Shown here: one piece after another, positions 1-64,000 of the stretch | How positions within the stretch are numbered: position 1 is the stretch's first letter | Layout of the letters: the number at the start of each line of letters is the position of its first letter | Assembly (NCBI GenBank): GCA_013368325.1 | Contig: JAACJK010000058.1 | Coordinates: 310,001-374,000 of the forward strand | Length of the DNA stretch: 64,000 nucleotides | Direction: 5' to 3' | Origin: Ephemerocybe angulata | Taxonomy: Eukaryota > Basidiomycota > Agaricomycetes > Agaricales > Psathyrellaceae | Program-made: the position numbers and the translations under genes | Notes under the pieces: model-generated | The model's database searches: none | The model's input: the letters and a program-made list of their open reading frames with translations, nothing else | What the model was told of the DNA's origin: nothing

Positions 1-1373
1 TGTGGGGCTCAAAGCACCGTTCTTCTCAGCGCTACGTGGAACCTATCGAGATGACTACAACACAGTTGATGTGAACGTTTCAGCGTCCCCTTTGGCCCTG
101 CGAGATTCTGCGTCGACGGCGATCACTGTTGCTCGAAGATTATTCCAAGGAAGTCCGCAAATGGGGGAGCTCAGGCTTCAGCTGGGACCTGTGCAGTCGC
201 TATCGTTTTACTATACGTCTCCACCCTCGCTGTCCCAGGACATTGTAGAAGCGGCGAAGCACGCAATACCATCGATCGCAGGTTTCCGCCACTTCGCCTT
301 CGACCGGAAGTTTGGCCTTATTTTCAGCAACATCATCCCAAAGCTGGCAGGCGAAATTGGATTGACCCTTGTAGAGCTGTCGGTGCGGCTGAAAGCTGGA
401 TTTGAACTCGGGTTTCTAAACTCATTTATAAATCTCGGTCTTGGGTGGGTGGGGGAAGAATCGGAGGTGTCTTTCGATACTACCATTGGGACCAAAGCCG
501 TCATTGCGAAACTTGAGCAAGTCATTCTGCAGGTCTTCTTCTTTTTCGGCACTAACTAATCGATATAGCGTTGTTGCATGGAAGCAGCAATTTAGCTTGC
601 CCATCGTTTTGTCGACTGAATGGAACCCCCGGATAGCACTAGGCGCCATTGTCATCCCTTCCGTTGCGACGGTCCTCTCATATCACTTCATCGTCCGACC
701 ACGCCGACGTGCTCGGCGGATCCAGTGAGTTTCGTCCGTCTAACGCTTTATCGACTCAACTCACCTTTTAACTTTAGGCAGATCCGAGCAGCGCGGCGGG
801 CCCATGAGGAAGACTCTGATGCACGAAGGAAGCGAAACGCCGTCGTTGATTTGCTCAAGGATGTAGCCAACAAATATACGTCCTTGGAGACAGCTAAAGG
901 AGGTGAGTTCATGTCCGAAACGGATGCCATACTTCCTTATTAAATGCCATTCAGGCTTGGTTATCCAAGAGGCTTTGTACGGCGTGACTGATGACAAGGA
1001 CGGGGCACAAGATTTGGCGATGGACGTTACCGTCCCCATGCAATCCCTTGTCCGCAACTCTCACCTATACATTCCTGGAGGTAAATCAAAGGTATGCACA
1101 TTGGTCCTTGCTGTCATCCTGGACCTATCGTTCTGATATGGCGGTTCAAACCTCAGACCCATCTGCAAGGGTTCTCCGACCCTGCCCCCTTCACTGCAAA
1201 GTCCTTACGTATCCGTTATGTATTCCATGGCCGCCCTCACTATGCGGAAATACCGGAATATCTCCCGGTCGTGCTACCTCTGTCAGGTGAGTACGATATA
1301 CTTTGCCGCAGGCTATTCGGATTGCAAAGACTAAAACTTATGGCATACAGAGCATTCTGTTCGAGAATGTTAG
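1..1373 (+). CDS. DNAJC11-like J-protein, C-terminal part (DUF3395), 5' truncated
   Basis: This is the C-terminal half of a DNAJC11-type protein, a family whose members act at the mitochondrial outer membrane in cristae and MICOS organisation. The J-domain itself lies left of the window. What is visible is a beta-rich region, then a hydrophobic segment (residues reading FSLPIVLSTEW, followed by a membrane-like stretch ending in basic RPRRRARR), a coiled stretch rich in Arg, Glu and Asp, and the DUF3395 core reading GLVIQEALYGV, then VTVPMQSLVRNSHLYIPGGKSK and GFSDPAPF. Introns are placed near 531-590, 728-779, 902-955, 1093-1165 and at 1287-1350. The last exon ends in SEHSVREC and a stop at 1371-1373. 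The first intron is the least certain because the conserved VAWKQQ residues could belong to either side of it. The family call rests on the DUF3395 pattern and is fairly secure. Confidence 0.78.
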
Positions 1374-1389
1374 CTGCTACTAGACAGTG

Positions 1390-2424
1390 AGCTTCTCCTT
1401 TCCTCGAGTTATGCAAAGAGTATACCGCTTTCCTCTTCCGCGCGGGCTCGGATCCCATGTATCCTGTTTCCAGCATTCCAGAAGTGCTCCGCACCCATTT
1501 GTCGGTTCGGCAGAAGTTCCGTATCCTCTTGGACAAGGTTTTGAGTGCTTGTACAGCCTTTTTGCTCAGCTGAGCGATGGCTCGGCAAACTTTAAGGTAC
1601 ACACCATTAATGTTATAGACTTTCATTTCAATACTTCCTCGACAGCGAATCACTCTTCGAAAGCTTCCTCAACCTTTTACTGCCTATTCTCTTGATGGCG
1701 ATCCTGCTTTTGAAATCAAGCCTTCCCACGACGAGGCCGCAATCCCCTCACGTTCATGTTCCTGCTTGTGGCACCTCATGAAAAGATTATGGTCAGAAGC
1801 AGGGTCCACGGGCGAGATAGTATGGATATCAGGCTCCCCGATCCATCACGCTTTTGCCCAAATATCCTCACAGGCGCCGACTGCCACAGAAGTGCCGATC
1901 CCAACAACTCCGTGAAGCTCACCACCTCATCGGAAGACCAAGAATTCTGACCCCTCGTCACCACGCATCAATTTTCTGACCGATTGTCGACTTAACAGGT
2001 CTAATGTTGTTTCCCAGGTCGCTACACCTGCGAGGAGCGCTAGCACAACATGGGGCCGCTTACCTGTACCATAGGTCCGAGCTTTCCCCTAAGATCCGTT
2101 TGGCCAGTATCATCGCAATCGACTATCTCGACCATTACCTGAAGGCCCACTAAATGATAACACATGGCTGATATATCTGCAGCCGGGGGATGCAGCATGG
2201 AAAGACGTGGTCGTACGTGGTCTGTAGGCCCGCTCCCGAATGCACGAAAAACTTCCGAGAACCCAAGTTGTGAAGGCGCCGATACGAGAAGGGATGCGAG
2301 AAGCTATCAGCATCTCATATGGCCCACATTGGCTCAGCGCTTCCCCAGAGGATTTACCGGCCAAGCACCCAGGTATACCTCTCGATGCTGTTATGTCTTT
2401 TCTTTCGTTCATACATAAGAGACT
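1390..2424 (+). other. Coding-like but frame-broken stretch, unknown function
   Basis: Directly after the DNAJC11-like gene, several short frames on the + strand read like protein but cannot be joined into one clean model. About 1405-1560 encodes a segment with RTHLSVRQKFRILLDKVL. About 1555-1910 encodes FAQLSDGSANFK joined over an intron (GTACAC to CAG) to a stretch with LPQPFTAYSLDGDPAFEIK and SRSCSCLWHLMKRLW. About 2015-2153 encodes LRGALAQHGAAYLYHRSEL ending at a stop. About 2240-2420 encodes IREGMREAISISYGPHW and PGIPLDAVMSFLSFI. The frames change without good splice sites near 1560. It could be a multi-exon gene with an indel, or a decaying gene. I do not recognise a family and assign no function. 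Confidence 0.3.
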
Positions 2425-3092
2425 GACGGCAAGGTGTACAGATCAAAAGGCCACTTGTGCTGTGGCTGCGGGAGCGCACATGCCTAGGCCCTATCCCCCT
2501 CGAGTACCTTGATGGCTCGTTACCGTGGAATGAGCACAATCAGCTAGCAGCGCAGCGCTCAAATCTTAAAACGATCCATTACCGTGGCTCCAACTCTGAA
2601 GACAGACGGAGGTGGCCTTGAAGAAGTAAGATGCCCCTCTGATTGACAAGTGGCATTCGACATTGCTGGGACCTTCTTCCTCGACAACGGTATTGATCCT
2701 GTGAATTGGTAGCGCTCGTTGTTTGTTTTCTTGATTCTTGGCTGCCATCTCTTCTTTCGCTATTTTGGATCTATCCGACGCTATACATGGGCCTAGCGGA
2801 TCTGAGATTGCTGTGATTGTGTAGAATTAAAGTGTTTCTGCTATCTCGATGGACCTCAGGTACGGATCCATACTATACCCAATCCATCCTGCCCGCCCCG
2901 TTCTTCAAGCGACCTCTCATACCTCTCTTCGAACAGGTTGCTATCCGTGAGAAACCCTGGATTCCCAGTTACGTTGGGATCCCTAGATTGCATCCGCTGG
3001 ATGGGGGGCATTCAATTGAAACTCAAAAATATTTCATGGGATTTGCAAACCAAGCTTCAATTAGAGTTGGCCCTTCCAATTCCGGGTGCACA
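2425..3092. other. Intergenic region upstream of the WOPR gene
   Basis: I see no supported gene here. The only readable feature is the start of the promoter region of the WOPR transcription factor, which ends at the TATA-like box listed separately. Confidence 0.5.
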
Positions 3093-3098
3093 TATATA
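3093..3098 (+). promoter_or_regulatory. TATA-like box of the WOPR gene
   Basis: The sequence TATATA occurs about 90 nt before the WOPR start codon, in an otherwise mixed-composition leader. Spacing suits a fungal TATA element, but no transcription start is known. Confidence 0.4.
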
Positions 3099-3184
3099 GT
3101 CCTTGCCCCAAACGAAGGATCCCTCGCTCCATCCTCCCTCCTTCTATCGGCTTGGTCGCCAACCAGGAACCTCCATCATCGCTG

Positions 3185-4521
3185 ATGCAGCGTCCCACCT
3201 TACCAGGTGTTCGCATTCGTTCAACCCGAGACGCCCTTCAAGTCTTCAATGGGGTCGCCACGAACCGCCTCCCTCTGATTACTCGCCGGTTGGATGCTGA
3301 GGAGCGGAGGGCAATCGTACCAGGGAACGTCTATGTCTGGTGAGTCTGCACGAGTTGTGAATAGGCTTGCCGATTGTGTCGGCCCTGACCCGTCGATCGC
3401 AGGGAAGAGCGCGGTGCCAACACCGAGCCCACTGGCCTCGGGATGGAGCGTTGGTACGTAGCTCAATTCCGACCTAAGATTACGGTGCTAACCTGACTAT
3501 CCTTCTCAGGACGGACGGTATGGGCTGGGGACCGAGTCGTACGTACACCTACGATGCTGTATAGTCACGAACATTCTCCTCATAACTACTTGACTTCCTC
3601 AGGTGTCCGCGACGTACGTGTTCAAGAAACAGTATCAGTGATTACCCCGAACTAATCGCCATAACCACAGGAATTTCTGTTCTATCACCAGAAGGAATCA
3701 GACATAGTAGACGATTTCGTCAGCCCTATAACACCGTGGGCACAGATGATGCGGTGAGTGTATTCTTCAGTACTTCAGTTACGATAATTGGGCGCCACTA
3801 CAATGACTTGGGTTTGGCCGTAACGCGGCTGGCTGCGATCACCTCGTTTGCTCAGGGATGTCCATCGAGTGAAACCTCCACTAACAACTCTTGCACAGAC
3901 CTTATTCCTCCGACTCGCGACATGTACCAGAATCCGAGCGACTGATCAAGCAGACGTACAGTGTCCTCGTGTCTCTGCCATCCGATCGTCCAAAAGGAAT
4001 CATTCGCAAGTGGCATTTGAGTAAGTGCTAAGCTACACTACGCCTGCGGCCCCAGATCGTTAACGATGTTCTCAGCCGCGTACTTCAGTCAGGCAAAGTT
4101 GGATCAATTATGCACCATCGAAAACGTTCGGGGAGTCGGCGATATGCCTGTTCCGGAGGGGTGGTTCAGAAGCGCCCGTATAGGTAAAACGCGGCGGGAC
4201 AGTCGTGCTCACCCACCCACAGCGCACTCGGCTGGCGAAAGCAGTCTTCAAGCTTCATCACCATTGCTGTCGAAGCCAATCTCGAATTTCACCGATCACT
4301 ACGCATCTGGGTCTTTGCAGCCTCCTCATTCCCCATCACCTTCAGTGTATTCCAGCAAATCTTCGTCGCATTCGCCTAACTCGTCGTACTCGAGCTCTGG
4401 ATCGGGTTCGGGCCGCAGAAAACGAACCCCTAGCTTGGTTCCTTTGGAAGTCCTGGAGAGTACATCCCGCCTTCCCCGCGATCCCGCAGATATTCAAGCT
4501 CTGCGTCGGTTCGCTACCTGA
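3185..4521 (+). CDS. WOPR-domain transcription factor (Gti1/Pac2 family)
   Basis: Predicted 298-aa DNA-binding regulator of the WOPR family, whose members (Wor1, Ryp1, Sge1, Gti1, Pac2) control morphological switching, sexual development and nutrient responses in fungi. Seven exons close in phase: 3185-3339, 3403-3453, 3510-3538, 3603-3613, 3671-3753, 3899-4020 and 4076-4521. WOPRa is in exons 1-4, with STRDALQVFNGVATNRLPLI, TRRLDAEERRAIVPGNVYVW and then RWTDGMGWGPSRVRDEFLFY. WOPRb is in exons 5-7, with LIKQTYSVLVSLP, IRKWHLTAYFSQAKLDQL and the WFRSARIGKT region. The C-terminal 100 residues are Ser-rich and end with GRRKRTPSLVPLEVLES and a short conserved-looking RDPADIQALRRFAT tail. The start is the first ATG before the domain, with a TATA-like box about 90 nt upstream. 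Exon 4 is only 11 nt. The family is clear. Whether it is closer to the Pac2 or the Wor1/Ryp1 branch is not. Confidence 0.9.
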
Positions 4522-7500
4522 TTTCTTCTACCCCGGGCCGAAGTGCATGCTGGGCATGCAGATTAACTCGCTCACCACGCCCCAAACCATCAGAAGCAGT
4601 CATCAAAGATTAATGTTTGGATAACATTTATGCCAGGATCAGGATGCTGGACGTTTACTCTCATACTGCAATTTAGACATGGACTCCGTCTCATACACTC
4701 TCACATGGACCCTGCTGTTTATTTAACTTTATTGCTCATCGCTGTGCTAGTCTTTCTCAGCATTGTATAACTACCCTTGTAACTGTACAGTGGACTGCGG
4801 CTCTCCTCCCTCTACTATTTATGTACTAGCTGCTGGCGCTCCGGTCCCACTGGACCTAGCGTCCCCCTTGGTGTTCGGAGTCTATGTAACTTTTCCATAT
4901 GCTATCCCCAGCTCTCCCATTGCATTCATTCTTTTCAATTGATAATGATAACTGTGCTCTGTATCACGATTCAAACGCCTGAACGCTGTGCGTTTGAGTT
5001 TATTGTACGGCATCGCCCCCTTCTGCGTTTATTCATCTCAAATGGCTTCGGAAAGGACGTTCATACTGGGTGCACCACGGGGACGAGACTATTGAACGGC
5101 GTTAATCCTCTAATGTCATTCACAGGCTACATAAGCACACCCTAGTGCCGTCTTAAACTCATGGTTCACTGGCTACGTATTTTCTGAGTCGAAAGCTATG
5201 GTACCTTCGTCTGCACGCTGTTTGTTATCCTCAATGGGATAGCCGCACGTTTAATTCGCGGAATAATTCTGTCAGAGAAAAGATGAGAAGCGGGGCCTAT
5301 TCCAACCTGATATAGGTGCCTTTTCTCCCGGCGACATCACCTTTCATCGCAGGCTTGGGGCAGGAAAGGGACGCCCTCGGACACACTGATCTGAACTCTT
5401 TCTCCGGCAAATCTCCGACCTGTGGCTACAGTCTTTACTCACACCGTTACTATCTCGTTCCGGCGACCCGTGCAGCCTGTGCATAACGAGATGATGAGGT
5501 AAATATTGTGCGTCCTTTGACACCCTTGCCTTTGAAGGTTTCCAAGTTACTCGCTCTCCGCGGGTACAGCGGGAGTCTTATCTCCTGGCTCCAGTGCGCC
5601 ACTTGGCTCAGCTCCGGTCGCATTCAGCAGGAGATTCAGGACCGAATGATCAGCAGGGCATTTCGACTCTCTTCTACACACATCGGTATCAGGTCTGGAA
5701 AATATTCGTGAGGTTAATGGACAGAAGGGCGGTAGAGCGTACCCGAGGTGGAAGCAGCACATTCCCAGCCACAGGCTTGAAGCTGATCGAATATATCCCT
5801 TTACATTCGCAGTCAGCGGTTATGGTGTTTAATCAGTGGGTCAGTCATTGCGAAGCGGAAGAACCAAGTCTGTGAGAAAGAGTCAACGGCGTTCTATGAA
5901 AAGGGCGCCATATCCCCCGAATTGCGCGGTACTCTCGTGATTTGCGATGGCCACTGGCAAGCTTGGGATGTTATCGGAGACCCCTGGAAATGTGTACGGT
6001 TGGTGCGTAGGTCATAGATCGCCCTGAGCATAATTAAATTGGGTGATTTCGTATCCTTTATTCACCGAGTGAATGTCTCTTGCCCTTCCCTTCCTAAGCA
6101 AAGGAGACTGCTGGAGAATGTCTCGGTTAAATTAACCCACGGACGAGTTAACAAGCGCCGAAGTCGAACACTCGTATTAGTAGGGTTGATCTATCACTTT
6201 TCAAAACCAGGGTTCCGGGCGATTGCAACTATGGGTGCCATGGTAAAGCGCAGATTAAGATCAACGAAGCCTCCTCTCTCGCTCCTCGATAAACTGAGAC
6301 TTGAGGCCAACTGGAGAGCAGGGCAGCAAGCTCATTGATCAATAGTGGCTCTGACCTTTCCATCAGAAATTCCAACACCTGGATATTGTGGTGAAGAAAT
6401 CAATAGAAGCTGGAGTGTCTGCTTAACATCTGCTAGGCAACTCAGAGTAAGGTGGGAGACTGCGTTCCGGAAGCCTAGTCTACTCGATTCTCTGGCCGCC
6501 GACGCAGAGAACTTTGGCCACACGTTACTAAGGTCAAAGATATTGGGTTCTCTTAATAAAGTGGCAAACTTGCGTAAGGTGTGATGCATGCATATGTGTG
6601 TCTTCAACAGTCTTGAGGCAGTGGGAGACCCACCTCACCCCACTGAGAAGCTAGATCATGTGCTGCTCAGCCTTGAGGCTACACGACATAGTCGTTCATC
6701 AGAAAACTTGAAGATGAGTGGATTGTCTCCAAGGACACAGTGATTGACCTTGACCGTTGATACGAACGGTGTATCAAATAAGATCACCGTGACGATGCGG
6801 TACTGCATCGAATATATCCATATCGTTGTTAAGGCGCCAACGTAGGCGCCCGTAGCCGCCTTGCCACTCAAGTGTGCAATGCACCGCATGTACCATTGCG
6901 CAGTGAGTCGTCGAACGAGCGCCATCTATCATCACAAGCTCTTAACATAAATGAAACTTGAGGGAAATCGCATCCCCGTGATGCGGGGTACGTAGGTGCT
7001 TTTCTCCATCTTTCTACCTCGTTATGTCCGAAGGAAAGAGACATTCTCTAACCGTAGCGCTTTGAATGAGCTGCAGCAATTGATGCCGCCTCACAATTGA
7101 TCCATTTCCAAACAGGGCATAGATAATGGGTGTATCGGACAGGTTCTGAAATTCCCATAACGCCGATCCATCAGAGCTGCAACGGATACTGACTCGGAGA
7201 TGAGCAGGGCATCATCGCAGCACTTACCCTTTCGACGGGGAGCGTGCTTCCAGAAGAGAAGAATGACACAGGGACTCGGACCATGCTCCACTTCTGAGCT
7301 CTTCGGTGAGGAGGGTGAATCATTTAGCACCCTACTCGTGGTGCCCTATGAACTATGTACCGCTGAACACCTTCTTTAGAATGGCAGATGCGGAACGGGA
7401 ACTGTCCTTCCGCTCTACTGGTTAGTCAAGCTTCGCGACTCCTAAGTCTTCGAAGGCAGATGAACCCTCGCTCGCTGTCGTGTACTCTTCAGATTGGGAG

Positions 7501-7634
7501 ATGAGCAAGGTATGTATACCGGGATACTTATAGCTTATTCTTGTGGGATAGGCAATGGATCTTTGTGGTGTTCTTGGTATATAACAGTGATTCCAAGGGT
7601 GCCCATGGTCCTCCAAGAAGGGCAAGTATATGTC
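4522..7634. other. Gene-poor stretch of 3.1 kb
   Basis: There is no gene here that I can support. Short open frames exist (for example around 5594-5875 +, 6345-6584 + and 6656-6925 -), but none has recognisable domains, a plausible intron chain or clear coding bias. The 3' UTR of the WOPR gene probably occupies the first few hundred bases. Small intron-like and coding-like scraps near 7090-7620 may be remnants of a decayed gene. Confidence 0.4.
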
Positions 7635-7666
7635 TAAAATAATTAATATTAATATTAATTATTTTA
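7635..7666. repeat. Perfect 32-bp AT-only palindrome
   Basis: All 16 base pairs either side of the centre (between 7650 and 7651) are perfectly complementary, and the sequence contains only A and T. It lies about 160 nt upstream of the DUF155 gene start. It could extrude as a cruciform. A role in transcription, replication or as a former insertion site is only inference. Confidence 0.85.
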
Positions 7667-7825
7667 CCCATAACATCATGTAACACTACATTACGTAATT
7701 AAAGCAGGAATGAGGTCATGACCTTAGGGGATATGTGATTCTGAATTCAGCACTTGAACTCGGACCTGGTTGTGCTCGAAACATCGCTTTGGACACGCCA
7801 GACACCGTCGACTATTGCGACAACT

Positions 7826-9802
7826 ATGCCAGAGCGCCCATTCCTGAAAGCTTCATCCTCGACAACGGCCCCTGAGCCGAAGTCTAGAGGCGCAAACAGG
7901 TCGACGAAAGTCGCAGGGAAACTAAAGGTTCTACCGGAACAACCAGAAAACCTACCAGCACTGGACAAAAAGACCAAGCCTGCGGCTGTAGAGAAGGTGC
8001 ATAATGAGAGCACAGGGACCACTGGGGAGAGTGATGGAGAAGGGGAAAGCAACGACGAATCACAGGAGGAAGATGTAGAGGTTCGTCTGGCAATGTTAGA
8101 AAGTGCATTGTAAGGGACTGACATTGCTTACCTTGGATAGATATATAACCAAATATCTCTTATACCGGAAGGAACCGCGCGGAGAGATGCTCTCAGACTG
8201 ACGAAGAAGAAAGCCAAATCCTTACCGCGAGTGACAGCATACGCGACTGCCAGGTACGAACTTCCCTCACTCGGTATAACCACGCAACCCTCATCTGGAT
8301 CCTTAGCTCTTACCGAATGAATGACCTTATGAAGTTCTTCATGGCGAGAAAGAAAGCGTACCACACAAACCCCAAGTTCATAGACGACGTGATATACACG
8401 CCGTATGTCTACGATCCCCCAGCTAACTCCCAAGAACCATTACACACAATTTCAACTTCTCGTGCACCCACGGGAGACCTTCTTGGAATTCCAGAATTCC
8501 GAGAAGCAAACGGAGAAGAGCGCCCTACGAAAAAGGCTAAGAGCAAGTTTGATACAGCGGCGTCTGAAGCGGAAATCTTCATGTTTTCATATGGGACCAT
8601 AGTCATCTGGGGTATGACCGAGGCCCAAGAAAAACGGTTCCTCTCTTCCATGTAAGCTCGAATATTTCTAATGCTGATCGACCATTGTTTATTAATCATG
8701 TCAATAGACGGCGATTTGAAGTGGGGAGGCTCGGTAAGGGTTCCCTACCTCTGTGTTACCGTGGTACTAACAAACGGATGAAGCCCCTGAAGATGTGGAA
8801 ATGGAGGACTTGAACTATTATTATGCCAATTACAGCCGGTACATCCTCCGTTGGCTCTCCCTAACCCTACTCGGCTGACGACGAAGCAGAATATACAACG
8901 ATGTTATCACCCTTCGCAAAGGGTCCAGTTATATGTCGGTGACCTATTGAAGTCTATGATATCACCGTGCTCAACTATTTCACAGGACGAAACTTTCGTT
9001 ATCTCATGCCCTATCTCAGTCGGTGAAGATCTCACTGGTAAGTCCCTTTGTAACCCGCAGTAACTGTCTTCTGACGAGATTTCAGTTCGAAGACCTCATC
9101 TCTTCGACGGTCGAAGAAACTAAAGATATCCCAGAAATCATCAGCGAGACTGGAAAGATAGGGATGCCCCATAAAGGTGCGCATAACGACTTGTGCGGTA
9201 GGGGTTGCTTACGCCGGTATTAGAGATCATGCAACAAATTGGACAGTTGTTCCTCCTGAGAACGAACATCAACTCCGTGGGTTCGGTTCTTGATTCTCCT
9301 GTGAGTATCCCTATCAAACCGTCACATTGTGCTGCAGAGGATCTCACGCGCTATTATCTAGGAAGTTTTCTGGGTACGCACCCTACCAGGTTCTCGCTCG
9401 TCGACCACCCTTGTACTCACTGCAAGCGTTTTTCCAGAGTTTTCCCGACCTACAACCTCTCTACGATGCAGCCCGAAGTTATCTCGAAATCCCTCAAAGA
9501 ATCAATCTTTTAAACACTCGCGTGGAGGTGAGATCTTCTCATATTATGACATGCTCGTAATCTTAGTTAGTTTTTTTGCGTCAGGTTCTGCAAGACATGC
9601 TTCAGCTGTTGAAGGAAACTGTGTCGAGCCGGCACTCTGAACGGCTAGAACAGATCGTCATTGCTCTGATTGGGATTGAGATCGGTACGTGCATCTGCCG
9701 GTCTGGCATATCGTCTTGGGGTGTCTTCTTTGTGCTGACCGTCGAGATAACATTTTCACAGTCCTTGGTATCGTTACAATCCTTGTGGACTTAATGGCGT
9801 AG
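7826..9802 (+). CDS. DUF155 family protein, RMD1/Sif2/RMND1-like
   Basis: Predicted 433-aa member of the DUF155 (PF02582) family. Yeast RMD1/RMD8, fission-yeast Sif2/Sif3 and animal RMND1 belong here; RMND1 supports mitochondrial translation, and the fungal cytosolic or membrane branch is poorly defined. Thirteen exons close in phase: 7826-8080, 8141-8253, 8307-8651, 8708-8733, 8784-8838, 8890-8934, 8986-9037, 9086-9176, 9224-9300, 9362-9373, 9438-9527, 9585-9684 and 9762-9802. Residues 1-85 are a low-complexity acidic and Ser-rich N-terminus. The domain begins with ISLIPEGTARRDALRL and has EIFMFSYGTIVIWGMTEAQE, then LNYYYANYSRIYNDVITLRK, LSHALSQSVKISLFEDLI and INLLNTRVEVLQDMLQLLKE. It ends in a C-terminal membrane helix, IVIALIGIEIVLGIVTILVD. 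Exon 10 is only 12 nt (E-V-F-W). The start at 7826 is the first in-frame ATG. The family call is secure; cellular location is not. Confidence 0.9.
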
Positions 9803-10211
9803 GCTGCAGAAAGTGGGTCGTCATCGGCACCTGCTTATTTAGATATATCCCTGACTGTTCTATGGCGTCTACTTATACCGGCCTTGTGTACTCCTCCGCG
9901 TGCTTCGACCTTTGCGTTAGTTCCACGGATTTTTGCCACTTGGAACAATTATACCATCTACTGCGTGCGAGGGAGTGAAGGCGAGATGCGAGCGGGATCC
10001 TTTCCAAATCTCACTTTCAATGGCGCCGGGAATACTTGGGGACGGAAAGCTCTGGTATTATCTGGTATAGTGTACAGAGGTCGAAAGAAGACGCAGAAGG
10101 AAAGGCGCTGTTTGCTATCATCTCGATCAAGAAGGGTCTTGCAGAGAATTACGGAGGGAACAGAGGTCGATACGCAGAATACGTATCCGTATACGTATGC
10201 CTTGGTTCTAT
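9803..10211. other. Convergent intergenic region
   Basis: This 409-nt spacer lies between the 3' ends of the DUF155 gene and SEC5. It presumably holds both 3' UTRs. I see no gene in it. Confidence 0.5.
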
Positions 10212-13200
10212 TTACCCTGCTGTCGCCGCACCTCGGTCCTTATTTCGGGGGCGGGTTGAAGAAGAGCCACCCGTCTGGTCACGGCTGCTCCCAGAGGTTG
10301 TCTTCGTCTGGCGGAAACACAAAAACTCCACGCCGGTAGCCCGGCGGGTCTCTGCGAGGATCTTCTTCACTCCGTCTAAGCTCGCCTGTAGGTTCTCATC
10401 AGCGGGGCGGCGAGCATAAGCTTGCGAGATCTTGTTGTAGAGTTCCGATAGCGTTTCCGCCGCGAGCGGGGTAACGTAGCGGCCGAGAGTTTGGTGCATG
10501 AATTCGATCTCCAGCGTAGCCTGTCCCAGATTCTCGAGGGTCAGCCGGTGCGGAAGTCGAGACGGAGGAACGTACCCTGAGCATACCGCCCATTCCGAAG
10601 CGCTTGACTTGCCGGAAACATTGGAGAGACTCAGCGGCTAGACCCTCGACAAGAAGGTTTAAAGTGCGAGGAAGTAACGGTTCGGCGGCCTCGCAAACCT
10701 GGGCATGTACTCCAACGAGGTACATAAGGGTTTCGTACATGTAAGGTCGGATAGCTGAAAGCACATGGTCAGTTAGATGGTGGCGCTCGTGCACAGCGGT
10801 CATGAGTTGGCCAACGTACATGTTGGCTGTGGGGTTTCGAACCAATCCATCTTGGGATCCAGGATACCACTACGCAAAATTGCCTTGGAAGCCTTGGCTT
10901 TCGGATTAACATATCCCTCGAACAGTGTTTTGTCAAGCTCCTTTATCACCGTGTTCAACGTCTGTAAAAGGACAGGATGAGAATGTATGTTTATTCACAG
11001 CGACCCTGACGTCATGCGAAGAAGCCAAATCGCACCTGTCTGTCGTCCAGAAGTGACAAGCCGAACGCACTCTCGAGCTGGTTGAGCATGCTTGGGATGA
11101 AGGTGTTGGCCATGTGGCCGAAGTTGGATACCACGATCAGGATACGGGTGTTCTATGCGAGGCGAAAGGTCAGCTCACGGCCAGCAGTGGCGCGCGTTTC
11201 GTGCCCACTCACACTGTCCGTTACATCGAGCAGCTCCAGAGACGTCGGCCGCTGCAGTGACTTGTCCCGCGGTGCCAAGTCGCCGGTGACCACTGGCGAT
11301 TCGTCCGACGCCAATAAAACCAACCCGTCCAAAACGGCGTAGAGGGCATCCAAGAAAGCTTTGGTTATCTTCCCTACAAACGCCTGAGGTATTGGGTTCT
11401 GCTTGGATGGCCGGATGGCCGACCCAGACGCCGATTCAACGCCCCCAGCAAGCTTGAAGGCCGCGGTGGTCAAGTGTTTCTGGAAGAGTTCAATCTGACT
11501 GAGATAGTGGGTGGAGTGAGGGATTGTGGTGCTGGCAGCCCATGACTCGACGTGGTAGAAGATAGCAGCGTCTACAAGGGAAAGTTATACGTCAGCCATG
11601 TGAGCTAAACGGCCGCAGGAGGCATAAATCTACCCCGTAGCCAGTTGCTGATGAGGATGTCCTCGAATCTCCACCGAGCACTCTCCAAGAGACTTTTCAA
11701 AAGCGACGACACCTCGTTCGAGATATCCATTCCGTTGATTTCGTTCACCGTGTCCTGCAATTCAGCCAGGATCTTGAGTAGATAATGCGCCGTTGAAAGA
11801 GAATGGGAAGTCTTGGGCAGATGGGCCGGTGCGGCACTACTGCCTCCACTCCCAGAGGCCATAACAGCCATATCTGATAAGTTGAAAAATTGAGATACCA
11901 GGGAAATATAGAGTTTCACAATATCCAGGGCCATGGTGCGGCATTGAGTCGGACTCCGCCGAGATTGCGAAGAAGAGGACTTAAAAGGGGTGAGCGAATG
12001 AGAATGTAAGCGTGAATGAAAGCGGGATTCGAGTCAGATGTCAGATGAATATGGGATACATACCTTTTTGAAGCGACCTTCAATGAAACTTCTCGAGATT
12101 TTCCAGAAGCTTGGAAGAGAAGCGAGCATAATCTCGGAAATGTTCTTCACGAGCTCAAGAATCGCCTGCCAGGTCGGCTCTCCATGAGATTTAGCTACGC
12201 ACCACAGCATCCGATCCATGAAAGTCAGAGTCAATCAGAACAGTTCATTTGGGAGCGACATACCGATAGCGATGTCAGGCTGCTTGGTCTCTAGCTGCAA
12301 GATAGCAGTTTGCAGCTGCTCGGATAGAGAGTTTGTGACGGCAGTAGGATCCGAAAGGTCAGCCTCGGATTTCTTGAGATTCACTACAGACCAAGTGATC
12401 AGTCTAGTTTGCCAGAAAGCCCGTCTGACTGGGAAGGAAGCACATGGGCCTACCTTCTATACTTGACATCGCAGTACTGTAGGTCTTGTTCATCTCATCA
12501 ATAATATGCCTGTGATGGCTATCGAAATACGTCCAGACGGGTTCGTCGGTTGATTGGAGCTCCAGAAGTATTCTAGAGAGATGGTTAGCATCAGCTTCAT
12601 TTGCGGGAAACGAAATGCCCTACTCCAGCGTCTTCTCTTGCTCTTCCACGCTGCGGCTCGAATCCTGGAGTTGGGAGACGAGGACATTCCGCATTTCACC
12701 CATAGCACGTTCCACGCTGCTCCAGACCTTGTCTAGGACCCGCTTTTGCTGTTGTTCAGCGGCTTGGGTTGCCGGTGCATCCTTCAGGGTCCCTATCGGA
12801 AGTAGCTGTCCTGGACGGTTTTCCAGGAGATATTTCCCCTTCTTGTAATCTCGCATTGCCACTTCATAACGACCCTTGACATGAATGTTAACTCAGTTCA
12901 TGAACGAGAAAAAAAAATTAAGTACCGCTTCAATAGATTCAATGATAAAACTAGGTAGATTGAAGAAAAACTTGGATCGTTCGAAAACACCGAGAGTGGT
13001 GCGCAATTTCTGCGCCTTTGATGCGTTCTCTAGAACCGGCAGGAAAACTTGATTCGCCTTTTGGGCGGCCTCTGAGAATAACGGCGGGTTTGAATGGTCG
13101 TAGTAGGTCGAATTGGGTTCGAGAACACATACGTTTAAGCTGGTCCCGTAAGGGCTTAGAAGCGTATTCTGTTGGCGGGGCTAAGACCCCGTCCTTCATC

Positions 13201-13853
13201 TCCGCGTACAATGCTAACACCGAGTCAAAATGGGTGCTAGGCTTCGTGTCCGGCAAGGCAACACATACCATCCGTGGAGGCTTTCACAGCAACAAAACGA
13301 TCGAAGTTGTCTTCTACCAGAATTCGAAGGGCCTCGGATCGGGCTTCGATAGAGTTTTGTAGATGCGCAATTCCCCTCGCAAGATCTTGGTACGTAGCAT
13401 TGGGGTGTACTGCGGACAGAAAGGTCTTGGGGTCGAAAGATTTCGAGGTTATGAGAACAGCGGCCTCTGCACGCAAACGAACGGTGATTTCAGAACGGGA
13501 TCGCCGCGCTTCGAACAAGATGGAATCATACTTGTATCCATGTCCAAATCTTTCAATCTAAACCCGTCGTCAACCAGCGTGTTTCCCTCAGACTGACTGA
13601 ATACGCACCTAACTTCGTTCCCCAGGCCCAGTGGATCGCCTTCGCTCTCATTGCCTGTGGTCGGGCTGAGAAGCGAGCCAGCTACGGAGTCTTCGAACTC
13701 ATGATCCACTTCCTCCCACTGGCTATTCCGATATCACTCTTGTGCACACCCAGTCGCGAGATAGTAGAGGGATGCATACGTGGGTGTGAGGTTGCTGATC
13801 TTATACGCCTTGAGCAATGTAGCTTCGTCTATGTCAAAGTTCAGTCGTGGCAT
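10212..13853 (-). CDS. SEC5: Exocyst complex component Sec5
   Basis: Predicted 903-aa subunit of the exocyst, the octameric tethering complex that docks secretory vesicles at the plasma membrane at hyphal tips and septa. Sixteen exons close in phase. On the minus strand they run 13853-13780, 13722-13609, 13557-13532, 13466-13269, 13213-13133, 13071-12926, 12874-12624, 12572-12454, 12383-12264, 12194-12064, 11979-11634, 11571-11213, 11152-11036, 10961-10820, 10754-10576 and 10520-10212. Family signatures include [20 protein letters not shown], then [40 protein letters not shown], a YKKGKYLLE stretch, [16 protein letters not shown], and near the C-terminus [20 protein letters not shown] and [12 protein letters not shown]. 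The start ([20 protein letters not shown]) is supported by conservation-like sequence and by a phase-consistent first intron. Its length is close to yeast Sec5 (971 aa). The foldback element at 13961-14290 sits about 100 nt upstream of this start and could affect its promoter. Confidence 0.93.
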
Positions 13854-13960
13854 GCTTCAAGGAGTGCCCACAGCACTGTGTTGTTGAGCGAGTCGCCTGG
13901 AGGTCGTTCAGATGGTAGTGGAGGGTAGCAAACCGTACATTGCCCCTGAGATTAGCTATG

Positions 13961-14290
13961 TTCAAAGCTGAGCTGGAGCTCAAGCTCCCAGCTTCAGCTG
14001 ATCGGCCCAGCTCGTCATGTGGGCGAGTTTGAGAACCCGCTCGGCATTCGCCTGGCACCACCACCCCACCTGGGTGAAATGGTGGTCATTTTGGTTGATT
14101 TTGGGCTTATTTGGCATCGGGGACCGTGACGGGGGTCATATTAACGTATATTTTGGGCGATTTTCAGAGAAAAAGTGAAAGAGAAGAAGGTAAATGGGAG
14201 AGGTTACGATCGGAGACCAAAAATCAATGGCACATGACGAGCTGGGCGGATCAGCTGGAGCCTGAGCTGGAATACCAGCTCAGCTTTGAA
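13961..14290. mobile_element. Foldback / MITE-like element with about 60-bp terminal inverted repeats
   Basis: The left arm 13961-14021 and right arm 14231-14290 are inverted copies of each other. The outer 16 bases match perfectly (beginning TTCAAAGCTGAGCTGG) and the inner 27 bases match except at one position (ending in CTCGTCATGTG). Between these two blocks the arms differ. Weak complementarity continues about 10 nt outward on each side. The 209-nt interior holds no open frame of note. No transposase is present, and I could not assign a clear target-site duplication. Size and structure fit a non-autonomous MITE. It lies between SEC5 and the fatty acid 2-hydroxylase gene, in the likely SEC5 promoter. 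Confidence 0.7.
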
Positions 14291-14583
14291 TCAGGCTATT
14301 AATGAGTCCAGTGCCGAACCTTGTTTCGCGTTGTGACCGTTGCCTGTTGCGCTTGTTTGTTTCAGACGACTTCGCCTTGCCCGACAGTCCATCCCAGAAT
14401 CTCAAGGGTGTACTTAGCAGAGACGGGCGAACCATGGAGAAACGAAAACACCTCAACAGGAGATTTCGAAGCCTAAACCAAATCAAAGGTATCAGAAGCG
14501 AGTATTAAGGTACACGCTAGCCGGTACTATTACAGCTCCCTCCGATCCAGGTATCTAATAGATGTAACATGTCCGTCCAGCCT

Positions 14584-15949
14584 CTAGATGGGAAGATACG
14601 TGCTAAAGACAATATCCCATATTTTACCTGGTAAAATAGTCAGGAAAGATCGACAGTGCCATAAGTAGAGGAACGTACTCGTGACACCGAAGCCAAGCTC
14701 AAAGTTTTTATAGTGGTGGGCGAGATGATACTTCTTCATGTCGCGAAGGTACTGGGGAAGCTTCGAGTGGTGCAAACTATAACTGCGGGTCAATCACCCA
14801 GTCCGACGACGAAAACTCGGAGACTTACGCGTAATGCATGCAGTCGTATCCAATGTAAAAGGTAAACGCCCCGGAGATGATACCGTTAGCAACAGCCCCT
14901 GGGAAGAGAAGGTGCCCCAGCCGAGTGAACGGAAGCTGGAGCACGAAGAATAGAACCGGAGGCATGACAAGGCGTAGCCTAGAAAAGGAGCGTCAATAGA
15001 GATCTTCACAGAACGGCAAGAAACTTACCGGTCCATTGGGAGGTAGTGATGAATGCCGTGCATCATGAAGTGAAGAGTTAGGAAGGCAGGGGTGTCGGGA
15101 AGGTAGTTATCCACATGGAACAGGAAACGGTGAAGGGTGTATTCCAGCAGGGTCCAGATGAAGTTTCCGAGGAAGAAGCAAAGTAAGGTCTTAACAAATG
15201 AATCGACGGGGACGTTTGGCAGGTAATCCAGGGGGAGGCGTGGTTGAGCGAAGAAGCTCGGAAGCGGTCCAGTGAACTGGAACACCGAACGCAAGAAAAG
15301 GTACGCGGTGACAGGCCCCCAGAAAAGGGGCACGACATACCACGACGTTCTCGTAAAGATTTCGAGGATGTCGGGGCCAAACAGCCGTGCTGATTCCGAT
15401 AAATGTCTGGGTTGGTGCACTTGCTGGAGATAGTACGCTTTGCTGTAACCCGGAAATTTCAGTCATACTTCTCGGATGAATTCATAGGGCGCACCTAAAG
15501 TTCGCCTCCCACATCTGCCTCAAAAGTGGCTTCCTCAGATCCAAGAACTCGTTCTTCTCAAAGTCCCGCGCGGTATCCGTGTCGTCAGGGTGGAAATCAT
15601 CTGTCGCCTCCCAGTCTATCAGATAGTGGGCGTTAGCAGAACTTAAGACAACCAGACTGCTTTTCAACATACCTTCAGACACCGTTGCTTCCCCAACGCA
15701 TGTCCGCCCAATAACATACTCCTGAAGCATGTCGTACGCAGATTCCGAGTGAACATGCTCGCTAGGATCCTTCATGACCTCTTCGACGTCCTTCCCAGCG
15801 TATTCAATAATTAGGTCATCGCCGCCCGGGTGGTCTTGAAGAAAGTTCGTAACATCGTACACCTTGCCAGCGCGAGATATCCAGCAGCTGGTGGCAGTGT
15901 TGTGGGCTTCGACGTCCTCCGCCGTGTAGATCCTGACCCTCTTCGACAT
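14584..15949 (-). CDS. SCS7: Fatty acid 2-hydroxylase for sphingolipids (Scs7/FA2H)
   Basis: Predicted 367-aa membrane enzyme of the endoplasmic reticulum that 2-hydroxylates the N-acyl chain of ceramides. Six exons close in phase: 15949-15673, 15615-15495, 15442-15029, 14978-14829, 14776-14679 and 14627-14584 (minus strand). The N-terminus is a cytochrome b5 domain with the heme motif HPGGDD and an upstream YTAEDVEAHNTATSCWI. The C-terminal part is a di-iron fatty acid hydroxylase domain with hydrophobic segments and four His clusters: HRFLFH, HGIHHYLPMD, HYALHHS and HLAHHYKN. It ends in IWDIVFSTYLPI. Length is typical of the family (about 370-385 aa). The start codon follows the usual short MSKRVRIYT N-terminus. 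Assignment is very secure. Confidence 0.95.
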
Positions 15950-17932
15950 TCTTGATATGTCTAGGGTGTGCTGGGGGTCAGAAGTGGAGGGTGGGTGGTA
16001 GTCACTGTTCAAGGGCGCCCGAAACGAGGCGCGGCATTGCTGACATTCCAATCTCACCACTTTTAAACGTTTTCTCACGGCTTACTGATCGCCGGGATGC
16101 CCATGTGCCGACGCACTCAGCAAGCTTACGAGCGGCCTGGGACGGTCGCGCTCGTTCAAGGCGCCTACAAGACCGAATGAGGTCAGCTTATTGACTCACA
16201 AATGGCATAAAGAATCAGGGAATTGTATGCAACGAAGCATGGAAAGAAGGTACCTACCTCACCCAAAAGTCCCCGGCGATCTGGATTTTGTCTAGCCCAC
16301 TCAGGAATGCAAAGCTAGATATGGCCGAGAGTATATTGAGACACACATAATCAACACCTGGCTGATAGGTATAGTGGATATAGCAGGCTTGGATGTTGTT
16401 AAAATTTCGTTCAAACCTCGGGCTGTCACTTAGGGTCAGCCGACGGGCGCTTCCAGGGCGCTTGATGAATGTCATAACCGAACCTTTAGCCCCATAGGAT
16501 ATACACATTTTCTGGGCCCTGGAGCCACTGAACACGCAGAATGTCTGTGTCCAGGCATTCGTTCATATATTTTTGGCCCACTTCTTTGAATAGTTCCACC
16601 TTCATCGGACAGTCTCCTTACTCATCCTTAGAACATTACACACACATACACCCCGGGGTGGCGTGTACTACTTACGCTCTGATCCGAAAGCCGTTTCATT
16701 TGGCCCTAATCAGATAGCCGCTAAGGTAGCCTCCCAGGTACTTTCAGCCTAAGTAACTACCTATCCGCATTCTTGATACTCTTTCATTTGTTTGACTGAG
16801 AGCATCCATTCATCCCGCGTATCACGCTCAATGACTGCGCATCCGGCCTGGTAACCTCGGAATGAGGCTGTTATTTTTGGCGTAGAAGAGTGATCTAGGA
16901 GCTATATCACGGTGCTGACAACATTAAGCGCTCATTTCTTCTCTTGCCTGCCACCTCCGAACTAGATTAGGGTCTGTACAGCTGCCAGATACTTCAATCT
17001 TACCGTCTCAAGAGGAGAGATAGAGACCAGCTCTCTACAGGTGACGCTGAAAGCAGAGGCGTACTGCTAAACGACTCAGGCTCCCTATGCTATTCTCGTC
17101 TACAACGCGAAAGTTGGTATTGTGATGGGCGCTTAAAGTATATTTGAGCACTTTACAGCTGACATTCCACTCGGATAACCTTGCGAGATCAGTTGTATGT
17201 GTAGGAATATGTGCAAGGATATTTTCAACTTCAAATCTGTGTCGGCTCATTATGGGTATATGAGGCAATGTAACACCTTTAGCAGACCGAATGTATCGGC
17301 CTCGAAGTCCTTCCTCCTCGCCTCTTTCCAGCTGCTGTTCATTGGCATCCTTAAGCACAGTAAAGGCTCGTCCATTCTTCCCAGGCAGCTACGGTCTTCT
17401 CCACTGCAATCGATACCTCAATATAGCGAGGGCAAAGTACTGATGATAATGCGAAGCTGTTATGAAAAGGTTCTATGTACACCTCTGAAGCTTCTATCAT
17501 GCTCACTGCTCTGATCCAACTTTTCGAAAGCGCTCTGAATGGGTTATCTCAATAAATGGGTTATCTTTAAAAAGTCGTCTAAATGTACCAACATGGATAT
17601 CAGCATTGAGTCGCCTGTTACAAGTTACCGGCGACTTGTGCATCGCGGTCAACGCGATATGGATAATGATACAAATAACATAACCAACAAAGACCCGCTC
17701 GGAGATCTGAAGGTCGAAATGCGAGTCGTAAGTGCTGGACTATGCCAGCCTCTCGAAGTTCCCGAGGTAAGTAATGGGGGGTATGTCGTGGGCGTTGTCA
17801 AGAGCGCGGTACAATGAGGATGGTGAGAAGTGTTGGAGCTGAAATGCTTGGAAATGACGACTATAAAGCGGGATCAGTCGCTTGGCATTACCGATGGGGT
17901 CTGCCAAGGGTCTGTAGTCATATGTAGGTCGT
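15950..17932. other. Intergenic region, no gene recognised
   Basis: This stretch of about 2 kb lies between the hydroxylase promoter and the 3' end of the GH105-like gene. A 93-codon minus-strand frame (about 16254-16535) and a 107-codon one (about 17035-17358) have no recognisable domain and no joinable exons. I treat them as chance or relic frames. Confidence 0.4.
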
Positions 17933-19265
17933 TCAAACAGACTGGTGGGTAGCCCGGCGCTGATGTCCCTTCAGGATCGACCGGCGGTCGGCGGTCGCGC
18001 CAGATCCTTCCTTCGAGGGCTTGGGGCAGATACCGGCGTTGATGCAGTCTCTGTACGCGGCATACATGAGAACAACAAACGCCTGGCCTTCAGGGCTTCC
18101 AGCGGTGAATGGCTTCTCGTCCAGCCACCAAAGAGGGTTAACGGCAGGCGTTGCAACACCGGTGCTTGTAATGTGCGGGTTTCCATCTTTGTCGTTACCG
18201 CCAAGGGCCTTGCGGAGGTCATCGGCGAAGGTGATGTACTTGGTGGTGAAGGTGCTGGGCGCGATGACAGCCATGCGATAGGCGACAGCAGCGAGGAGGG
18301 AGCTTCCAGAGATTTCTCCGAATCCGTGCGGGCCGTCGATGTCCTGGAAATAGTTGCGGAGGAGGTCCTGGTCCTTCTGGGAACCCATGGCGCCGTCGAG
18401 GATCTCCTTGATATACCCAGTAAGCTGGGCAGCGGCATCCTTCTGCCAAGCCTTGCCTTCCGCAACGGGGGCCTTCAACACGGTGGCCAGCACACGCGTC
18501 ATGCCTGCCGCCGCCCATCCATTTCCAGAGGCCCACAAGCCAGTGTCCTGGGATTGAGGGCCGATGATATGTCTCCATGCACCTTTATACGATTCCTTGG
18601 TGTCGGTCTGGAGGATGTCGCGGTATAGACCGCACTGTTTGACGGTTTCCTTGAGAAGGTCTTCATCACTCTTGTCGGCGGCATAGTACGCCAAGAACGG
18701 AGGAACCATATACATGAAATCCGCCCTAACACCACATGTTAGCATGTTAAATGAAAGTACGACATATGAAGTGCACACACCAGAGCTCGGGGATGGCTGC
18801 ACGATGCGAGATGGCGCCATTGGAGAAGCGAGGGACGACGTTGAGGAGGCCGTCGACAGTGCGGTTTGCTGCATCTGCGAACTTGGGCTCAGTCTTGCCA
18901 AGCATCACCGCCATGACGCCCATCGAAGCGGGATCTCCGGCAGCACCGTTGCCCGCATCCAGGGCGTCGTAGGTGCCGTCGCCCAGGTTAGCGTTCTTGG
19001 CGACGTATTCGAGCGCCTTGTTGCTCTTTTCAGGGATGACGGCAACAGGGAAGGGAGCTGGGCCAAAGACGGAGAACTGAGGGGTATAGAGCTCGAGCAT
19101 GGCCTCTGCAGCCGCACCGAACTCCCATGAGTGGGAAGGGAGATCAATTGCAAGCTGGGTGACTTTTTGAATATCAAAGCCAGGGTTGTAAGGGAATGGG
19201 TTGTAGTTGTTGAGCGCTGCCGAGATAAGGCCAATGGCAGGCAGCACCTTGTTCAAGCTGCTCAT
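17933..19265 (-). CDS. GH105-like six-hairpin glycosidase (unsaturated rhamnogalacturonyl hydrolase type)
   Basis: Predicted 425-aa protein with the (alpha/alpha)6-barrel pattern of GH105/GH88 enzymes, which remove unsaturated uronic acids from pectin lyase products. Two exons, 19265-18781 and 18725-17933, with a 55-nt intron that splits the Trp codon of PELWADFMYMVPPFLAYY. That segment carries the Asp expected to be the acid/base residue in GH105. Other barrel-like motifs are QDTGLWASGNGWAAAGMTRV and ISGSSLLAAVAYRMAV. I see no signal peptide: the N-terminus MSSLNKVLPAIGLISAALNN is only mildly hydrophobic. An intracellular location is therefore likely, as for several family members acting on imported oligosaccharides. 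Lys-rich and Arg-rich residues end the protein. The exact substrate cannot be read from the sequence. Confidence 0.8.
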
Positions 19266-20704
19266 GACTGTTGAAAGAGTGGTTCGAAAGGAAAGAGTGT
19301 GAAAGGCCCTATGGACGGGAGCGAGGTCGTTTGTTCGGGAGGAATTGTTGGGGCGACAGGAGACACGCAACGGCGTAGTATTTGAACGTCCCGGATGGTA
19401 GCCCAAACTGAGGTGGCTGGTCTTGGCTTAAAACAAGGGGCGCAGACATCAAAGTTCAAAACAATCGTGCAGCGTGTGATGCATTCCAGAACGGGCTTGT
19501 ATGACCTCGTTCAAGGCTTCAATTGGCTGACAACCACCAAACATCACGGAAGTCCACTCCACGTTGCTGACCGAACACGAAGAGCCGAGCGAGGGCGGAG
19601 CGCACTGCGCAGCTCCTAGGAGTCCCTTGGCGAGGCGAAAGCTTGTTCTTGACTTACATTGGCTGTCATTATTCATAGAAAGTTGTCAGAGGTTACCACA
19701 TTCGTCTCCCGTCAAGTGAACTTGAGCCTTGTCGGCAAGCTTCCTACCGGGTTTTCGACTTGCCACTGGCATTGAACAAACGGCATATAGACCTTCCTGG
19801 ACGGTTGGACCGGATAAGTACTCGGTAGTCTCAGGAAGTCTCTTACATAGATATTGCATCTTATTGCATCCGTCGGCAACCACTAGGCGCCGGATGCAGA
19901 AATCAGCACGGATTCGTCCTTCTGGCAATGGTGCAGAGTGGTGCAGAGTGTTGGCCAAGTGTTGGCGATCTTGGAGATAAATAGGCGTGCAGGGAGCCAC
20001 GGACGTGGGCCTGAAACGCGCCCATCTATGGGAAACATATACATCCTTAGTAGCGTCCATTTGTCATTTCAGGGTCCAGAAGGAGAACATACCTTTTTGT
20101 CAAGTTCTTCAAGTACCACCATGAACTCTCCATCAATATGACTACATACGCGAAACTAGGCGTTGATGAAAAAAGCATAAAATCGCAATGGAAGCTATGG
20201 AAGCGTGGGACAAGGACTCAAAAGCGACTACTAGCGCGCTTGTGCGGCAAGCGCGTCTGTAAAGAGTAACTCTCACACTCTTTATGGCGATCCTCCGAGA
20301 CACCGTCGTCATACCCGGACGGTTATTTATTGTGCCTGTCCTGACTTCGACCTCCAAATTTGCACGCAAATCTCCCTTTTACGTGTTGAAGTGGAGCCGA
20401 GTTGAGAATAAACAGTCTTGAGTGTGTATATAGCCTCTCAAATTTCTACCAGGCCAGCAAGTCCGAACGGACAAGAATAGATATAGAAAGCCGGATAACG
20501 ATAGATATACAATTTGGCTCGTAGCCGAGGAGTAGCGCATCTAAGCAGAAATACAGAGGAGTCAGTCCCAATCACGCCCCAAGTTCATGTCCTTTATCCA
20601 CCACTTACCCCACACACCGCGAAAGCAAGAAAAGCCAGGCTATCTACGACCCCAGCGTAAACAATGTCACAATCTCTGTGATTGGAACTAACTTCGCTGG
20701 TATA
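19266..20704. other. Intergenic region, no gene recognised
   Basis: This is the upstream region of the GH105-like gene plus the 3' side of the ubiquitin protease. Open frames such as a 124-codon one at about 19686-20060 (-) show no domain or splice support. A small tandem duplication (a GTGCAGAGTG unit repeated, followed by a repeated CCAAGTGTTGG-like unit) is visible near 19928-19968. Confidence 0.4.
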
Positions 20705-23700
20705 TTAGCAGCGCTCGTACATGCAAATGTACGCCTTTGCGCTCAAGACTTCGTCCAGTGTCGTCAAACGCACGACAGTATCGCTAACGTACGCCCACTG
20801 TCTCTGCTGAGGCTGCTTGCCATGCTGTGGGTTGGACGTCACAGACGATATAGAGGACGTTGATGGCCGCGATACTGGTACTGGTGAGGTTGTAGCTGAA
20901 GCCGGAGCCGCCACCCGATCGACTTCGGGAGGTGGTGCGTCTCCAGACGAGGGCGGTGGAGGCGGTGGTTTCCTCTTCGTCGCCATTCCCTCACCTTCGA
21001 TGGGGGATTTCGCAGGGAGCGCCGTGTAAGCAACGTAGTGACCGCCGAGCTATGATATTCGCCATATGGTCCGTCAGTTTTTTATTCATTCGACAGGGCA
21101 AACGGAACACATACCATGTTTCCGATGTGCACTACTACCGCGTATAGCCGATACATACACCTCTCATCCGCAGTAGTCTTCTCCTTCCCCTTTAGCTTGT
21201 CCTTTCCCTTCTTCTTTCCCAGCCCATAGTCTTCCTTCTTCGGCGCCAGATAGGGAGTCAGGTCTAAGTGTTCTGGAAATGTGATGTAATCATCCAGTTT
21301 TTTGAACCCATGGGAGAACGAGAGGAAAGGCGACTTTTGCAGCTGCTGGAAACGCTTTAGATGGATGACGAGCACAGGCGGGGGTATGTCGATGAGGTAG
21401 CGTTTGTACGCTGGCCGCATAATGACTGGCTTTGGTTTGGACGACTTCTTTTTCTGGGGAGGCGGTTTGACGGACTCCGATGCGCCACCATTCTTCACCT
21501 CATCCAGCCCAGGTGGCGACTTCCACATTGCCTGACGCTCGCCCGTTGGATCCCCATTCGCCGACTCTGCGGATACAGAGGTGGCGAAGGATGTGTCGCT
21601 CTCGTACGCAGAACTCTCCTCATCATCCGTCGTCACGTCCCCATGCCTTCCAGCACGAAGGTTTTTCGGCGGGACAGGCAACGAATTTTTTGACGTTGTG
21701 TTCACAAGGTTTACCAAATGCGAGGTAGACGAAGGATTTGTCGGTTTCGGCGCCACAACCCTGTTCACAGGCTGTACAACAGTCGTTTCCACCATACCCT
21801 TCGGCGGAAGTGGGGGAGGGGCACTCGGGAAATCGGTCCCAGGTCCAGGGGTGGTCTCCGTTTCAGGGATCGAGTCAGGGCCAGTTGTCTCGATCACGGG
21901 AATCGGAAGACCACCCGGAGTGGCTGCACCTGCGCCATCCTCTGCAGATTCTGAGTCGCTCGAGCTAATGCTGGTGGCCCTTGTTGATCCCATATCCAAC
22001 GTGCTCGTCTCGTCAGCCTCGCCTTCCGTGCCGCTATCCAAAGTTGAGTCAGATGAGGTCGCTGTCGCTGTTGGTAGAGACGATATCGACCTTGTGTCGT
22101 TACTGAAAGCGTCCTTCTGACTGCTAGCCTCAGCGTAGAATGAAACCGTGGGCGTAGAGATGGATATCGGAATGTGAGTGGACGCAATTGGCGGCTGTAT
22201 ATGTTGAGTGGCTAGCGGTGGTCCCACAGGCTTGACTGTAACGTCGCGCTGCAAGGGAGTCTTGTCGTCTGGGGAGACCGAGGGTACCCCATTCTCCTGC
22301 GACGTCGAGGGTGAATTCTGACCTGCGCTGTCGGAGTCGTCCCCTTCCAGCTCGCCATTAGCACTTCGTTTCGATATGTGCCCGTTTGCAATCTTCCAAC
22401 ATCGCCTGCAGCCCACCATGTTCTCACCATCTAACACCTCGACCGCAGTGAACATCCTCAAGCATTCTTCAATACCCGATAACTGGTGCATCCCTAACCA
22501 GACGTTATGGGGCGAGAGACTGTTTCCATGGCCGTGGTGGCCTGGCGGTCGGAAGAGGGTTGACAGTGGATTTGAGGGACCTCCTGGTGTGACGTCGGCA
22601 AGAATTCTGCGCAAGTACTCTGCCTCAGCGGGGGTGGCCTTCGGTGGCTTTGGAGACTTGGACCTGGAGGGGCCAGAAGGGATCGGATTCGGATGGAGAG
22701 ACGATGAAGATGCCGCTGCTGGAACAGATCGAGAGATATCTGGAGGTACCTGAGGTGGTTCGGACACTGGTGGAAGGCGCCGATCCGGGGACGGAGTTCG
22801 ACCGGATACAGCCTGTAGAACGCTGCTCAAGCTCGGGCGTGGTGTGGAGACGCTGTCCACGGACAGCCGTTTGGACTTCGAATCGTCGGCTGGTGGCTTC
22901 AGTTCGACACCCTCTACAATAGGCTCTGAGACTCGGTGGCCAACTCGTTCTGCTGACCTGCTTTTCCTCTCCTTCGATTTCCCCAACCCTAAACTCAGGC
23001 GGCGACCCAGCTTCGCCCAGTTCTCCTCAACCTGACTCTTCCGCTTGTCCTTCTTATCTGTCTTGCTCGAAACTTCGACAAATTCGACCTGCTTATTCTC
23101 TGGCCCCGAGACGTTCACCAGGATATGGCCACTGTCACTTTCTGCGTTAGGGTCTGGGGTAGAGGACACATCCTTAGCTTCATCTATGTCCAGTTCATTT
23201 CCTTCGGTTGGGACATCGAGACTGCGCCTGCGGACGTTAGATGTCGGGGGTGGCTCATCACGGGGCACCAGTTGACCATCCGGGCGCTCCTTGGGACTCG
23301 GAGGAACGGAAGAGGGGCGTTGGATATCGATCGGATTGAGATGGAAGGGAGATGGACTTGAGGATGTGGGGAATGCAGTGAGACGCTTGGCAAAGTTCTT
23401 GAGTTTATCCCGCTTGCGGTGAATGTAATCCTCCGGCTTGATGCTCAAGCTGATATCATTGAAGTCCTCGTACGTTTGGGAAACGTTCTTACACTTTTGG
23501 CAAACGAGGATGCTCGTGAGCCGCCCACCGAAGATAAGATCGACGAAAGAGACCAAGCGCTGGTCTTCAGGGAGCTCGGGCGGGACTCCCACAGATATCT
23601 GGGGGTTAGGGGAGGTCGAGGTCGAGGGAACCGGTGGAATGATGGTGGTTTTCCGGCGTGCTCTCGGTGGCGGAGGCGGTTGCGGCTGTCTCTTCTTGAT

Positions 23701-24307
23701 AATCTGCTGCTAGTTGGGTGAACCTGGCACACTATGCAATCAGTAAGACTCACGTCTAACTCCTCCATCCGCATCGCGTCCAACAGTATCCGCAGGAATT
23801 CGTGTGCGTCTTGCTGTGCAAAATCGAGATATTGATCGTACTTCTTCCCGAGCGTATGTAGAAGAGCTTTGGGGCTTAAAATGTCCTTCTGGCGTTTGGC
23901 CTGTGCATCCCAAGACTTGTACATAATACTCAGGAAGACGTCACCGATGGGCATAGTGTTGACCCAGGGCTTGTCGTAAGGACCTGAGAGGTTGTGGCCA
24001 TTGGTGAGCTGAGGAGATCTCTGGCCAGCCAGGAGCATAGCTGAGCGCTCTTGCACAGCCTGGGGGATGGGGGCGAAATGGACGAGATCGGATAGTAATT
24101 GAGTCGCAATGAGCTTGTTCCACCCTCAGCACGGTTGATCCGCAGACTTTACGATTTGAGACTCACTCCCTGGAGTACAGAGTTCATGAAGCACGTATTT
24201 CCATGATTAACCAGACCTGGAGGAAGGTACGCAGTCCGCTCCTGCTCCTCTAGCCGCCGCCGTTGATGATAGAGCTCCTGTGGGGTCGGGGGCTTTTGTT
24301 TCGCCAT
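20705..24307 (-). CDS. Ubiquitin-specific protease (UCH, peptidase C19)
   Basis: Predicted 1144-aa cysteine protease that removes ubiquitin from proteins. Four exons close in phase: 24307-24167, 24113-23754, 23703-21115 and 21049-20705. The Cys box is near residue 39 (GLVNHGNTCFMNSVLQ). The family QQDAHEFLRILLDAM follows in exon 2, and a zinc-finger-like CQKCKNVSQTYEDFNDIS lies in exon 3. The catalytic His box, HIGNM joined across intron 3 to LGGHYVAYTA, is in exons 3-4, preceded by VLVIHLKRFQ. Between the Cys and His boxes there is a roughly 550-residue Ser, Pro and Thr-rich insertion that appears disordered and splits the catalytic domain. This resembles fungal and animal USP16/USP45-type or USP36-like layouts, but I cannot name the ortholog. 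It is divergent from DCP1 across 492 nt. Confidence 0.9.
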
Positions 24308-24799
24308 CTCGGGCTACCTCCTCGTCGCGCCTGTGGGTCTAAGGTGACCAGATAAGAAGTCGCTGATACCAGGCAGTTGTAGGCAATAAACGAGTCAAGA
24401 ACAAGGTCTTCGCAAGGTATAACACAAGGAACAATGAATACGCAGTACCACCCCGGATATGATCAGAGCTCTTCGGAGCTTTAACTTCATAATCTCCGCC
24501 TTATCCGCCGACATGCCGTTCTGCCGAGGCTATTATAGCAGTGCATTTGCGGGGAGTTCTAGCTACGCACATAACTATATCTCTCTAATCCAACATACAA
24601 GTGTATATATAAGGAGCCCAATGGCACGCATTCCGACGCTAAAGCCTTCGATAAGGCAAGGTACTTGCCCTCCGTTTCCCCAGGTCGCATGTCTTGGCAA
24701 CAACAGAAACCGGCAATCTCCGAGGCACCACATTGGCAGCAAATCGTCCGTTCGCTCTTCTTCCACTTGTAACTTTATATCTCTCTTGCTCGCGCCACT
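24308..24799. promoter_or_regulatory. Divergent promoter region between the ubiquitin protease and DCP1
   Basis: Both start codons flank this 492-nt stretch, so it should hold both promoters. A TATATATAA run at about 24604-24612 followed by a CCAAT-containing segment is the only recognisable motif. It faces DCP1 but lies nearly 190 nt from its ATG. Confidence 0.5.
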
Positions 24800-26921
24800 A
24801 TGGGTCCACCACGACGAACTAACCCACCCAAGACACCAAATGGGCACCAAATCCAACAGATTCAGCAGCCAACGCCTGCTCCAGCGACACCACCGTTAGG
24901 CTTAGGGATGACGACCGAAGCGCGATACCAACACAACCTCAGAGTTGTACGGAGACGAGACCCGACCATTACATCGATATTCGATCAATTTGACCACGTC
25001 TGCGTATACACGACCGAGGATGGCAAATGGAAGAAGGCAGGCTACGAGGGGAGCATGTTTTTGTTCGAATCGTACGTCACCAACGAACTCGCGCGCTGTT
25101 TCTGGTGGCTGATGAGCCACACACAACGACAGAAATACCTACCCACCATACGGGATATACGTCCTGAACAGATCGGGAACCGCAGACTACATTCAACGTC
25201 TCTATCCTGAAGATACCATTAGCGTTAGCGGCACATTTTTAGCGATCAAAAGCTATCCCGAATTCACAGTCAAACGGACGGGTGCCATTCGAGCACAGCT
25301 GGGCGATGCGCCCTTTTCACAACCGTTCTCGGATATTTTCGCTATACCCAACGTCGAAGAGCTGCGGTCGGATACCAAGGGCAAGGCGTCTATCACTGGC
25401 TTGTGGAGACATGAGGCTGGCAATCGCGAATCTATGATGGACGTGCTGAAGCGCTTACATTCCCATGTCGTTCGGAACGAACCATACCCAGAAGTCTTCA
25501 GATATGGCCCTGGACACGCCCCGCCACCTCACCGTCTCCGCGCAGTCCCCAAATCATCCGACGCCCAAACTTCCGACAGCGATAATGGGGCACCATCCGA
25601 CGTTGATCGCCTCTTTGCGAAATTGCTCCCTAAACCGACACCCTCCGCCCCTTCAGAGTCACAAACACCGTCCAAGGCCCCCAATGCTGTTGACTCCTTG
25701 TTTGCAAAGCTCGGATCCAATGGTGCCACCAGCTCTGCACCTGCCACTCCGGCCCCTGGGCCCACAGGAATCTCCCTTCTGGACAGCATCTTTGCCTCCG
25801 CTGGCCCAAGCACCAAGGCGCAGCCTGTCCAGATCTACTCCCCCACGCCTTCCACTGAACAACAGGTTTTGAACCAGGACGTAATCACCACACTCCTTGG
25901 TTTACATCCTTCACGGACCCCCTCGGCTGCCTCGACAACTCGGTCCACCACCACCTCCAGGGACGGAGATAACGAGGAGGACAGCGAGTCTGACGGGGGT
26001 GGGTTCCTTGGGGTTCCCCGCCAAATCAAAGGCGACGTCACCCCACGCATCCCGATCAATGGCCGGAATTCCTTCCCAGCGCCCTCCGTCATTGAGGCTG
26101 CTTCGTCGGTCGCAACAGTGCGGCCCTCTCATTCGACAACCCCAGCGAAGCCACGCGCCAACCGTCCATTGGTTCCCTTCGAAGACGAGTCGGAGCTGTG
26201 GCCTTATACGCCAAACGGGAATGGTGATGGAGGATCCGACGATGCTGATATCGTTGAACTGGACTTCGCGGAGACCAGCTTGCTCAGCGACCCTGAGGGC
26301 TTCACGAGGCTGAAGTCGCAGGGTATCACGAGTGACAGCCCCGGGAAGAAAGTCCGTAGTAGGAATCGGAAATCGAAGAAGGAGAGGGATGCACAAGAAA
26401 GGACCGATATCGAGAACAGTTGGGATGTGCCGGAGTACATGACTAATCAACGCGTAGCTCACGAGCAGAGGCAGAAGATGTTGAACTCTCCCCCCGCCTC
26501 GCCCTCCCCACCTCCTTCGCCTGGTGTGATGCGTACACCACCCCCGGCGACCAATGGCCATGGAAAGCACGTTTCGATGGATGTGCAGACACCCACCATG
26601 GGTTCCAGGGTCCAAGGAGCCGGGCTGAATGGACGCGGGGTGCCAACTACTCCGAGTGGAAAAGGGAAGAAGGTGGTGAACGGCGGCGAAAGCGGAGTTG
26701 TAGACAAAGACTTGGTGGAGAGCAGCATGTTGGGGACCATTCAAGCACAATCTAGAGGCTTTGGGAAGTTGGAAAGGAATGCCTTTGTACGGGAGGTGTT
26801 GACACTCATTCATGTAAGATCATTCTTTCAGAACAATATTCGCGAGACTGACTTACTTGAACAGACTGACAAAGCCTTCGTCGACGAGCTGTATCTGCGA
26901 TACAACTCCGAGGTGGCTTGA
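24800..26921 (+). CDS. DCP1: mRNA decapping enzyme subunit Dcp1
   Basis: Predicted 669-aa activator of the Dcp2 decapping enzyme in cytoplasmic 5'-3' mRNA decay and P-bodies. Three exons close in phase: 24800-25071, 25133-26813 and 26865-26921. An EVH1-type fold comes first, with RYQHNLRVVRRRDPTITSI, the FDQFDHVCVYTTEDGKWKKA segment, and across intron 1 YGIYVLNRSGTADYIQRLYP. It is followed by IWAIPN-like FAIPNVEELRSDTKGKASI. A long low-complexity Ser, Pro and Thr region fills the middle (roughly residues 210-600). The C-terminus, LERNAFVREVLTLIH joined to TDKAFVDELYLRYNSEVA, resembles the short helical trimerisation region of Dcp1 proteins. It is much longer than yeast Dcp1 (231 aa) because of the disordered middle, which is common in basidiomycetes. 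The start is the first ATG upstream of the domain. Confidence 0.9.
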
Positions 26922-28305
26922 GTCCGCTCAACATCATCAACTACACGAAGAAGGCTTACCTTTCACCAATGCCAAGCCAACGCTGAACCACAATACACTA
27001 ACAGCAAGGCGTTAAACCGATTTATTTTATTATCACCTCTCACGACTTCTATCGACCGTTCCCCATCCTCAACCTGTATCAGTTTAACGGCATCGTCACG
27101 ATCAATGATTTCAAGAGCTTCGGCCCCCTGGTTCTCGGGTCTCTCAATGTATATTCACAAGCAATCTTCCGATTCTTTACGCATTTCTTCTACTCGTAGC
27201 TGGCTTGCTCTTCCGAACTTTGCACTCTTCATGTTTTAATCCATGCATACTGCGCCGAACCCTCATTCCTTTCTTTCCTGGGTTCGGATTTCTCCTTGCT
27301 TTACTTTGACACGATATCTTCCCTTTTTCTACTTCTCTTGATGTCCTCTCATCGTCTCTTTGCCTCTCTTTCTCTGTCTGTCATTTTGGCCTGACAACAG
27401 CACACCTGGGTGCGACCCATGTTTCGGTTGTTATCGTTCCGCACTGTATTATAGCAGCATGTTATCCATCCATCCTGTTTTCCTTTGGGTCCAACTTTAA
27501 CTATTCGTCCTACGCCCTATACACATCGGATCCTACATCGTCCTGTTCTTCCTACTCGTATCCTACCTTTCTTTCTCCTGCTTCTTGTTCCTCGTCGACT
27601 GTTTGCCATTTTCGTATCAACCTCTTTTGTTGCGAAACCCTTCCATACATTATCCCATCCTTTCTGCGATCTGGCTCACGTGTCTTTTCATGTTCTAGCG
27701 CTAGTGCTTTCGCCTGTCCCACTCCCATTTTCCTCTTTCCCTGCACCTTGTGTGCCGTCGTATTTTATTCCCAAGTGTATATGGCATGTATCCCTAGGTG
27801 TTGTCCCCTGGTCTATCCTCCCTCCTCCTCCTTCCCGCGTAACCTCTCAATCAGGTCTCTCTCCCTGACATATCAAAAGCCCCCACTGGCCTCTGGTATT
27901 TTACTGTGCTTGCGAATGCGCCTCTTCCCTGCTGTACGGGGACCAGTGCATTCGCATTAATAGAAACACTTCAAAAGAGGCACGGTCCTCTTAGAAACCT
28001 AGCCGAAATAGTGTGCTGACCTAGAAGATTGGCAACCCCCACCTGCGAATGGTACGAGGAGGAGCAGTACTAAACCGGGAATAGCTCCCGCGAAGCCGAG
28101 AGTTCCGTCCGGGCCGGGGCCACGCAGCAAGCCGAACGGCATTGCCGCGTTTCCTGTTTTCTACCTCGACCACCCTCCTCCTCGCTGTCCTTCGAATCAT
28201 GGTTACCAGACATTGAAACCAGAAGAAGATACACCAGATTCTCTGCCCATTGTCGGTGACCCCATCCCGAACAGATTTGCTGCCTCGGAGCAAATTGCAA
28301 GTGAT
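26922..28305. promoter_or_regulatory. Pyrimidine-rich upstream region of the mitochondrial carrier gene
   Basis: I see no supported gene in this 1.4-kb region. From about 27,240 to 27,880 the + strand is strongly C+T rich, with repeated CTTTCTT and TTCCTC runs. Such CT blocks are common just upstream of fungal genes. The first few hundred bases are probably the DCP1 3' UTR. The open frame at about 27485-27868 is a by-product of the pyrimidine bias. Confidence 0.4.
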
Positions 28306-29752
28306 ATGGCCATCGACTCGAGCAGCAAAGATGTCATAGCATTGGAGAACATCCCGGAGTCCCTTGCGACCCATCATAACATATGCGGCAATGGGCACAC
28401 GTTGAAGGCAAGAGAGGTGGATGTAGAGGAACCTGCGCCGTTTAGAGATGCGGCAAAGGAGATTGTCATTGGGAGTGTGAGTTTTCTACTGACTTGAGGC
28501 GTGGTCAGTTAACTCACTCATTGGATTCCCCGCGCAGCTTGCTGGAATGGTTTCCGAAGTGTTCGAATATCCGTTCGACCTCGCAAAGGTTCGCCTGCAG
28601 GCGCAGCTTCTCTCTCCCAATTCAGGCTCGACAGCGCCTAAATTCAGCGGGCCGTTAGACTGCTTAATGCAGACGTGGAAGCAAGAAGGCGTGGCGGGCA
28701 TGTACAGGGTTTGTCATTCGAGATATGTATGAGGATATAGCCTAACTAGAGAGTACAGGGTATGGCTGCACCCATAGCCGGTTCCATGGCGGTGACTGCT
28801 GCACTTTTCCTGTCATATTCGTCCTTCCAGAACTTATTCCGGAACTTTGGGCCAATCCGGAGCGACCCTAATGAGCCTCTACCATTTTCCCAACTCGGAA
28901 TATCTGCTGCAGGAGCCGGTGCTGTTGCCAGTTTTGTCCTGTGCGTAGCCGCGAACGGTATACTCTCCCAATGGCTAACCACCCCATAGAACCCCCATAG
29001 AGCTCGTCAAATGCAAAATGCAAGTCCAAATGATGAACTTCCCCCTCAACAAACCCCAATCTGTGCCTTCCGTTCCCGGACGGATACCGCACCGGTCACC
29101 CCCGCTCGCAGCCTGGCCGTCCAGTACGTCTGAACCCCGCACCTCAACACCGAAGTCGCCCCCCTCACGCGCCGGCTTTCACGACGCAGCAGCCTCCTAC
29201 AAAGTGAAAGCCCTCCCCGCGGGGCCTCCAGGCCCAATCGCCCTCATCCGATCCATCGTCGAGACGCACGGCTACCGCGGCTTATGGCTCGGCCACACAG
29301 GCACAATGTTCAGGGAGACGGGGGGTTGCGCTGCGTGGTTTATCGTCAAGGAGTACGTCGCAAAAGCGCTAGTGGAGCGGAGGATGGCGAAATACCCTGG
29401 GCGGGCAACCAAGAAGGACATGCAACCCTTGGCTTGGGAATCTGCGGTGTCGGGGGCAATGGCTGGGGCCGCCGGGGCACTCATCTTATACCCCGCCGAT
29501 ACGGTGAAGAGTGCGATTCAAACGGCGGATGAGATGAGGACACCTTCATTAGGTCGTGAGGGATCTGTGGCTGCTGGCGCTGCGAGGAAGCCGAAGGTTG
29601 GCGTTGGGTTCTGGGGTACGGCGATGAAGATGTATAAGGTGCATGGGGTGAAGGGCCTCTACGCAGGATGTGGAATGACGGTTGGGAGGGCTATACCGAG
29701 CAGCGGTATTATCTTTGTCGTTTATGACGGGTTGAATAATTGGTTCGCATAG
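28306..29752 (+). CDS. ORT1: Mitochondrial ornithine carrier (Ort1/Amc1 type)
   Basis: Member of the mitochondrial carrier family (SLC25) that most resembles fungal ornithine exporters linking mitochondrial ornithine synthesis to cytosolic arginine synthesis. Exons are 28306-28476, 28538-28708, 28759-28940 and 28990-29752. All three carrier signatures are present: YPFDLAKVRLQAQ, TPIELVKCKMQVQMM and YPADTVKSAIQT. Ornithine-carrier-like blocks are also present: GYRGLWLGHTGTMFRETGG and GVKGLYAGCGMTVGRAIPSS. The third repeat ends in IIFVVYDGLNNWFA. The loop between repeats 1 and 2 is long and Pro/Ser-rich. A 66-nt piece of it (29124-29189, GTACGT to CAG) could be a retained intron, since removal keeps the frame. 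The start used is the first in-frame ATG; an upstream exon cannot be excluded. Confidence 0.85.
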
Positions 29753-30039
29753 TAGAAAGGGTGGTAGAAACGCTCTTTAATTTATTTCATTCGTAGTGCT
29801 GTGTATACCTGTATAGATATCTAATCACCAAGTTCACTCAATACTTTCTTACTTCCCTTTCGATGTGCGTTAGCGCCAGCACCAGCAGAAGAATTTCCTG
29901 GGCTCCATGACGTCGCGGATAGACCGGTGACCCGGTTGGTGCATAACCCGAACTAGCCCCTATCTTCCCCACACCGGTGGTGAATGCATCCTGACTTCTG
30001 ATCCACCATCCACAACGCGCGTATACCGACATATGAGCC

Positions 30040-32769
30040 ATGCTTAGAAGTCGCAGAGCCTCTCGACTCGAGTATATCTCCCTCAGGCAGCTGAAGAATG
30101 GCCGAATACCAATTCAGAGCAAGCGGGACCTGCTCACCACGTCCTTCACCAAAGGACCGCTCGAACCACCTCTGCTTCCACACACACTTCCGGGGTTTTG
30201 GAAGGACGAAATATTGGAGAAATACGGCTCAAGGCCAGCTCTCATAGCGCGCAGTGAGGAGCCTCGGGCGCACGGTGGGCCGGTGTCGAAGAACCTGGGT
30301 GTGACGCGACATTTGGCTTGGGATTACGAAGAGTTCAATAGGCATATCGACGCTGTTGCGAGGGGCCTCCTGGGGATGGGTGTAAGGAAGGGTGACAGGG
30401 TTGGAGTAATTATGGGCAATACGAGGTATGTGGTCGTGCTGTTCAGTTTCGGTCTTGGTGGACTAAAGTGAAGTGTAGCGCATATGCGACGTTGCAATGG
30501 GCATGTGCCAGTATTGGCGCGATCTTGACGACTATAAACCCTGCATATCGACTTCAAGAGCTTGTGAGTGCCTATTATATTGGTGCAGATTATTTGTGCT
30601 GAAAATGATTCCAAAGGTGAATACTCTGAACCTCGTCCAGGTCAAGCACCTATTTGTCGTACCACGCATACGAAGCTCCGAATATGTGCGGATGATCTCA
30701 CAGACCTTCCCCGAGATGCGCAGTATGCAGCCAGGGGAGCTACAGCTTGAAGATCTGCCTGCTCTTCGGAATTTCGTGGTGGTTGACAATGCAGAGGAGG
30801 CCAAGGAGGATTTGGCAAAGCTTCATATCAAGAGCATGGTTGATTGGCGGGAGGTGCCCATCTGGAGAGAAGGGACAAGGGAGGCGAAGATGCAGAAGGA
30901 GATTGAGGAGGGATTGGATCCTGACGAGGTCATTAATTTGCAGTTTACGAGGTGAGGGTGCACTTCGACCGCGAAGGCCTTCCTGCTCACCTCACTCTGA
31001 TTGTAGTGGCACCACAGGACTTCCTAAGGCCGTTTCTGTGGGTTCCACAAAATTGAAAATGCGCATTGGTGCTCACTGATAGTGGGATAGCTAACACATA
31101 CTAATATCCTGAATAACGGCTACTTCATCGGCCGATGCATGAACCTAACCGACCAAGATATCGTTTGTACGTCTGCCGAAATTGACATTTTCCATCTACA
31201 ACGCCCCTGACGCTTTTTAGGCAACCCACCTCCCCTTTTCCACTGCTTTGATGAGTCGAGCCATTACCATGCCCTAAAGTCGTCCAACTTACCCCTGAGC
31301 ACGCCTTGTTCTAGGAAACCTCGCAGCCTGGACACACGGGTCCTGCATCGTCTACCCTTCAGCCATCTACAATCCGTCAGCAATTGTGGACGCCGTCACC
31401 CAGGAGAAGTGCACTGCCCTCCATGGCGTGCCCACCCATTTCCTCGGTGTCATGTCCGAGGTAGAGAAACGAAGGAAAGCTGGAGAGACTCTGGATTTCT
31501 CCAATCTCAGGTAGGCTTCCTGTATTGGGCATTTTGTACTAGTTATACTGATTGTGATGGTGGGTGGTGCTCTCCAGGACGGGCATAGCAGCGGGCACTT
31601 CAGTCCCTATTGACTTGATGAGGACACTGGTCTCCGACCTAAATCTGAAGGAATTAACGAATGCGTATGGAATGAGTGAGTCTGGTGGCTTCATGAATCA
31701 TACTTCCATACTTACGGCGTATACTTTCAGCCGAAACCAGGTAGCTGATATCGCCGTTGTCGGTACTGTATGTGCGAATCGCTGATAAGAACACCTTCAG
31801 CCCAGTATCTTTCCAGACCACCCCCGCCGACCCTTTAATCAAACGCGTTGAAACAGTTGGGAAAATCCATCCACACGTCACAGCCAAAGTTGTCAGCGAT
31901 AAAGGCGCCATCGTTCCGGTCAATACACCAGGAGAACTACATGTGTCAGGGTACCTCTTGCAGAAAGGGTGCGGTCCTTATTTCCTTGTCGTATTAAGTA
32001 TTAGCCAAGTCACTCAAAGCCATTGTTTCCTGGATATAGATACTGGGAAGACGAAGAGCACACAAATGCCGTTATGAAGAAAGATGAAACCGGGACACTT
32101 TGGATGCACACCGGTGATGAGGCTATTATGGACGAGGAGGGCTACGTAAGGAGTGCGTGCTTTGATCTTCTTACTGGTGAAGTTTTACTAACTCAAGGTT
32201 GGAATAGTCGTCGGTCGAGTGAAGGTGACAAACACGCTGAGCTTTTAATGTCGTCATCTTTTGCTAACTACATATGTTAGGACCTCATCATCCGGGGCGG
32301 CGAGGTGGGCGCTTAAAACTCACGTCATCGACTGGTATTGACCTTTACTTGCCTTCCCTTCAGAACCTCTTCCCGGTCCAGATCGAGAATATCTTAACAG
32401 AACATCCTGCAATACGGGAAGCTGCTGTAATCGCTGTGCCCGACCCTAAGTACGGAGAGACCGTCGGGGCGTGGATTGTACGTGAACCAGGTGCGCCGGT
32501 GCTGTCGAGGAAAGAAGTCAGAGAGTTGGTTCGAAAGAATATGAACCCGCAGGTGCGTATTGGCCCATATTTATGTGGTTTCAGCATGGGCTCATGAGGA
32601 CCGTTGGATCGTGCTTCTTCAGAATGCGCCGGCATGGGTGTGGTTTATTAACGAAGACGGTACCCCAGCTGAACTGCCCAAGACGGCGAGCGGAAAGGTG
32701 CAGAAACACATTTTGCGGATGTGGAGTAAGGTTTTGTGGGAGAACTCTATAGGGAAGGTGGATATCTAG
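30040..32769 (+). CDS. Acyl-CoA synthetase, ACSF2-like (AMP-binding enzyme)
   Basis: Predicted 639-aa adenylate-forming ligase that activates fatty (likely medium-chain) acids with CoA. The Arg-rich N-terminus MLRSRRASRLEYISLRQLK suggests mitochondrial import. Exons: 30040-30425, 30479-30563, 30617-30951, 31007-31037, 31091-31166, 31221-31250, 31303-31510, 31578-31675, 31731-31740, 31801-31968, 32040-32145, 32198-32224, 32281-32304, 32364-32552 and 32623-32769. Motifs: the ATP-binding TSGTTGLPKAVS, then PPPLFHCFGLVLGNLAAWTH (needs the AT-AC intron), AYGMTETSPVSFQTT (needs the 10-nt microexon), TGDEAIMDEEGYV, DLIIRGGENLFPVQIEN, and the C-terminal PKTASGKVQKHILR with the catalytic Lys. The phase closes over all 15 exons. 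The boundary giving GYVGIVVGRVK (exons 11-12) is one residue longer than the usual pattern and is the least certain. Confidence 0.88.
31251..31302 (+). other. Apparent U2-type AT-AC intron in the acyl-CoA synthetase gene
   Basis: This 52-nt intron begins ATGAGT and ends AC. It is the only removal that joins CF to the conserved GLVLGNL motif in frame. No usable GT donor lies nearby, and reading straight through breaks the frame. The donor looks like a normal GTGAGT with G changed to A at position +1. It lacks the ATATCC donor and TCCTTAAC branch of U12 introns. An alternative AT-AG use, with AG three nt earlier, keeps the frame but replaces the conserved Gly with Ala-Arg. Confidence 0.65.
31731..31740 (+). 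other. 10-nt microexon in the acyl-CoA synthetase gene
   Basis: A CTTTCAG acceptor, ten bases (CCGAAACCAG) and a GTAGCT donor lie between two ordinary introns (31676-31730 and 31741-31800). Inclusion gives YGMTETSPVSF, the exact core motif of this enzyme family. Skipping it, or using other sites, loses the catalytic-region Glu. Confidence 0.75.
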
Positions 32770-33219
32770 CTCCGCGCGGGGTCGAAATGGGTAGACGACG
32801 TAACAGACTCGCCTTCAAGCTTCAGGGCGTGAACTTCGTCCACAGTCAGCTTGTTTCTTCCTTAGCTTCTGATGATTTACTCATGGTATCTCGCTTCGTA
32901 GATTCTGTGATGCCGTTGTTGTACATTGAAAGCAATACAGTGATAGTACAAGAACCATTTCTAACACGGTGCAATATTAATAGGTAGAGGTATGCAATGC
33001 ATGATGGGTAAGGTGCCTGGGAACTTGGCGTGCGAAGGTCGAAGGGGGTGCAGGTTGAGTTGTGGTTTGGGACTCCGAGGACGGGGACTGCTCCGTCAGA
33101 TGCGACAGGCAGTCAACAATCTTTAAACAGGACCATTAGACTGTGAATGTTGAAAGCAGGTAAGAAACTAGAAGACGTACTGATGTGTTCATGAAGCGTC
33201 GCTGGGGTGGGGATGGCAT
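32770..33219. other. Convergent intergenic region
   Basis: This 450-nt spacer lies between the acyl-CoA synthetase and the pheromone-like gene and presumably holds both 3' UTRs. I see no gene in it. Confidence 0.45.
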
Positions 33220-33426
33220 TCATGCAATAGTGCAGTATCCGCCGCTTCCCTGGCCACTGCCGGTTCCCTCCTCATCGGCGGGAATGTTGGCAGAGACGTC
33301 TTTGGCGAAGACGACACAGTAGCCACCGCTGCCCTGTCCGCTCCCGGTGCCTTCATTGTCGGAGGGGATGTCAGCGGCGGGGGCCTTGGAGGCGGGAGAG
33401 AAGGAGATGATGGTGAAGGAGTCCAT
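33220..33426 (-). CDS. CaaX-ending pheromone-like precursor with tandem peptide repeat
   Basis: A 68-aa single-exon protein starting MDSFTIISFSPAS and ending YCTIA, a CaaX box with terminal Ala that predicts farnesylation. The size, the MDSF start, the acidic middle and the Gly-rich C-terminal peptide ending in CaaX match mating pheromone precursors of mushroom-forming fungi. Such precursors are farnesylated, carboxy-methylated and cut to a short lipopeptide that binds a Ste3-type receptor. The 12-residue unit GTGSGQGSGGYC occurs twice (residues 26-37 and 54-65), each after an acidic site (DNE or DEE). The first copy is followed by VVFAK, the second by TIA and the stop. The two copies differ at several third codon positions but not in amino acids, which implies selection on the peptide. 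No receptor gene is in the window. It could also be a non-mating pheromone-like gene, which are common outside the B locus. Confidence 0.75.
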   Translation of the reverse strand: MDSFTIISFSPASKAPAADIPSDNEGTGSGQGSGGYCVVFAKDVSANIPADEEGTGSGQGSGGYCTIA

Positions 33427-33510
33427 GTTGATTGAGGTAGAGAGGTGGTGTGGGAGGTAAGCTTAGAAGGGACTGTCTGAGCTGAGGAAGAAGAGTAGGT
33501 TTCCCCAGGT

Positions 33511-33518
33511 ATATATAC
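33511..33518 (-). promoter_or_regulatory. TATA box of the pheromone-like gene
   Basis: ATATATAC read on the + strand gives GTATATAT on the gene strand, about 85-90 nt upstream of the ATG, followed by a CT-rich leader. This fits a highly expressed small gene. I found no convincing ACAAAGGG pheromone response element; ACAAAAG near 33554 is only similar. Confidence 0.5.
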
Positions 33519-34737
33519 TTGTAATCGCAGACTGTTGACCTCCGGCTACTCAGAATCGGACAAAAGTTCATTTAATCTAAGGGTGTGCTGAGATGCGACT
33601 GAATGGTGTTATTGTCCCAAAGTTTGTCGGCCTTTGAAGATAAACAAGAGTTCTTACCTTTGTAGATGTGAACATGCACAACTGAGGCACCGCTGTAGGT
33701 CCGTACCCGTTCGAGCTACCAGAGTGGAAGTCGGACACCTCATTTGAAACTGCTTCACCATGACCCCTGTGATGGCGTCGATGTAAGTACCCAAGAAGGG
33801 ACACGTATCTTCCCTTATTGTCTCTTAATGGGCAGGAGGTCTTCAGTTTGAGCACGAGCATGACAGCGGGAGAGCTCGTGTGCTCTAAACTCAAACACAA
33901 TTGGGGCGGCGCTAACGGGATTAATAGTGAATACAGTTGAGGATCTAGGGTAGCACTAGCCCTGTTTTTAGTGAGCTCAGGAAGAAGGGTGTTATTATTA
34001 GGCTCCCGCAGGAGCTTAAGAACAAAAGAAGGCTGTCGCTGTCCGCCTCAAGCATTGTTTTCGGTTTTGAATTCGAACCAGAAATAAGCGCCCACTGCAG
34101 ATCCTGCACTTATGTAAGTGCTTCGTGGGTCACCACGACATCTTCCCTTCCCAGTGCCAAGATCCCTCCCCATCCTTTGAGATTTGGGCGGAGTCCATCG
34201 GCGACTTCACGAGGATGAGAGCCCTGGTGTGGATCCTCAACCAGAACAACAACAACACGAACCGCGACCACACTGATCATTGCCCGATCACAGATCAGAT
34301 GCCTTCCGATTTTAAGAAGTTGGAAACCTTGGTAAACCACTTATTTCAATTTACAGATACGTGGATAATCCTGAGGGTCGAAAGTCATGCTACCCTTTCC
34401 CCCTATCTTAAGGGAGTGCTAGAATTCAGCGCCCTCGTGCCAAGAACTCTGCCTATTGATGAAGAGAGAGGAGGAGAACAATTATTCGTGTTATCCTAAA
34501 GAGAGGTGCGTCCAAGCTAACTTGAAGCAGGCCTAGCTAGGAGTAGACCAACATGAACGAGCAAGTCGGCAACTCCCGAGCTAAATTACACCTCCGACCA
34601 GTCGATCGGCTTGCCAATGACAGCAACGTTAACGTTAACGCTTGTCCCAAACCTCTCTTGAACAGGCAGCTGGAGGTACAATCCGACTATATGCGCCTGT
34701 ATAGCATGGCTAAATAACCCACATAGCTCCTGCAAAC
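33519..34737. other. Intergenic region, no gene recognised
   Basis: This stretch of about 1.2 kb lies between two divergent genes (pheromone-like and RSGT-repeat). A 124-codon + frame (about 34125-34499) and a 107-codon minus frame (about 33577-33900) lack domains or splice support. Confidence 0.4.
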
Positions 34738-37023
34738 ATGGACGACGAAATTCAAACACCGTACCCAACAGCAATGCGCCAATCCCAAGCTTTCGCGCTG
34801 AAAACGACGCGTCCTCAGCAACCATCTGGGCCTCTGTCTCCTGTCCCTACTGTCATGCCCTCCAAACCTACTATTAGGCGTGTATACGGAAGTAGGAGGT
34901 CCCTACAAGGCAACGTTAGCTCTAGAAACCTAAAGGAGAACTCTTTTCATTCAAAATCTGGGCCCAAACCGGAGGAAAACGCCCTGGATCTCAAAACGAA
35001 ACTGCGGACGAGGCGGACGACATCTTTTGCCAGTCTCAAGGACATGAAGAGAGAAAATGGTCTAGGCGATGCTCTTAGAAACTCTCGGAAATCGCTCAGG
35101 ACTGCATCCCAGGCACCTCTGGCGAGCCCCTTCAGCTCTCGCCCTTCCTCCCCAGGCGCAAACGATATGATGGCAACAGAGGTCGGTCAGAGCCCTGGCG
35201 CATCCAAACGATCTTTTCATCCGACCTCTCATGGCTACGATGCTGTCATCCCCGCATCCAAACGTCGGAGTGCCGTAACTTTGAAACCTGTCCCCGCGTC
35301 CCGACAGAACCTCTTACCGAGCCCTATTCCCTTTCGCGCGTCGTGTAGCCCAGGCGCTGAAACGCTGTTTTTCGGTCAAGCGGACTTGCATAGGCGACCG
35401 TCTCACCCCACCTTGGGCTTGGAAAATCCTAGCGTACGAGATGACGACCTGAACTTTGCTCTTGCCGACGTCGACTTCAACAGGCCGCCTTCTCAGATGA
35501 GCGTCTACCCTGTTGCCAAAGAGAACCTGCCTCCTGGAGAACCTTCACCTCGACTTGCAGCTGGTCTCGCCAGAGCTGACTCTTGGACGTACAACGAAAC
35601 TTTCGAAGCTGATGTGGCTGGTGCCTCGACGCCCTACAACCCCAACCGACTCAAGGAAGCCCCGACCTCTCTGCCGAACCCGAAGAAGCCGAACCCTACT
35701 ATCGGAAGGCGTGCAAGCATGGACAGTCTGACCTCGAATATGTCTTTGACATCTGTTGTTGAACCAACAGCACAAGAAGCCGATGATTTCTCTGCGAATC
35801 GCACTCCTTGGATCACTGACAGCTTGATTTCACCACCGACAATGTACAGAGCTCAAGAACTAGATGGAACTTCGGCGGCGACTCGAAACACAAAGCATGA
35901 AGAAGTGGACTCGGCACCTGCTCTGAACTCTGGTCTTGCCGTTCTATCGTCTGACTCTGACCTCGGTATCTGCCCCTATAACGATACTATGATGGCCCTA
36001 GACGGTCAGTAGCGATTCAAAACTTTGTCGTGATAGAAGCTGACTGGCAAATGGATAGATCACGACGGATTCCTTCTAGACCTCAAGCACAGTCCGAAGG
36101 ATGGCCCTACACAAAAGGAAGTCGCTACCAATCCCCGACAGCCTTACTCTCGAGCCCGAAGTGGTACTATTCTTGCTCCATCTCCCGTCATTGCTTCTAC
36201 CCTTGTCCCAAGCCGCACACGCTCTGGAACCATGACTGTTGCGCCTCGCACAAGGAGCGGGACTATAACTCCTAACTCTGCTTCCAAGCCTCTATTCGAA
36301 CCCGGTATCGGTCGCACTCGCAGCGGAACTATCACCGCTCCCAAGCCATACATCGCCAAATCGACCTCCCTAGTCCCTGCTGACACTGACCCGTTGACTT
36401 CGGCGGCGGTTGAAGCGATTTCTGATGAAGTGGTTGACATCGTCGTACACGTTGACTCGCAATATGACCCTACTCCGGCGGAAGACCTGGACTTTTCTCC
36501 TGCGCCGAATCCCGATGTGGACGACGACGACGATATCGACGATGCGCGCGACATTCTTTGCTCGTCTGGATCGCTTCCTCCTTGTACTGCTGTCGCCCCT
36601 GCTCCTGCGAAGGCTTCTCGAAAAATCAGGCTGCCAATTCTACTGTCGAACGCTCAGTCCGAATCTACTACCCAGCGTGCAACCGACGACAGTGCTTCTA
36701 AAAAGCTTCGACGGCCGCGTTCCGCTCCGAGCTCGAATGGCACTGGGACTGGGACTCCCTCTGGTGCTGCAGGCAACAAACCATCCAAACGCCTCAACTT
36801 AAAGTCGGCTCTGGGACTGACCTCCAGGCCTTCTTCCGCGCAAGGAAGCGTGGGCAAGGGTATCTTGAAGAAGGCGACGGAGATGCCCGCGTCTTCGAGC
36901 GACCCGCTCGACCTCCTCAGCCATTTTGAAGAGCATGATTTTGATAGGGCGTATGCTGGCCCGCCTGCGGGTTTGAAGAAGAAGATTGGGAGAGGTGGTA
37001 AAGGGCCCTCTGGTGCTCGTTAG
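34738..37023 (+). CDS. Ser/Pro-rich disordered protein with RSGT repeats, unknown function
   Basis: Predicted 743-aa protein of two exons, 34738-36004 and 36059-37023, with phase closing across a 54-nt intron (GTCAGT to TAG). I do not recognise a domain. Residues 1-420 are rich in Ser, Pro, Arg and Lys, with short phosphosite-like patterns such as RRTTSFASL and GRRASMDSLTSNMSL. Just after the intron there are repeated RSGT motifs (RARSGTILAP, RTRSGTMTVAP, RTRSGTITP, RTRSGTITAP). An acidic patch with a run of Asp follows, then basic segments (KIRLPILLS, KKLRRPRSAP, KRLNLKSALGL) and a Gly/Lys-rich C-terminus GLKKKIGRGGKGPSGAR. This looks like an intrinsically disordered, possibly phosphorylated scaffold or nuclear protein; that is inference only. 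Confidence 0.75.
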
Positions 37024-37559
37024 GCTTTATAGCTTTGATATTGCTCGCTTTCGTTGTCGCCTCGCTTCCGAGCTCTCCTGCTTTGTCTGGACTTTGTACT
37101 ATAGGCTTCCGCTTCTCTGCTTCTGCATGTCTGTACCTCGTTCTCTCCGGGCCCTCTCTATTGTACTCTAAGACCCAGCCTGCTTAATTCTCTCCGACTC
37201 AGATGTCGTCGACACCTTTCGTTCTGCACCTCTGCCTGTGCCTTCTGTGTGTTACTTTCCTTACTTTACGACTTTCACTGTAATTCTTTTAGACCGGTTC
37301 TTCCTATCGTTTGGTCCATTTGCTTCCAATCCCCTTTGTATTGCACAGTTAGGGAGGCCGGAGGACGTACACATCCAGCTAGATAAATTTGTCAAACATT
37401 TGCATCCAGTGTCAAAAGAATTCAACGCGAGAGGGAGTACATCGTACAACGCCTTTTGAGCTTCCAGGGTAACCACACTATCGTACATTCCATTTTTCAT
37501 CTCATCCTTGCACAGTCCATCCAAGTCCAAGAACCCAAAAACTAAACAGGAAAGCTCCC
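37024..37559. other. Convergent intergenic region
   Basis: 3' UTR space between the RSGT-repeat gene and glutamate decarboxylase. It is T and C rich on the + strand in its first half. I see no gene in it. Confidence 0.45.
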
Positions 37560-39674
37560 TCAGCACTGGCTCGAAAACCCAACCTGCTCCTTCTTCTCCT
37601 CCTCGCCGTCAAAGTTCTCCTTCTCCGGCCTCGCATGCCCATGGTCCGGATGGGTAATCCCCTTCGGCGCCGCCTCGCCCCCAGAGAACGCATGGTCCGG
37701 CCCCATAAGACTCTCCGCAATGCTCAAAATATCGATAATCAACCGCTCCATAAGATCCTCGCTGAGCGTCTCGCGCACGACGACGCGCAGAATCTCTGTG
37801 CCCTCGGCCGCGCCCTTGGGCGCGCCGTAGTTGGGCACGATCCACCCCTTGGTGCGCAGCATCGTCTGGATCCAGGCTTGTTTGACGTTGGGGTTCTCGG
37901 CTTTGTAGGTGTCGCTGAGGCGGAAGGCGACGACGGGGAGGCCGGCCAGGTAGTGCTCGGGGTTGTCGCCGTCTTTGGGGATGGGCGAGGGGCTGTGGCC
38001 TGCGCCGGAGCCTTCGGTTATGGCCCCCGTCTCGGTGGCTGGGCGGTGGATGTTAGAGAAGACCTGAGGATGGTATGTAGTGTCAGTCTCATTTCCGGCA
38101 AAGTCAAAGGGGGTTAGTATGGAAAGACGAACCTTGAAGTAAGTACTCTCAAGAGCCTTCGAAAGCATCCTTGCATTCCTCAAGTCCTTATACGCAATCT
38201 TCCTGTACCCCTCAAAGCCCAAGTTCAAAAAGTTGAACATCTGCACAATCACAGGCGCAGCAGGCTTCGAAAAGTTGAGCGTGAACGTATACTCCGTGCT
38301 CCCCAAATAATCTAAGGCTCCATAAGTCTTCTGTTTTCTCTCATCAAAAGAGAAAGAAGACCTACGAAGCTCGAACACCAGATCCTTATGCAAAAAGCTC
38401 TCGTCTCTCCAAAGCACCCACCCAAGGCCCGCATACGTCAGGCCGAACTTATGTCCACTCGTATTGATGCTCACGACCCTGGGCACCTTGAAGTCCCACT
38501 GGAGGCTCGGGAAGGCGAAGGGCGCGACGAAGGCGCCCGAGGCGCCGTCGACGTGTATGGGGATGTCGAGGCCCGTGCGCGCCTGGAGGTCGTCGAGCAG
38601 GGCGCTCATGAGCGCGACGTCCTCGAAGTGGCCCGTGTAGGTGCTGCCGAGGATGACGATGATCCCGATGGTGTTTTCGTCGCAGTACTGGATCGCGTCG
38701 TGCGGGTTCAGCACGAACCCGTTTTCTTCTTTCACGGGCACCAGGCGCGCCTCGACGTCAAAGTACCTGTGCCAATCGCGTTTTACGTTAGCCCAGGCTT
38801 CATGTGGTATGGGTAGTAAGTGGGAGTGGGATGACGAACCTGGCGAACTTTTCCAAGGCGACTTGGGCGTTGGACCCGAAGATGACGTTGGGGTGGAAGT
38901 GGTCCTTCCCGGCGGCCTTGCGCGCCTCTTGCCAGCGCTTCTTCATCGCGAGGCCTCCGAGCATGATTGCCTCGCTCGAGCCGGCGGTAGCGGTACCAAT
39001 AACCTTGCCTTCCTTGGGCGCATGCCAGAGGTCGCCGACTACATCACATATCCATTCAATCCGGTGGTAAGTATGTCAGCGGATGAGATGATGTCAGTGG
39101 AGAAGGGGGCGAGGGTGCACGACGACGTACGCATTGAGATGCACCTGTTGTGGATGACGCTCGCTGCGGGGTATTCATCGAGATCGACGAGGTTCTTGTT
39201 GATGTTCTCCATGATGAGTCTATCAGCCTCCTCCGGCATCCAAGTGTGCACGAATCTATGAATAGAAACGGGAACAAGAATAGCGTCAGTGTCCTCGCAA
39301 TGATATCACGAAAACAGTATGTGCTCCTCGCCGACTGCGATGGATAATTGGTGCTACTTACGAAGCGAGGTTGAGCAGGGGGTTCCCATCCAGCGCGGTC
39401 TCGTCGTGCAACAGCTGGTACGCAGCCTTGCTCGCGATCCCGACCTTGGGCATTGTATACTTGGGCACGGCAGCGGCGTCCTCGTCCCGGACCCAGGACT
39501 GGTGTAAGGCGCGCCGCCCGCCCACGCTTGCATGCTTGCGGTGGGGGTGCTCCTTGCATTTCTTGATGATCTCGTCGGGGTCGACTGCGATGCGATTAGA
39601 TTAGATGGGGCTCGCGATGCGGGTGGCGAGGAGGAGGAGGATGAGGAGTTATACGTACTGTGGCGGGAAAGCAT
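37560..39674 (-). CDS. GAD1: Glutamate decarboxylase (PLP-dependent)
   Basis: Predicted 548-aa enzyme that converts glutamate to GABA and CO2, feeding the GABA shunt and acid or oxidative stress tolerance. Seven exons close in phase: 39674-39659, 39584-39362, 39255-39131, 39038-38840, 38766-38366, 38311-38133 and 38063-37560. The first exon is only 16 nt (MLSRH and one base). Family blocks include [20 protein letters not shown], then [33 protein letters not shown], and the PLP-lysine site [38 protein letters not shown] follows, made by splicing at 38365-38312. The C-terminus carries an extra Gly, His and Glu-rich tail of about 35 residues. Length compares with yeast Gad1 (585 aa). Assignment is very secure. 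Confidence 0.95.
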
Positions 39675-40305
39675 CTTGAGAGTTGACTGTTGTGGAGATG
39701 GGTAGTAGGTGAGGGTGCTATGATATTAGTGGGGTGAAGTGGATGGGTAAATCGATTCGATGGGACAAGGGGCGTTTAAATAGCACAAGGCGGGCAAACC
39801 CCGCTCGCGTCCATGAATAGAACAGAAGGGTAAGGAGCACCTGGCGAGGGAACAACGTCATCGTCATCGTGATGTTTGTGCCCTCGATCGCGTCACGGCC
39901 GCCTCTAGAACACGGTCGCGGTCTATTTCGTGTTTTAATCACACAAGGCCGGTGCGCAAGGGGACGTCGCGAGAACGGCGAACGCGAGCTGGGCAGGAGG
40001 TAATAATGCAATGCAATGCGCGTCTCGACTCTGTAGGATTCAGTCTTGGGTCATAGCGGGGGTATTGCTTGATGGAATGAGAGTATGGCTCGCAGAAACT
40101 CAGATCTGGCCACGAGTGTGACCGACTCATGGTGTCAGCGCCGAACGCAAGGGGGTCCCTGCACAAAAACTTCAGCCCAGGCCAGTCAACTGTAACAACA
40201 TCGCACTGTGCATGGGAGTATGTCATTAATCAAAGCATAAAGATAGACGTATAGTGGGGCCCGTGGTGCGCATGGCGGTGGTGCAAATGGCGCCGTCAAG
40301 TTCTA
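39675..40305. other. Upstream region of glutamate decarboxylase
   Basis: About 630 nt covering the decarboxylase promoter and the 3' side of MRPL16. I see no gene in it and no motif clear enough to list. Confidence 0.45.
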
Positions 40306-41166
40306 TTAAGGAGCAGCAGAGACGCTTGCTGGGGCTGGTGACGCTGGGGCCTCGGCTAGCAACGCAGCAGGCGTAACAGCGGGCTTGGGCGGGTCTGGGT
40401 AGATGAGCATGTTTCCGAGGCGCGGCGGCGAGCTGCGGTTGATGAACTCCATTTCGCAGGGCAGTTTGGCGGCGGCTTGGCGCATGACTGGGACAAGGGG
40501 ATGGTATTAGAGAGACATGGGCTGGGCAGGGAGGGTGACACGCACTGTCTCGGGCAAGCTCTTCACGGATGGGCACTCCGCCAATCTCGAACAGGACGCG
40601 GCCAATGGGTACACTGGGTAGGAAATGAGGTGAGTGACAAGCGGAGGTATATGTGGGGGGTTAGGCGTACCGGCAGGCCCAGTACTCGAACGTTCCCTTT
40701 CCTTTACCCATACGAGTTTCGTTACCCTACATACCACACACCATAAGCTCCCCTCCACCATAAAACTCCAACCACCCTGCACACACACCTTAATGCAAAC
40801 CGGGATATCCGGGAAAACTCGCAGATACACCTTGGCGCCCTTCAAGATCTTCAGCTTCTTGAAAATAACCTCGCGGACCGTCGTAAGCTGCTTCGCGCTA
40901 AGCCTCGCGCCGTTGCCCTTAATCCTTATGCCCCACTCGCCAAACGCGAGCGTCGTCCCCCGCGTCGACCCGCCGATGGGAATGGGCACACGGCCCTTGT
41001 GACGGCGCAGGTGCTTCACCTGCTTGGGCGCGAGGTTCGCGCGGCCGCGGGTGAACATGCTGAGGGGCGTCAGCGCCGTCTGCGACGTTGAGGGTGCTGC
41101 GAGCCGCCCGAGGGCGTTGCCAGCGCCGGTGAGCACCCGCCGTGACAGGGAGGAAAGAGAAAACAT
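40306..41166 (-). CDS. MRPL16: Mitochondrial large-subunit ribosomal protein uL16m
   Basis: Predicted 227-aa mitoribosomal protein of the L16p/L10e family, which sits near the central protuberance and tRNA sites of the large subunit. Four exons close in phase: 41166-40789, 40726-40671, 40613-40546 and 40487-40306. The N-terminus (MFSLSSLSRRVLTGAGNAL) looks like a mitochondrial presequence. The family core reads RRHKGRVPIPIGGSTRGTTL, then FGEWGIRIKGNGARLSAKQL, FPDIPVCIK joined to [20 protein letters not shown], then PIGRVLFEIGGVPIREEL. The C-terminus has a short Ala/Pro/Ser-rich extension ending in SVSAAP. It is divergent from PRP3 with only 123 nt between the start codons. Confidence 0.95.
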
Positions 41167-41289
41167 GGTACACTGATTATGTAAGTCGGGCGACTGGATT
41201 TGTGCAGGCGCGCGGTCGGACCTCTTTGCCTTCGACCACGACCACCATCTCGCTTACTTTGCACGACGGCTCCGGCGACGACAGGCACT
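41167..41289. promoter_or_regulatory. Short bidirectional promoter of MRPL16 and PRP3
   Basis: Only 123 nt separate the two start codons, so both 5' UTRs and core promoters must fit here or overlap the genes. No TATA box is visible. Confidence 0.55.
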
Positions 41290-44199
41290 ATGAGCGACCG
41301 CAAGCGACCGGCAGAAGCAAGTGCTGCTGAAGGCTCCAGCCTCAAGAAGCTTAAAAGGTCTGCTTTAAACCCTTGTTTGTTGGATGGGGTGAACTAATGG
41401 TTGTTTTGCTTATAGTGACGTGAGTCAAGTCCTACTTCTTATGTTCTAAGCACCGTTTTCTTAAGGTGATTAACCCTGTCTTGAACAATGCTCTGATGTG
41501 CTTCTACAACCTCTCTTCACCTCTCAGACGACACCGGCTTCAAGCAGTAATGGGGCATCTAGACCTGGAGGAGGAGGAGGAGCTGCTGTGAGTGAATCCT
41601 TTTATGCTGTGCAGACCAACGATTGTGGGGCAAATGAGTGCAGCTGGTCGTCCGTACATCTCTGCCATGCATTGGTCGTGGGCATAGAGGAGTTTTAGGA
41701 TGTGGTGCGGGGTGTGGTTGGGCGGTCGGAGTGGAGTCAAAGAGCGGAGGCGAGATGGATGACGATGGGGTTCCGCCTGACATCCGAGGTTCGATTGGCC
41801 TCGAATATGGGATGCGCTGCCCAGGTTGGAATGCTAAGCAGTCCAGGTTGGACTGACCTTTGTGGGCAACGGGCACCCACCACGCCCTCCCAGCTGCACT
41901 CAACCTCAATCATCCTTCTCCTCCACCTACCTCAAATCTTCCTCACAACTAACTCACCTCCCACAGCTCTCAGCAGACCAACTCATCGCCCAAAAACGCG
42001 CCGAAATCTCCGCCAAACTCGCCGCAATGAAGAACCTCGGCGCCCAAACCCGCGGTGCGCCCCCCACAACCACAACCACCGCCCCACCAAGCACCCTCCC
42101 CGCCCGCCCCGCAGGAGGCATCGCCGCCCCCACCCCGAAAGTCCCCCTCGCACCCCCCTCCTCCGCCTCCCGCGTCGTCCTAGGGGGCGCACCGACGCCC
42201 TCGCCCAGCCAGAGCAGCGCACCGACGCCTACGGAGGAGATCGCGCGCAAAGTCGCGGAGGCTAAACGGCGCGTCGCCGAGGCGCAGTCCAAGCTCGCAG
42301 TCAAGGATAATCCCTACATGGCGCTCGCCTCGTCCCGTTCCTCCGGTGCCCCCCATTCTGCCGCTGCGTCACGCGCTGACTCGAGGAGGCCTTCGAGCAG
42401 CGCGACTCCGGTGGGGGATAGTGGGGGACAGCGGGGCGCGGGGTTGGGGATGGCTGCGCACCCGTTGTTGCTGGACCAGACGCCGATCTTGAATCAGAGC
42501 AAGAAGGATCGGTATAAGCCGATGCAGCCCAAGTTTGCGAGTATTAAGGCCAATGTAAGGAATGCGATTGCGACGCCGCCGCCTGTTGTGCCTTCGCCTT
42601 CGCCCAGTGTTAGTGCGAATCCCTATACCGCTGGGGCTGCCGCTATTGGTGGAGGAGCAGGGGGAGGAGGGGGAGGGGGAGGGGAGGAGGTTGTGTTTGA
42701 GGGTGCGCCGAAGGAGAGGAGCGGGAGGGGGTTTAGGTTTAATCCGAGGGGAAAGTATGTGGCGATGGCGAACCAGATGAGGGCGGATCAGCAGTTGGAG
42801 GATTTGAAGCAGAGGATTGCGGAGAGTGCGCGGAAGGCGGGGTTGGATGCGGAGTTGGGGATTGAGAAGAGTATCAAGGTGCGTCTTATCTCTCTTTCGT
42901 GTGTGCTAATGCTTATGTGGGGACCGTTTTTAGAGAGCGCCCCCTCCTGCGGCGGAGTGGTGGGACTCGACGTTGTTGCCGAATGGAAAGTATGATGATA
43001 TTGAAGAGGTTGGGTTGGACGCGCTGCCCATCCGGACGCAGGATAGTCCGATCACGATTTATGTGCAGCATCCTATTCCTATCCCTGCGCCTGGAGACAA
43101 GAATAAAGCCGTCCTCAAGCCTCTCATGCTCACCACCAAGGTTCGTCCGTCCCCCTCATCCATCTCAACTCTAAAATAAAATGCATGTTACTGACTTATC
43201 TACAGGAGCAAAAGAAGATGCGCAAACTGCGCCGCAAAGAAGCGCTGCAAGACAAACGCGACCGCATCCGCATGGGCCTCCTGCCCCCCGACCCCCCGAA
43301 AGTCCGCCTCGCGAACCTCATGCGCGTGCTCACGAGCGACGCGGTGCAGGACCCCACGCGGGTGGAGGCAAGGGTGAGAAGGGAGGTGGCGATGCGGAAG
43401 CATGGGCATGAGAAGGCGAATGCGGAAAGGAAGTTGACGGAGGAGCAGAGGAGGGAGAAGAAGGAGAGTAAGAAGGCGGGGGAGGAGAGGAAGGGGATTT
43501 ATGGGGCTGTGTATAAGTGCGTATATTCTCTGTCTATCTCTCTGCCCTGGCAGTTGTGCTCGGGCGAGATTATTTTGGGATTGGAAGCTGACTGGATGAA
43601 ACTACAGGATCAAAACCCTCTCCGACCCAGCGCACCAGTTCAAAGTGCGCAAGAACGCAGACCAGCTGAACCTCACGGGGCTCTGCATCTTCAACCCCTC
43701 GTTCAACATGGTCTACGTGGAGGGCGCGCCGAAGTTTATGAAGAATTATAAGAGGCTGATGTTGCACCGGATTGCGTGGACGGAGGCCGCGCGGCCGAGG
43801 AACGTGGATGACGTCGAACTCCAATCCGACGCTGGTGACGAGAAAGACGACGGTAAAGACAAGGAAGACGGGGAGGGGGCAGGGGAGGGGTTGGAGGATC
43901 CGGAGTCCGATGTGGACTTGGGGAACGAGGAGGAGGGCGTGGGTGCGTCCTCCGGTGCGGGGGCGGGCAAGGGCAAGAAGAAAAAGGAGGAAGGGGGGGA
44001 GGGGGATGCGGAGAGGAGTTTGGAGGATAATAGGTGTGATTTGGTGTGGGAGGGCGCGTTGAGGGAGAGGGCGTTTAGTGGGTTTAAGGCGAGGAGTTGT
44101 GTTTCGGATCGGGATGCGAAGGATGCGCTTGGGGAGAGGATGAAGGGGTATTGGGATATGGCGAAGAATTGGAGGGGGGAGGAGGAGGAGTTGTTTTAG
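41290..44199 (+). CDS. PRP3: U4/U6 snRNP splicing factor Prp3
   Basis: Predicted 717-aa component of the U4/U6 di-snRNP and tri-snRNP that binds the U4/U6 duplex before spliceosome activation. Seven exons close in phase: 41290-41357, 41416-41419 (4 nt), 41528-41587, 41967-42878, 42934-43140, 43206-43516 and 43608-44199. The N-terminal half is low complexity with a helical IAQKRAEISAKLAAMK stretch and a poly-Gly run. The PRP3 domain has RFNPRGKYVAMANQMRADQQ, WWDSTLLPN, ITIYVQHPIPIPAP, TTKEQKKMRKLRRKEALQDK and PPDPPKVRLANLMRVL. The DUF1115 domain ends with LTGLCIFNPSFNMVYVEGAP, KFMKNYKRLMLHRI, an acidic insert, and CVSDRDAKDALGERMKGYWD. Intron 3 is 379 nt, unusually long here. Codon third positions switch between C-rich and G-rich blocks along the gene. 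Confidence 0.93.
41416..41419 (+). other. Putative 4-nt microexon in PRP3
   Basis: The bases TGAC lie between a TATAG acceptor and a GTGAGT donor. They are needed to keep phase between exon 1 (ending in AG of a split Ser codon) and exon 3 (ACGACACCG), giving KKLKSDTTPASS. Without it the downstream frame is lost. Recursive or non-standard splicing is an alternative. Confidence 0.5.
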
Positions 44200-44379
44200 T
44201 TTGGTGTTTTTGGGGGTGTGGGTGGTGGGATTTGAGGTGTTTTGGGGATGGGATTGGTGAGGTGTGTGAGGGTATGTGTTGGTGAAGGGTATGAGAGCTC
44301 GAATAGCAGAGAAGTGTTCTATAAATGATATTACTTCTACTTAGATATATACATCTTCTGGATTCGACAGACTCGGTCG

Positions 44380-45461
44380 TCAGTGCAACGCTATTTTTGC
44401 TCGTCTATACTCTTCCATCATCTCGACCATCTCGTCCTTCCCCAAGCCCATCCGTCCGCGCCAGTGCTCAGGCATGATATCCAACGGGTCGTCTCTTCCC
44501 AGAGGCTTAACCCCGCCTGGTGTTTTTGAGTGTAGCTTGATGATGGAGGAGAGTAGTTCTGGGACGTGGGAGGGAGTTATGAGGCCTAGCCATTCGCCGT
44601 AGGGGTATATGAGGACGTTAGCAGCATACCTACGTAAATTAAACCTGCGTTAGCATCTATTCATAGAGGAGCAATGGTGCTATGCATTGAAGAGGGAGAA
44701 AGGCAGAAAGACAAAACGCACTTGTGTCCCCCAACATGAGCCACCTCGCCCACCCTGATCTTCGGCACCCGCACCACACCCTTCCCCAAATTCAACTCTG
44801 CTTGCACCTTCGGCACCGCCTCTCGCAATGCGTCGTAGACCTTGCCGCCGGTGTCGCCGCAGCGGCAGTCGCGCGCGCCGTGTGTGCATACGAGGATGTC
44901 GATGTGGTTTTGGGTTTCGGGTTGGAGTAGGCTGGAACCGGAGATGTGGGCTTCGAGGGTGGAGAGGGTGGAGGAGAGGGTGGGGAGGGTTATGTGGGGG
45001 AGGGTGAGGCGCCCGCCCTGGGGGGTGTAGGCTATGGCTGATACTACTTCTTCTCCTTTCGATGATGATGATGATGTGGAGGGTGAGGGGGAGGAGGAGG
45101 AGGAGGAGGAGGAGGAGGGGGAGTGGTAATGGGCAAAGTTGACGATCCCCCCGAGTTTGGTGAGGCGCAGCTGGAGCTCGCGCTGGATTTGAGTAGAATG
45201 GCGCGCGGGGAAGGTGGAGATCGGGGCCGGGCTGTCTATTAGAACGAGGCATCTGTGCGCTTGGACGCTCCCGGGTAGACTGCGTTGCAGTTCTTCGGGG
45301 GTTTCTGGTTGAGCGTCGACTTTGGGTTTTGGGCGCGTGGGTCGGGCAAGGTGTGGGTGGGGTGTTGAGTGGATGTGTTTGGGGGAGGTGAGGGGGCGGG
45401 GTGGGTACCGGGGGAGGGGGAGGCGGGTGAGGAGGGGGAGGGATTGTCTGAAGGTGAGCAT
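44380..45461 (-). CDS. Apd1/Aim32-type thioredoxin-like [2Fe-2S] protein (sucrase/ferredoxin-like)
   Basis: Predicted 329-aa member of the sucrase/ferredoxin-like family (PF06999). Yeast Apd1 and Aim32 of this family have a thioredoxin-like fold with a [2Fe-2S] cluster held by two Cys and two His. Two exons, 45461-44722 and 44629-44380, close in phase. The cluster-binding pattern is visible as ILVCTHGARDCRCGDTGG and, across the intron, VAHVGGHKYAANVLIYPYGE. The N-terminus MLTFRQSLPLLTRLPLPRYP is basic and hydroxylated without acids, suggesting mitochondrial import as for Aim32. A poly-Ser stretch near residues 113-138 comes from GAGGAGGAG and GATGATGAT microsatellites read on the + strand at about 45061-45120. 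The exact redox role is unknown. Confidence 0.85.
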
Positions 45462-45713
45462 GGTGGGAGGAGGGAGGGATGATGCGCGATGATGGACGGA
45501 CGCGTCGGTGTTATAGCCGCCGCTCGGCCGGATGTATTCCAGCCGCCCAATAAGGGCGATATGACATCATTTCCCCGCTCCGCACTGTCAGTGTTCAGCT
45601 TCACGCGCCGTCCTACTCTACCACTCGTCCCATCCAAACCCAGGATATAAGTTATCTACACAACCCACACCCTCGTATCATAATCCTACCAGGCGCCGAC
45701 GCGACCCCACAAA
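45462..45713. promoter_or_regulatory. Divergent promoter region
   Basis: These 252 nt separate the start codons of the Apd1-like gene and the HAM1-like gene. No TATA box or other clear motif is seen. Confidence 0.45.
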
Positions 45714-48700
45714 ATGGAAGCCGTCCGAAACTGTTTTGGAGGCAAACGGCACAACGGCGTCCAGCTCGAGGACGATTCAAATTCAAATTCAGAGGACGAC
45801 GACTCCTCCTCCGGACTCTTCGACGAAGAAGACAACCCCCGCGAAACGCTCTTGTCCAAACACCCGAATCCGATTCCGAGCTCGCACACCTTCCAAAGCC
45901 AGATTGGTACTCTGCAGCGCGAGCCGCCGCCGAGGCGTAGGAGGCACAGTCATAGGCGGATGGTGGATCTGGAGATCCCTGCGGACACCCCACCGCACCG
46001 GGAAACACCAAACCCACCTCCCCAAGGGGGGTATAGGAAGGTGGGGGTGGATATGGGCGATGGTGGTGAGAGGAAATCAGGCCTAGAGAAGGTTGTAGAC
46101 TGTTTTGCGGCTCTGAGCGCGGGGAAGGTGCCCTCGCAGGAGCAGCTCAAACGCATGCTTCGGGTTCTGCTTAACAGCGATTTGTTCACTGCCACTGCCG
46201 CTTTGGATGCTGAGGGTTCGGGGGCCTTTGGGAATATGGCGGGTAATGGGACGGGTCCTATGAGTCGGCGGGGGAGACAGGTTATCCAGGACGCACGGGG
46301 AGTCGTCCAAGCCCTCCTCGAATTCACGGTGGAGAAGAATGGTATGTATACTTCTTTCTCTCTTTTGTGTTGGATGGTGAGGAGCACAGGGGCTGACGTT
46401 CTACAAATTCTACTTGTAGATGATAATAAGATTCAAGACTTGGTGCACAACCTCGCTCTCATCTCCTCAGGCAAGACTGGAGGCCCAAACCCTCTGAGCA
46501 ACGTCAACGCAAGCGTCAACCTGAACCTCGACCAAGCCGCCGAGTCGTCAAAAGACGCTCTGAAAGCAGGGCAACAAGCTGCAGGCCAAGTCGTCGACCA
46601 AAGTACGTATTCCTTACCCTCCCTACACTCCCCACTCCCCCCTACCACCATCTCCAAAAGCCAATACCACCATCTACAAAACCCAATACTAACGTCTACG
46701 CCACCAGTCCCACCCTCCGCCGAACTCCAAGCCGACGCCCAAATCCTCTTACACACCCTGCACACCCTCACCCTCACCCTCCTCACCTCCCCCATCTTCC
46801 GCGCCCTCCTCTCAGACATCCTCTCCATCCTCCGCTCCCTCGTAGCGCACGGCGCGCGCGACGTGAAGGACGCTGCGGGGGGTGTCCAACGCGCTGCGGA
46901 GGGGGTTGAGGAGCGGGTGGAGAAGGTGGATGTGGGGAGGGGCGCGGAGGTGAGTTATGCGGCGGTTGTTAGTTTGGGGCATGCTGTGGGAGGAGGGGGG
47001 AGGCAGGAGGGTGGTGGTGAGGGGGGTGGGAGTGGGGTGGGTTTGGGAGAGGTTGCGAGGAAGACGGCGAAGGGGGCGTATGAGGGGGTCGGAGAGGCCG
47101 CTGAGACTGTGAAAGAACGAGTGGGAGAGAAGGCGGGTGAGTGGAGGGAGGCGGGGAAGGAGGCGAAGGAAGAGGTCAAAAACGATTTTGCGGAGAGGAT
47201 GCAGCAGGTAAATTAATCCACCTCCAAGTCACGGCGCTTATTATGTTAAGAGAGTGTATTGACACCGGTTTTTTTGTGACGCAGGTTCTCGTTCAGGCGG
47301 CGGGAGACCCGGCTTCGAGGAAGGCGCTCCGGGCTATACTCATTCTTGTACGGAAGTATGCGGGGAAGGTTGAGGCTGTTCGAGAGAGTGTTGTTGAGGC
47401 TGCTGGGCAGATTGGGGAGGATGTTGAGAGGGGCGGGATGGGGAGTGTCGGTGTGAACGTCGAGGTTGGGGTTGATGCTGGATCAACTACGCGTGAGGAG
47501 AGGAAGGAGGCGTTGAATTACCCTCCGCCTGCGAGTTTGTATCCCTCCGTGGACCAAACCCGCGTCAAGACAGACAAGAATGCGGCAGCGAAGACGAAAG
47601 GGCCGCCGCCTGAAAGTCCGGTTGAACGGGCGTTTGGCGATTTGAAGGTCCTTCTGGAGCGCGTTGGGAAGGGGAGGTCGTTGGATGGGGTTTTGGCTAG
47701 GTTTGGGAGGCTCGTGCGGGATTTGAATGAGTTGCCTGTTCAGGCTGGTGTTCCCATCGACGTTAAGGGAAAAGAGAAAGAGAAAGAGAGGTGGGAGGAG
47801 AGGGGCTTGGTGGAGTCGACGAGTACGGCGAGTGTTGAGACGGTTAGGCCTAGCGGGAGTCAGCAGAGTACGAATCAAGAGACGAAGAAGAAGGGGAAGA
47901 AAGGGAGGAAGGCGCGGCGCAAAGGGAAGGAAGCTGAGATAGCTGGGGTGTCTATAGAGGCTGAGGAGAGTCAGGATGATTCAGAGAGGGAGGATTCGCA
48001 GCGTGCGGCGAAAACGAATCCGATTCGGGTCTATTTCAGCGATGTGGGGGAGTTTCTTGACCGGGCGTTGGACGAGCCTGGGTGGGTTACGTCGAGGAGG
48101 GGCAGAAGGAGATGGATAGGCTTGTGGAGGGGGGAGTGGAGTTGTTTAGTGTGGTTGGGGATGTTGTTGCGGATACTGTTGAGGTGTCCTCTGAAGCTGG
48201 GGATCATGAACTAAGCAGTAGGGAATCTGAACACCAACCTTCGGAGAGTGGGGATGGGGATCCAAGTGAACTGAGGAGGCGGTTTAGGGAGGATGCGAAG
48301 GGGCTGGTGGAGGAGATCCAAGCGTACGTGGAGGCCGTGGAGAGCGATCGGACGTCGATGAAGCTCCTCAAAGCAGTCGAGTCCCTCAGCGCGTCTCTCA
48401 CGGAGCTCCTCTCCCCAGTCAACATCGGACTCCCAAACACAGCGTCCACAGCCAAGACCGCAAAGCAGGCTCTATGGTCTTCGCTGGAGTGGACGGAGTG
48501 GGTTGCGTGGGCGCTTCCGAAGCTTGTGAAGATGATCCCTGTGGGGGTGGTCCCTGTGCCGAGTTTGGAGGCGAAGAGTGAGAGTGGGGGGTGGGAGGCG
48601 GGGCTTTATGCGCTTTTTGTGAGGGGGAATGCGGAGGCTAAGGCTAGGCGGAGGCACAGTGCGGTGGGGCGCTTCCCAAGTCCGAGGGGTGAGGAGAGAG

Positions 48701-50304
48701 GGGCAGGGGCGGGGAGCACGCCGAGGGGGGGCATTGAGAGCACGCTTGTGCCTGATAACGTTACTGTGAGGGAGTGGACGGAGGTGAGGGTTGATTTTGC
48801 CGCTGTAGATTCAGGCAGGGACTCGGAGGAGGAGGGGGATGGGGGTAGGGCGGGGGAGGGCCCGCCGAGGGTGGAGAGGACGTCGAGGGTGAGGGTGGAG
48901 GTGGGGGGTGTGCGGGCGAAGGTGGAGGGGGTGGGGTATTATTTCAAGTATGGAGGCGATTGGGTGGGCTATGAGGATGAGGGGATTGTGAATGTTGATT
49001 TGGGGATGGATCGGGGTGTCGGGGGTGGGTTTGGGTGTGAGATTGAACTTGAGGTGCGTAATGCCAGTGGGGAGTCGGAGGGAGGGGAAGGGGAGAAGAG
49101 TCGTGCGCCTGGGAGGAAGAGGCCCGTGTCTAGGCAGTGTTATGATGGAGGTGGCAGCCTTGATATATTGTTGGGAGAGGGGCTGGAGGGGGAGGGGGAG
49201 ATCGCGGCGGGGGTACTGCCGGCGGATGTTCTTATACCACAGTTGCTTGAGGAGGAGGAGGAGGAGGTGGCTGCGAATGCCAATCTCGATGTTCAGCGAG
49301 CTTTGGCGTCGAGCGACTCCGAGTCCGTTTCAGACTCGGAGGATGTAGGGGGCGCGCGGACGCGCGCTGCGGCGCTTAAATCCGGAGTTCCAGTCTCGCA
49401 GCTCGACCGGGACATGGACATACAACCCCTCTTCGACGTCGTCGATGTCAAGGTGCACATGCGCGGCGTGAAGGTGCGGTTGGAGCAGAGCAGGCATTGG
49501 ATCTTGAATAAGGTGGTTGTGCAGCCGTTGGCGGGGCCTGCGGTGGGGGCGGTTGTGAGGCGGCTTGTGGAGGAGGAGTTGAAGAAGAGGATAGGGGATT
49601 TGGGACTTTGGTTGGGCAGGGTGAAGGTGGATGCGGAGGCGCGGGGGCAGGCGAGGAAGGAGGAGGCGAGGAGGATGAGGGCGGCGGAGAGGAGGGCGAA
49701 GGTTGGGAGGATGGTGAGGGAGGGGAGGGGGCTTACGGGGGAGGATGAGGAGAGGTTGAGGAGGTTGGATGAGGAGGATGTGGGGGGTGGGGAGGAGGAG
49801 GGTTGGGTGGGGCTTTTGGAGGATTGGGCGTTTGCGATTTTGAAGAATGGGGGGAGGTTGTTCGAGGGGAAGGAGAGAGAGGAAGAGGAGGAAAATGGGG
49901 TTGGGACGGAGACTAGGAGCGAAATTGGGGTGACGAGGAAGGGGGTTGTGTATCATCAGGAGGCGGTGCCTTCACCGGAGCCGGTGGTGTTCAACAAGAA
50001 GTACGGGATCATGGAACCTGTTGCCAGCGAAGAGAGTGGGGAGACGGAGAGTGATTTGACGCTGGCTGTTGGGGGAGGTCCGCAGTTGTTCCCTGACAAG
50101 GCCGTACCGTATGGAGCGAGGAATGACCAGGAGGACGTTAGGTTCGTTAATGAGGGGCGGAGGCTCGTGAGTGCGGCGAAGCAGACTGCGAATGTTGCGG
50201 CTTCAGAAGCTATGGGGAGTGTTGCGTACGTTGGGGCGAGGTTTAATGCCAGGAGGAAGGAGGAGGAACGGCCTGGGTGGTACAGCGATGCGTTTGATTT
50301 GTGA
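45714..50304 (+). CDS. HAM1-like protein (formerly DUF5923/DUF4449), with apparent frameshift
   Basis: A very large protein that I place with the fungal HAM1-like family by the block VVDVKVHMRGVKVRLEQSRH followed by WILNKVVVQPLAGPAVGAVV. The family is thought, from structure-based comparison, to have a lipid-binding BPI/TULIP-like fold; its role is undefined. Exons are 45714-46341, 46420-46602, 46708-47207 and 47285-50304. The N-terminus is acidic and Ser-rich, followed by helical DCFAALSAGKVPSQEQLKRM and LLNSDLF. The C-terminus reads GRRLVSAAKQTANVAASEAM and ends in a charged tail. In exon 4 the frame changes at about 48,080-48,090: the first frame continues only to 48214, while the second, beginning GYVEEGQKEMDRL, continues to 50304. 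A 38-nt intron (48082-48119) or an indel in the GGGTGGGT run would each explain it. Without the shift the product would stop near residue 746; with it, it reaches about 1440 aa. Confidence 0.6.
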
Positions 50305-50472
50305 TTCTAGGGTGGCTTGGGTTTGGGACTTTTGGTACGGTATTTTATGGGGCTCTTTCTCGTCTTACAATCTAGCCTGGGACATGGACTTCGTGTATGT
50401 ACACCATATTTTCGGTAACGTCGATGTATTTTCAAGGACATGTAATATTTACGCACTGTAGCCTGGTAGTAG

Positions 50473-52593
50473 TCAATCTGTTTGTTTTAGGGTTTGAACA
50501 GTATCTCTGATCAGCTGTGCTACTTCTGGGTTGCGAGCACGAATTTGGCATCTGAATGGGCGGGGATGGCTGTTACGAATAGTTTCTGGTGAATGAGAGT
50601 GGATATGTTGGGGCAAAGTACGTACCTAATGAAGCCATCGTATTCAACCTCGGGGAGACCGTCTTCATGTGGGGAAACGTTGAGGGCGAACAGGAACATT
50701 GCGATGGCGAGGAATACGCTGTTTTCTGCGAGATACAAACCTGGGCAAATCCTATCATATTCGCGTGAGTACGTATCAACGTATACTAACTCATAGTATG
50801 GATGATCACTGACCTTCTCCCAAATCCGAAAGCGGTTTTGACAGCCAACACCTGCTTGGAGCCTTTCGCGATGCGGCCTTCCTCGTCGAGATACCGCTCA
50901 GGCCTGAATTCAGCTGGGTTAGGGAAGGCGTCCTCATCTTGGAGTATAGACCATATGTTCGCCCAAACGACAGTTCCCTTTCGTATAGTGTACCCGCGGT
51001 ACTCGTCGTCCTGGGTCGCGACGTGGGGTAACCCTAAAGGGACGCTCGGATTCCAGCGCAGGATTTCGTACATTAAGGCTTCGAGGTATGGGAGGTGAGG
51101 TCTGTCGGAGATCGTGGGGAACTTCCGGTCTGTGGGGGTTAGGGCGCGGAGGTAAGTGTCGAGGGTTGATTGGGCTTTGTGCTGGATGTGCGGGAAGAGG
51201 GTCATGGCTAGGAAGTATGAGTCGAGGGAGGCTACGGTCTGATAGTGGTAGTGTTAGATGACGAGATGAGATGGGATGGGAGGGAGGAAGGAGACGGACT
51301 GTTTCGGCGCCGCCGGAGTAGAGGGATGCTGCTGCTGCGTTGATGATGTCTTCATCCTCTGGTGTTTCTTCTCCGTGCTTTTCATCCAGAAAGGTTGAGA
51401 TGAAGGACCTCTTTGAGGTGCCTTTTCGCTGTAGGAAGTCCTTAATGTGGGTGTTGGGCATGTGCGTCAGGAGTGCGTACCCGTTCATGTTTTACGTAGT
51501 CGAATGGGACTTTGTACAGGAGCTCCAGGTCGTGCCGCATCTGTTTGGCCGCTGACAAGAACGGGGCCCAGGGGAGGTGTCGCACTACGCAGATTAAGAT
51601 ATGAGTGCTGAAGCTAGAGGTGGTAGACTCACAGAGGGGAAAGCTATCCACCCACCACCCAGGCTCGGAGGCGAGGGAGAACCCATCCATAGTGTCTTGC
51701 ACGATTTTCACGAGAGATATCGGGTCGTTGCGATTCTGGGCAGGATCATACCCGTACGCTAGACGGAGTAGTACTGCGGCGGTTGAGCTGGAAGGAATGT
51801 TGGGACCTGTTGGGATATGCGATGCTACTACTAACGCTGCTCACTCTCTCGTGTGCGCCATGAATTCGTGGGGCGTATCAAGCAATTTACCAAGCAGTCT
51901 AGGAGGAATTCTCATCAGATGCAGATGTTGAAGAAGATAGATTAGATTGAGCGCACTTGATACTCTCTTCCTCTTGGACGGTTTGCAGGTCTTTGGCGTC
52001 GCACGCCCTCGGGCCGATGAACGTGTGGAACAGTCTTCTGAGCTCTCTAAACCGAGGGTTGGGTGGGCCGGGGCAGTATCCCATGCCTCGGTTCCAACCT
52101 ACGCTGTAGTCTACGTATAAGCTGAATGTTGCCTATAGGCTTGCGACAGGGATACGGACAGTTCGCCTGCCATAGTGGCCTTCGGTCTGTCTGAGTAGAG
52201 AAGTCCTGCATCCAGAAACAAACATTGCGGTCACTTGGGCACAGTGTTAGAAGTACGAGTACGTCAGACCTCTGGTGTCGAGCAGTTCTGTGGCAGCTTC
52301 ATACGAAGAGAGAACGAGGTTGTCTGATCCTAGGATGCGGAATGACACGAGGTCCCCTGGTAATTGAGAGTTAGTCGCCTGACAAAACTTCTTATGAGAG
52401 CTTGCGCACCATACTTCCTCCTCCACTTATCCCAGACGAGCCATTGCTTATCTTTGGGGATCTGAAAAGCGTTTCCGATGAGAGGTAGGCCTCTCGGACC
52501 TGGAGGTCTCCGTGCACTGTGTTGGCGTTGCCAGTGTACGAAAAGGAGGTATCCGAGAAGAATAACAAGTGCTGTTGCGGCTGTCGAGACCAT
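50473..52593 (-). CDS. Cytochrome P450 monooxygenase
   Basis: Predicted 517-aa microsomal heme monooxygenase. Eleven exons close in phase: 52593-52410, 52356-52270, 52205-52160, 52103-51957, 51898-51845, 51787-51633, 51584-51481, 51428-51300, 51238-50814, 50751-50626 and 50569-50473. It begins with a membrane anchor (TAATALVILLGYLLFVHW) and the Pro-rich hinge RRPPGPRGLPLIGN. The I-helix threonine lies in YSGGAET joined to TVASLDSYFLAM. The K-helix ExxR is in EALMYEILRWNPSVPLG. The heme loop is FGFGRR joined across intron 9 to ICPGLYLAENS with the axial Cys. Length is normal. The pattern resembles the large basidiomycete CYP groups related to O-methylsterigmatocystin oxidoreductase-like annotations, but the substrate is unknown. 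It is divergent from ORC2. No biosynthetic partner genes are nearby. Confidence 0.92.
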
Positions 52594-52979
52594 GGGCGCA
52601 GGGTTTAAGCACTAAGCTGCTGAGTTGAATGTCGGCTCTACGTTATCAGCTCCTCGGACTAATTCCACCAATGCAACCTCGAGAAAAATCCCGACCGGTT
52701 GAAATTCGGTCTTCCTCCCCCAAATTCAAACCGTGGTTGGTCAGGAGTGTTCCTTGTGGGCATCTTCCGTCCAGGTGACATGCAGTGTTCCAAGCAATAT
52801 GACTGTCGATACATCGTGGGGTGAAAATGGTTGCATTGAGCTCCTCGTCGATAGTTCACTGTCGCGTCCGTGTCCAAGGTCGAATGCCGCTGGGTTCGGA
52901 CTTGATAATGGCTTGATCGTGCGAGTTTCCTGCCATATCGAGCGTCGCGTTCAAGTGACGCGCCTGGGATCAATCTGGT
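52594..52979. promoter_or_regulatory. Divergent promoter region of the P450 gene and ORC2
   Basis: These 386 nt lie between the two divergent genes. I see no TATA box, and no other gene fits here. Confidence 0.45.
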
Positions 52980-54459
52980 ATGCCCCTAACTCGTCTGCTT
53001 TTCACCTTCAACATCATGGTAGGTGTACTTCAAAGCCACCCATGCTACTGACATTAAACATTCAATCTAGCGCTCACAACGTGGCTTTGATGTCGCTGAG
53101 GAGAGCTCTGGTTCCAGCGAGGATGAGGACATTGAAATGAACGACGTTTCTGACGAGGAATCGGAAGGCGAACTCCCACAAACACCATCGAAGCGGAAAG
53201 GAAAAGGCAGAATTGGGGCTGAACACGGGGAAACCAACAAGAATATCATCGAAGAGACCGCTTTTGACGCGTATTTCACGTACTCTGCATCGAAAATCCA
53301 AACCTCGGGGAACGTTTTCAGCGACCTGCTTCTGCCATTGTCCGCAGAAGAGTACGCGGAAGGGATAGCATCAGCATCCAAACACGCCGTGAAACCCACT
53401 ACCTCTATCTTAGAGGAAGGCAAACTAAAGAGCTTGTTCTCGAGGTTTATATTCGAGATGAGTCAAGACTTCAACCTTCTCTGTTACGGTTTCGGCTCCA
53501 AACGACAGGTCCTCAACCGATTCGCGGCGGAGGTTTGCTCGAAACACGGCCATGTCGTGGGGGCCAATGGCTTCCAACCTGATTTCTCAATCAAGGATCT
53601 TCTCCTCCGCATCCAGTCGCTTCCTCCGCTCCAAGACCTTCCTCTCAGTGCCTCGGTCGAGAAGCAAGCACACCAAATCGTCGAACACCTCAGCTCGATC
53701 TCTACTCCGCACATATACATCGTGATACACAGCATCGACGCTGCTCCACTACGCACAACCCGCTCGAAGACAGTCCTGAGCGTTCTGGCCTCGAGTCCGC
53801 GCATCCACCTCATAGCATCCATCGACCACATCAACGCTCCCCTCCTCTGGTCATCTTCTGAGCTATCTGCTCGCAAACCCTCCACAACCTCCACAACAGG
53901 TGGCACTGCGGCGACGAAAACTACCATACCATCCTCATCTACAAGACGCGGCTTCTCCTGGCTATGGCACGACCTAACAACCTTGGAGCCCTACGACGTG
54001 GAACTGTCCTACGTCGACAGGTCCTCCATCACAGGCGCCTCGAGCGCCGCGCGCAGCCGCAAGGCGGATCTCTCAGGGAACGCGCAAAACACCACCGCCA
54101 TGACCGAAACAGCCGCGAACCACATCCTCGCGTCCGTGACGGTGAAAGCAAAGAAACTATTCGTGCTTTTGGGCAAGCGTCAGCTTGCAAGCATCGAAGA
54201 TGGGGCGGATGGGAAGGTGACTGGGGGCGGAAACGACTTGCAGCAGCACGGGACGGCATATGATGTATTGTTCTCGGCGGCGAGAGACGAGTTTGTCGCG
54301 TCGAATGACACGGCGTTTAGGTCGGTGTTGGGCGAATTCAGAGACCACGAACTTGTCAAGTCTGCTCCTGGCCCAGCTGGCGCGGAGATACTGTGGATTC
54401 CATTGAGGAAGGAGAGGTTGGCCGCTGTGCTCGCCGGATTGGAGGCGAACTCCGGATAG
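52980..54459 (+). CDS. ORC2: Origin recognition complex subunit 2
   Basis: Predicted ORC2, part of the six-subunit complex that marks replication origins and loads MCM helicase. The main exon 53071-54459 encodes the whole recognisable protein. A short first exon ends at 53018, followed by a 52-nt intron (GTAGGT to TAG). The start could be the ATG at 52980 (13 codons in exon 1) or the ATG at 53016, directly before the intron; both are in frame. The N-terminus is acidic and Ser-rich (EESSGSSEDEDIEMNDVSDE). Domain motifs are FDAYFTYSASKIQTSGNVFS, then NLLCYGFGSKRQVLNRFA, PHIYIVIHSIDAAPLR, RIHLIASIDHINAPLLW, FSWLWHDLTTLEPY, and a winged-helix-like C-terminus with LFSAARDEFVASNDTAFRS. Total is about 465-475 aa, shorter than yeast Orc2 because the disordered N-terminus is short. 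Confidence 0.92.
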
Positions 54460-54806
54460 CCTAGCTCCGAACTGAGGGGGTTTGGACCAAGGGTGTTTGG
54501 CAACTTGCATGAAGTATGTCTGGCATGTGTTTTGTTGTCTTCGTTAATTCTAGAAGCTCATACTCATGCATTGCTTGTCTACAGTACATACATTTTATGA
54601 AACAAAGCGAGAATAGTCCATAACTTAAACCATGCCAAGTCGCCGTCAACGCTATCGACTCACGACATCTAGCATCTGTGAAATCGACGGCTTCTTTTCG
54701 ATGACACTGAGTCTACGGCTATTCGACGCTCGGGAGTCGGGTGACGAGAAGGACTGTCGCGGAGACGGGGACAACGGGCGAAAGAAAGAATCCCGTCAGC
54801 CAAACG
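54460..54806. other. Convergent intergenic region
   Basis: 347 nt between ORC2 and the DUF6534 gene. It presumably holds the two 3' UTRs; I see no gene in it. Confidence 0.45.
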
Positions 54807-56243
54807 TTAACTTCGCACAGAGAAGGGAAGGCGGACGGGACAGACAGCGCCTGTGCTTCCCTCCAAGCCTGAGTCTGAGCCACTCACCCGCACATGCTTC
54901 ACCGCCATATCGTCTGTCCACACCTGCTGCACGACTGAGCGCCCGATTCTGATTTCAGGCGTGAACGTCTGCATCCCCGTCTCGCCGCCGCCGTGGCTCC
55001 GCATCCCGACGCTCGCCACCGCGCTCCCTATGCTCCCAACAGCCGCGTGCCCGAGGCCCCTGATGGCCACCACGCGGTTGTTGAACATCGCGAGGATGGT
55101 CACGGCGTAGAGCTTCGCGAGCATGATCGCCGGGACGATGAAATAGATGCTGACTTTGAAGTTCTCGCGGTAACCAACGAAGAGGATGGCGCTTGCGAGG
55201 GAGGCCGTCGCGGTAAAAAGCCCAGTCTCGATGGTCATCCGGATGATGCGCGTGAGGAGCACGTCCGTCGTTTTGTACCCTGTGCTGCTTCGCGAGAGCT
55301 GTAGGAAGATGGTCAGGATGTTGTGCAATGAGTTGCACGACGATAAACTCACGTAGAAGGTCATGAGACCTGCGATGGCGACGTCGCATCCCGCACCAGC
55401 GCCGTTCCACAGCTGCAAAAAGTTAGACGACGTCAGTGCCCTGAGCTACTGCCTCCCGCGAAGCTAGGAGCGGGGATAAAGAGCAGGGGTACGTACGCCA
55501 CACACGAGATAGATGTTTTTCGCGTGGATCACCTTTGACAGGCTGCCTGAGATCCTCAGTATCATGCCAAAGGCTAACCCAGATCCACACGCGAGCAGAG
55601 CGAGCTACTGCCTTTAGTAATGACATTTGTGGTATGGTAGGGATGGGACTCACAAGGATGACGGTGAGGCACACCATCTTGGAGCCGGAGAGAGTGTACA
55701 GCCTGTAGGCGAAGACGCAATGGCAGACAAGGCCGACTGGAGGTGGCCTGTATGAGCATGTTTGGATTATGTGAGTTTGTGGAGAATTAAGCTTACTGGA
55801 GGCACTCATGATTGGCGTGAGGAAGAGAAGGTTCAGGTCGTCAAGGAGCTGGAATTTTCCCCATCCCGAGGAGAATATGTGGAAGGCGTCGATAGACGCG
55901 AGAATAGTCTGCAAGAGCTCGGCGAAGAGGACGACATAGACCAGGATCTTCCAGAAGAGGCGGTCGTTGGGGAAACTGATGTAGTAGTTATCTACGGCTT
56001 GTGAGCGACAATGTTAGACGGTTGAGAGATGTCTGCACTCACACACTTGAACGATGAGAATGCCTTGTAGGCCGTAGGTGAACAAGTAGCTGAGGAGCAG
56101 GGACGATAGTCTGGCGTAGGACATGAGACTGAATGACCACGGAATCATCATGAATATTGAACTCACAGGGGGGAGACGAGTGCGAGGAGAACCTGGATGT
56201 CACCCAGGGAGACACCACCGGGCAGAGTAGCACCAGAAGCCAT
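54807..56243 (-). CDS. DUF6534 multi-pass membrane protein
   Basis: Predicted 360-aa integral membrane protein of the DUF6534 group, greatly expanded in Agaricomycetes and of unknown function. Seven exons close in phase: 56243-56167, 56110-56043, 55991-55797, 55736-55654, 55604-55497, 55412-55353 and 55298-54807. About seven hydrophobic segments are visible: IQVLLALVSPLLLSSLLLSY, YLFTYGLQGILIVQV, WKILVYVVLFAELLQTILAS, IGLVCHCVFAYRLYTLSG, VILLALLACGSGLAFGM, DVAIAGLMTFY and ETGLFTATASLASAILFVGY, plus IYFIVPAIMLAKLYAVTILA. The family-typical stretches DAFHIF, FAYRLYTLSGS and LNNR-like MFNNRVVAIRG are present. The C-terminal tail is cytosolic-looking and Gly/Ser-rich. It is not a Ste3 pheromone receptor, although its topology is similar. 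Confidence 0.85.
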
Positions 56244-57239
56244 GAGGAGTAGAACCAGGGGAAGGGGGATTTCAACGAAGCTTCCGGCGAGCACCAATTC
56301 TCATCGACGTGCCTATATACCTAGTACGACCCCGTCCCTGACTGAGATTCGCTCCGAATCTTCTAACCCCTTACGCCGCTTGCGCAGGCTATGAACCCCG
56401 GATATGACACAAGACCAAGAAGAGCTTAATAGCCTCCATCATCGCATCGCGCCGCGCTCCGCAAGTGTAAGCAGACAGATTCTAGATGGCCGATTGCGAG
56501 GTGCGAGGAACGAGAAATGGTTGATTCCGCGCTAGTAAAGAAGAGAAGCATGATCTTGTCCTGATACGATAGTTCTTGCAGGGTATGCCCACTCGACCGT
56601 CCGCCGCTGTCATTTCCGAGTCGGCGTTGGTGGCAGGCACCGTGCAAGGGTCGTCTTGGAGCATGGGTATCGATTGGTTGAATGTTCATTCCGGAATGTT
56701 GGATTATTGAGGTATAACGCATTAATGGTGTCGACGGAGAGCGTTGTTCGGGTTGTCGCCGATGGAGACCAAAGTATTAAAATCTATGGGTATACGTGTC
56801 TCGCTCGGCGGAGAGGGCATCGAGGGTATGGCCAAAGACCCTGGTTGCCAGGAGGCCGGCTTTGAGGCCACTACATCTCTCCTCATGGTAGACACTGAAA
56901 GTTCCAAGGGGTCTGCAGACTGAATCGTGCCGTGCCAAGCATGACAGAAAGGTCCCAAAAAGACAGACAGTACAGCTCTTTTCATCTACTTGCAGGCCAG
57001 CTTGAAGACACCCCTTTCGTTGATAAGAAACTGGTCGTACTCACTGCTAAAAATCTAACGTGCCGTGAGATAGCAGTGATACGGAAGGCAATATGTTTGG
57101 CAGTTGGTGGCAGAGCGACAAGACCGTGACATAGATTGTAGTGGGATGACAGCAAGTTACAGGGTATCAGTGACGAGTGGCAGGCTAAGAGTTTGCCAGC
57201 GCGGCCATCCCCGCCGATCGTCGGAGCAATTTGAACCCA
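56244..57239. other. Intergenic region, no gene recognised
   Basis: About 1 kb upstream of the DUF6534 gene. Open frames here are short and lack domains or splice support. Confidence 0.4.
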
Positions 57240-57735
57240 GCTATCACCCGGCCGCCGTGCCACGCGATCGCGCGCGCTTAGACGCAAAGATGCGATAAGC
57301 GCCCATGCAGGAATTCCGGATGTCCCTAGGGATGGGTCATCAAACGCCGATGGGTGACATTGGGTGTAATGTGCCAAGCTATGAGAGACATAGTGCCTCT
57401 TGTGCGCTTCAAGTTTAGATTCAGGTTCGCTGATACCGAATCAACGCGAACGAGAATACATAGGAAGGAATGGGACATAGGGCGAACACTGGCAGAGACG
57501 TAAAAGGAAAAGCACTGAACTGAGGACAGAACCTAGAGCGACAAATATGATGATAGTAGTGCGTCATATGTAGTTCGAGGGCTCGTACTGGTTAGTCTAA
57601 GTGTCCATTCTCCTACAGTCCGTGTGATCATATCGTCCGTCGAGGTTCAATGATTCCTGGGACCTTTTGAAGGATCTCTACGACGGCGTCATGACCCTCA
57701 GACAAGGCCCACATTAAAGCGGTTGTCCCAGGTGT
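57240..57735 (-). pseudogene. Degraded duplicate of the ankyrin gene 3' end and flank
   Basis: This segment matches 61,875-62,350 in the same orientation. About 57,240-57,360 resembles 61,875-62,000 (shared CCCGGCCGC, CACGATCG-like, CTTAGACG, AAGCGCCCAT and TCATCAAACG words). About 57,445-57,735 resembles 62,060-62,350. On the minus strand 57,735-57,640 encodes TALMWALSEGHDAVVEILQK then VPGIIEP, which is the last ankyrin unit of the gene at 62,251. The copy lacks about 30 nt that hold the parental stop codon, and it has no upstream repeats, so it is a fragment and not a working gene. Confidence 0.75.
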
Positions 57736-58067
57736 GTTTCGAGACAAACTGTCGATCAGAGAGGCCGACCCAGGCGGGCCGTCATCGCGCGCTTACCTAT
57801 AGTGCTGATAGGCGCCCGTGCGGGCGCGCACATTGCATGAGGATGTCCGGTGTGACGTTGCGGGTTCGCTCAGAATAGGTGTAGAATCTGCACTACACCT
57901 CCGGCAGACCGAGGAACCCCCATCTGTGAGCTCTGAATCTCGACCTCATTCCATCCAAAACATCAGTAGTCAAAGCGTCATGTGCTGACACTGGACGGGA
58001 AAACCTCGGGATAAAGGCAGGTCTCATGAGCAGCCAGAAGCACCGGCGCGCTTGACTTCTACATGCA
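57736..58067. other. Upstream region of the beta-glucosidase
   Basis: About 330 nt that include the promoter of the GH1 gene and the broken right edge of the duplicated segment. I see no gene in it. Confidence 0.4.
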
Positions 58068-58076
58068 TATATATAT
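58068..58076 (+). promoter_or_regulatory. TATA box of the beta-glucosidase gene
   Basis: TATATATAT lies about 50 nt upstream of the ATG, with a short leader. It suits an inducible carbohydrate gene, but the transcription start is unknown. Confidence 0.45.
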
Positions 58077-58123
58077 CGTTGTAGACTTTCCGGGGCATCT
58101 GAGCGATTTTCTTTCCCAACACC

Positions 58124-60647
<2,524 letters not shown>

Positions 60648-62250
60648 ACGGCGGTCGGAGGAATTGAGATTGGCTAGGGCGAAGTCTACAGGACGGAGGG
60701 CGCGCCTGGGTACTGCGCGACGGGAAGGCCTCGGTGTTGGTACCATATTATGCATCATGGACGAGCAATGTAGCCGCGCTCATGTGAGATTGGAAACACG
60801 TTTTGCTGAGCTGATACACGGCGTCATAGAGTTTCAGGACTGAGTTTGGTGGTACACTCGAGGACGGGATGCTCGTTCTTGGGAGGGACGTGGCGTGTTG
60901 TCGCTTGGCTATGTTGGGGCAAGTAAAGTCCACCCATTCGCGCTGCGTCGTTTTCGCGGGGGATTAAAAGACGCTTCTGACATGTCGCGTTGCAGCAAAC
61001 GGGATTAAGACAGTAGCCTTCCGCGCTGATGTCGCAGTTGGAAGAGGTGGATAGCCAGTGAATGTAAGAAGTGGATTACGATAGCGAAAGTCTGAAACCA
61101 ATGTCAGCGCCTAAGGAGCACGAGGAGGGGTACTGACGAACCTGACTATGTAAAAGGAGAGCGACCGAAAGCAAGACTACGACTCCGGCGCCGTCGACGC
61201 GCAGCACGTACGTTTTTGAGTGCTCAGGGTGTGACAGCGCAGCTGCCTTGCTCGGGTAGTATGCAGCGTGAAACTGTATCTGGCGCCTGTCCTTTCAAGG
61301 GCAAAGCATAGTTCTCATGTGTATTATGCGGAGGCCATGCCACCGTGTTCTCGGATCCTGCAGTACCTTGCGGACTACGGCGGTGCCCTCGAAGAAGGCA
61401 GCAGGGTCGACCTGAGGAGCCACGCGGAGGGCTCATCGGCCTTTTGGAAGACCTAAAGCCTCTGCAGCAGGAAGGAACGTGAACCGTAGCATCGTTGTCG
61501 TGACGGCGCAGGCGGTCAACCAACGCTCAACTGAGAGGAATTTGGGTAGATGTGGGTGTCGCTTAGTCATTCCCTGCGGCGGCCGGAAGGATGCAATTTA
61601 AGGTCTCACGCGCTGAACATTTCGAGCGCGTTCGCTCCTCAGGTTCGCTCCCCCCTGCATTCAAAAACATACTTACTCGGCATCGCTGAAACCAGTTTTA
61701 AGTGGTGTTGGTGTACAGAAGAGATGCCCCATGAGTGGGAGCAGACCTTGGATGCCCCACATAGATCGAGACGGAGTCGACCAAAGGGAAAAGACTATTC
61801 AAGTCTGGATACGGGAGACCAGGGTGGGATAGAGAAAAATGGTGTCAGAGGGAGGATATTAGACGCTGGGGTAAATCAAAGATCATTACCCGGCCGCAGT
61901 ACCACACGATCGTACGCACTTAGACGAATAGATACGGTAAGCGCCCATTGAGCGCCCATGTAGTATTCTTATTGTTGCGGTCATCAAACGTCAATTGGCA
62001 CTTCTTGTTCGCTCCAAGAATCCAGGTTTGTGGTAATGATGAGTGAACATAACAGAGAATACATAGGAAGCCCAAGGAAGGAATAGGTCATATAGCGAAC
62101 ACTAGAGACACTAAACTAGGGAGATAACTTGGAGCGAGAAGTCTGGTGGTCGTAGTGAGTCCTATGTAAGTCGAGGGCCTGTACTGTTTAATCTAAATGT
62201 CCGTTCTACCAAAGTCCGTATGGTCATATCGCAAGTCCCCCGGTGGATTC
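60648..62250. other. Intergenic region containing the parental part of the duplication
   Basis: About 1.6 kb downstream of the GH1 gene and downstream of the ankyrin gene. No supported gene is seen. From about 61,875 it is the partner of the degraded duplicate at 57,240-57,735. Confidence 0.45.
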
Positions 62251-64000
62251 TTAACTTCCAGGTTCAATGATTCCGGGGATCGTTCGAAGGATCTCGACAA
62301 CAGCGTCATGACCCCAAGCCAAAGCCTGCATCAAAGCGGTTGTTCCATCACTGTCGGCCAGATTAACGTCGATTCCCGGTGCTGCGCAGAGGACCTCCAC
62401 AACGGCCTCATTATCCTCGGAGGCTGCCCAGAACAGGGCAGTTTTACCTTCTTCGTCGGCGATATTGACGTCGATCCCAGGAACAGAGCAGAGTGTCTCG
62501 ACGAGGGATCTACTTCTGTCGTCGCCAGAGAATGTTGCCATCATCAAAGCGGTTCTCCCGTCTATGTTCACCATATTGACGTCGATTCCTGGGGTCCTGC
62601 AGAGGATTTGGACAACATCTTCGTGGGCCATAATCGATGCCGACATCAAGGGAGTAGTCCCATTGATATCTACCCGGTTGACATCGATCCCAGGCGTCGC
62701 ACAGAGGACCTTGACGGTGGCCTCGTTGCCTTGAGAGGACGCCCACATCAAGGCGGTTGCACCATCGTTATCCGCCACGTTGACGTCGATTTCTCGCGCT
62801 GCGCAGAGGCACTTTGTCGCGAGTTCGCTACCAGCGCCTCCCAACTGGGAAGCTGCCCATATCAACGCCGTTTTCCCTGAGTTGTCGGCTTGATTTAGAT
62901 CAATTCCAGGCGTGGAGCAAAGCAACTCGATGGTGGATTCGCTGTGAAGGATTTTGGACGAAGCCAACATCAAAGCAGTTCTACCCTCTCCGTCGGATAT
63001 GTTGACCTGGATCCCAGCCGCTGCGCATAGAAGTTTGACGATGGCTACGTGCCCGAGCTGTGAAGCCCACATTATTGCCGTTTTTCCATCCTGATCCTTG
63101 GCGTTGATGTCGATTCCAGGCCATGTGAGGAGGCCCACAACCGTGTCTTCATCGTTGTCGATAGTCGCCTGTATCAAGGGGGATCGCCGACCGCGCGCAG
63201 TGAAAGTGGGCTTGAACAGGGCGACAACTTCTCTATGGCCACCAGTGGTTGCGTAAGCGATGGCCGTCTGCCCGTCCTTGTCGGCTAGGTACATGTTGCA
63301 TGAAGGCGAAGAGAGGAGCGTGGAAACAATGAGTTTATGGCCATTCGCGCTTGCGCGCATCAAAGCCGTTCGCCCATTGCTGTCGCGCAGGTTGAGCTCG
63401 ATTCCAGGCTCCTTGCATAGCACCTCGGCGATTACTCTATGACCGCCTTGAGAAGCAAGTATCAGAGCGGTTTCTTCCGTTTTGTTGGTTGAATTGACAT
63501 CGAGCTTATACGATCCAAGGAGAAGCACGACAGCAGCACCGTAGCCATGTGTTGATGCCACTCTCAGAGCTGCTGCTGCGTCTAGTCGAAACCATTAGTC
63601 TCGCGTGAAACTAAGGTATATAGACAAAGTACCGACCTTGAGGCCGCTTCTCCACACTACGGAGGAGGCGTAAACAGTCTTTGATGTCTCGATCGATAGA
63701 GTGTTTATCCCTGTTCAGGGGATCCGCTGCATCATCAAGTTTGAATATTGTGTCCAAGTCAAAACGTCAGCAAAACGTCAGTATAACAGTTGATACGCAC
63801 TTTCGATGTTTGGATCGCCTCCTGCTTCCAACATGGCGATGATGACGAAGCCTGGAACTGAGTCATCGGAAAGGCAGGCTGCTTGGATTGCGCTCATGTC
63901 CGTGTCTCCTGTAATGTATGGTGGGGTCAGTTAGGTGCCCCCTCAACTGTTGTTGCCGACAACATACCGTCGATGACATTGGGGTCTGCTCCCATTTTAA
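62251..64000 (-). CDS. Ankyrin-repeat protein, 5' end beyond the window
   Basis: The 3' part of a gene for an ankyrin-repeat protein, a protein-protein interaction scaffold. Exons on the minus strand are >64000-63968, 63908-63801, 63726-63637 and 63581-62251, with phase kept throughout. The last exon alone holds about 12 repeats of roughly 34 residues with a highly regular unit: DGxTALMxAS, a helix, LLCxxPGIDVN, xxD. Earlier exons add GADPNVIDGDTDMSAIQAAC and AGGDPNIE-type units. The regular GIDVN motif makes a recurring GTTGACGTCGAT-like word on the + strand. The protein ends VEILRTIPGIIEPGS. N-terminal domains (possibly NACHT or a kinase-like module, as in many basidiomycete ankyrin proteins) cannot be seen. 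Confidence 0.9.

What the first reader, a model, noticed from the sequence alone, without database searches (positions are those of the whole stretch)
33220..33426. Pheromone-like lipopeptide precursor with two identical peptide units
A 68-aa single-exon gene has the layout of a mushroom mating pheromone precursor: MDSF start, acidic middle, Gly-rich peptide, CaaX end CTIA. It carries the 12-residue unit GTGSGQGSGGYC twice, each after an acidic cut-site-like DNE or DEE. The two DNA copies differ at about eight third codon positions with no amino-acid change, so the peptide has been conserved since an old duplication. Most Agaricomycete precursors have a single unit; repeated units recall the Rhodosporidium type, where an internal Cys motif is followed by Lys, as here (CVVFAK). 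A dual-peptide, partly CaaX precursor with no receptor gene nearby may be a new signalling form.
Basis: partly seen in the sequence, partly recalled or inferred. Interest (0 to 1): 0.8.

Follow-up and report, generated by a model that had tools for sequence, protein, structure and literature searches.

The report
Two-copy mushroom pheromone-like peptide gene
This small inky-cap mushroom gene encodes two identical copies of a pheromone-like peptide in one precursor, and it belongs to a large family of mushroom genes in which the two copies usually match each other closely, which suggests that both copies are used as signals.

Summary
It is a 68-aa pheromone-type precursor (Pfam PF08015, 33.2 bits; cut-off 22) with GTGSGQGSGGYC twice and a CTIA end. 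The units differ at 8 synonymous and 0 nonsynonymous sites.

The genome is Ephemerocybe angulata (Psathyrellaceae). It holds at least 15 intact two-unit paralogues, one interrupted copy and two single-unit relatives. None found lies on the contig that carries all STE3 receptor matches.

Of 148 distinct sequences collected by homology, 113 carry two or more units (one carries three), from at least three Agaricales families. The peptide differs between genes but is matched within a gene: 8.03 of 9 residues against 4.47 when shuffled. Synonymous sites between units are near saturation in E. angulata, so recent gene conversion does not explain the match.

The internal cysteine is followed by a CaaX-like motif.

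Best reading: a tandem-unit variant of the known non-mating-type pheromone-like lipopeptides, with both units functional. How the internal CaaX is exposed is inferred, not shown. No transcript, mass or receptor data were available.

The parts
33220..33426 (-). CDS of the 68-aa two-unit pheromone-like precursor (stop codon included)
   Evidence: PF08015 33.2 bits, cut-off 22
33316..33351 (-). Unit 1, GTGSGQGSGGYC (residues 26-37)
   Evidence: sequence; pattern hit C68:343316-343333 covers its GSGGYC
33307..33318 (-). Internal CaaX-like motif CVVF (residues 37-40)
   Evidence: the 113 two-unit proteins counted all have C[VT][VIAL][FASC] here, partly by construction of the search pattern
33301..33306 (-). 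Ala-Lys after the internal CaaX (residues 41-42), candidate cut site
   Evidence: C+5 is K or R in 65 of 113; function inferred
33268..33315 (-). Linker and spacer VVFAKDVSANIPADEE, removed in the proposed processing
   Evidence: pN/pS 0.34 between same-type genes for both the VVFAK stretch and the rest of the spacer
33232..33267 (-). Unit 2, GTGSGQGSGGYC (residues 54-65)
   Evidence: sequence; pattern hit C68:343232-343249
33223..33234 (-). Terminal CaaX box CTIA (residues 65-68)
   Evidence: sequence; terminal X is A in 111 of 113
33512..33517 (-). TATA-like element 91 bases upstream of the ATG
   Evidence: pattern TATA[AT]A within 250 bases upstream in 11 of 15 paralogues; no shuffle control was run
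33141..33180 (-). Predicted 3' UTR intron (GTACGT...CAG, 40 bases; a later AG is possible)
   Evidence: signature after the stop in 14 of 15 paralogues; mean 1.6, maximum 5 at control offsets; coordinates read

Best explanation
The gene encodes a tandem precursor of a Gly-rich, probably farnesylated pheromone-like peptide. It belongs to a multigene, non-mating-type family of Agaricales. Shown: two units per precursor, both under strong purifying selection in E. angulata, usually matched within genes, not on the contig of the STE3 receptors, with a CaaX-like motif after each unit. Inferred: the C-terminal CTIA is farnesylated, trimmed and methylated in the usual way; the precursor is cut near the acidic pairs (DNE/DEE) before each unit; and it is cut or trimmed after the internal CVVF so that unit 1 also becomes a prenylation substrate. 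One transcript would then give two molecules of the same lipopeptide. Six of the 15 intact genes carry GTGSGQGSGGYC in both units and a seventh in unit 2, so this may be a dose-raising design for a general, non-mating-type signal, perhaps read by one of about six STE3-type receptors.
For: PF08015 over cut-off. Fifteen intact two-unit genes. Within-gene matching in E. angulata: 66 of 75 residues (first five of the right-aligned last 12) against 28.9 shuffled, 0 of 10,000 shuffles as high. In 80 non-redundant unit pairs of the wider family: 8.03 of 9 against 4.47 shuffled; in a stricter shuffle within 14 groups (63 pairs) 8.00 against 6.91; 0 of 5,000 as high in either; 40 of 80 pairs identical over these nine residues. 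Low pN/pS in both units. The STE3 matches found are on C117 only. Known precedents: Gly-rich non-mating-type peptides with EE/DE cut sites; tandem precursors with CaaX-like spacers.
Against: No transcript, mass-spectrometry or receptor data. No known protease explains the cut after the internal CaaX: the window protein has no dibasic site, and the basic residue is not general in the family. In HPP1, another repeat precursor, the Kex2 sites were not essential (PMC3068285 passage). Ten of 80 unit pairs match in 6 or fewer of 9 residues; in E. angulata L021 is clearly mismatched and L004 and L006 differ by one residue. P0126 has Ser in place of the unit 1 Cys (by eye), and P0054 and P0056 look degenerate. 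The shuffles do not fully correct for shared ancestry. Only 4 of the 10 proteins tested pass the PF08015 cut-off.
Confidence: 0.65

Rival explanations
1. Only the C-terminal unit becomes a lipopeptide; unit 1 is released without a lipid or acts as part of the propeptide.
For: Only the C-terminus presents a free CaaX; no protease is known for the internal site. The enzymes for the comparable rhodotorucine precursor were also unknown in PMC3068285 (passage).
Against: Unit 1 is nearly as constrained as unit 2 (pN/pS 0.08 and 0.05) and follows unit 2 in sequence across genes. Internal C+3 is F, A, S or C in the 113 counted, although the pattern would also have allowed V or G.
Confidence: 0.2
2. 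The units match because gene conversion or repeat turnover within a gene homogenises them, not because selection keeps both.
For: The peptide type changes jointly in both units. An old conversion at the time of a type change, followed by synonymous saturation, is not excluded.
Against: Within-gene synonymous divergence is near saturation (pooled pS 0.72, pN 0.026), higher than between same-type genes (0.63 for unit 1, 0.50 for unit 2). Codons at shared residues agree in 88 of 171, against 95.7 expected at random.
Confidence: 0.2
3. The product is one two-headed peptide (both units left joined, a single C-terminal lipid) that engages a receptor bivalently.
For: It would need no cut at the internal motif.
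Against: An acidic cut-site-like pair precedes each unit in this protein; spacer length and sequence vary; one relative has three units (P0007).
Confidence: 0.08
4. A degenerate or chance repeat ORF without function.
For: Five public gene models of E. angulata copies cut into or remove the second unit (P0002, P0003, P0010, P0021, P0022).
Against: Purifying selection, at least 15 intact copies and a spread over several Agaricales genera. In the two cases read by eye (P0002, P0010) the model continues at the acceptor of the predicted 3' UTR intron, which suggests a misplaced donor.
Confidence: 0.03

Closest known systems
[quoted passage not shown] cinerea consensus GGGSGNGAYC, L. bicolor GGGSGNNAYC, A. 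bisporus genes; PMC8305134 section 3.5)
   Same: MDS/AF start, charged cut site such as EE or DE, Gly-rich peptide of about 11-13 residues, CaaX end; EST-supported 3' UTR intron in three of four A. bisporus genes.
   Different: The A. bisporus precursors are 44-54 aa and are described with one mature peptide each; here 68 aa with two matched units and an internal CaaX-like motif. The C. cinerea hit P0119 has one unit.
Rhodotorucine A precursor of Rhodosporidium and tandem RHA2 genes of red yeasts (PMC3068285 passages; PMC3236058 passages)
   [quoted passage not shown] in S. salmonicolor and S. johnsonii only synonymous changes were seen in RHA2.A1.
   Different: Those are mating-type genes of red yeasts; here a dispersed multigene family with no STE3 match on the same contig. 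From memory, Lys follows the CaaX directly there; here it sits one residue later and is often absent in the family.
MFA1 of cereal rusts, with Microbotryum cited for the same feature (PMC10977897 passages)
   Same: Several similar peptide repeats in one precursor.
   Different: Associated with the receptor STE3.2-3, though at variable and often large distance; the repeats within one precursor differ (the second is species-specific).
h-type precursor HPP1 of Trichoderma reesei (PMC3068285 abstract and passages)
   Same: Repeated Cys motif with a CaaX at the C-terminus.
   Different: Ascomycete, three copies, Kex2 sites (not essential for its function); no dibasic site here.

Membership tests
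PF08015 fungal mating-type pheromone | Profile score over the curated cut-off | tested here: met
   33.2 bits, cut-off 22. Of ten related proteins tested, 4 pass; paralogues L022 and L026 (19.2 and 17.5) and the receptor-linked L031 (20.2) fall below.
PF08015 fungal mating-type pheromone | Short precursor, MD-S/A-F start, CaaX end | tested here: met
   68 aa, MDSF, CTIA
Mating-type (B locus) pheromone | Linked to an STE3 receptor gene | tested here: not met
   All 19 STE3 matches found are on C117; none on C68, C65 or C77 (counts are lower bounds)
Non-mating-type pheromone-like peptides of Agaricomycetes | Gly-rich peptide ending in C, charged cut-site pair, CaaX end, away from mating receptors | tested here: met
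   description
Non-mating-type pheromone-like peptides of Agaricomycetes | Farnesylation and secretion of the peptide | not testable with these tools
   needs mass spectrometry
Rhodotorucine-type tandem precursor | Tandem units separated by CaaX-like spacers | tested here: met
Rhodotorucine-type tandem precursor | Basic residue at the internal cut site (recalled) | tested here: inconclusive
   CVVFAK in the window; K or R at C+5 in 65 of 113
h-type precursor (HPP1) | Three motif copies and Kex2 dibasic sites | tested here: not met
   two copies, no KR, KK or RR in the protein (by eye)
Kex2-processed repeat proteins (KEP) | Signal peptide and repeats separated by Kex2 sites (definition in PMC7329392) | tested here: not met
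   no dibasic sites (by eye); no signal-peptide program was run

The most novel reading that the evidence does not exclude
Mushrooms of the order Agaricales carry a widespread, overlooked class of tandem lipopeptide precursors in which an internal CaaX box is freed by an unknown protease and prenylated. Both units in a gene change specificity together under selection, without DNA homogenisation, so that each gene keeps emitting one pure signal.
Probability: 0.45. Interest if true: 0.72.

Novelty: new variant of a known kind. Interest (0 to 1): 0.55.

Why it matters
What non-mating-type STE3-like receptors of mushrooms do is an open question in print (PMC8305134 passage; PMC8970355 passage). 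A large family with two usually matched units says that the exact peptide matters to the fungus, and it names concrete peptides to test as ligands. It is also a natural system for how an internal CaaX box might become a prenylation substrate; PMC3068285 states that the enzymes for rhodotorucine were unknown. One mining rule in use treats hits over 200 bp and/or distant from STE3 genes as false positives (PMC8970355); it would drop these genes.

Tried and rejected
Plus-strand reading of the interval: rejected. The plus-strand query also finds the paralogues (14 matches, 44-70% identity apart from itself), as the mirror of the coding strand. The minus-strand query matches better (up to 89%), passes PF08015 and gives the CaaX ends.

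Lys-directed (rhodotorucine-like) cutting as the general rule: rejected for the family, kept as possible for the window gene.

A five-residue prenylation motif (CVVFA) was considered from memory. The paper search on it held no paper, and one distant relative with His at that position (P0070) speaks against it.

Codons of the two units avoiding each other: weak only. In the QGSGGYC part 57 of 105 codons are the same against 64.5 shuffled (P = 0.023); after dropping two near-duplicate genes 50 of 91 against 55.7 (P = 0.054).

Promoter motif for an HMG-box factor: scattered hits in the upstream regions, no pattern by eye.

Pattern for the linker over the genome: 31 matches against 50 for the reversed control, so not specific. 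The GSGGYC pattern gave 43 against 9.

A first regular expression for ORFs missed most copies and was replaced. The count (63 rows, two of them duplicates) is superseded.

In one search the two-unit class was found by a pattern that itself requires a CaaX-like internal motif, so the agreement there is partly by construction. Of the 19 rows classed single, P0086, P0120 and P0123 show by eye a second unit with T, N or P at internal C+3, P0126 has lost the unit 1 Cys, and P0054 and P0056 look like degenerate multi-unit copies. Sixteen rows without a counted terminal CaaX were left out (among them gene models that lose the end and P0132, which runs on), as were two duplicates (P0012, P0024). P0070, a distant match (E 0.39), is inside the 113.

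Structure prediction was not run: the peptide is short and Gly-rich.

Full report
What is there. The interval holds, on the minus strand, a 68-aa ORF, MDSFTIISFSPASKAPAADIPSDNE-GTGSGQGSGGYC-VVFAKDVSANIPADEE-GTGSGQGSGGYC-TIA. It scores 33.2 bits against Pfam PF08015 (cut-off 22); the two other families listed there are below their cut-offs. The two units differ by 8 synonymous and 0 nonsynonymous changes. A sequence comparison with solved structures gave one match at E 1.6.

Organism. Protein hits named Ephemerocybe angulata with D9611 tags lie on contigs of 177,160 and 567,892 bases (P0003 and P0012), the exact lengths of G000 contigs C65 and C77. The species is in Psathyrellaceae, Agaricales. 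The genome has 58.67 Mb in 232 contigs.

Family within the genome. A genome search gave 19 matches at E up to 10 (a lower bound). Reading the frames gives 15 intact two-unit genes including this one, two halves of one interrupted copy (C143), and two single-unit relatives (C125). The intact ones sit on C68 (3), C65 (3), C77 (6), C154, C57 and C64 (1 each). The peptides fall into a few types: GTGSGQGSGGYC, DPGNGQGSGGYC, TNKQGSGGYC, TEQIDQGSGGYC and the mismatched pair TEPIDQ.../TEVTGQ... (L021). All 19 STE3 matches found lie on C117 and group by position into about six genes, with single-unit pheromone-like ORFs near some of them (L031, L033, L030).

Wider family. Three protein searches, together with the genome ORFs, gave 148 distinct sequences. 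Of these, 113 have two or more units with a terminal CaaX (one, P0007, has three), 19 were classed single and 16 were set aside. One search scored only part of its candidates and listed 120 of 153 matches, so the set is a sample. Named sources of two-unit proteins include Ephemerocybe, Coprinellus, Candolleomyces, Coprinopsis marcescibilis, Tricholomella, Lyophyllum, Sphagnurus, Termitomyces, Tephrocybe, Collybia, Tricholoma, Pholiota and Hebeloma. Lineages were looked up for four species, giving Psathyrellaceae, Lyophyllaceae and Clitocybaceae. Many rows come from sources without organism names. Of ten members tested, 4 pass the PF08015 cut-off, so a Pfam scan alone finds only part of the family.

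Matching of units. In E. angulata, 66 of 75 compared residues (the first five of the right-aligned last 12, in 15 genes) agree within genes, against 28.9 when unit 2 is shuffled among genes (maximum 59 in 10,000). In the wider family, 80 non-redundant pairs agree in 8.03 of 9 positions, against 4.47 shuffled (maximum 5.01 in 5,000). Shuffling only within groups that share the internal X residue and the unit tail gives 8.00 against 6.91 (63 pairs, 14 groups, maximum 7.29). Forty of 80 pairs are identical over these nine residues; ten match in six or fewer. Related genes are not independent, so these shuffles overstate significance; the stricter one reduces this but does not remove it.

Not recent conversion. 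Pooled over the 15 genes, within-gene pS between units is 0.72 and pN is 0.026; single-gene values are noisy, with 6 to 9 synonymous sites each. Between six genes of the GTGSG type pS is 0.63 (unit 1) and 0.50 (unit 2). The unit duplication therefore looks older than the split of these genes. Codon agreement at shared residues is 88 of 171, against 95.7 at random. An old conversion at the time of a type change is not excluded.

The internal motif. Among the 113, internal C+1 is V in 112; C+2 is V in 101; C+3 is F in 63, A in 40, S in 9 and C in 1; C+5 is K in 46, R in 19, S in 19 and T in 19. So a CaaX-like tetrapeptide is kept after the internal Cys, while the next residues vary. The search pattern itself required a CaaX-like motif, which makes part of this circular; three rows with T, N or P at C+3 were missed by it. 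That F, A, S and C are accepted CaaX end residues is general knowledge, not a tool result.

Gene structure. A TATA-like element lies at -91; the same pattern occurs in 11 of 15 paralogues. A splice-site signature follows the stop in 14 of 15, against a mean of 1.6 and a maximum of 5 at control offsets. This fits the 3' UTR introns supported by ESTs in A. bisporus. Five public E. angulata models lack part or all of unit 2 and the CaaX end (P0002, P0003, P0010, P0021, P0022). In the two read by eye (P0002, P0010) the model continues at the acceptor of that downstream intron, which suggests a misplaced donor. A real alternative splice form cannot be excluded without RNA data.

Known work. Seen as passages or sections only: PMC8305134 (section 3.5 and passages), PMC3068285 (abstract, outline and passages), PMC7329392, PMC8161036, PMC3236058, PMC12387193, PMC12786890, PMC8686365, PMC10977897, PMC11077750, PMC5100862, PMC5473757, PMC3140503 and PMC8970355 (passages). 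Tandem precursors are in print for Rhodosporidium and other red yeasts, cereal rusts (with Microbotryum cited there) and some ascomycetes. In the listings of the ten answered paper searches and the passages read I saw no report of matched two-unit precursors in Agaricomycetes. The library lacks most subscription journals, including reviews cited by PMC8305134, so this is weak evidence of novelty. UniRef already labels some relatives 'Pheromone'.

Verdict. A real, conserved, two-unit pheromone-like precursor: a new tandem variant of the non-mating-type pheromone-like peptides. Release of both units is likely; prenylation of unit 1 and its route are inferred.

Noticed in passing
G000 C143:76276-77785 (L019, L024): A further two-unit copy is interrupted inside unit 1 by an insert of about 1.3 kb whose ends are imperfect inverted repeats containing CACTATG.
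   Followed up: partly
P0002, P0003, P0010, P0021, P0022: Five public gene models of E. angulata copies lack part or all of unit 2; P0002 and P0010, read by eye, continue at the acceptor of the predicted 3' UTR intron. Database proteins of this family can therefore be wrong.
   Followed up: partly
G000 C117:1917959-1987201 and C117:415165-416139: The STE3 matches found (about six receptor genes) lie here, with single-unit pheromone-like ORFs L031, L033 and L030 (the last ending CTIC) near some of them: the first stretch is the likely B mating-type region.
   Followed up: partly
P0007: An unnamed-source relative with three identical units (GDGTSGSGGYC) and two internal CaaX-like motifs.
   Followed up: no
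P0070: A distant two-unit precursor (E 0.39) with ER before each unit and internal CTIAHS, possibly an independent tandem duplication.
   Followed up: no
window 33220-33426 and 14 paralogues: Codons of the two units are slightly less alike within a gene than when shuffled (P 0.023; 0.054 after dropping near-duplicates). Possibly a hint of selection against repeat instability; weak.
   Followed up: partly
window 30040-32770: Upstream plus-strand ORFs look by eye like an exon-split AMP-binding acyl-CoA synthetase-like gene; not tested.
   Followed up: no
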